A stretch of 39,130 bases of DNA from an uncultured Bacteroidaceae bacterium. GTDB taxonomy: Bacteria > Bacteroidota > Bacteroidia > Bacteroidales > Bacteroidaceae. Positions 1-39,130 of the stretch are shown one piece after another. Every line of letters begins with the position of its first letter. Position 1 is the stretch's first letter. Position numbers and translations under genes: made by a program. The notes beneath the pieces were generated by a model. It saw only the letters and a list, made by a program, of their open reading frames with translations. It was not told the origin of the DNA and ran no database searches. The stretch is taken from the NCBI GenBank assembly GCA_905234125.1, contig CAJOGQ010000016.1:1-39130 (forward strand), in the 5' to 3' direction.

Positions 1-54
1 AAGCATGAAGCATTGGTATGTCATGCGTATTGACCATATATCCCTTATTTTTTG

Positions 55-62
55 CAAAGATA
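55..62 (-). promoter_or_regulatory. Bacteroidetes -7 box (TATCTTTG on minus strand) directing transcription off the left edge
   Basis: CAAAGATA on the plus strand matches the reverse complement of TAnnTTTG; no gene visible in the window. Confidence 0.35.
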
Positions 63-172
63 GGGATAGATTCTTGTACAAACAAGAAAAAATGAAAAAA
101 AGTTCAAAAATGTTTGAGAGAGAATGAAAAAACACCCTGAAACAGACTACTTCTTGTATTATCCGTAATCTG

Positions 173-538
173 TTGCTGGGTGAGACGAATGAGCTGAAAA
201 ACCAATACATGATCATCAATCCACCCGAAGAATGGAAGGACGCCACAAGTATCCCCACAAGTACCCCCACAAGTTCAGCTCAGGACTTACTGCAGACAGA
301 TAATCCGTTGATTCGAAATCTGGTAAAGGTCATCGGAAACAACCAATGTAGTATCAAGGATATGTTGGAAGGTGTAGGATTGAAGGACAGAAAAAACTTT
401 TTGGAGTATCACCTTGTTCCCGCTATTTCTGATGGATACGTCCGTCTGCTTTATCCTGATTCCCCACGACATCCACGGCAGAAATATCTGCTGACGGTGA
501 AGGGACAGATGCTGTATCAGGAACTTACGAAGCAATAA
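173..538 (+). pseudogene. C-terminal remnant of a Fic/RecG-like (AlbA_2/winged-helix) regulator-type protein
   Basis: C-terminus ...NPLIRNLVKVIG..SIKDMLEGVGLKDRKNFLEYHLVPAISDGYVRLLYPDSPRHPRQKYLLTVKG resembles the winged-helix tail of Bacteroidetes Fic/RecG-like proteins; only 121 aa, non-ATG start, no catalytic domain. Confidence 0.5.
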
Positions 539-681
539 GCTCTTGCCCCTTGCCCCTTGCTCTCGCTGTTGTTTGAGCAAATCATGGTGCTTTGTGATGA
601 TTTTGTGGATGAAACGGATTTTTATTTCTGTTTTCTGATTGATTTCGTTCGCGAGGGGTCTGTTAATTCTGAATTATTCAT

Positions 682-689
682 TACCTTTG
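682..689 (+). promoter_or_regulatory. -7 box TACCTTTG upstream of holA
   Basis: TAnnTTTG consensus 20 nt upstream of the ATG at 710. Confidence 0.6.
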
Positions 690-709
690 CACACAAAGAA
701 TGACTTGTT

Positions 710-1732
710 ATGGCAAAACCAAACATTACACATCGCGAAATCGTGGAGCAAATTCGGCGCCAGGAGTATAAGCCTGTCTATCTCCTGATGGGGGAGGAGG
801 CTTACTACATCGACCGCATTTCTGAGTATATTGCCGACAACGTGCTGACGAAGGATGAGCAGGATTTCAACCAGACAATCATCTATTGTACGCGCGAGAC
901 GGCTGTGGCTGACGTGATCAATTGTGCACGTCGCTACCCGATGATGGCAAAATATCAAGTGGTAATTGTTAAAGAGGCGCAGAATTTGTTAAAAATTGAC
1001 GAGCTTGCTGTGTATGCCCAAAATCCCATGCAGACCACAATTTTGGTGATTTGCTACAAAAATGGCAAGGTGGATGGGCGCAAGAAGCTGGTGCCTGCGG
1101 TGGAAAAAGTGGGCATCGTGTTCGAGAGCCAGAAGCTGAAAGAGGGCATGCTGCCTCAGTTCATTTCTGAATATATGCGTCGTAAACAGGTGGCCATCGA
1201 TGATCGTGCGAGTCTGATGATGGCTGAAAGCGTGGGTTCGGACTTGAATCGCCTGGCAGGGGAGTTGGACAAGCTGGTTCTGGCCTTGCCGACTGGACAA
1301 ACAAGGGTGACAACCGACCTCGTGGAAAAGAACGTCGGAATCTCTAAGGAATTCAATGTGTGGGAGTTACGTGCTGCCATCGTCAATAAAAACATCGAGA
1401 AGGCCAACAAGATCATGTTCTATATGGAGCAGAACCCAAAGGCTAACCCGCCTGTGATGACGGTTTCCACCTTATTTAGCTTTTTTGCCTTGGTGATGCA
1501 GGCTTTTTACTCGCCTGATCGCTCAGAACAGGGCTTGATGCGCCATCTGGACTTCCGTCAGACTTGGCAATTGAGGGAATATACGACCGCCATGCGCAAC
1601 TATACGGCGATGAAAGTGATGCAGATCATTGGCAAATTGCGTGAAACGGATGCTCGTCTCAAGGGTATCAATCGTGGCAATCTGACTGATGCCGACATCA
1701 TGCACGAACTCATCTATTTTATCTTGCATTGA
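710..1732 (+). CDS. holA: DNA polymerase III subunit delta
   Basis: 340 aa; ...YKPVYLLMGEEAYYIDRISEYI... and the general HolA domain pattern. Confidence 0.9.
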   Translation: MAKPNITHREIVEQIRRQEYKPVYLLMGEEAYYIDRISEYIADNVLTKDEQDFNQTIIYCTRETAVADVINCARRYPMMAKYQVVIVKEAQNLLKIDELAVYAQNPMQTTILVICYKNGKVDGRKKLVPAVEKVGIVFESQKLKEGMLPQFISEYMRRKQVAIDDRASLMMAESVGSDLNRLAGELDKLVLALPTGQTRVTTDLVEKNVGISKEFNVWELRAAIVNKNIEKANKIMFYMEQNPKANPPVMTVSTLFSFFALVMQAFYSPDRSEQGLMRHLDFRQTWQLREYTTAMRNYTAMKVMQIIGKLRETDARLKGINRGNLTDADIMHELIYFILH

Positions 1733-1768
1733 TTTCTGTTCAGGTTTTTCTTCCTGAAAAATTTTCAA

Positions 1769-1807
1769 GGCGATTTTCGAGTCCCATGGGGGAGGCCGAA
1801 AGTCGCC
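1769..1807 (+). terminator. Intrinsic terminator of holA
   Basis: GGCGATTTTCG...CGAAAGTCGCC stem followed by TTTTC. Confidence 0.6.
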
Positions 1808-2084
1808 TTTTCTTGTCTCCCAAACACAAAATTCGCTCCATTTTTTAGCGCAAAAATCCTGAACAAAATCTCTTTCGCTCAAAAATGCGAACAAGAATTT
1901 TACCCGTTTTCCATCGGAAAATCAACACTTTAACCATCAAAATGGGCACAAAAGAAGGGCGTTTTTGGGCGCAAAATCACATTCAAAAGCACCTGTTCGA
2001 TTCTCGAAAAATCGAGTCGATTTTCAACAAAATCAAACATCGCCGATTTTACATTAATAATTTTTAAGTATTACGGATATGTTG

Positions 2085-2593
2085 TTTACAAAGTGAAAAC
2101 GACCGTATTGTAAAGAATGATTTACAAAACGAAAGCATTTGTACTACCACGCATGTTTACATCCATGAGATCCCGCATCCCTTTACGTTCTTAAACCTAA
2201 ATAGTTTCAAAAAGTGAGAGATTGAATATACAACCTAAATTAACATTCAGTAACTATCTCATTCATTGCAATTTACAAGTTTTAACTATCGTAATTGTAA
2301 AGGTCGAGTGCCCTTTTTTAGCCATTTCAGTTGCATTTTATACCCCTAAATGCCCTAAAACGCTGGAATACGCTATAAATAAGCAAAAAGCAATCAACAG
2401 ATTACAAATCAAGTAGAAAGTGATAGAAGAATACCCTTTTACATTCATATATTTACAAAGATGCAGTATTTACAAGAATGAAAGAATGTGCACTTTACAA
2501 AATACAACTTCAAAAATATAAAATAAAAATTTATTATTACAAAAAGAAAGCGAAATGTTTTGACGTTTCAAAAAAAGTCCTTACCTTTGTAAA
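2085..2593. promoter_or_regulatory. Cluster of TTTACAA/TTGTAAA motifs upstream of the XRE regulator
   Basis: Nine exact copies on both strands (2085, 2108, 2121, 2272, 2295, 2452, 2469, 2494, 2587); the last overlaps the -7 box. Confidence 0.55.
2582..2589 (+). promoter_or_regulatory. -7 box TACCTTTG upstream of the XRE regulator
   Basis: TAnnTTTG consensus 18 nt before the ATG at 2607. Confidence 0.6.
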
Positions 2594-2606
2594 AATTTTC
2601 GAAATT

Positions 2607-3179
2607 ATGACTGACAAGGAAAAAATCGAGCTTATCATCCAAGACAAGCACATGAACAGTACTCAATTCTGCAACGAAGTGTGTATTGCTCAGGGTACCC
2701 TCTCCCACATTCGTAGTGGTCGCACCGAACCGACCCTCAATATTTTGCGAAGTATCTCACAGGCATTTCCAGACATCAATCCTTCCTGGTTGTTTTATGG
2801 CGAGGGGTCGATGTACAAAAATGCGGACTCTCCTACCCCCAATCAGGAGGAGTCGGATGACACCTATTTAAATAATATGAGTGATGAGGATGTGCCATCT
2901 GATGAAGGTCAACTGGCTTTCAATTTTCAGGTCAATCCCTCTGCATCGTCGAGGCCTACCCCAACCAACAGTTCTGGTGCAGTGACTGCTGCTCCGATTC
3001 AGGGCGCTGCTTCTTCTCGTCGCCCAGCATCTCCAGCATCACCCTCACCTTCCTCACCGCTGAATGTGCAGGAGATTGTGGCTGAGACTCTGAAGCAACA
3101 ACAGAAGCCCCAACGCAAGGTGGTCGAGGTGCGCATCTTCTTCGATGATGGTACTTTCGAGACGTTCAGCGCCAACTAA
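2607..3179 (+). CDS. XRE/Cro-type helix-turn-helix regulator with low-complexity Ser/Pro/Ala linker
   Basis: MTDKEKIELIIQDKHMNSTQFCNEVCIAQGTLSHIRSGRTEPTLNILRSISQAFPDINPSWLFYGEGSMY HTH; ATG at 2607 preferred over the 2478 ORF start because it follows a -7 box. Confidence 0.8.
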   Translation: MTDKEKIELIIQDKHMNSTQFCNEVCIAQGTLSHIRSGRTEPTLNILRSISQAFPDINPSWLFYGEGSMYKNADSPTPNQEESDDTYLNNMSDEDVPSDEGQLAFNFQVNPSASSRPTPTNSSGAVTAAPIQGAASSRRPASPASPSPSSPLNVQEIVAETLKQQQKPQRKVVEVRIFFDDGTFETFSAN

Positions 3180-3317
3180 GATTGAGGTGTTGATAGCAAA
3201 AAATTTAAGATTGTTAATTGAAGACTGCTTTTTAACACTTATAATCGGAATAGTTTATTGATTAACAATCTTCTTTTGTCTGCTTTTTGGAGAGAAAGAG
3301 AAAAAGGCTCAAAAAAA

Positions 3318-3341
3318 GGACAGCGGAATTTTCCGTAGTCC
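3318..3341 (-). terminator. Intrinsic (possibly bidirectional) terminator of tRNA-Arg
   Basis: GGAC-A-GCGGAATTTTCCG-TA-GTCC stem with A-run and T-run on the two sides. Confidence 0.65.
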
Positions 3342-3368
3342 TTTTTTGTGTCTTTTTGTGTCTTGAAG

Positions 3369-3442
3369 TGACTCGGATGGGACTCAAACCCATGACCTGC
3401 AGAACCGGAATCTGATGCTCTATTCAACTGAGCTACCGAGCC
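3369..3442 (-). tRNA. tRNA-Arg (CCG anticodon)
   Basis: Minus strand GGCTCGGTAGCTCAGTTGAATAGAGC..TTCCGGT..GGTTTGAGTCCCATCCGAGTCA; acceptor stem pairs; anticodon loop TTCCGGT. Confidence 0.9.
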
Positions 3443-3462
3443 GTGATGTATCAAAATCGGGG

Positions 3463-3470
3463 CAAAGTTA
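3463..3470 (-). promoter_or_regulatory. -7 box (TAACTTTG) for tRNA-Arg
   Basis: CAAAGTTA on the plus strand upstream of the tRNA 5' end. Confidence 0.5.
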
Positions 3471-3593
3471 AGGATTTTTATCGAGATTTCTTATTTTGTT
3501 CGTGTTTTTTATTCGATTTTAATGATTTTGTGCTAATTTTGCAACGAGAACATGTGAATGCATGTGAAATGGAGAACAATAAAGGCATGTAAA

Positions 3594-5210
3594 ATGAATA
3601 ACATGATGATATTGACAAAAGGAAGTAACGGGATGGCCAAGATGCTGATGGCCGTCTTGCTGTTGATGTTTGGATTGACGGCTTCGGCTCAGAACGACGG
3701 GTTGTCAGAAAAAGTCAGGGCAAAGGCTGAAGAACGTGCCCTGCGACTGGCTGAACTGCGATTGAGGGACGAAATGAAGATGCAGATGAAGGCTGAGGCA
3801 GACCGTGCCAATGCAGAGGCCAGAAGAGCCAAGGAAGCCAAGAAAAAGGCCAAGGAAGCCCAAAAATTGGCCAAAGCTGAGGCGAAACTGTCGAAAGAAG
3901 TAGAAAAGGCTGAGGCAGAAGTGGCCAAAGCACAAGCCAAAGGCGACGCTAAGGCTGTGGCACAGGCTGAGAAGAAGGCTGCCAAGCTGGCCGAGAAGCT
4001 GAGCGACTTGAAGCAGGAGCAAGAGGTGGCGCAGGCACGTCCTGCCACCCCTACAGAGGCGGCTCGCGCCACATATACTTATATGCAACCCGCTGTGGTG
4101 CCCAAGTCTGAAGGGCACAAGCATGGTGACTGGTTCTATGGTCTGGGTATTGGTTTCAGCCAGTCGTTGGCTGAGAATGCGAAGGGAGCAGACTTCATCA
4201 CGCATCAGATGCCCTCTTTTGACGTCCTCTTTGGTCACAATTTCAGTCCTGTGTTTGGATTCCGTGTGACGGGCGCCTTGGACATGCAGATTTCGCGATG
4301 CAGCGAGGCGGCTGAGAAGGCGATGCCAGAGGTGTATGGCAATGGCCGTTACTCGTTCCGTTGCCTGTCTGCTTCTGCATCGGGTGTGCTGAACCTCACC
4401 AACGCCTTCTTCGGCTACGATGTGAACCGTCCGATGACGTGGAGCCTGGTGTTTGGCGCAGGCGTCATCAAGACCTTCAACTTCGAGCGGGACAAGCTGA
4501 ATTTGTGGAACCAGACGCCAAGTGCCGAGAAGCCTTATTATCCTGTCAATCCTGATGGTGGCCAGTATGTCGTGGGACACGCAGGATTCCAGATTGACGT
4601 GCGTCTGAACGAGCCTTGGGACATCAGCATCGACCTGCGTGCCAATGCGACGGACAATAAGTATAATGGTGTGGAGAACGGCAACAACATCGATTTCTAT
4701 GTCGATTTGATGGTCAACTTCGTCTATCACTTCACCAATGGCAAGCAGAAGTTGCGTCGTTTCCGTGAGCCTCCGAAGAAGGCATTCGTAGATCCTGTGC
4801 TCATCGACAACACGCGTACCTATCAGGAGACTGTGCGCTATGGAGAGTCGATGTACACGGAGATTCCTTTCTACGCAGGCTTCTACTACCTCAACAACGC
4901 CACCATCAAGCGGCTGGATTATGTGGCCAGGTTCATGAAGGAGCATCCGTTGGTGAACCTGAACATCGTGGGACACCCAGACATCATTCCTGACGATGAC
5001 GAAGAGTACCATCGTGTGCTGGCTCAGAAGCGTGCAGAAGCTGTGCGTGAAGCCCTCATCACGAAGTACCAGATTGACCCCACACGTCTTCGCACTTCCT
5101 ACGTGGAGAAGGCTCTGCAACCCTTCAAGACCTTGCGTGAATGGGTGCCAGCCGTCAACTTCATCATGGAAGACCCAGGTGGTGAGATTCCTTCCTCCGA
5201 CTCTAATTGA
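3594..5210 (+). CDS. Outer-membrane protein: signal peptide, Ala/Lys/Glu-rich coiled coil, beta-barrel, OmpA/MotB C-terminal domain
   Basis: ...LTASAQ signal; AKAEAKLSKEVEKAEAEVAKAQAK heptad-like; barrel-like middle; C-term NLNIVGHPDIIPDDDEEYHRVLAQKRAEAVREALITKYQI OmpA-like. Start could be 3558. Confidence 0.75.
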   Translation: MNNMMILTKGSNGMAKMLMAVLLLMFGLTASAQNDGLSEKVRAKAEERALRLAELRLRDEMKMQMKAEADRANAEARRAKEAKKKAKEAQKLAKAEAKLSKEVEKAEAEVAKAQAKGDAKAVAQAEKKAAKLAEKLSDLKQEQEVAQARPATPTEAARATYTYMQPAVVPKSEGHKHGDWFYGLGIGFSQSLAENAKGADFITHQMPSFDVLFGHNFSPVFGFRVTGALDMQISRCSEAAEKAMPEVYGNGRYSFRCLSASASGVLNLTNAFFGYDVNRPMTWSLVFGAGVIKTFNFERDKLNLWNQTPSAEKPYYPVNPDGGQYVVGHAGFQIDVRLNEPWDISIDLRANATDNKYNGVENGNNIDFYVDLMVNFVYHFTNGKQKLRRFREPPKKAFVDPVLIDNTRTYQETVRYGESMYTEIPFYAGFYYLNNATIKRLDYVARFMKEHPLVNLNIVGHPDIIPDDDEEYHRVLAQKRAEAVREALITKYQIDPTRLRTSYVEKALQPFKTLREWVPAVNFIMEDPGGEIPSSDSN

Positions 5211-5254
5211 TTTTGTTTTTTCGACTTTTAACTGATCTTTTAATTATTAACGAA

Positions 5255-5284
5255 TCCCCCTCTGGCCACTTGGACAGAGGGGGA
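5255..5284. terminator. Hairpin between convergent genes
   Basis: TCCCCCTCTG-N10-CAGAGGGGGA perfect 10-bp stem. Confidence 0.65.
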
Positions 5285-5331
5285 TATTAGTGTTTTCTGT
5301 TTGCAAAGTTGCGACTTCTGTTGAAGTGGCA

Positions 5332-7014
5332 TTATGCCGTCGCGATAAGCAACTTTCCTTTGCCAGCGAGAGGGGCTTCGATGCGCAGGCCACGGGCACG
5401 GAGGATAATCTCCATGCCTGTCGCACCGTATGGCATGCGACAATACGTGCTCTCTGGAATCAGCACACGACCACCATCGCGCACTTTGCTTAAGAACAAG
5501 AAGATTTGTTGGGTGACACTCTCCGCATCTGCGAAGGACTCAGGGTGACTGAGGTCAAGAATGGCGTTGTTGTAACAGTCGTATGCAGAGGGCAGACCTT
5601 CACTATCGACAACAACAGCACCAGGGACTTCCGTCTCCATATCGCTGAACACCAGTGTGGCACCGTGACAGTCGGCTTCCTTCACGAGTTCCTCCAACGA
5701 AATGCGTGGGACACTGATGGAAGTGTCTGGCTTCAGCTGGTTGAACAGCATCTCAGGATATTGCATCTCCAACATGTGCAGGAAGGCGCAATCCTCCTTC
5801 ACCACGCGTTCATCGTCATGAACCAGATAGACTGCACCACCAGTCGTTTCCATATCGCGTGTACGGGTCAGGAAAGGCTCGCGTCCCAGGCGTTCGAACA
5901 CACCATAGAAGTAACTGGGCAATTGACGCACCAGTTGCAGGACGGGCGCTGAATCCAGCTTGACGTCGTTTGGCAGGATGAACCATTTGATGATACCCTT
6001 GCGTGGTGGACGGTATGGCTTCAGGCGTTCCTGCTCGAACTTGACAGGGTCGAGGTAAGCGTCGAGGGCAGAGTCTGTCTCATGCTGACCATAGATCTTT
6101 TCCAAGAACTGACGTGTCTGTCCAGCACCCATGGGACGGCAGTTGATCTCAATGAGCACAGGTCCCTTCTCGTCCACCATGAACTCCCCATGCACAGGAC
6201 CATACTGGATGCCGATTGCTTCCAACACATCATAGGCATAGCGCACAATGGCAGAGTTGCCCACGTCCAGACGGTTCACGGACTCCATGTAGTTGTAGAT
6301 ATTGCTGCCGTTCATGTGCAACTTGTCGTAGAAACACATCGACACCAGGCGATGCTTGCCTGCGCACGAAACAGTGTTGACAATGTACTCCTTTCCGATG
6401 ATGCGCTCTTGCATGAGGATGTCGCCCACGTTTTCGTCGCTTGCTGACACAGCCAGCTCCTCACGCACAGCATCCATCAACTCGTCAAATCCGTCGCAGA
6501 GATGCAAGCCCAGCGTGCCGGCACTACGGACACGCTTGATGACGGTGTGCTGGGTGCCCAGTTCCTTGTAGAAAGCCTCAGCTTCAGCCTCGCTACGGAC
6601 AATCCGTCCACGGATGTGGCGTATGCCATAATCGGCGAGCGCCTGTTGCATCTCGTCCTTGCGCGTCATCTTGCCGATGATAGACCAGGGATTGCTTGGA
6701 AGCCCCAGGTCTGACCCCAGATGGGTGGCCAGTTCGACACCAAACTCACTACCAGCCACAACGACCACGGGATCGTATTTCCGTACCTGTTCCAAGAGAG
6801 CGTTGTAATCCTTACCAGCTTTGATGTAGGGCGTCCCTTCAGGAAGTCGCTCACGTGCTATCCTCTGAGCCTCAGAAAACACGGCACGGTCTTCTTCTGT
6901 TCCAGGATACAGAGCCTCTACCACTACGGGCTGATAGCCTCTGGCCAATACGTCGCCCACGTAATTGAATCCAGTGGAGACGATTTCTACAATGACAATA
7001 TGCTTTTTCATCAT
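5332..7014 (-). CDS. ATP-grasp domain protein (carboxylate-amine/peptide ligase-like) with C-terminal extension
   Basis: HTVIKRVRSAGTLGLHLCDGF, GPVHGEFMVDEKGPVLIEINCRPMGAGQ are ATP-grasp signatures. Confidence 0.8.
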   Translation of the reverse strand: MMKKHIVIVEIVSTGFNYVGDVLARGYQPVVVEALYPGTEEDRAVFSEAQRIARERLPEGTPYIKAGKDYNALLEQVRKYDPVVVVAGSEFGVELATHLGSDLGLPSNPWSIIGKMTRKDEMQQALADYGIRHIRGRIVRSEAEAEAFYKELGTQHTVIKRVRSAGTLGLHLCDGFDELMDAVREELAVSASDENVGDILMQERIIGKEYIVNTVSCAGKHRLVSMCFYDKLHMNGSNIYNYMESVNRLDVGNSAIVRYAYDVLEAIGIQYGPVHGEFMVDEKGPVLIEINCRPMGAGQTRQFLEKIYGQHETDSALDAYLDPVKFEQERLKPYRPPRKGIIKWFILPNDVKLDSAPVLQLVRQLPSYFYGVFERLGREPFLTRTRDMETTGGAVYLVHDDERVVKEDCAFLHMLEMQYPEMLFNQLKPDTSISVPRISLEELVKEADCHGATLVFSDMETEVPGAVVVDSEGLPSAYDCYNNAILDLSHPESFADAESVTQQIFLFLSKVRDGGRVLIPESTYCRMPYGATGMEIILRARGLRIEAPLAGKGKLLIATA

Positions 7015-7034
7015 TTATAAGATTAAAGTTATTT

Positions 7035-7195
7035 AAGTTTCGCAAGTGCTCAACTTTTGAGGAGCAAGGTGCAAGGAGCAGGGGGCAAGAGGAATGTTAT
7101 GTTCGCTGGTTTGCCATTTGTGTATGTATGAGCAAGGTATCCTCTTGCTCCTTGCCCCTCGCTCCTTGCTCCTTAACTCAACTTGCGAAAGTTGA
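7035..7195. mobile_element. MITE-like palindromic element, copy 1 (GCAAGGAGCAGGGGGCAAGAGG... type)
   Basis: Inverted arms AAGTTTCGCAAGT../..ACTTGCGAAAGTT; flanked by 13-bp direct repeat ATTAAAGTTATTT (7022-7034, 7196-7208); near-identical copy at 29266-29413. Confidence 0.6.
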
Positions 7196-7202
7196 ATTAA
7201 AG

Positions 7203-9620
7203 TTATTTCTTCATCAAGCGCAGGTAGTAGAGGCCAGGACACATGGTGTTGGGCGAAGCTACGATGCGGAAGGTGAGCTTGGGCTTCACGTTGCCCTTGC
7301 TGTCAATGAGAAGGTCGTTGGGGATAGCGTACTCGACGTTGAAGAAGCCCTGGTCGTCGGCTCCTTGCATGCGGGGCTGAACAGTGATGTCGCCAATCTT
7401 CTGGTCGTCGAGGAAGATGTCAGCCACACGTCCGCGATCGGAAGTGATGAAGCGGAGCATGAGGGAGAGGTCAGTCTTGAGTCCGGCTTTATTCTCGATG
7501 ACGTACTGGATGAACTCGCCATTCTTGGCATCGCGGTAGTTCTCGCCACGATAGCTTCCGCTGGTGGAGCCTGTGGAGTACTTGACTTCGTGTCCTGCCT
7601 CGCTTTGCTGTTCGCCTGTGGCCACGTAGTCGATGGTGCGAGCCTGCAATGCCTGTTCCTCAGCATCCTTGCGACCCATGTCGGAGTTGGCGTATTCCTC
7701 CTTAGTGCCCTGGAAGAAGTAGCAGGAGTAGCGCGAGTGCTGGATGCTGTAGAAGGGTTCGAGCGGCAGGGTTCCCTTGTCAGTCTTCAGCGTGAAGCTG
7801 AGCTTATTAGGGTCTTTCAATTCGATGTTCTGGAGCACTTCGGAGCGGTTGCCGATGAGGAGTGGAGCAGAGGAGAGGGGCTTGGCTGTGGAACGTGCGC
7901 CAGGCGAGTGATCCATGCGTCCTTCACCTCCGTATTCGTTGGGCAGCTGAGCCTCTGTCTCTGTGCGAGCGCCAAGGAGGATGGGACCGTACTTGAAGGC
8001 GATGTAGCTCTTGTAGTCAGGACATTCCTCGTAGCGGAGCTTCATGGGGAGAGAGACGCTGAAGGTGTCACCCTTCTTCCATTTCTTGGTCTGATATTCG
8101 TAAGTGGCCTTGCCGTCTTCGCTTGCCCATGCTGGCTTGCGGATGGCGATGGTGTACTTGCCAGGCTTGGTGATGGTGAAGGTGCTCTTGGGCTCGTAGG
8201 GGAAACGGGTCTCCTGACGGATGCCGAACTTCTTGCTGTTGAGCTCGCTGGCCGTGAAGAGGTTCACGTAGAGCGTGTCGTTGGTGACGCTGTGGGTGTA
8301 GATGAAGTGACCATACTTCGAGTGGTTCTCCATACCTGTGCCAACACAGCACCACATGCCCTGATTCACCTGCGAATAGATGCGGTAGGAGAGGGGACGG
8401 AGCGAGGTGAAATAGACGTATCCACCTGTCTTTGGGTCTTGGGTGGACATGATGTGGTTCCACATCGTAGCCTCGTAAAAGTCAGCGTACTTGGCGTCGT
8501 GGGTGTCATCGAAGAGGTCTTCGGAAAGTTTCAGCATGTTGTTGGAGTTGCACGACTCAGGTCCCTCCATATTATTAATGTAGAGATGGCCGTTCTGGTG
8601 GTTCTGGAAATGCTCGCTGATGGAGTTTCCTCCGATGCAGACGGTGCGGTTCTGTGCCACATCGTTCCAGAAGTTCAGCACAGCATTGCGATAGTCTGTG
8701 AGCGTCTTGTCCTCCTGCCAGGCACGCTCGAAGCCGATGTACTTGGGCACCTGGGTGTTGGCGTGCTTGCCATCGAGGAAGGTGGGGTTGAAGTTCTTCA
8801 TGCCGTCAATCATCTGACGGTGGCTGTACTTCTTGGCACCATCGAGATACTTCTTGTCGCCGAAGATCTTGTAGGCATCGACCAAGGTCTCGTTCATGCC
8901 ACCATGCTCCCAACCAAGAATCTGTTGCATCTCCTCGTCAGAGAGCTTGCTCACCACGTTGACGCTCCAGTCAGAAAGTCCCCTGAAGAGTTCCTTTGCC
9001 AATGGGCTGCCTGTGTAGAGATAAGCATCGCGCAGACCTGCCAAGACCTTGTGCTGACAGTAGAAAGGCACCCAGCCGCCTGATTTGCGGAACTCCGTGA
9101 GGTCTTTGGCGTACAAGCCCATCCAGATATGATTGAGGGGCTGTCCTCCGATGAAGCCTTGCATGCCCTTGGTGTCGTCCTTGTAGGCATCCTGGCAGTC
9201 CTTCATGATGTTGAGGCAATAGTCTAAGCGCTCTTTCAGGAGTTTCCGCATCGACTCGTCGTGAGAGGCTGCGTAGGCAAGAGCAAGTGCGCTCACATAG
9301 TGTCCACCCACGTGACCACTGAGGTCGAAGCCTGCATCACCTCCCCAGTTGGGGAAGTTGGGGTGTATCTCGTCCCAGTTGTAATACTTCGATGAAGCGA
9401 CCTTCGTCAAGCCTGCCTGACGGATGAACGGTGTCATGAGTCGTTCAGCATCGTAGCGTAACAGGAGTGCGTCGTTGGTCTCCATCATGGTCTTCATCGG
9501 CCCGTCCAAGAGTGTCACCTCCGCGAGGTCGAAGTGTTGCGGATAAATCTCGCTTTGTGCAACGGCGTTGCCTGTCAGGCAGAGCGCCAGCGTTGCAGTC
9601 AGTAGTTTTGTCAGTTTCAT
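7203..9620 (-). CDS. GH127-like (DUF1680) beta-L-arabinofuranosidase family protein
   Basis: 805 aa with signal peptide; VTLLDGPMKTMMETNDALLLRYDAERLMTPFIRQAGL, ESCNSNNMLKLSEDLF, WCCVGTGMENHSKYG. Confidence 0.85.
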   Translation of the reverse strand: MKLTKLLTATLALCLTGNAVAQSEIYPQHFDLAEVTLLDGPMKTMMETNDALLLRYDAERLMTPFIRQAGLTKVASSKYYNWDEIHPNFPNWGGDAGFDLSGHVGGHYVSALALAYAASHDESMRKLLKERLDYCLNIMKDCQDAYKDDTKGMQGFIGGQPLNHIWMGLYAKDLTEFRKSGGWVPFYCQHKVLAGLRDAYLYTGSPLAKELFRGLSDWSVNVVSKLSDEEMQQILGWEHGGMNETLVDAYKIFGDKKYLDGAKKYSHRQMIDGMKNFNPTFLDGKHANTQVPKYIGFERAWQEDKTLTDYRNAVLNFWNDVAQNRTVCIGGNSISEHFQNHQNGHLYINNMEGPESCNSNNMLKLSEDLFDDTHDAKYADFYEATMWNHIMSTQDPKTGGYVYFTSLRPLSYRIYSQVNQGMWCCVGTGMENHSKYGHFIYTHSVTNDTLYVNLFTASELNSKKFGIRQETRFPYEPKSTFTITKPGKYTIAIRKPAWASEDGKATYEYQTKKWKKGDTFSVSLPMKLRYEECPDYKSYIAFKYGPILLGARTETEAQLPNEYGGEGRMDHSPGARSTAKPLSSAPLLIGNRSEVLQNIELKDPNKLSFTLKTDKGTLPLEPFYSIQHSRYSCYFFQGTKEEYANSDMGRKDAEEQALQARTIDYVATGEQQSEAGHEVKYSTGSTSGSYRGENYRDAKNGEFIQYVIENKAGLKTDLSLMLRFITSDRGRVADIFLDDQKIGDITVQPRMQGADDQGFFNVEYAIPNDLLIDSKGNVKPKLTFRIVASPNTMCPGLYYLRLMKK

Positions 9621-9647
9621 ATTGAGATGATGTTTTATTTTGTTGGA

Positions 9648-11114
9648 TTATTTTGTGATGGGCTTGTACTTCGGCACGAGCATCTTCATCAGTGCCCAAG
9701 CGATGAGGTAGGCCACAGCGCAGTAGCAGAAGACAATCATGTAGCCAGCGGGTTTGCCTGTCACGCCAAAGAACTCGAAGGCTGTGCCCTGTTCGTCAGC
9801 ATAGGTGAAGAGAAGACCTGAACCCCAGTTGATGGCAAAGGAGCAGAGGCCACCAAACATGGTGCCGATGCCTGTGATGGAAGCGATGGCCGACTTGGGG
9901 AACATGTCGCCAATGGTCGAATAGAGGTTGGCTGACCAAGACTGGTGTCCAGCGCCTGCAAGACCAATGATGATGCAAGGCCACCAAACGGAAGTGCCTG
10001 CCAGAGGCTGCGCAAACATAGCGAAGATGGGGAAGAAGGCGAAGATGAGCATCGCGAGCATACGGCCTGAGTAAGGTTCCATGTTCTTCTTCTCGACGAA
10101 GAACTTGGGCAGATAGCCACCACCGATGCTGACAACGGTGACGATGAGGTAGAGCACGAAGATGAGCGCCTGACCCATTGGGTCGGATGACTTGTAACCA
10201 AGCTCGGAGAAATAGGCAGGAGCCCAGAAGAGGAAGAACCACCACACGCCGTCAGTGAGGAGTTTGCCCACGATGAAAGCCCAGGTCTGGCGGTAGGTGA
10301 AGCACTTCAGGAAAGAAATCTGGAGGGCGTCGTTGGCCTGCTCACGAGTGGGAACAGAAGCGGTCTGCTTGTCGTCGGCAGGGGCATTGTTGTCCTGCTG
10401 GATGTAGGCGAGTTCGGCCTGATTTACACGGCTGCTTTCGTTGGGTCTGTTGTAGAGCACAGCCCAAAGGATAGCCCAGATGAAGCCGATGGCACCAATG
10501 ATGATGAAGGCCATCTCCCAACCCAGATGCTCTGCGAGGATAGGGATGGTGAGTGGTGCAGCGAGGGCTCCAACGGAAGCTCCAGCGTTGAAGATGGAGG
10601 TGGCCAGAGCACGGTCTTTCTTGGGGAAATACTCGGCAGTCACCTTGATGGCGGCAGGGAAGTTTCCAGCCTCACCTGTGGCCAAGACAATTCGACAGGC
10701 GAGGAAAAGCCATACGCTGACTGTGCTGATGAGCAGGGCGAGGTCAGTGCCGGCCTTGACAGCACGAAGCGCCTCTTCATTCTCAACGCCCGTGATGGAC
10801 ATCGTCACGACGCCACAGGCTGCATGGAGGCATGCACCAATGCTCCAGATGACGATGGCCCAGATGTAACCCTTCTTGGTGCCCATCCAGTCGATGAACT
10901 TTCCTGCGAAGAGGGAGATGAAGGCATAGAAGATGGAGAACGCAGCGGTGATGAAGCCGTAGTCGGCATCAGACCAGTGGAAGTCGAGGGCGATGAAGTC
11001 TTTCCATGTGAGTGAAAGCACCTGACGATCCATGTAGTTGACCGTCGTGGCGAGGAAGAGCATCGCGCAGATGACCCAACGGTAGTTGGTCATTTTGTTA
11101 GTAGATGTTGTCAT
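9648..11114 (-). CDS. MFS transporter, hexuronate/sugar-acid (ExuT-like) family
   Basis: MTNYRWVICAMLFLATTVNYMDRQVLSLTWKDFIALDFHWSDADYG; 12-TM pattern. Confidence 0.85.
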   Translation of the reverse strand: MTTSTNKMTNYRWVICAMLFLATTVNYMDRQVLSLTWKDFIALDFHWSDADYGFITAAFSIFYAFISLFAGKFIDWMGTKKGYIWAIVIWSIGACLHAACGVVTMSITGVENEEALRAVKAGTDLALLISTVSVWLFLACRIVLATGEAGNFPAAIKVTAEYFPKKDRALATSIFNAGASVGALAAPLTIPILAEHLGWEMAFIIIGAIGFIWAILWAVLYNRPNESSRVNQAELAYIQQDNNAPADDKQTASVPTREQANDALQISFLKCFTYRQTWAFIVGKLLTDGVWWFFLFWAPAYFSELGYKSSDPMGQALIFVLYLIVTVVSIGGGYLPKFFVEKKNMEPYSGRMLAMLIFAFFPIFAMFAQPLAGTSVWWPCIIIGLAGAGHQSWSANLYSTIGDMFPKSAIASITGIGTMFGGLCSFAINWGSGLLFTYADEQGTAFEFFGVTGKPAGYMIVFCYCAVAYLIAWALMKMLVPKYKPITK

Positions 11115-11128
11115 TTGTTCAATTGTAT

Positions 11129-11506
11129 TTAGTTATTATTTTGAGTTTCTCTTTCGATGAAGATTTCCACTCCTGCTCCCTTGCAATCAGCTCCCATCGG
11201 TGGATTCTCCTTCAAGAGGCGGAGACGGACGGATTGTGCCGTTGGGTATTCCTGAAGGATGGCCTTGGCAATGCGTCCAGCTACATGCTCGAGCAGGGAG
11301 GAGGGTAGGGACATCTCGCGACGGATGGTCTCGAAGAGGTCTGCGTAGGAAACGGTGCCACTGAGGTCGTCGGACTCGATGGCGTGGGTGAAGTCAGTCT
11401 CCACATCGAGGTCGATGGTGAAATAGGCACCCACCTTCCGTTCCTGCTCCATCACGCCGTGATAGGCATAAATGCGCAGTCCGCTGATGATGATTTTATT
11501 CTGCAT
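11129..11506 (-). CDS. folB: Dihydroneopterin aldolase
   Basis: MQNKIIISGLRIYAYHGVMEQERKVGAYFTIDLDVETDF.. ATG at 11506. Confidence 0.85.
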   Translation of the reverse strand: MQNKIIISGLRIYAYHGVMEQERKVGAYFTIDLDVETDFTHAIESDDLSGTVSYADLFETIRREMSLPSSLLEHVAGRIAKAILQEYPTAQSVRLRLLKENPPMGADCKGAGVEIFIERETQNNN

Positions 11507-11519
11507 TGAGTTTGACATG

Positions 11520-12206
11520 TCATTCAGCATCGATTTCGGCATTTCGGAGGTCAGCATTGAGATTGAGGTCTTCGCTGATGTCCTCACCATCGTTGGTGTA
11601 CTTCTTCAAGGCTCTCGCCACGCCATTGGCCCACGTGTTGATATTCTCGTTTTCGAGCTGGAGGGAACTGATGAGCTTGACGACGTTGGTCAGGGGCATT
11701 CGGTAGCGAAGCACGCCACTGATGAGCTTGGCATAGTTCCAGTATTCCTTGTTGAATCGCTCGGAAAGACCCTCGATGGTGGTCTTATAGCCTCGGCGGT
11801 TGACGAACGTGAAGTCGTAGCGCTTGGTGCCGTCCTCGTTGATATGCTTGATGATGTGTCCCTTAGTCACGGTCTTGGGCAGGGCGATGCCGTCCTCGTC
11901 GTCGAGCACACCTGTGAAGATCTCGTAGGGATAGCCATCGAGGAGGCCAACGAATGCAACCCACTTCTCTTTCTTGTTCTGGAATTTCACCACATCGCAC
12001 TCGAGGCTGATGGGACGCTTCTCCGTGATTTCGAACTCAGGACGGAAGGAGTAAATCTCGTTGTCGAGCAGGGTCATCAACTCCTCGCGCTCCTTGCTCT
12101 CACCATGTTCAGGGTTGACGGGCTTCAAGGCTTTTTTCAATTTCTTGTCGCCAAACTCCGTCAGGATGTTCAGTATGGTGGCTGATAAAGATTGTACTGG
12201 TGACAT
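11520..12206 (-). CDS. Stand-alone protein resembling the C-terminal (TSCPD-like) region of class II ribonucleotide reductase NrdJ
   Basis: EREELMTLLDNEIYSFRPEFEITEKRPISLECDVVKFQNKKEKW...YWNYAKLISGVLRYRMPLTNVVKLISSLQLENENINTWANGVARALKKY; no catalytic domain in frame upstream. Confidence 0.6.
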   Translation of the reverse strand: MSPVQSLSATILNILTEFGDKKLKKALKPVNPEHGESKEREELMTLLDNEIYSFRPEFEITEKRPISLECDVVKFQNKKEKWVAFVGLLDGYPYEIFTGVLDDEDGIALPKTVTKGHIIKHINEDGTKRYDFTFVNRRGYKTTIEGLSERFNKEYWNYAKLISGVLRYRMPLTNVVKLISSLQLENENINTWANGVARALKKYTNDGEDISEDLNLNADLRNAEIDAE

Positions 12207-12240
12207 GTTAGTTTCTGTTGCAAAATTTGTTAAGTAGAGG

Positions 12241-12248
12241 CAAAGGTA
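12241..12248 (-). promoter_or_regulatory. -7 box (TACCTTTG) for the NrdJ-tail-like gene
   Basis: CAAAGGTA on the plus strand, 35 nt before the ATG. Confidence 0.55.
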
Positions 12249-12303
12249 GGAAAAAAAAGTGAAAAGTGACGTGTGAATGGAGAAAAATAAGCACTTTTTT
12301 CCT

Positions 12304-12311
12304 TATCTTTG
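12304..12311 (+). promoter_or_regulatory. -7 box TATCTTTG for nitroreductase
   Basis: TAnnTTTG consensus upstream of 12347. Confidence 0.55.
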
Positions 12312-12346
12312 CAAATAAATTGCAAATTCTCAAATTATAAAAGCTT

Positions 12347-13084
12347 ATGGAATCATTTGTCAACAGACGTACCATCCGAAAGTACAAGCAGGAAGACATC
12401 CCTGCAGAGAAGATAGAATCGTTGCTGTTTCAGGCCTCAAGAGCCGCCACAATGGGCAACATGCAACTGTACAGCGTGGTGGTGACGCGTTCAGAAGAAA
12501 TGAAGGAAAAACTCTCGCCCCTGCACTTCGGACAGCCCATGGTGAAGGGTGCTCCAGTCGTGCTCACCTTCTGTGCCGATTTCAACCGCTTCACGAAGTG
12601 GTGTGAATTACGCAATGCTGATGCAGGCTACGACAACCTGCTGTCGTTTCTCAATGCGGCGAGCGACACACTGCTCTATGTGCAGGCTTTTTGCACGCTG
12701 GCAGAGGCTGAGGGCTACGGCACATGCTATTTGGGCACGACCATCTACAATCCGCAAGGCATCATCGATGTGCTTAAACTACCCAAACTGACGTTCCCCA
12801 TCGCCACCATCACCGTTGGTGTGCCTGATGAGAACCCTGAACAGCCCGATCGTCTGCCACATCTGGCCTACATCCACGAAGAGACCTATCACGACTATAC
12901 TCCCAACCAGCTCGACATCATCTATTACTTCAAGGAACAGTTGGAGGAGAACCAGAAGTTTGTGGAAATCAACAAAAAAGAGAATCTGGCACAAGTCTTT
13001 ACGGACTGCCGATACACCCGCAAGGATAACGAAGCGATGTCGAAAGGACTGCTGGACGTTTTGAAGAATCAGGGATTCCTTTAG
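12347..13084 (+). CDS. Nitroreductase family protein (NfrA-like)
   Basis: MESFVNRRTIRKYKQEDIPAEKIESLLFQASRAATMGNMQLYSVVVTR...; GTCYLGTTIYNPQ. Confidence 0.85.
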   Translation: MESFVNRRTIRKYKQEDIPAEKIESLLFQASRAATMGNMQLYSVVVTRSEEMKEKLSPLHFGQPMVKGAPVVLTFCADFNRFTKWCELRNADAGYDNLLSFLNAASDTLLYVQAFCTLAEAEGYGTCYLGTTIYNPQGIIDVLKLPKLTFPIATITVGVPDENPEQPDRLPHLAYIHEETYHDYTPNQLDIIYYFKEQLEENQKFVEINKKENLAQVFTDCRYTRKDNEAMSKGLLDVLKNQGFL

Positions 13085-13228
13085 AGGCTCGATGAGGGCA
13101 TCAAATAAGCGTATAAATGCAGGGGAGAGGGCTCTCAACGAGTCCCCTCCTCTCACTTCATAAGGTAAAAAGTAAAATAATAGTAGGATTAGCCAGTATT
13201 ATGTGTTAAACAGATACGAATGGATGAA

Positions 13229-14650
13229 CTACATCTTCGATCGGCGCAAAGTGCCCTCAATCTCTTCCAAGTCCTGACGAAGATTCTCGTCCACCTCCAA
13301 CTGATCCTTGATCTGCTTGATGGCATGAATCACGGTGGCGTGGTTGCGCTTGCCGATGTCAGCACCTATCTGCACCATCGAATTGTCAGTCAACAGGTTG
13401 GCCAGATACATGGAAATCTGTCGTGCATAAGCAATCTTCTGAGTGCGCGAACGAGAATCCAACTGACTGACTTTCAGTTTGAAATGGTCACACACACATT
13501 GCTTCACTTCGTCAATGGTGATAGGACTGTCATCTTTCTCCACAAAGCGAGGCATGACTTTCTTCACCAGTCCCATGTTGATGTTGCAGTTGTAAACAAC
13601 AGAGTATGCCATGAGCGAGTTGATGATGCCTTCCAGGTCACGCACGCTCTCATCAATGTTCTCTGAGATAAATTTCAGCACGTTCTCAGGAATCTGCAAA
13701 CCCTCCTGTTCCACCTTGGCTGTGAGGATGTCGAAGCGCAGGTTCTTGGTCGGCTTCTCAATCTCAGCCACCATACCCCACTTGAAACGGGTGAGCAGGC
13801 GGTCTTCCAAACCTTGAATGGCGATGGGAGGACGGTCAGCTGACAAGATAATCTGCTTGCCGTTCATCTGCAGATGGTTGAAGATATGGAAGAACGTGTT
13901 TTGGGTTCCCGTCTTGCCTGAGAGTTCCTGCACGTCATCAAGAATCAGGGTGTCAATGCTCTGATAGAAGCGGATGAAGTCATTCAGTTTGTTATTGATC
14001 ACGGCATCCGTATATTGCACAGTGAAGAGGTGGGCGGACAGATAGAGCACACGCATCTGTGGATGCAGTTCCTTGATGCGAAGACCAACAGCATTGATGA
14101 GATGGGTCTTGCCACAGCCCGAAGGACCAAAGACAAAGAGCGGGTTGAAGGTCTTGGCAGGCTTCATGGCGATAGATTCACCTACTGAGCGTGCCAAACG
14201 GTTGCTCTCACCTTCGATGTAGTTCTCAAACCGATAGTGTGGATTCAACTGAGAATCGAGATCCTGCACCTGTGGAGCCGTCACGACATCTGGTGACTTG
14301 CGTGCATCTTTGCGGGCAGAACCGTTGGACACCTTTGTGGGGATTTCAGTCTTCTCCACGACGTCCCCTCCACGTTTGCCTTTCACCACCTTCACATTAT
14401 AATATAATGCACGAATACTGTTTTTGCCAAACACGCGCTTGAAGGTGGCACTCATCAACGTCAGGAAGTTCTCTTCCAGGTAGTTCTTAACAAAATCACT
14501 GGGAACATCCAACACCAGCTTACCATTCTCGAACTTGTGCAGCTCGACGAAGGCAAACGAGGCCTGGAATTGCTCTGGGGAGACATTGTCTTGGAAAATC
14601 CTAAGGCATTGCTCCCACAGTATTTTTGGATTTTGTTCAGTTTCTACCAT
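13229..14650 (-). CDS. dnaA: Chromosomal replication initiator protein DnaA
   Basis: NPLFVFGPSGCGKTHLINAVG, LILDDVQELSGKTGTQNTFFHIFN, IGKRNHATVIHAIKQI. Confidence 0.95.
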   Translation of the reverse strand: MVETEQNPKILWEQCLRIFQDNVSPEQFQASFAFVELHKFENGKLVLDVPSDFVKNYLEENFLTLMSATFKRVFGKNSIRALYYNVKVVKGKRGGDVVEKTEIPTKVSNGSARKDARKSPDVVTAPQVQDLDSQLNPHYRFENYIEGESNRLARSVGESIAMKPAKTFNPLFVFGPSGCGKTHLINAVGLRIKELHPQMRVLYLSAHLFTVQYTDAVINNKLNDFIRFYQSIDTLILDDVQELSGKTGTQNTFFHIFNHLQMNGKQIILSADRPPIAIQGLEDRLLTRFKWGMVAEIEKPTKNLRFDILTAKVEQEGLQIPENVLKFISENIDESVRDLEGIINSLMAYSVVYNCNINMGLVKKVMPRFVEKDDSPITIDEVKQCVCDHFKLKVSQLDSRSRTQKIAYARQISMYLANLLTDNSMVQIGADIGKRNHATVIHAIKQIKDQLEVDENLRQDLEEIEGTLRRSKM

Positions 14651-14869
14651 TTTAGTTTTGATGATTCTCGTTGATGAGTTTCATGACGTAATTCTTAACG
14701 GGTGCAAAGTTCGACATTTTTTTTGACTTGACCAAATTTATTTTTTTTGCCGTTTTTTCTTTGACTCGCAAAAGTGCTTCATTTCAGCCAATTACATTTT
14801 TCAAGTTCTTGGGGGACTTGTTTTATATTATTTTTATTTTTTGTTTTGATTATGAGATGCTTACGGAAA

Positions 14870-14887
14870 TGTTTCACATGTGAAACA
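14870..14887. promoter_or_regulatory. 18-bp perfect palindrome TGTTTCACATGTGAAACA (parS-like with 2-bp central insertion)
   Basis: Both half sites match parS TGTTTCAC/GTGAAACA but AT separates them; in the dnaA upstream intergenic region. Confidence 0.5.
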
Positions 14888-15027
14888 ATTGCCCTTTTTT
14901 CTTCCTTCCGAGGACTTAATTGCTTGTTTTATATATGCTTCCAACGCTCCGAGTAAACCTCTCGACAAATCTTTTTGTTGTTTATATGAAATTTAAATAG
15001 TAGTTTCCGCTGATATTTTTTTCGGTT

Positions 15028-15933
15028 CTACTTCGTCTTGTCTTTTTTGCCGAAGAGTGAGAAATGGACATACCTTTTGGGGTGCATTCTCAAGTCCTCA
15101 AGCAATCTGGACGAGTTCATCATGGTGGAATCCACATGCAGGGCAATGCTGTTGTCGCTCATCAGCATGCCCAGCGTGTTGTCCTTGCTGGTCATGGCAG
15201 TGTTGATGCGGAAAGTCATGTCCTGCACGTTGCTCAGCGTGGCATCTGCCTTTTGTGCCATTCCCAACATGTCGATTTGATTCAGGTTGTTGGTGGTGGT
15301 CTCCAAATTGTCGCAGATGCTATTGGTCTTGGCCATCAGTTGTGGCACGTCCTTGCCCAACAGCCCGTTGATTTGTCGGGTGGTCACTTTCAGGTCTTCG
15401 GAGATGAGGGCCATGTTATGCATCGACTGGGTGATCGCTGGGTCGTTGGCTCTGTTGTTGAGCGCAGTCAGGATGGAATCCACCTTGGGCAAGAGTGCTT
15501 CCACTTTGGGAACCATGTTGCCAGCTGCCGACATCAGATCCACTAACGGAGCGCCTTTGATGGTGTCGCCTGGCTGGAGGTTTGCGTTGGGGTCTGGTCC
15601 CAGTTTCAAGTTCATCATGGCACTGCCCAGCATCTCTTTGGTCATGTACACAGTGGTGCCCTGTGGAATCTTGAAGTTGGGGTTGATGGTGATTTCCACC
15701 GTCAGGTTCTGGCGTTCGGGGTTGAAGGTGATGGCTTTCACGGTACCGACCTTCAAACCGTTGGCACGTACGTCAGATGCGGTGGGCATGCCTTGCACGT
15801 CGGCAATCTCCACGAAATAGGAAATCTCGTCGTTGAAAAGTTTCAGGCCTTTCAGGAAGATGATGCCTACATAGACGATGATAGCGGAGAGGATGGCCAC
15901 TCCTGCAATCTTTATTTCTTTACTGATTTTCAT
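15028..15933 (-). CDS. MCE/MlaD family protein
   Basis: MKISKEIKIAGVAILSAIIVYVGIIFLKGLKLF...FVEIADVQGMPTASDVRANGLKVGTVKAI. Confidence 0.85.
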   Translation of the reverse strand: MKISKEIKIAGVAILSAIIVYVGIIFLKGLKLFNDEISYFVEIADVQGMPTASDVRANGLKVGTVKAITFNPERQNLTVEITINPNFKIPQGTTVYMTKEMLGSAMMNLKLGPDPNANLQPGDTIKGAPLVDLMSAAGNMVPKVEALLPKVDSILTALNNRANDPAITQSMHNMALISEDLKVTTRQINGLLGKDVPQLMAKTNSICDNLETTTNNLNQIDMLGMAQKADATLSNVQDMTFRINTAMTSKDNTLGMLMSDNSIALHVDSTMMNSSRLLEDLRMHPKRYVHFSLFGKKDKTK

Positions 15934-15960
15934 ATATTCTAATTCTTAACTATTATTTTA

Positions 15961-16018
15961 TACTCTAAACTCTCAACTCTCACCTCTCAACTCTCACCTC
16001 TCAACTCTCAACTCTCCC
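15961..16018. repeat. CTCAACTCTCACCT-type dispersed repeat abutting the amidase stop codon
   Basis: actctaaactctcaactctcacctctcaactctcacctctcaactctcaactctcc; the stop of the next gene is at 16019. Confidence 0.85.
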
Positions 16019-17149
16019 TCATTCCTCAAATGTCACGATGAAAGCTTGTGGGAACTTGTCTAAGATGGACTTGCGCAGTTCCTTCGCCTCTTCCAGCGTA
16101 GTGGCCGAACCGTAGGTATAGGTGTATCGCCCGTCCTTCTGATGTATCTCGCATTTCAGTCCCTTGAACTGCTTGTCATTGCTCTTCAGTTTGACGCTTC
16201 CTGACAGGACTTGCACCTTATACACCGTTCTGGGTCCCGATGGCTTGTCTGCAGAAACCGCTGCTGGAGTGCTTTCCTGCTTGGATACCTCCGATGTCTG
16301 GGCTGGCGTGGTTGGAGTCGTTGTGTTCTGCACAGGGGCAGCTGTGGGCTTCTCCAACTTTGCTTCCTTGCCAGTTTTCTGCGCTGCATATTTGGCGATG
16401 GCGTTGTAGATGCTCTTGGCCATCAGGTTCTGGCCGTCCCGTGTCATCAGGAACCGCTCTTCCTCGGGTGTGGAGATGAAGCCGACCTCAAGCAAGACGC
16501 TGGGCATGTAGGTGAGGCGGAGCACGGCGAGGTTGGCCTGACGGACGCCCATGTCCTTACGTCCTCCCGTGTGAACCATTTCATCCTGCGCCATCTTGGC
16601 GAAGACCACGCTCTCCTTCATGTCGTGATCCTGCATCAGTTCATACATGATGTTGGCTTCTGTCGATGAGCCGTAGTTGTATTTCTTGGCCGCGTCGCCT
16701 TCGAGGGCGATGACCGAGTTCTCCCGCTTCTCCACTTCCAGGTTTGTGCCCACCGACTTGAGGCTCAACGTGTACGACTGCACTCCGTAGGCATAATGTC
16801 CGGCATTCTTGGGCAGGGCGTTCACGTGGATGGAGACGAACAAATCCGCCTTGGCCTTGTTGGCAATCTCTGCACGGCGACCCAGTTCGATGAACACATC
16901 CGTCGAGCGCGTATAGACGAGCTTGATTTCCGGATGATTGTTCTTCAGCAGACGTCCCACCTCCATCGTGATATTATAGGCGATGTCCTTCTCGCGGTTG
17001 CGGGGCGATGAACCGATGGTGCCGGGATCCTTCCCTCCATGTCCGGCATCGAGCACCACCACAAACTTCCCGTCGGCAGTGATGGCCGAGGCGGGGAGCG
17101 AGCAGAAAAGTGCGCCTATATATATAATAATGTGTAGGAGTCTTCTCAT
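16019..17149 (-). CDS. N-acetylmuramoyl-L-alanine amidase (AmiC-like) with C-terminal SPOR-like region
   Basis: FVVVLDAGHGGKDPGTIGSSPRNREKDIAYNITMEVGRLL; VYKVQVLSGSVKLKSNDKQFKGLKCEIHQKDGRYTYTYGSATTLEEA. Confidence 0.9.
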   Translation of the reverse strand: MRRLLHIIIYIGALFCSLPASAITADGKFVVVLDAGHGGKDPGTIGSSPRNREKDIAYNITMEVGRLLKNNHPEIKLVYTRSTDVFIELGRRAEIANKAKADLFVSIHVNALPKNAGHYAYGVQSYTLSLKSVGTNLEVEKRENSVIALEGDAAKKYNYGSSTEANIMYELMQDHDMKESVVFAKMAQDEMVHTGGRKDMGVRQANLAVLRLTYMPSVLLEVGFISTPEEERFLMTRDGQNLMAKSIYNAIAKYAAQKTGKEAKLEKPTAAPVQNTTTPTTPAQTSEVSKQESTPAAVSADKPSGPRTVYKVQVLSGSVKLKSNDKQFKGLKCEIHQKDGRYTYTYGSATTLEEAKELRKSILDKFPQAFIVTFEE

Positions 17150-17167
17150 ATCAATTAAAATTCGTTG

Positions 17168-17175
17168 CAAAGGTA
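17168..17175 (-). promoter_or_regulatory. -7 box (TACCTTTG) for the amidase gene
   Basis: CAAAGGTA on the plus strand. Confidence 0.5.
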
Positions 17176-17272
17176 GTGAAAGTCAAAGACAAAACAAAAT
17201 GAAAGAACTTTTTTTTTATTTTTATTGGACAAAAACTCAAACAAATGACAAAACCGACTACTACTTTGAGAC

Positions 17273-19408
17273 TTAATGTGTTAGATGGAACTTCACGCCA
17301 CCCATGATCCAGAGGCCGGGCTGGAGGACGTTGGGATGGTCGTAGTAGTGGTGATTCGTCAGGTTGTTGGCCTGGACGTAGAGGGTCGAGTGGGGGAGGG
17401 TCCACTGGATTTTGAGGTCGAGCGTGGCGGTGGCGCCGAAGGGTTGGGATTGGCCGGTCTGGGCGTTGTCGAAGGCACCGGAACGGTTCTTGAGGGTGAA
17501 ATCCCATTGGGCGGTGAGGTGCGGGAGGATGCTGTGGTTGAGCGAGGCGACGAGTTTGTGGCGGAGGAAGGTCATGCGGGAAACGTAGTTGAGAGTTGAG
17601 AGTTGAGAGGTGATAGTTGACAGTTGTGGGGAGCCTGCTCGCCACTTGTAGTTGTAGCAGTAGGAGAGGGTGAGGCGCTGGAGGAGGGAGTGGATGCCCC
17701 ATTGTTGGGTGAAGTCGAAGGTGGCGAGGGCTTCGGCGCCGAGGGTGTTGATGTCGCTGTTGGCGGTCTGGTAGTAGGTGGAGTCGGGATGTTTCACCCA
17801 GTCGATCATGTCGGTTCCGTGGCGGTAGAAGCCTTTGGTCTGGAGGCGGTAGAAGGAGCCGGTGAAGGAGGCACCGAGGTGCCAGTCTGTGCTCTTCTCG
17901 GGCTTGAGGCGGAGGTTCCCTTGCAGGCCGGGGCCGTTGTAGTAGAGGTCGGTGTAGGTGGGGGTGCGAAGGCTCTGGTTGAAGGAGGCAAAGAGCTTCA
18001 GCGCTTCAGTGGGTCGCCAGGAGAGGTCGATGCCGGGGTAGAGTCGCATGGAGCCTTCGACGGAGGTGTTGTGGTTGGCCAGCATGCCGACGGAAAGGGT
18101 CACGTGGTCGAAGAGGATGTCGTGCTCGGCGTAGAGGCTGAGGTTGGTTCGTCCGTCCTTATATTGATAATAGGTGTCGTGGCCAGGCACTTTGTAGCGG
18201 TGCTGGTCTTGGGCGGGGATTTCCTTGCCGAGACGGGTGGAGAGGATATTCTCGCGCCGGAGTTCGAGGCCGATGGCGGTCTTGCCGAGTGCCCAGGTGG
18301 TGTAGGCGTTGGCATTGGCGCCATAGACGTTGGTCTGGTGGAAGTTCTGGTAGGCTTGGGGATTGGCTCGTCGCCAGACGTAGTGGTCGAGGGAGCGGTT
18401 CCAGTAGAGCTGGACGGGCACATGGATGCGTCCCTTGTATTCGGCTTGGAGGGCAATCAGATAGCGGCGGTCTTCCTCATACTGCGTGTCGGAGCCGGTG
18501 CCGTAGAAGGTGTTGGCGCCGTAGTTCATGGTGCTGAGCCCAGCCTGCAGGTTGGCGTCGAAGTGCTGGCTCTCGTAGCGTCCGTTCCAGTAGGCGTTGC
18601 CCTTGTTGAAGTCGTCGTTGGTGGTTCCACCGTCGCTGCGGGTGTAGCCTCCGCTGATGCGGTTGTTGAAGTGGGCAGTTTTCAGTGCCCCGAAGGCATT
18701 GGCACCGAAGGTTCCGTAGGAGCCTCCTTGCAGATGGGCACCCAGCGAATTGCCGTGCTCGTTGCGAGTGACGATGTTGATGGCTCCGGCGAAGGCTTGG
18801 CTTCCGTAGATTCGGCTGGCTCCTCCTTCGATGATTTCGATGCGCTCGATGTCATCGACGTTGACGGGGAGATCGACGGTCAGATGGCCGGTGTGGGGAT
18901 TGGAGATGTTGATGCCGTTGAGCAGGACGGTGAGCTGATCCTCGGTTCCGCCGTTCACGCCGATGTCGGTCTGAATGCCGAAGCCTCCACGTTGCCTGAC
19001 GTCCACTCCTGCGGAGAGTTTCAGCAGGTCGTTGACGGACTGGGCACTGGAGGCTTCGATATCCTGACGGTTGATGACTTGGACGAGGCGGACGGCCTTG
19101 TCTGCAGGAAGTGGGGCACGGGTGGCGATCACCTCCACGGGGATGAGGAGGAGGGAGTCGAGGGCATCGTCGGGGCTATCTGTGCCACAGCCACTTGCGG
19201 AGCTGGAGGACTGTCCGTCGTTGTGACCCTGCTCATGACTCATGGCCATCATGGCTGCAGCTGAGTCGGGACAGGCGAAGGTGAGGGTGGCAACGCTGAG
19301 GACAGCGATGCGGATTTCGCGCTTCAGACTGAGGAAGATGGCGTCGCCATGACGGGTGAAGTGGTGCCAGACGATGGCCTTGGGTTTCTGATTGAATATT
19401 TTTTTCAT
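17273..19408 (-). CDS. TonB-dependent receptor (BtuB-like) with extended N-terminal signal region
   Basis: QVINRQDIEASSAQSVNDLLKLSAGVDVRQRGGFGIQTDIGVNGGTEDQLTVLLNGINISNPHTGH plug; C-terminal barrel. Confidence 0.9.
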   Translation of the reverse strand: MKKIFNQKPKAIVWHHFTRHGDAIFLSLKREIRIAVLSVATLTFACPDSAAAMMAMSHEQGHNDGQSSSSASGCGTDSPDDALDSLLLIPVEVIATRAPLPADKAVRLVQVINRQDIEASSAQSVNDLLKLSAGVDVRQRGGFGIQTDIGVNGGTEDQLTVLLNGINISNPHTGHLTVDLPVNVDDIERIEIIEGGASRIYGSQAFAGAINIVTRNEHGNSLGAHLQGGSYGTFGANAFGALKTAHFNNRISGGYTRSDGGTTNDDFNKGNAYWNGRYESQHFDANLQAGLSTMNYGANTFYGTGSDTQYEEDRRYLIALQAEYKGRIHVPVQLYWNRSLDHYVWRRANPQAYQNFHQTNVYGANANAYTTWALGKTAIGLELRRENILSTRLGKEIPAQDQHRYKVPGHDTYYQYKDGRTNLSLYAEHDILFDHVTLSVGMLANHNTSVEGSMRLYPGIDLSWRPTEALKLFASFNQSLRTPTYTDLYYNGPGLQGNLRLKPEKSTDWHLGASFTGSFYRLQTKGFYRHGTDMIDWVKHPDSTYYQTANSDINTLGAEALATFDFTQQWGIHSLLQRLTLSYCYNYKWRAGSPQLSTITSQLSTLNYVSRMTFLRHKLVASLNHSILPHLTAQWDFTLKNRSGAFDNAQTGQSQPFGATATLDLKIQWTLPHSTLYVQANNLTNHHYYDHPNVLQPGLWIMGGVKFHLTH
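17587..17628. repeat. GAGAGTTGA-type dispersed repeat inside the TonB receptor ORF
   Basis: gttgagagttgagagttgagaggtgatagttgacagttg; translates in frame as QLSTITSQLSTLNY. Confidence 0.8.
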
Positions 19409-19430
19409 TGCTTTTTGAATTTTGAGTTAT

Positions 19431-20903
19431 TTATTGTCTCTTCAGGTTTCTCTCCGCATCCATCCTCAGCAGAATGAAGAGGAGGAGGGTGAAGCCCCAT
19501 AGGTTGGAGCCTCCGTAGGAGAAGAAGGGGAGGGGGATGCCGATGACAGGCGTGAGGCCGAGCACCATGCCGACGTTGATGAACAGATGGAAGAGGAAGA
19601 TGCAGAGCACGCAGTAGCCATAGACTCGTCCCATTGTGAAGGGTTGTCGTTCAGCGACGATGATGAGTCGCAGGATGAAGGCGAGATAGACAGCGAGAAC
19701 TGCTGCGGAACCGAGGAATCCTTCTTCCTCACCGACGGTGCAGAAGATGAAGTCGGTGTGCTGTTCTGGCACGTAGCGGAGTTTGGTCTGGGTGCCGTTG
19801 AGGAAGCCCTTTCCGTAGAGTCCACCCGAACCGATGGCGATTTTGGCCTGATTGACGTTGTAGCCCGCTCCACGCAGGTCGTCCTTCTTGCCGAGCAGAA
19901 CCTCGATGCGTGTGCGCTGGTGGTCGGCCAAATGGTCGAAGATGGTGCTGCTGAGGTAGTAGAGCGAGCAAGAGAGGATGGCGAAGAGGGCGATGAGCGC
20001 GTATTTATAGATGTGCGTGTAGAAGGCGAGACCTATGATGTAGAGAATCATCAGGACGCAAGCGCCAAGCATCACGTAGCAGGCGTTGAATGGGATGACG
20101 AAGCTGGAGAACAGCAGGGCGATGAGCGTGGCTCCGTAGCACACGGATGCCATCAGTTTGACGGCCAGCATGTTCTGGCAATAAACCCAGACCATGCCGA
20201 TGGTGAAGGTCATGGCTAAGAGCAGGACAGTGAATTCACCAACCGATATGGGCATGTCGCCAATCATGTCGTCGCTGAACTTCATGCCCACCACGAAATA
20301 TACCACGCAGGCGAAGCCGCTGAAGAGCATGGAGCCGGTCATTCCTTCGCGATAGAGCATCAGGAAGAAGGCGAAATAGACAAGTGCGGAACCTGTCTCC
20401 TTTTGGCCGATGATGAGGAGCATCGGGAGCATGATCAGGCCAATGGCGATGGCGAGGTCTTTCGTCTTCTTGATGTTGAAACCATATCTGTCCATGAATT
20501 TGCCCAAGGCCAGCGCAACAGCAAATTTGGCGAACTCAGCGGGCTGAATCTTGACCGACCCGCCGATGGGCAACCACGAACGGGAGCCCTTTGTGTCGGG
20601 GGCAATGACGATGGTGACGGCCAGGAGAATCATCATGGCTCCGTAGATGACGTAGGCGGCTGTGTCGTAGAAGCGCTTCTCGATGAGCATCAGCACAGCG
20701 GCCAGTACCAACGACGAGGCTCCCCACACGATTTGCTTGCCCGAGTTCGTCTCCCACGCGAAGAGGTTGGGATTGTTGAAGTCGTAGCAGGCACCGCACA
20801 CGCTGAACCATCCCCACACAATCAGAATCACGTAGAGCAGAATGGTCACCCAGTCGATGCTGAGGAATATGCCTTTGTTATCTCTCTCTTGTTCCATAAT
20901 CAA
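19431..20903 (-). CDS. rodA: Rod shape-determining protein RodA (SEDS)
   Basis: GSRSWLPIGGSVKIQPAEFAKFAVALALGKFMDRYG; GVIPLPFFSYGGS-type motif IGIPLPFFSYGGSN. Confidence 0.93.
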   Translation of the reverse strand: MIMEQERDNKGIFLSIDWVTILLYVILIVWGWFSVCGACYDFNNPNLFAWETNSGKQIVWGASSLVLAAVLMLIEKRFYDTAAYVIYGAMMILLAVTIVIAPDTKGSRSWLPIGGSVKIQPAEFAKFAVALALGKFMDRYGFNIKKTKDLAIAIGLIMLPMLLIIGQKETGSALVYFAFFLMLYREGMTGSMLFSGFACVVYFVVGMKFSDDMIGDMPISVGEFTVLLLAMTFTIGMVWVYCQNMLAVKLMASVCYGATLIALLFSSFVIPFNACYVMLGACVLMILYIIGLAFYTHIYKYALIALFAILSCSLYYLSSTIFDHLADHQRTRIEVLLGKKDDLRGAGYNVNQAKIAIGSGGLYGKGFLNGTQTKLRYVPEQHTDFIFCTVGEEEGFLGSAAVLAVYLAFILRLIIVAERQPFTMGRVYGYCVLCIFLFHLFINVGMVLGLTPVIGIPLPFFSYGGSNLWGFTLLLFILLRMDAERNLKRQ

Positions 20904-22722
20904 TGTGTCTGTTTTGGAAGGCCGTGGCCTTGGCCTCGCTGCCTGGCGAGAGTTCGCCCTTGATGTATTGCTCCATCATCAGCGCTCCGATGGGCACACC
21001 GAATGTGGCACCGAAACCACCATTCTCCACATAGACGGCGATGGCAATTTGAGGGTCATCCTTCGGAGCGAAACCCATGAAAGCTGAGTGGTCTTTGCCT
21101 CGGTTCTGCGCCGTACCAGTTTTTCCGCACACTTCGTACATCGTCGTGTTGGCACTTCGGCAGGTTCCGCCCAGAACGGCCTTGCGCATACCCTCCACCA
21201 CCAGCTCGTAGTTTTCCTTCTTCACCTTGGTGTAGTGCTTCACCTTCAGGCTGTCGGCAATCTGTCCGTCCTCAATCGCCTTGACGACATGAGGCGTGAT
21301 GTAGTAGCCCCGATTGGCGATGGTGGCACCGAGATTGGCAATCTGCAACGGACTGAGTGTCACCTCGCCCTGTCCGATGGCGATGGAGATGACGCCCAAC
21401 GCATTCCACTTGCCCAGCCGGCGGTCGTAGTATTCGGCATTCGGGATCATGCCACGGGCTTCACCAGGCAGGTCAACCCCCAATTTGTAGCCGAATCCCA
21501 TCGAAACCATGTAGTTCTTCCACGTGGTCATGGCCTCCTGAATGGTCTTGTAGTTCGTGCGGTTGTTCAGCATGTGGTAAAGTCCCCAGCAGAAATAGCC
21601 GTTGCACGAAGTGGCGATGGCAGGAATCAGCGGAAGTGGGGAACCATGTCCGTGACAGCCCACTCGCATGCCATGGGTGACGAAGCCACGATAGCAGGGA
21701 TAGGCGGTGGACGGGGTGATGATGCCTTCTTGCAGGAACGTCAGCGCCTGCGACGTCTTGAACGTGGAGCCCGGAGGATAGGTTCCGGAGATGGCTCGGT
21801 TCAGCATCGGCTTCATCGGGTCGCGTTGCATCTCCATCATCTGTGCGCCACGTTGCTTGCCCTCCATGCGATGAGGGTCATAGCTTGGCGAACTGACCAT
21901 GCAGAGAATCTCGCCTGTCTTCGGCTCGATGGCCACGATAGCACCCATCTTTCCCTCCATCAGACGCTCGCCCAAGGCCTGCAACTTGGCATCGATGGAC
22001 AGCGTGATGTTCTTGCCTGGAACGGGTTTGCGGTCAAACTTTCCGTTCTGATAATGTCCCTGGATACGTCCACGGGCATCGCGCAACAGCACTTCCACAC
22101 CCTTGATGCCACGGAGCTCAGGCTCATAACTGCGCTCCACACCTTGCTTGCCGATATAATCGCCTGGGTCGTAATAGTCGTCGTTGTCCACTTCCTTCTG
22201 CGACACCTCCGCCACATCGCCCAGCACATGGGCACAGTAGTCGGTGGCATATCTGCGGATGGTTCGTTCCCTGACATTGAAGCCATGAAAACGGAACAGC
22301 TTCTCCTGCAGGATGCTGAACTCCTGCGAAGAAATCTGGTTCATGAACAGCTGTGGTGTGTAGGGGGAGTAACCGGGATTCTTGTTGCGATCCTTGATCA
22401 GATTCATGCGTTCGTCAAACTGCTCTTTTGTCATGCCGAGCGTCTTGCAGAAGTCGAGCGTGTCGAGATTGTGCACCTCGCGCATCACGACCATCACGTC
22501 GTAGGCCGGCTGATTGAACACCAGCAGTTCTCCGTTGCGATCGTAGATGACACCACGCGCCGGGAAGATGACCTTGTTGAAGAAGGCATTGTTGTCGGCA
22601 GACTTCTTGTACTCTCCATCAGACAACTGAAGGAAAGCCAAGCGGGTGATATAGCTCAGGACAATGACCATGGCTATACCACCGATGACGTACTTGCGGT
22701 ATTCGTAACGATGACTTTTCAT
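20878..22722 (-). CDS. mrdA: Penicillin-binding protein 2
   Basis: NRAISGTYPPGSTFKTSQAL, YEVCGKTGTAQNRGKDHSAFMGFAP; ATG at 22722 overlaps the mreD stop (ATGA). Confidence 0.93.
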   Translation of the reverse strand: MKSHRYEYRKYVIGGIAMVIVLSYITRLAFLQLSDGEYKKSADNNAFFNKVIFPARGVIYDRNGELLVFNQPAYDVMVVMREVHNLDTLDFCKTLGMTKEQFDERMNLIKDRNKNPGYSPYTPQLFMNQISSQEFSILQEKLFRFHGFNVRERTIRRYATDYCAHVLGDVAEVSQKEVDNDDYYDPGDYIGKQGVERSYEPELRGIKGVEVLLRDARGRIQGHYQNGKFDRKPVPGKNITLSIDAKLQALGERLMEGKMGAIVAIEPKTGEILCMVSSPSYDPHRMEGKQRGAQMMEMQRDPMKPMLNRAISGTYPPGSTFKTSQALTFLQEGIITPSTAYPCYRGFVTHGMRVGCHGHGSPLPLIPAIATSCNGYFCWGLYHMLNNRTNYKTIQEAMTTWKNYMVSMGFGYKLGVDLPGEARGMIPNAEYYDRRLGKWNALGVISIAIGQGEVTLSPLQIANLGATIANRGYYITPHVVKAIEDGQIADSLKVKHYTKVKKENYELVVEGMRKAVLGGTCRSANTTMYEVCGKTGTAQNRGKDHSAFMGFAPKDDPQIAIAVYVENGGFGATFGVPIGALMMEQYIKGELSPGSEAKATAFQNRHIDYGTRER

Positions 22723-23231
22723 GGGTTCTTGCGTGGACGAACCAATAATTCTATGCCGATGATGATGAGCGTGGTCATGACTGCGCTTCCGACGATGGAA
22801 ATGGCTGTCATTGGCCAATCATTCAGGGTGAAAGCATCCAGCAGATAAAAAGCGCCGTTCAGCATGAGCATGAGCAACAAGACGTAGAACATGTAGTTCC
22901 AGAAGCCCAACGTTTCCATGGTGGGCGTGAAATCTTCTGCCGCATCGTGTGGGGTAAATATGCCAAGCAATGCGGGCTGGCACATGGCTATCAGCGTACA
23001 GGATGCCGAGGCCATGCCTGCCGTATTGCTGAAGATGTCGTAGAGCAAGCCGATGGCAAATCCCCACAGCAGGATGCTGATGCGCGATGTGTTGCGATGG
23101 AAACAGACCACCATGTAGCCTATCACCAAGGGGGTGACATAGCCCAGCAGGTGGATGTTGTTGCAAACCAACACCTGGAAGAATAGCAGAATGCACAGTC
23201 TCAGGAGACGTGAAATGAATACTGAACTCAT
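22719..23231 (-). CDS. mreD: Rod shape-determining protein MreD
   Basis: Small multi-TM protein between mreC and mrdA. Confidence 0.8.
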   Translation of the reverse strand: MSSVFISRLLRLCILLFFQVLVCNNIHLLGYVTPLVIGYMVVCFHRNTSRISILLWGFAIGLLYDIFSNTAGMASASCTLIAMCQPALLGIFTPHDAAEDFTPTMETLGFWNYMFYVLLLMLMLNGAFYLLDAFTLNDWPMTAISIVGSAVMTTLIIIGIELLVRPRKNP

Positions 23232-24289
23232 CTTACTGTATCGGTTTTTACTGTTGCCTCTTGTTCGGAGGTCTGGGTTGTTTTCTTCTGTTCGGAAGTC
23301 TGAGCCCCCATCGTTTCGGCATACTTCTTCTCCAAGTCAGCCTTGATCATTTCCTCTTCGGCCTTCTTCTTCTTCTCTTCGTCAGCCTTTCGTTGGGCTT
23401 CTTCCGCATCTTTCTTCTGTTCCTGACTCTTGAGGATGCTGTCTTGCTTGGCAGGATCCACTGCCATCTCCTCCAACAGATGACGCTCTGGCGAATAGTA
23501 ATCCGTAATCACAGAAACCTCGCGCAGGGTGGGGAAGTCGGTGAACAGCCTCACTTTCAGCCTGTAGGACATGCCGTCAGTGGAGTCGTCGATGCCCGTG
23601 ACGATTCCGATGGGAAGTCCGGGAGGGAAGATGTCCGAGTAGCCGTTGGTCTCGACGATGTCATTCTTCTTCACCTTCGCATGACGGGGAATGCTGGTTG
23701 CGTATGCCACATTCGCATAGCCACGTTCCCACACCAACGAACCAAAGTATTCCGAGTCCTTCAGACGGCAACTCACATGGCTGTTCTCGTTCAGCAGGGG
23801 CATCACGATGCTGTAGTGGAGGCTCGTCATATAGACGATGCCCACGATGCCTCGCGAGCAAATCACACCCATCTCTGGTCGGATACCATCCACCTCTCCC
23901 TTATTGATGGTGATGAGGTTGTTGGCCTTGTGCAGGGTGCTGTTCACCACCTGGGCAGGAATGGTGTGGTAGAGCGCAGGCAATTCAGGCATACGCTTCA
24001 CGCTGTCATTCTGTAGGGCTTCTTCCAACTGTTGGCGCAGACCATACACCTCCTTGCGGAGTTCCTCATTGGCCAACTCCATGTTCTGGTTCTCCTCCCG
24101 CAGATGAATGTATGACGAAATGCCACTAATGACGTTGTAGGCCGTACCTACCACGTCATTAGCGGTTGTGAAATACACACTCTTCTGATAACCATTGTAA
24201 CTGAAGAGAAAGACCAGACTGATCACCTCCAGAGCAATGAACAGAAACCAGTGCCTATTCTTGATGATTAAGTCAATCAGTGCACGCAT
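23228..24289 (-). CDS. mreC: Rod shape-determining protein MreC
   Basis: LHKANNLITINKGEVDGIRPEMGVICSRGIVGIVYMTSLHYSIVMPLLNENSHVSCRL; charged C-terminal tail. Confidence 0.92.
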   Translation of the reverse strand: MRALIDLIIKNRHWFLFIALEVISLVFLFSYNGYQKSVYFTTANDVVGTAYNVISGISSYIHLREENQNMELANEELRKEVYGLRQQLEEALQNDSVKRMPELPALYHTIPAQVVNSTLHKANNLITINKGEVDGIRPEMGVICSRGIVGIVYMTSLHYSIVMPLLNENSHVSCRLKDSEYFGSLVWERGYANVAYATSIPRHAKVKKNDIVETNGYSDIFPPGLPIGIVTGIDDSTDGMSYRLKVRLFTDFPTLREVSVITDYYSPERHLLEEMAVDPAKQDSILKSQEQKKDAEEAQRKADEEKKKKAEEEMIKADLEKKYAETMGAQTSEQKKTTQTSEQEATVKTDTVR

Positions 24290-24296
24290 GGCACGC

Positions 24297-25319
24297 TTAT
24301 CTCATGAGGAACTGGAAATTATGAACGTTCTTCAAAGCGATGCCTGTACCCTTGGCCACTGAGTGCAATGGGTCGTCATCCACATGGAAAGGAATCTGCA
24401 TCTTTTCGGTCAGACGCTTGTCGAGGCCACGCAAGAGGGCACCGCCTCCAGTGAGCCAGATACCGTTCTTCACAATGTCGGCATAAATCTCTGGTGGTGT
24501 GGTTTCAAGTGCCTGAAGCACAGATGTTTCAATCTTGGCAATCGTCTTGTCGATGCAGTGTGCAATCTCCTGATAGCAAACGGCAATCTCCAATGGGAGG
24601 GCGGTAATCTTGTTGGGACCATGCACGATGAAGTCTTCTGGTGCTTCATCACCCAGGTCTGCCAAAGCCGAACCCACATTGATCTTGATGCGTTCTGCCA
24701 TGCGCTCCGACACCTTGATGTTGTGCTGATGAGCCATATAAGCCTGAATGTCGGCTGTCAGTTCGTCGCCTGCCACACGGATGGAGTTGTTGCTCACGAT
24801 ACCACCTAACGAGATGACGGCAATTTCAGTGGAACCACCACCTATATCGACCACCATTTGACCTTCGGCAGCCTCCACATCGATGCCACATCCAATGGCT
24901 GCAGCCATTGGTTCCTTGATGAGATACACGTCACGTCCGCCAGAGTGTTCAGCGCTGTCACGCACGGCACGAAGCTCTACTTCGGTAGAGCCCGATGGTA
25001 CACCGATCACCATGCGGAGGGAGGGGGTGAAGAGGTGATGGCCTGTCTTGACCATCTTCAGCATGCCACGCATCATCTGCTCGCAGGCAAAGAAGTCAGC
25101 AATCACACCGTCACGCAGAGGGCGACACACACGGATGTTCTCGTGAGCCTTCTCATACATCATTTTGGCTGTGTTACCCACAGCGATCATCTTTTTGGTG
25201 TCCTTGTCGAGGGCAACCACCGATGGCTCGTCCACCACAATCTTACCATTATAGGTGATGATGGTGTTAGCGGTGCCAAGGTCCATCGCTATATCTTGTG
25301 TCAAAGAGAAAAATCCCAT
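24297..25319 (-). CDS. mreB: Rod shape-determining protein MreB
   Basis: DIAMDLGTANTIITYNGKIVVDEPSVVALD; MVVDIGGGSTEIAVISLGG. Confidence 0.96.
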   Translation of the reverse strand: MGFFSLTQDIAMDLGTANTIITYNGKIVVDEPSVVALDKDTKKMIAVGNTAKMMYEKAHENIRVCRPLRDGVIADFFACEQMMRGMLKMVKTGHHLFTPSLRMVIGVPSGSTEVELRAVRDSAEHSGGRDVYLIKEPMAAAIGCGIDVEAAEGQMVVDIGGGSTEIAVISLGGIVSNNSIRVAGDELTADIQAYMAHQHNIKVSERMAERIKINVGSALADLGDEAPEDFIVHGPNKITALPLEIAVCYQEIAHCIDKTIAKIETSVLQALETTPPEIYADIVKNGIWLTGGGALLRGLDKRLTEKMQIPFHVDDDPLHSVAKGTGIALKNVHNFQFLMR

Positions 25320-25346
25320 AATATGTTGCGATTTACTGTTTTCTGC

Positions 25347-25941
25347 TTATTTTGCGAAATAATTGTGAATAGCTGTGTCGTAGTGGCTGGAAGTGGCGAA
25401 AGCGCGTTCAGCGAATTGTTTGCGCTGTGCCTTGGTGGTTTCAGCGCCTTGTGCCTTCACGATGTCGAGCAGGGGCTTGTATTCAGCCTTGCTGGGCACG
25501 ATGACCACATCGTTGAAGTTCTTGGCAGCTGCACGAATCAGGGAGATGCCACCGATGTCAATCTTCTCGATGATCGTGGGTTCGTCATTGGTCGATGCCA
25601 CAGTCTCCTCGAAGGGATAGAGGTCTACGATGACGAGGTCAATCTCTGGAATCTCGTATTTCGCCATCTCCTGCTGGTCGCTCGCCAATTCGCGACGTCC
25701 CAAAATGCCTCCAAACACCTTCGGGTGAAGTGTCTTCACACGTCCGCCGAGGATGGAAGGATATGTTGTCAAGTCTTCTACCTTTTGGCAAGGGTAGCCG
25801 AGACTCTCGATAAATGCTTGTGTACCTCCTGTTGAAAGGAACTTTACTCCATTTTTGTTCAGTTCTGCCAGCAACTCATCCAATCCATCTTTGTGGAACA
25901 CGGATATAAGCGCAGTTTTGATTTTCTTTGTGTCAGCCATT
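25347..25941 (-). CDS. Single-domain IMP cyclohydrolase (PurH N-terminal, MGS-like domain only)
   Basis: KTALISVFHKDGLDELLAELNKNGVKFLSTGGTQAFIESLGYPCQKVEDLTTYPSILGGRVKTLHPKVFGGIL; stops at ...SHYDTAIHNYFAK, the inter-domain boundary of bifunctional PurH. Confidence 0.85.
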
Positions 25942-26036
25942 GCCCTAATTGATTTATTATTATACCTATTGATTTGATGATTCCCAAAACGCTGTGTGCG
26001 CACACAATCGTGCACAAACTTTTGCTTTACGGACTG

Positions 26037-26044
26037 CAAAGTTA
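26037..26044 (-). promoter_or_regulatory. -7 box (TAACTTTG) for the IMP cyclohydrolase gene
   Basis: CAAAGTTA on the plus strand, ~95 nt before the ATG. Confidence 0.45.
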
Positions 26045-26165
26045 GGCATTTCTTCTGACACATTATTAAAGAAATTAAAAATTTTCTGCCTTTATGGGAA
26101 AATTTCTTGGCAGAACGAAAACTTTCCACTAATTTTGAACCCGCAAACATCAAAATGCAATCTTT

Positions 26166-26597
26166 ATGAAGCAAATCATACTCATTTTCTTTGCCCTCAG
26201 TTCGCTGTCGGCTCAGGCACAATTCTTCTTCGATTTTTCACCTCGTCAGCAGGTGGAGCAACGACGTGAGAAGGTGACAGCGCCTGCATACAAAAAAGGG
26301 ATGGAAGGTGTCAAGTCTTTCATCCTCAAAAACTTTAAGCAACCCAAGGAGCGTGAGCACGTGGATGGGAGGATTGTAGTGGCCGTGATTGTGAACGTGA
26401 AGGGCAACGTGGAGGATGCCCAGATAGTTCGTTCTGTCTCTCCCACGTTGGATGCTGAGGCCATTCGGGTGTGCAAGAAGATGACCTTCAAGCCTGCCAA
26501 AAGGGGCAAGGAAAAGGTGAAGGGACGTGTGGACATCCCATTCCCCATCCGTAATGGGCGAGTCTCATACATCGATCTGCCCACTACAGAAGTGTAG
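26166..26597 (+). CDS. Secreted/anchored TonB C-terminal domain protein
   Basis: VDGRIVVAVIVNVKGNVEDAQIVRSVSPTLDAEAIRVCKKMTFKPAKRGKEKVKGRVDIPFPI. Confidence 0.85.
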   Translation: MKQIILIFFALSSLSAQAQFFFDFSPRQQVEQRREKVTAPAYKKGMEGVKSFILKNFKQPKEREHVDGRIVVAVIVNVKGNVEDAQIVRSVSPTLDAEAIRVCKKMTFKPAKRGKEKVKGRVDIPFPIRNGRVSYIDLPTTEV

Positions 26598-26656
26598 GGA
26601 TTGGCGATTGCTGATAGGGTAGTGTGCTTACACTTCAATGGTGGTGTGCTTACACT

Positions 26657-27388
26657 TTATTTCACCCCCACATAAATGTCGTTGGTGGTGTAGGTCTTTC
26701 CTGCGTAGATGGCATTGAGACTGATGCCAACGGCTTCGTTGCCACGGGTCTTGATGCAATGCACACGACCTGTGTAGCGAATCTTCTGACCTGGCTGCAA
26801 CGTGGTGGTGAGCGATGGGGACACACTGAAGGCCTTGGGATCGCTCACTTCCAATTGGATGATGATGTCGCGAAGCACAGACTCGGAGGTGTTGGTGATG
26901 AAGCCCTCCACCTCAATCGTCTCATCCTTCGAGATGTAGCCGTCGCCATCCACATCCATGTAGGTGAGGTCTGAGAGGCTCACGATGGCTGAAGGCGCTG
27001 TGCTTTTGGCTATTCTGCCGTCTGACGTCGTTCTGTTGTAGGCACCACCGCCTGTCTGATAGGGGATGTCGTCATCCGTTCGCCTGCTGACACCATTCTG
27101 TTGCTCATACCTGCGGTTAGCCTCTGCTTTCTCGTTCTCTTCGATTTGCGAGGCGATGCCCACACCTAAGACGGCACCTATACCCATGCCGATGAGACTG
27201 CCCAAGGCAGCGTTCTCACCACGGAAATGGCCATGTCCAGAAAGGAAACCGACTGCAGAGCCGATATGACTGCCGATGATGGCACCATTCAGTCCGCCTG
27301 CTGCCTGATAAGAACTTGTGCAACTGCTTACAAGCATCGCTACTGCCAATGCCGAGCATGTGATTTTTGTCTGCTTCATTTGCTTCAT
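26657..27388 (-). CDS. Glycine-zipper lipoprotein with DxDxDG motif
   Basis: LVSSC lipobox; GGLNGAIIGSHIGSAVGFLSGHG...GMGIGAVLGVG; DVDGDGYISKDE. Confidence 0.65.
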   Translation of the reverse strand: MKQMKQTKITCSALAVAMLVSSCTSSYQAAGGLNGAIIGSHIGSAVGFLSGHGHFRGENAALGSLIGMGIGAVLGVGIASQIEENEKAEANRRYEQQNGVSRRTDDDIPYQTGGGAYNRTTSDGRIAKSTAPSAIVSLSDLTYMDVDGDGYISKDETIEVEGFITNTSESVLRDIIIQLEVSDPKAFSVSPSLTTTLQPGQKIRYTGRVHCIKTRGNEAVGISLNAIYAGKTYTTNDIYVGVK

Positions 27389-27452
27389 TGTTAGTTGTTG
27401 AACATTTTCTTAACTTTTGGTCTCTCTTTCTACCGTATATTCTTCACGGATT

Positions 27453-28259
27453 CTATTGGTTTTCTATGTAATCGTCAATCAATCGTCTGGCTATCGACAT
27501 CTTGTCGGGGATGGGCGGTAGGTGGTCTTTGTTGAACCATCCTGCTTCGCTCAGTTCCTCCTCCTGCACATGGACTTCTCCACTCACATAGTCAGCCGTA
27601 AAGCCGATCATGATGCCACAGGGGTAGGGCCATGCCTGACTGCCGAAGTATTTGATGTTCTTGATCTTGAGTCCCACTTCCTCTTCCACTTCTCTCCTCA
27701 CGCAGTCTTCCAGCGTCTCGCCTGTCTCCACAAATCCCGCCACCAGACCATACATCTCGCTTCTGCGGAAGTTCTTGGCATGCACCAAGAGGATTTTGTC
27801 TTCCTTGTGCACTCGCACGATGATGGCTGGACTCACCTGTGGCCACACTTCCTTTCCGCAGTGGGTACATTGCTTGCTGATGATGGTGGTGCGTTTCATG
27901 GGTGCGCCACACACTCCGCAATACTTCGTGTTCGAATCCCAATAGAGCAGTTCTGCTGCCTTGCCGGCTGTGTTGTAGAATGCTCTGGGCAACATGTTCC
28001 ACGACTCCCTCAGTCCCATGGTCACCCATCCTTCCATCTGAGAGGGTGGGGTGGTGAGGCTGTAGCTCATGCAGGGGACGCCATCGATGGGTGGGAGTTC
28101 CTGACGGGGTGTCCATTCCTTCATGGGGAAGGGGGGCTCCGTCGCACAGGGCACTCGATAGCCATCGTTGTCTTGTTGCAACAGCAGGGCATTGCTGATG
28201 AACACAAACCAATATCTCTTTTGCGTCTCCATGTCGCTAATTTGCATTTTCGGGGTCAA
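27453..28259 (-). CDS. nudC: NUDIX hydrolase, NAD+ diphosphatase (NudC-like)
   Basis: Zn ribbon YCGVCG..CTHCG; GLVAGFVETGETLEDCVRREVEEEVGL NUDIX box; SQAWPYPCGIMIGF. Confidence 0.88.
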   Translation of the reverse strand: MTPKMQISDMETQKRYWFVFISNALLLQQDNDGYRVPCATEPPFPMKEWTPRQELPPIDGVPCMSYSLTTPPSQMEGWVTMGLRESWNMLPRAFYNTAGKAAELLYWDSNTKYCGVCGAPMKRTTIISKQCTHCGKEVWPQVSPAIIVRVHKEDKILLVHAKNFRRSEMYGLVAGFVETGETLEDCVRREVEEEVGLKIKNIKYFGSQAWPYPCGIMIGFTADYVSGEVHVQEEELSEAGWFNKDHLPPIPDKMSIARRLIDDYIENQ

Positions 28260-28401
28260 AATTAGGCATAATTTGTGATATATGCCCCTTTTTTAGTCTC
28301 AAAAAACCTTAAAAAAGTTAAGACTTGCCGATTTAGTTGCTAATTATGAAAAAAAAGGGTACATTTGTACTCGATTTTGACAACTACAATGATTAATTTG
28401 A

Positions 28402-29265
28402 GTGAGAATGAACAACGTTAGTCGCGCGTACATATATATAATAATGACGCTTGCCGCTTCCTTATGCTTCACATCGGCATGGGCAGATAAACGTGACAAG
28501 GACAAAAAGAACAAACAAGCTGTGACGATTGTGACTTGGGAACCCGATCCTGTGGCTCGCAAGTCTCGTCCTGATCGCCATCCTGCAGTCTTGGAGATGC
28601 CTCATCTTGGCACTTCCTCTTCTTCCTACAATGTGGCTGGAGGTCGAGGAACGGGAGGCAGTGAGGCGCATGGCATTGATGTGAGCCACTATCAGGGACG
28701 CATCAATTGGGATGAGGTGGCTCGTGACAGCCGTGTGACTTACGTCTATCTGAAGGCCACCGAGGGCACCAACACGATTGACGACACCTACACCTACAAC
28801 TTCACAGAGTGTAAGCGTGTGGGTCTCAAGGTGGGCAGTTATCTCTTCTTCCGGCCCCATCTTTCAGCACAAGCCCAGTTTGACCTCTTCAAGTCGCGTG
28901 TCAACACCCGTCAGCAAGACCTCCTGCCCGTCATCGATGTGGAGGTCATTCGAGGGGTGTCCGAGTCTGTGATGCAGGCTCGTCTGCTCGAACTCTGCGA
29001 CCTCTTCGAACGTGAGTACGGCAAGAAGCCCATCATCTATACAGGCAAGAACTTCTACAACAAATACATATACGGAAATCACCGGCTGCGTGCCTACAAG
29101 TATTTCATCGCCGCCTACTCTTTCATCGAGCCAGACCTCTATGGCGACCATGATTATGTCATGTGGCAATACTCTGCCACCGGTTCAGTTAGGGGCATCC
29201 GAGGCAACGTGGACATGAGCCGCTTCGTCGGAAGACATACCATTAAGGATATTTTGTATAAATAA
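28402..29265 (+). CDS. GH25 family lysozyme
   Basis: HGIDVSHYQGRINWDEVARDSRVTYVYLKATEGTNTID; VMWQYSATGSVRGIRGNVDMSRF. Confidence 0.9.
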   Translation: MRMNNVSRAYIYIIMTLAASLCFTSAWADKRDKDKKNKQAVTIVTWEPDPVARKSRPDRHPAVLEMPHLGTSSSSYNVAGGRGTGGSEAHGIDVSHYQGRINWDEVARDSRVTYVYLKATEGTNTIDDTYTYNFTECKRVGLKVGSYLFFRPHLSAQAQFDLFKSRVNTRQQDLLPVIDVEVIRGVSESVMQARLLELCDLFEREYGKKPIIYTGKNFYNKYIYGNHRLRAYKYFIAAYSFIEPDLYGDHDYVMWQYSATGSVRGIRGNVDMSRFVGRHTIKDILYK

Positions 29266-29413
29266 CTCAACTTTTGAGGGGCAAGGGGCAAGGAGCAGGG
29301 GGCAAGAGGAATGTTATGTTCGCTTGTTTGCCATTTGGGTATGTATGAGCAAGGTATCCTCTTGCTCCTTGCCCCTCGCTCCTTGCTCCTTAACTCAACT
29401 TGCGAAAGTTGAG
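29266..29413. mobile_element. MITE-like palindromic element, copy 2
   Basis: CTCAACTTT...AAAGTTGAG termini, long internal inverted arms; flanked exactly by 7-bp direct repeat TAAATAA (29259-29265, 29414-29420). Confidence 0.65.
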
Positions 29414-29427
29414 TAAATAAAAAGAAA

Positions 29428-29454
29428 GGAAAGGAAGTTCTTCCCTTCCTTTCC
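29428..29454. terminator. Hairpin downstream of panD
   Basis: GGAAAGGAAG-N7-CTTCCTTTCC perfect 10-bp stem. Confidence 0.6.
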
Positions 29455-29457
29455 CTT

Positions 29458-29817
29458 CTATAGAAGCTTATTCGTTTTCATGTCAGGGAAGACCACCTTG
29501 GGTTTGAAGTGCTTGGCCTCCTCGAAGTCCATGAGGGCGTATGCCATGATGATGACGGTATCGCCCACCTGCACCTTGCGTGCGGCGGCACCATTCAGAC
29601 AGACACAGCCACTGCCACGTTCGCCCCTGATCACGTATGTGTCGAAGCGTTCGCCGTTGTTGTTGTTCACGATATAGACGCGTTCGCCTGCAATGATGCC
29701 CACAGCATCCATCAGGTCTTCGTCGATGGTGATGCTCCCCATGTAGTTGAGGTTGGCTTCAGTCACCTTCACGCAATGCAACTTCGATTTCAGTACTTCT
29801 ATCTGCATGTCATTCAA
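29458..29817 (-). CDS. panD: Aspartate 1-decarboxylase
   Basis: [64 protein letters not shown]. Confidence 0.95.
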
Positions 29818-29862
29818 TTGATAATTTATAATTTACAATGTATAAAGCTAACGAGAAACAAC

Positions 29863-29980
29863 AAAGCTGTAAAACCCACCGCATGGCTATTATATATTAT
29901 AAAAGCTGTAAAACACGCCGCATGGTTATTATATATTACAAAAGCTGTAAAACACGCCGCATGGTTATTATATATTATAC
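29863..29980. repeat. 3 x 39-bp tandem repeat in the panC-panD intergenic region
   Basis: AAAGCTGTAAAACACGCCGCATGGTTATTATATATTA(C/T)A repeated three times; flanked by inverted ATAATTTACAATGTATAA / TTATACATTGTCTATTAT. Confidence 0.9.
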
Positions 29981-29996
29981 ATTGTCTATTATATAT

Positions 29997-30866
29997 TTAC
30001 TTATAGTTGATATTATCGATGAGTCGGATGGGAGTGGCACCACAGAACACCGTGATGCAACCCTGCACGTGGTCTGCCTCATCCCACGATGTAACACTCT
30101 CCAACGAGAGGGCATTGACGATGTCGTAGTACTGCACTTCAAGCCCCTCCACTGCGTTGATGTCGCTGATGGTCTTCTGACGGGTTTCCTCCACAGAGTG
30201 CGTCTTGCTGTACTTCACGCTCGCCTTCAAGGCCTTGTAGATGTTGGGTGCGATGGCTCTCTCCTCAGGAGCCAACAGGGTGTTACGGCTCGAGAGTGCC
30301 AGACCATCCTCTTCCCTCACGATGGGGCAAGGGCAGACCTCCAAACGTTTTGCCCAGTCCGTATCCTTCGCCACATAGTCGGCCACCATCGCCTTGATGA
30401 CGGCAATCTGCTGAAAGTCCTTCTCGCCAAAGTAGGCTCGGTCAGGCTCCACCATCATGAAGAGCTTGCTTACAATCTGGCACACGCCGTTGAAGTGGCC
30501 TGGTCTGAACGCACCCTCCATCACTGTGTCCGTAGGCGGATAAGAGAATGAGCGAGTGTCAGGCTCAGGATAAACCTCCTCCACCGATGGAGCGAACACA
30601 TACGTGGCGCCGATGCTCTCCAACAGGGCACAGTCGGCATCCAAGGTACGTGGGTAAGACGCCAGATCCTTCTTGTCGTTGAATTGGGTGGGGTTGACGA
30701 ACACGCTCACCACGGTGGCGTCATTCTCCTTGACACTACGGGTCACCAACGATGCATGTCCGGCATGGAGCGCACCCATCGTGGGCACCAGTCCCACGGT
30801 CTTCCCGTCACCTCTCAGGGCAGAAACCTTCTCCTTGAGTTCCTTTACAGAATTGATGATTTCCAT
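29997..30866 (-). CDS. panC: Pantothenate synthetase
   Basis: [47 protein letters not shown] at 30866. Confidence 0.95.
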
Positions 30867-30900
30867 TGCTTGCTTTGAATCAGAACATTGAAAAGTGGTG

Positions 30901-30908
30901 CAAAGGTA
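30901..30908 (-). promoter_or_regulatory. -7 box (TACCTTTG) for panC
   Basis: CAAAGGTA on the plus strand. Confidence 0.5.
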
Positions 30909-31586
30909 CGGATAAATGGCTGAATAACCAAATGAAACTCCCCCTTTCCCCTGTAAATAGCCACAAAATAGCTGAATGTCCCAACAAAAGTACAAAATCT
31001 GTAAGAAAAAATAAATAATTTAAGTTTCTCAAGTTTATATTTTTATTTGTATTTTTATATTTTTCCTTCGGCGCCACCGGCGCAACAAGACATCCGAAAC
31101 TTGTATAAAAGATATAAAAAGAAATTTTTGGGATGGATGCCTGATGGAAAACTTTTTGATTTGATTGAAACACTCTGTAAACTCGTTTACAAGATGCTTC
31201 TAACAAATAAAAAATCTTTATTCTCTCTGTAAGAAGAATAAAGCGTCCTGTTTTCGACAATAGAACGATGCAAGCTCGCTTGTAATCTTCTAATTTCAAA
31301 AACAAGACTTCCATCATAAAAGACAAAATCCTTAGTTCCTCAATTCCTTAGAGTAGAATAAGGTAATTATTGGTCAATTCTTGGACATTATTGTTCCAAC
31401 CCCAAGCGCAGCGACCCTTTCTGTGATTTGACTCCGTCGAGCTAAAGGTTCTGTGCTTTCTGTGTGACATAAAATACCATCCCGCATGGCCAGCTTATTC
31501 AGAGAATTAACGATGAATTAATGAAAAATTATCGATAACTTGTGTTAAAATTCCTTCAAAATTCGCTGTATATTGAGAAGTTTTTG

Positions 31587-31594
31587 TATTTTTG
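31587..31594 (+). promoter_or_regulatory. -7 box TATTTTTG for the DUF4143 ATPase
   Basis: TAnnTTTG 16 nt before the ATG at 31610. Confidence 0.5.
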
Positions 31595-31609
31595 CAGAAA
31601 ATTCTGATT

Positions 31610-32812
31610 ATGGAGAGAATAAATCGTGCTGACTATTTGCATCAGGTATATAGTCTGTTAGGAAAAGGCGAGGCCATTGTTCTGACAGGTCATCGTCGGG
31701 CTGGAAAGAGTTGCATCTTGGAACTCTTGGCTGCCGAGTTGGCTGCTGACGGTCACGTGATATATATCGATATGGAAGACCCGGCGAATGCTGATTTGGC
31801 CACGTTTCGGGAACTATCGGATCACATCAAGACATCGGTGAAGGCGGGGCAGCGCAACTACGTGCTCGTGGACGAAGTACAAGAGGTGACGGAATTTGAA
31901 AAGGCACTGCGTTATTGGGTGAAGCAAGATGGTGTGGATGTGGTGGTGACGGGAAGCAATGCCGCCATGTTATCAAGCGATATCGCATCGTCGTTTGCCG
32001 GACGCTACCATCGTGTGCATGTGAGCAGCCTGAATTACTCTGAATTTCTACGGTTCTATGGACTGGAGGATTCCGACAGTGCGTTTTCGCAGTACCTGCG
32101 CTGGGGTGGTATGCCATTCCTCTATCGCATACCCTTGGAAGACGAACGCACCCGCATGGAGTATCTGGGCAGCATCTACGACACCATTTTTGTGAAAGAT
32201 ATCGTGCGCCGCAAGAGCGTCCGTAACGTGTCGTTGCTGGACAACCTGGTTCGATTTGTGGCAGATAACAGTGGTAAGGTGTTCTCTGCCAATAGTATTG
32301 CCAAATATCTCAAGGGAAATAACCTCGCTGTGAGTGCCAACACAGTGGCGGAGTATATGGACTCTCTGTGCGACACATATATGATAGATCGTGTGAAGCG
32401 TTACGACATCAAAGGCAAGAGCGTGTTTGAGCAGCAGGACAAATACTATTTTGAGGACCTTGGATTGCGGAACTATCTCTGCCGTGACAAGCGTAGTCTG
32501 GATATAGAGAAAGTGTTAGAAGGTGCAGTTTATCTGAAGCTGAGGCGCAGCGGGTATGAGGTGTATGTAGGACAGCTCAATGGTAAAGAGATTGATTTTG
32601 TAGCACGCAGGGGCGACGAGCTGATGTATGTGCAGGTTGCCTTGCAGGTGACAGGTGCAGATACCTATCAGCGTGAGTTTGGCAATTTGAAACTCATTAA
32701 GGACAACTATCCCAAATATGTGGTGACGATGGATCCGAACGTGGGGCTGATTTATGACTCCGGCATAGTTGCCTGTGCGGCCAGACAATTTCTCTTAGAC
32801 GTTGAATCATGA
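31610..32812 (+). CDS. AAA_14/DUF4143-type ATPase (intact)
   Basis: LTGHRRAGKSCILELLA Walker A; YVLVDEVQEV Walker B; C-terminal GKEIDFVARRGDELMYVQVA nuclease-like motif typical of DUF4143. Confidence 0.88.
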   Translation: MERINRADYLHQVYSLLGKGEAIVLTGHRRAGKSCILELLAAELAADGHVIYIDMEDPANADLATFRELSDHIKTSVKAGQRNYVLVDEVQEVTEFEKALRYWVKQDGVDVVVTGSNAAMLSSDIASSFAGRYHRVHVSSLNYSEFLRFYGLEDSDSAFSQYLRWGGMPFLYRIPLEDERTRMEYLGSIYDTIFVKDIVRRKSVRNVSLLDNLVRFVADNSGKVFSANSIAKYLKGNNLAVSANTVAEYMDSLCDTYMIDRVKRYDIKGKSVFEQQDKYYFEDLGLRNYLCRDKRSLDIEKVLEGAVYLKLRRSGYEVYVGQLNGKEIDFVARRGDELMYVQVALQVTGADTYQREFGNLKLIKDNYPKYVVTMDPNVGLIYDSGIVACAARQFLLDVES

Positions 32813-32949
32813 ACATTTTTCTGATGGATTCATTGATGATTTTGACCAATTTTTGATAAGATTTGTAAGATTTCTCGCGCAGCGACCACACCCCAAAGCT
32901 TCTCGCATCGATTTTCCTCAAAATATTTGATATTTACAAAAATACTCCA

Positions 32950-32957
32950 TATCTTTG
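32950..32957 (+). promoter_or_regulatory. -7 box TATCTTTG immediately before the small RelE-like ORF
   Basis: TAnnTTTG only 6 nt before the ATG at 32964. Confidence 0.5.
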
Positions 32958-32963
32958 CACAGT

Positions 32964-33182
32964 ATGCAGGACAAAAAGCATAGGTTGAGCAAGAAAGATG
33001 GGTATCGGCTCATCTACATCGTTTATAAAAAACAGGAGGAAGTGGGGCTACTTGATGTTTATCCCAAGAATGGTCCAATGCAACAATTGGACATCGATGA
33101 TGAGGAGGTCGTTCATTTGGTGCAGCAATATCTTGAGGAGAAAAAACATGGCGTGCTTACTTCATATCATGTTGAGAGTTGA
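32964..33182 (+). CDS. Small RelE/HigB-like toxin C-terminal fragment
   Basis: HRLSKKDGYRLIYIVYKKQEEVGLLDVYPKNGPMQQLDIDDEEVVHLVQQYLEE resembles the RelE-family ...GGYRVIYYV...LLDIYSK...I(D/S)DEE core; N-terminal half missing. Confidence 0.5.
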   Translation: MQDKKHRLSKKDGYRLIYIVYKKQEEVGLLDVYPKNGPMQQLDIDDEEVVHLVQQYLEEKKHGVLTSYHVES

Positions 33183-33199
33183 TAGTTGACAGTTGAGAG
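33171..33199. repeat. GAGAGTTGATAGTTGACAGTTGAGAG dispersed repeat containing the stop of the RelE-like ORF
   Basis: gttgagagttgatagttgacagttgagag. Confidence 0.8.
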
Positions 33200-33319
33200 G
33201 ATGTGGAGATCTTGCCATGCTTTTTTGCCAAAATCACTAAAAATTCAGTCAAAGTTGCTTAAAAACGACAAAAACAGCACTTTGAGGGTGAAAAGATGTG
33301 GAATTGAGAAAAAAGGATG

Positions 33320-33327
33320 TACCTTTG
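33320..33327 (+). promoter_or_regulatory. -7 box TACCTTTG upstream of the DUF3800 gene
   Basis: TAnnTTTG 26 nt before the ATG at 33354. Confidence 0.6.
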
Positions 33328-33353
33328 CAAACCAAAACGCATCGGGAAAATAT

Positions 33354-34049
33354 ATGATGAAATACGAGATATATTGTGATGAAAGCTGTTGGGAAGCTTT
33401 GTACGACAAGACTTCCCATAGTTATGCTGCTATCGGTGGAATATGGATCCCTGCTGAGAAACGCAAGGGAATTAAGACTTTTATTTCAGAACTAAAAGCT
33501 AAATATGGATTATATGGTGAGATGAAGTGGAATCATATTTGCCCTAAGTCGGTGGATATGTATAGAGAGATGGTGAATATGTTCTTTGATGATGAGCAAA
33601 TGAGGTTTCGTGCAATCTGTATCAAAGCTGCCGAGGTTAACCATGAACGTTTTAATGCTGGTAACGGAGAACTGGGTTTCTATAAATTCTATTTCCAATT
33701 GATTCATCATTGGATGATAATGGGCAACAGTTATCATGTGTTCGTTGATTACAAGACGAATGGTTATCAACATAGAGTGAGAGAACTTGGCACGATTCTA
33801 AATAACACAAGTACGGCTGAATTGACTCAGATTCAAGCTCTTCCCTCTGAGGAATCTGTTCTCATTCAGATGGCAGATGTCCTGACTGGTGCTGTCGCGT
33901 CTGCATTTAATGTGCCGAGGCTTGGGAGTGTGTCAAAACAGAGTGTTAGAGATCTGATTGAAAAGAGACTTGGACATGGTATTATGGGGACTCCTGTTGG
34001 AGAATCGAAGTTTAATGTCTTTAACATTAATCTGAGAAAGGATTGGTGA
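33354..34049 (+). CDS. DUF3800 family protein (RNase H-fold-like)
   Basis: YEIYCDES...SYAAIGGIWIP, HVFVDYKTNG, LIQMADVLTGAVAS: spaced acidic residues typical of DUF3800. Confidence 0.75.
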   Translation: MMKYEIYCDESCWEALYDKTSHSYAAIGGIWIPAEKRKGIKTFISELKAKYGLYGEMKWNHICPKSVDMYREMVNMFFDDEQMRFRAICIKAAEVNHERFNAGNGELGFYKFYFQLIHHWMIMGNSYHVFVDYKTNGYQHRVRELGTILNNTSTAELTQIQALPSEESVLIQMADVLTGAVASAFNVPRLGSVSKQSVRDLIEKRLGHGIMGTPVGESKFNVFNINLRKDW

Positions 34050-34522
34050 TGGCTGATACACAAAAGTACTATGGCAAGTTGCTGGTGGTAAAAGATCATA
34101 CAGAGGCGGATTTCCGCAAAATTTGGTCTGATGAGTATTGCAAGAAAGTCATCAGGACGCATGACGGCATAAGGGTGCATTTCTATGATAACAATTTTGA
34201 CCATGCTTTCTTTGAAAGTAGTGTAAGAAATGGCAGTAGGCATAAGTCAAAATCGAAAGATGTGTTTTCTCGACGGAGGGTGGCAAGAATGATGTGGATA
34301 AAGGATGTGTTGGCTGATGAGTCTGCGAAAATGTATGTTGGTTATGACAGTAAGGCAAAAGCTTATTCTCAATCCAAAAGGGTTTCTGTCGTGAAAGGAG
34401 ATTATGTGGTGGTCATACAGTTTTATAAAGAAGGGCATGCCCGTTTTATCACTGCATACGTGGCTGACAATTCAATTGGAAAGATTATCAGCGGGCCGGA
34501 ATGGAATGAAGAAGTAAAGTGA
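34049..34522 (+). CDS. Hypothetical protein, possible BECR-fold (Barnase/EndoU/colicin E5-D/RelE-like) nuclease
   Basis: RRRVARMMWIKDVLADESAKMYVGYDSK...VVKGDYVVVIQFYKEGHARFITAYVADNSIGKI; ATG overlaps the DUF3800 stop (TGATG). Confidence 0.5.
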   Translation: MADTQKYYGKLLVVKDHTEADFRKIWSDEYCKKVIRTHDGIRVHFYDNNFDHAFFESSVRNGSRHKSKSKDVFSRRRVARMMWIKDVLADESAKMYVGYDSKAKAYSQSKRVSVVKGDYVVVIQFYKEGHARFITAYVADNSIGKIISGPEWNEEVK

Positions 34523-34530
34523 AAAGAAAA

Positions 34531-34557
34531 GGACGCTGATTGACTGGTTCAGCGTCC
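34531..34557 (+). terminator. Hairpin downstream of the DUF3800/nuclease-like pair
   Basis: GGACGCTGA-N9-TCAGCGTCC perfect 9-bp stem; no T-run. Confidence 0.5.
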
Positions 34558-34744
34558 GAAACCTCTGTAAGTTCCTTACTATAAGTAAAGACGCTGCAAA
34601 GTTACATTCTTTTCATTAACTAAACAAATGTACAAGCATTTTTTTTGATTTTGACAATTTTTTTTAACATTCTAATGTTATCTGAAGTGATTTGTCGAAG
34701 ATATAGAAGTGCTTCGTAACTGTTCGGTGAACCCCGTCTAATAT

Positions 34745-34918
34745 GGTTGACAGTTGAGAGTTGACAGTTGATAGTTAAGGGTTGAGAGTTGACAGTTGAT
34801 AGTTAAGGGTTGAGAGTTTAGAGTTGATAGTTAAGGGTTGAGAGTTTAGAGTTGAGAGTATAGAGTTGAGAGTTTAGGGATCTTTTAATGGTTATAGGTT
34901 ATGGGTTATTGAGGGGAA
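34745..34918. repeat. Composite dispersed repeat (TTGAGAGTTGACAGTTGATAGTTAAGGG... then GGTTATAGGTTATGGGTTATTGAGGGG)
   Basis: About 130 bp of 10-bp-like words followed by GGTTAT words; ends at the ATPase stop (34919). Confidence 0.85.
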
Positions 34919-36102
34919 TTAATACAGCAGGCCAAACATCCAGAGAGGAATCTTGTTGCCAAAGCCGATTTCTATTCCATCTGCGACAACAAAGCTGTTG
35001 GGGATGTCTTTGATCTGATCAAACCCCTTATTCTTACCACCCACCTCAAAGAGGTATTTATTGTTTATCAACAGGTCGCCCTGTTTCGGGTACTGGATAG
35101 TATGCCCCTGAGCAAGCATGGCTGCGAACAGTGACTCGCGGATAGTCCCTGTGTCAGCATTTGTGGTCAAAGCATGCATAAGGTTGGGATTATTGAAAAG
35201 AATCTTCTCCGGCTTTCCTAATGCCTTGAGATCCTTCCGGTCTGTATATAACAGTCTCAAGAGGGCTGCACGATGGAGCAGGAATAGAAGACGGATGAGC
35301 TGGTTGCGCGTCGTGGACAAAGCGTCGCATAGAGAAGATATGTTGGGGGTGAAAGGCTTCATCTGGGCTAACAGAGCTAAAAGGCGTTTGGCCTTCTGCA
35401 ATGTCTCATATTCAATCTTTTCGACTGCAGGAATGTCATTCTCTATGACTGTGGTTATGATCTTCTGAATTCTCTCATAATAGCTGGTGACGGAGGACGT
35501 CTCAAGAAAGAACGGATAGTAGCCCTGCTGAACATAACGTTCAAAATGAGGCAGCACCTTGAGTTTTGATGCAATGCCCGCAGCTATCTGCTGGTGTCGT
35601 ATGAGAATGTCGTCAAAAGCTAATGTCTCCAACTGGGCAGCACCACTGATGGCAAGATATTCACGGAAAGACAATCCTTCTAAATGATAGCTACGCAGAC
35701 GGCGTGAAAGGTCAGCCTCAGCATTATCGATTTCTAATAAGGAAGATCCCGTGAAGACAATATGGAGTGAAGGATAGCTGTCGTAGATGTTTTTGACAGC
35801 TTTGATCCAGCCTGGATAACGATGTACCTCATCAATGAAAATATGCGTTACACCATGTGTGTAGAGATATTCGGTCAGTTCCTGCAAGGTATGGGTGCTG
35901 AACCAGATGTTGTCGAGTGAAACATAAAAAGCTTTAGACCAATCGGGGAAGGTTAGCTTGATATGCTGCAAGAGCATGGTGGTTTTGCCTACGCCACGAG
36001 CTCCCTTGATGCCGATGAGCCGTTCTTCCCATTCTATCTGTGAATATAATTGCAATTGGTTTCTTCCAAAAGGCGGTTATATGCCATGAATAATGCTTCC
36101 AT
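34919..36102 (-). pseudogene. DUF4143-type ATPase with frameshift near the N-terminus
   Basis: ORF 34919-36055 has GIKGARGVGKTTMLLQHIKL Walker A; expected N-term MEALFMAYNRLLEETNCNYI lies in another frame from ATG 36102 and stops at 36034. Confidence 0.7.
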
Positions 36103-36130
36103 ATTGAATTGAATGTTTGATTTGATGATG

Positions 36131-36138
36131 CAAAGATA
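36131..36138 (-). promoter_or_regulatory. -7 box (TATCTTTG) for the frameshifted ATPase
   Basis: CAAAGATA on the plus strand upstream of the ATG at 36102. Confidence 0.55.
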
Positions 36139-36146
36139 CGGAAAAG

Positions 36147-36228
36147 TTTCTTTTGAAAGAAAGAATTTGTGTCAAAAAGTTTCTTTTAAAGGAAAATTCT
36201 TTGCATAATTTGTTTCTTTGTAAAGAAA
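36147..36228. promoter_or_regulatory. Three TTTCTTT-NN-AAAGAAA near-palindromes at 33-bp period
   Basis: 36147-36162, 36180-36195, 36213-36228; immediately upstream of the -7 box. Confidence 0.6.
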
Positions 36229-36231
36229 AGT

Positions 36232-36353
36232 GGGGAGTTGACAGTTGAGAGTTGACAGTTGATAGTTGAGAGTATTTTAATGGTTATGGGTTATTGGTTA
36301 TTGAAGGGGGATAGTATAGAGTATAGAGTTTAGAGTTTAGAGTTAAAGTCCCG
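36232..36353. repeat. Composite dispersed repeat (GTTGACAGTTGAGAG..., GGTTATGGGTTATTGG, TAGAGTTTAGAGTT)
   Basis: Same words as the other copies. Confidence 0.85.
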
Positions 36354-36416
36354 CAGAAATGGGGGAAATGAAGGAAAGGGAGCTTCTTGCGAGAAGCTGG
36401 CCATGCGGGATGTAAG

Positions 36417-36457
36417 ATAATGGTTATTGGTTATGGGTTATTGGTTATTGAGGGGAG
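36417..36457. repeat. GGTTATTGGTTATGGGTTATTGGTTATTGAGGGG dispersed repeat
   Basis: Ends at the stop of the ATPase remnant, same context as 34880-34918. Confidence 0.8.
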
Positions 36458-36568
36458 TTAATACAGAAGTCCGAACATCCAAAGGGGAATGCGATTTCCA
36501 TGGCCAACTTCTGTGTCATCAACTGCGAGGAAACTGTCTGGTATATCTTTTATCTGTTCAAAGGATTT
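36458..36568 (-). pseudogene. C-terminal stub of a second DUF4143-type ATPase
   Basis: Minus-strand translation SFEQIKDIPDSFLAVDDTEVGHGNRIPLWMFGLLY* aligns with GFDQIKDIPNSFVVADGIEIGFGNKIPLWMFGLLY* of 34919-36055. Confidence 0.85.
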
Positions 36569-36651
36569 ATAGTTGAATCTGCAAATATTGAGGCTATTTT
36601 TGCATTTTGAACCTCAAATTATCCGCAAAATTCACATATTGAACTATAAAA
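36567..36651. repeat. ~85-bp inverted-repeat element at the truncation point
   Basis: TTTATAGTTGAAT...ATATTGAACTATAAA termini with further inverted similarity (TTGAGG/CCTCAA). Confidence 0.5.
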
Positions 36652-36800
36652 TGGTTCCTGCATGATCAAAGGACGATTCTCTGATCCGTTTCAGTTTGAT
36701 GGAAGAGTACTTGATTTAGCGAAGAAGGTGGAGGGTGTAATACCCTCTCTGCCCTATGGGCATCTCTCCCTGTGAGGGCGAGAGCCATGCGGGGTGGGGG

Positions 36801-36880
36801 AGAGTTGAGGGTTGACAGTTGATAGTATTTTAATGGTTATGGGTTATTGGTTATGGGTTATGGGTTATTGGTTATTGAGT
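36801..36880. repeat. Composite dispersed repeat upstream of the helicase start
   Basis: agagttgagggttgacagttgatagtattttaatggttatgggttattggttatgggttatgggttattggttattgag. Confidence 0.85.
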
Positions 36881-36881
36881 T

Positions 36882-38753
36882 ATGCTTCGTGATTATCAGA
36901 TAGAGATGCTTGACAGGCTGGAAAGAGCTTGGCAAGGACATCGCAGTGTATTGGTGCAGATGCCGACAGGAACGGGAAAGACCGTCCTGCTGGCAGAGGT
37001 GGTGCGTGACCAGATGAAGCTGGTGGATGCACCATCCGTGCTGATTGTGGCACATCGTCGGGAACTGATTGAACAGATCAGGAACACGTTGAAGCGGTAT
37101 GGGCTGGATGGTGCGAATGTGGTGGTGGAGAGCATCCAGAAACTGTCATCCCCCACCAGTCAACTGTCACCTGTCAACTATCAACTGGTCATCGTTGATG
37201 AAGCCCACCACGCTCTGGCCAAGACCTACAGGATGCTGTGGGAGAGATGGCCGGAGGCGAAGTTCCTGGGACTGACCGCCACCCCATGCAGACTGAGCGG
37301 GGAGGCCTTCACGGATCTGTTCGAGGTGCTGCTGCAGTCGTGGACGATCCAGACCTTCATCGACAAGGGATGGCTGAGCGACTTCGAGTATGTGAGCGCT
37401 GCCCCTGACAACAGGATGATGCAGCAGGTGAGGGGACTCAGGAAGCGGGGGCTGGGGGGCGACTACCAGGAGAAGGAGATGTGTGCAGTGCTGGATGTGC
37501 CCGAGAGCATCGAACACCTGTACAAGACCTACAAATCTTTTGCGGATGGAAAGAAGGGCATCGTGTATGCCATCAACCAGCAGCATGCCCGGCATATCGA
37601 CGCCTATTACCGGGAACAGGGCGTCAACTGCTGCGTGATTGACAGCAGGACACCTGCTAAGGAGAGGCAAAGGATGGTGGAGGACTACAGGAACGGACGG
37701 ATAGACGTGCTGGTGAACGTGGACATCTTCTCGAACGGCTTCGACTGTCCGGAAGTGGAGTTCATCCAGCTAGCACGTCCCACCTTGTCGCTCTCCCTCT
37801 ACCTCCAGCAGGTGGGTCGCGGCATGCGCATCAGCCAAGGCAAGGAGGCGGTGATGATCCTTGACCAGGTGGGCATGTACCAGACCTTCGGGCTCCCCAC
37901 GGATGAGCATGACTGGGGACAGGCCTTCCTCGGGAAACTCGCTGGCAAGGGCAATCCGTCGGAGGTGAGGGGCATCGTCGTCAGGGATGACATGGACGAC
38001 AAGGAGCTGGTGAACCTGGAGATGGTGCGCATCAAACGCAGTGGGGAGGCACACCGCAATGTGGAGGTGTTCATCCAGAACGGGAAATATGGCATCATGT
38101 TCGACGGGAAGGTGACCTGCCCCGCACAGTTCGAACGCATCAGGAGACTTTCCGACGGCTATTTCGCACTGGCCACCTATCCTTACCTCATATACAGGAA
38201 CAAGGTGACGGTGATAGACAGGCAGGGACGTGACCTGAAGGCATCGCTCTATGGAAAGGTCAAGCAGGAGGGAGACCTCTTCCATGGCCAGTCCTCGGAA
38301 GGCAAGATGACGTACTGGGATGGCAAGGGCAGGACCTATTATGATGCACCGCCCGCTTTTGAGCGAGTGGGCAATCTGGACATGGTCAGGACCGGCAAGA
38401 ACCAGTACCAGCTCAGGAGACCCTCGACATTGATGCCGAGACCTGTCTGCAAGAAGGACATCTTCTACAATGACAAGCTGACGGTCATCAACGACATCGT
38501 CATCCTCAACGATGACAACCACACCGTGCTGAAGCCATCCTGCTATTTCGGTGACAGGATGCTGGTGGAGGCGAGGAGGAACGGCCATCGGTCATTCAGG
38601 TGGGTCACGCTTGCCGATGGCCTCACGGACGAATACACCGATGATCTGTATTGGGAAGGGAGCACGGAACCTCTCTGGAAAGACACCAGAATGGTGAATG
38701 CCGGGACGGGCAAGCTGGAATATATGAGTCCTGAGTGGGGAGTTGAGAGTTGA
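36882..38753 (+). CDS. Superfamily II DEAD/DEAH helicase with C-terminal WG-repeat-like region
   Basis: LRDYQIEMLDRLERAW..VQMPTGTGKTVLLAEV; DEAHHALAKTYR; GLTATPCRL; QVGRGMR; C-term YGIMFDGKVTCPAQFERIRRLSDGYFAL. Confidence 0.85.
   Translation: MLRDYQIEMLDRLERAWQGHRSVLVQMPTGTGKTVLLAEVVRDQMKLVDAPSVLIVAHRRELIEQIRNTLKRYGLDGANVVVESIQKLSSPTSQLSPVNYQLVIVDEAHHALAKTYRMLWERWPEAKFLGLTATPCRLSGEAFTDLFEVLLQSWTIQTFIDKGWLSDFEYVSAAPDNRMMQQVRGLRKRGLGGDYQEKEMCAVLDVPESIEHLYKTYKSFADGKKGIVYAINQQHARHIDAYYREQGVNCCVIDSRTPAKERQRMVEDYRNGRIDVLVNVDIFSNGFDCPEVEFIQLARPTLSLSLYLQQVGRGMRISQGKEAVMILDQVGMYQTFGLPTDEHDWGQAFLGKLAGKGNPSEVRGIVVRDDMDDKELVNLEMVRIKRSGEAHRNVEVFIQNGKYGIMFDGKVTCPAQFERIRRLSDGYFALATYPYLIYRNKVTVIDRQGRDLKASLYGKVKQEGDLFHGQSSEGKMTYWDGKGRTYYDAPPAFERVGNLDMVRTGKNQYQLRRPSTLMPRPVCKKDIFYNDKLTVINDIVILNDDNHTVLKPSCYFGDRMLVEARRNGHRSFRWVTLADGLTDEYTDDLYWEGSTEPLWKDTRMVNAGTGKLEYMSPEWGVES
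37159..37187. repeat. GTCAACTGTCACCTGTCAACTATCAACTG dispersed repeat within the helicase ORF
   Basis: In-frame translation SQLSPVNYQL just before VIVDEAHH. Confidence 0.75.
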
Positions 38754-38812
38754 GGGTGTGTAATGGTTATTGGTTATAGGTTATTGGTTATTGAGGCCAT
38801 GCGGGGTGGGGG
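38741..38812. repeat. Composite dispersed repeat containing the helicase stop codon
   Basis: agttgagagttgagggtgtgtaatggttattggttataggttattggttattgaggccatgcggggtgggg. Confidence 0.85.
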
Positions 38813-38820
38813 GTAGAGCT

Positions 38821-39005
38821 TATCAAGTTGACAGGTGACAGTTGACAGCTTATCAAGTTGACAGTTTAGAGTTTAGAGTTGAGAGTTTAGGGTTGAGAGT
38901 TTAGGGTTTAGAGTTTAGGGTTTAGAGTTTAGGGTTTAGAGTTGAGAGTTTAGGGTTGAGAGTTTAGGGTTGAGAGTTTAGAGGGATGAGAGTTTAGAGG
39001 GATGA
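38821..39005. repeat. Long TTTAGAG/TTTAGGG/TTGAGAG repeat tract
   Basis: tatcaagttgacag x2 followed by many gagtttagggttgagagtttaggg words. Confidence 0.9.
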
Positions 39006-39074
39006 GTAAGAATAATAAAAGTTAAAACTTAAGTTTTAATTGGTGGAAATGCTCGTGGATTGGCTAAAAAGTTG

Positions 39075-39082
39075 TACCTTTG
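39075..39082 (+). promoter_or_regulatory. -7 box TACCTTTG for the gene entering at the right edge
   Basis: TAnnTTTG consensus upstream of ATG 39114. Confidence 0.55.
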
Positions 39083-39113
39083 CACTCAAATTTGTAAATA
39101 TCGAAAGAAAACA

Positions 39114-39130
39114 ATGAAAAGAATAGCAAT
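39114..39130 (+). CDS. Start of a partial CDS (MKRIA...), truncated by the window edge
   Basis: ATGAAAAGAATAGCAAT following a -7 box. Confidence 0.4.

Follow-up and report, generated by a model that had tools for sequence, protein, structure and literature searches.

How a short word that recurs between genes comes to be read, in frame, inside an outer-membrane receptor is the question raised by a 39,130-nucleotide stretch of DNA (hereafter the window; contig CAJOGQ010000016.1 of assembly GCA_905234125.1) from an uncultured Bacteroidaceae bacterium. A preliminary description had taken the word to be a mobile or expanding noncoding sequence exapted as a protein segment, probably in an extracellular loop of a TonB-dependent receptor and potentially giving loop variation. 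The 26-mer GAGAGTTGAGAGTTGATAGTTGACAG has 11 matches in the window when up to three mismatches are allowed, against 0.00 expected from shuffles, and is present in the receptor tract with one mismatch, as GAGAGTTGAGAGGTGATAGTTGACAG. The repeated word is not the 26-mer, however, but a heptamer in tandem: the receptor tract consists of 42 bp in six consecutive units, which read AGTTGAG AGTTGAG AGTTGAG AGGTGAT AGTTGAC AGTTGTG on the + strand, and the open reading frame passes through them intact, with the translation ...RAGSPQLSTITSQLSTLNYVSR..., as had been described. The remaining arrays of the window (Table 1) are mostly intergenic; the helicase gene that holds the second in-gene array had no orthologue in the four genomes searched. 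Another heptamer word occurs in two pairs (7060-7089 with 7144-7174, and 29277-29306 with 29361-29391) of identical layout, AGGAGCA/AGGGGCA followed some 55 bp on by CTTGCTC, and positions 29863-29979 hold three near-identical 39-bp tandem copies adjoining AT-rich heptamer tracts.

Table 1. Heptamer arrays in the window and the genes and loop that hold them.
Feature	Position	Strand	Remarks
Six-unit heptamer array (NTCAACT on the coding strand, AGTTGAN on +)	17587..17628	-	In frame; encodes receptor residues 594-608
BtuB-like TonB-dependent receptor ORF, 711 aa, array host	17273..19408	-	Plug PF07715 and barrel PF00593; BtuB best in fold and profile matches
Codons of the loop joining barrel strands 17 and 18 (residues 590-613)	17570..17641	-	AlphaFold2 model
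Second in-gene array, four units, read SQLSPVNYQL	37159..37186	+	In frame in helicase ORF
ResIII/DEAD-type helicase ORF holding the second in-gene array	36882..38753	+	Domain match
Intergenic array, seven units	15965..16013	+ (open strand)	
Four-unit array close to gene end	33170..33197	- (open strand)	
Longest window array, 16 degenerate units, 28-bp higher-order period	34745..34856	-	
Intergenic array, five units	36236..36270	-	
Short intergenic array, three units	36803..36823	-	
Group of degenerate arrays, AGTTGAC and AGTTTAG units	38826..38981	-	Downstream of helicase gene

The receptor that harbours the array has BtuB1 of B. theta as its best profile match and E. coli BtuB as its best fold match, BtuB proteins being its nearest relatives of solved structure. 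It resembles BtuB-type TonB-dependent receptors, a class that transports corrinoids, in possessing both a Plug domain and a 22-strand barrel (Pfam domains; AlphaFold2 model), but differs from them in a heptamer-encoded loop that is found, among the relatives sampled, only in the window species. In the model (mean pLDDT 79.5), whose strand count and loop number are our own reading, strand 17 spans residues 576-590 and strand 18 residues 614-628, and residues 594-605, at a pLDDT below 50, fall in the low-confidence loop between them. Because the C-terminus would be periplasmic, this loop is extracellular by topology, and the array-encoded residues are predicted to sit in extracellular loop 9, in agreement with the placement first proposed. 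At the other end of the protein, the first ~90 residues (window ~19120-19408) match, in many relatives, a separate upstream ORF of ~280 aa, so that two receptor gene architectures occur in the genus.

Alignment of orthologues bears on whether the tract was inserted. The array is absent from all 29 aligned receptor orthologues of the genus, in which a short stretch (VHKEHDANYV, for example) separates YNYKYR from the SRMTF strand, in most of them nine residues shorter than in the window receptor, while the sister species G018 has one extra loop residue and a degenerate two-unit stub (PEPSTLNY, TCCACTCTCAACTAT); a tree built without the loop pairs the window species with G018 (99/98), and then with G037. 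Judged from this alignment, the receptor insertion is derived, since 29 orthologues lack the array and G018 has a two-unit stub at most. The stub may mean that the array predates the split of the two species and later grew in the window's lineage, or that it has shrunk in G018. Nor did orthologues yield the same peptide from unrelated codons, the array peptide being found at the loop position in none of the 96 loci, from two overlapping collections, whose match spans the loop. QLS-like peptides in four receptor orthologues were considered as counterparts of the loop and rejected, as their positions in the protein differ. In one Prevotella receptor orthologue (L092, near locus position 2427), four TTTCAAC-type heptamers encode a barrel-strand stretch, KLSTFNFQLST, and a similar peptide in L084 is encoded by unrelated codons; the L092 array may have arisen in place on matching native sequence.

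For the window receptor, chance or independent local slippage of ordinary codons, with no relation to the intergenic repeats, could be imagined; the native Asn-Tyr codons (AACTAC) could have been the seed, and the two-unit stub of G018 speaks for it. The likelihood of this is close to negligible, given that the TCAACTN core occurs at hundreds of sites in the window's genome (358 overlapping matches to a three-unit pattern with up to two mismatches), that arrays are present in 27 of the 45 genomes of the genus, and that many empty orthologous sites have no seed. The number of matches in the genus ranges from none to more than 200, and arrays occur in 24 of 295 genomes of the order; as their presence is patchy inside a single genus, fast gain or loss is suggested. 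When 200-bp flanks were compared, few groups of arrays shared them (four copies of one gene end, and paralogues) and most in-gene arrays shared none, for which reason a single carrier mobile element was rejected. The four copies (L139, L144, L153, L166), with flanks 92-97% identical over 78-309 bp, appear to be a small repeated segment, a gene end, that carries an array. No description of TCAACTN arrays was found in the open-access literature.

The unit has a peculiar relation to the genetic code. Its open strand, NTCAACT, gives [VLIF]N[SCYF]QLST whichever of the three frames is used, so that only net length modulo 3 matters to a host gene, and its closed strand, the complement, has TGA in every frame and can therefore only end a gene. 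A survey of 48 stretches around arrays, which cover 443 kb of the window's genome and give counts for that sample and not genome totals (genes being called by a hexamer score trained in this analysis and backed by Pfam domains and orthologues), placed 32 of 84 arrays inside genes, in frame and on the open strand, and found that in 15 of the 84 the closed strand provides the stop codon of a gene. A second species (G030) has 25 of 58 arrays in frame inside genes. With a coding fraction of 0.88 in the sampled stretches of the window's genome, arrays are thus under-represented in genes, yet common there. Period 7 was the sole period detected, with no array of period 4-6 or 8-12 at threshold in these stretches, which had been chosen for heptamers.

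Host genes are diverse. By Pfam they include, in the window's genome, those for a PFL-like enzyme, cytochrome bd subunit II, MiaA (IPPT), a PrmC-like methyltransferase, a UbiA-family enzyme, an anthranilate-synthase-like enzyme, TilS, UvrA, Mfd and GH31, and in G030 those for AtpG (two arrays), MurB, CobT-type and CobU enzymes, QueA, a NuoF-like protein and asparagine synthase; many in-gene arrays are spanned by Pfam domains. Three more lie in TonB-dependent receptor-like proteins of the window's genome (two in L168, one in L145), which, like the predicted extracellular position of the window's insert, would suit a receptor-specific adaptation, the loop having been selected for altered recognition of ligands, phages or toxins at the surface. 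Such selection is highly improbable as the explanation, for the peptide is also found in many cytoplasmic and inner-membrane proteins, so that exposure at the surface is not what its hosts share. Its presence in housekeeping enzymes of cytoplasm and membrane points instead to genome-wide toleration of the repeat and not to a function selected in this receptor, and exaptation, as first put, is not supported.

Orthologues in four genomes (G006, G010, G037 and G018) revealed many array sites to be length-variable, empty or otherwise filled. Other junk-like inserts occur at some array sites (L206/L275, G018 CobL-like; L272, G010 Mfd; L363, G027 MurB), among them NSSFLIPHS, which resembles a second heptamer family, and GC-rich inserts of PPAPEGG type; since sites with an array in one species carry other inserts in others, array-bearing loops may be general landing sites for inserts. 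Some arrays are held in common: those in UvrA and the PFL-like enzyme by the window's genome and G037, and those in PFL-like and CobL-like genes, at the same sites, by G030 and G027. An assembly or binning artefact could be suspected in a draft genome of 107 contigs and 84% completeness (all compared genomes are likewise drafts, one per species), but these same-site arrays in separate genomes, the co-linearity of the receptor array's flanks with orthologues, and the small size of that array, whose 42 bp fit within a single ordinary sequencing read, make it exceedingly improbable.

How arrays change once present can be followed in their units. Core positions of interior units are 95-99% invariant and N is free, with a species-specific preference, the window's genome favouring C and G030 favouring G; N matches in 61% of cases at lag two and in 35% at lag one, an excess pointing to 14-bp duplication steps. 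Between G030 and G027, sister species whose receptors are 97.7% identical, in-gene arrays differ in length by 21, 21, 21 and 42 bp, four of six changes being exact multiples of 21 bp, and the two others, of 18 and 6 bp, also keep frame; two G030 array sites hold unrelated sequence in G027. In 11 gapless pairs from these species, N differs at 22 of 59 positions (37%), the core at 19 of 354 (5%) and the flanks at 407 of 5828 (7%), and three arrays have changed N as a block (GGGGGGG to CGCCCCC, for example). The core evolves like flanking DNA, and N turns over in blocks. Of the loop variation proposed earlier, what stands is that sister species differ in the length and the peptide of arrays inside other genes; for the receptor loop itself, variation is unsupported as it was put.

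A unit of seven, not a multiple of three, inside a reading frame would also suit the switching of frames, and phase-variable loci of Haemophilus influenzae are known to contain heptanucleotide repeats; the arrays might then be contingency loci, one-heptamer slippage toggling the receptor and other genes. Yet none of the 84 arrays of the window's genome or the 58 of G030 is a clear case of a frame-shifted gene, no frame-switching length variant was found between the species compared or across the sampled genes, and in-gene length changes between sister species are mostly of 21 or 42 bp. The arrays are, besides, short and imperfect, and their hosts include UvrA, AtpG, MurB and MiaA, genes that a cell should switch off only at a cost, all of which makes phase variation very unlikely. 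Two loci that at first seemed frame-shifted (L150, L156) were rejected, as each looked like a boundary between genes.

Among known repeat systems, the palindromic elements of Rickettsia (RPE), 100-150 nt palindromes of MITE type (PMC10969869; PMC4316617), offer a functional likeness, being dispersed non-coding repeats found between genes and, in frame, within many unrelated protein genes that stay unbroken. In-frame insertion of that kind is seen here (32/84 and 25/58 arrays), but the palindrome of ~100-150 nt is absent, the arrays being direct, mostly 28-50 bp long and devoid of inverted arms; they differ from RPE also in being readable in three frames of one strand and in changing length after insertion. 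By analogy the heptamer family works like RPE but is a different element, outside the structural definition of RPE. Closest in form are the TAACTGA direct repeats known from Beggiatoaceae, from cyanobacteria and from some Bacteroidetes (MacGregor 2015, PMC4679880), also dispersed period-7 arrays in which stop codons close every frame of one strand and none of the other, and some in ORFs. Repeats of the TAACTGA class mostly precede start codons at short distance. The unit here is TCAACTN/AGTTGAN, however, not TAACTGA or its complement TCAGTTA, and use inside genes is much heavier: reverse TAACTGA repeats occur in 11 ORFs, mostly hypothetical or at protein ends (PMC4679880), whereas genes hold ~40% of the arrays sampled here, and conserved domains enclose many of these. 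In Xanthomonas and Nostoc, GGGAATC-type heptamers likewise form dispersed arrays whose placement differs among related species, but they are G-rich, are proposed to form quadruplexes and are rarely inside genes (7-11%; PMC4692102).

Taken as a whole, these comparisons make it likely that the receptor tract reflects a dispersed, self-expanding heptamer repeat tolerated in protein loops under frame selection, and not a receptor-specific device. The tract would be one copy of a family, with core TCAACT and a free base N, that multiplies in a rumen Bacteroidales genus within genes and between them, presumably by ectopic copying and slippage. An insertion with a net length divisible by three would yield a readable seven-residue repeat on the open strand and persist at sites where added residues do little harm, as in receptor loop 9 or at variable-length sites of housekeeping enzymes, the inserted segment being presumably neutral in the main or mildly costly. 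Once in place, arrays would gain and lose units (seen here between species, from one genome each) and become homogenised; out-of-frame changes would arise and be removed, frame selection leaving chiefly changes of three heptamers (21 bp). That an active process writes or rewrites TCAACTN arrays, in essential genes too, by copying from a species-specific pool is unlikely, though suggested by the blockwise switching of N with the core fixed and by the preference of each species for its own N.

Bacterial dispersed short repeats are usually regarded as intergenic, yet in both of the species sampled the same repeat appears readable inside roughly twenty to thirty genes, among them genes for DNA repair, tRNA modification, cell-wall and cofactor enzymes. 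Seeming variation of a receptor loop should be viewed with caution, as it may be turnover of a repeat and not adaptation. Since one peptide results in every frame, heptamer arrays are a natural experiment in the entry of non-coding sequence into proteins, in the choice of loops that can take it up, and in the strength of selection for frame.
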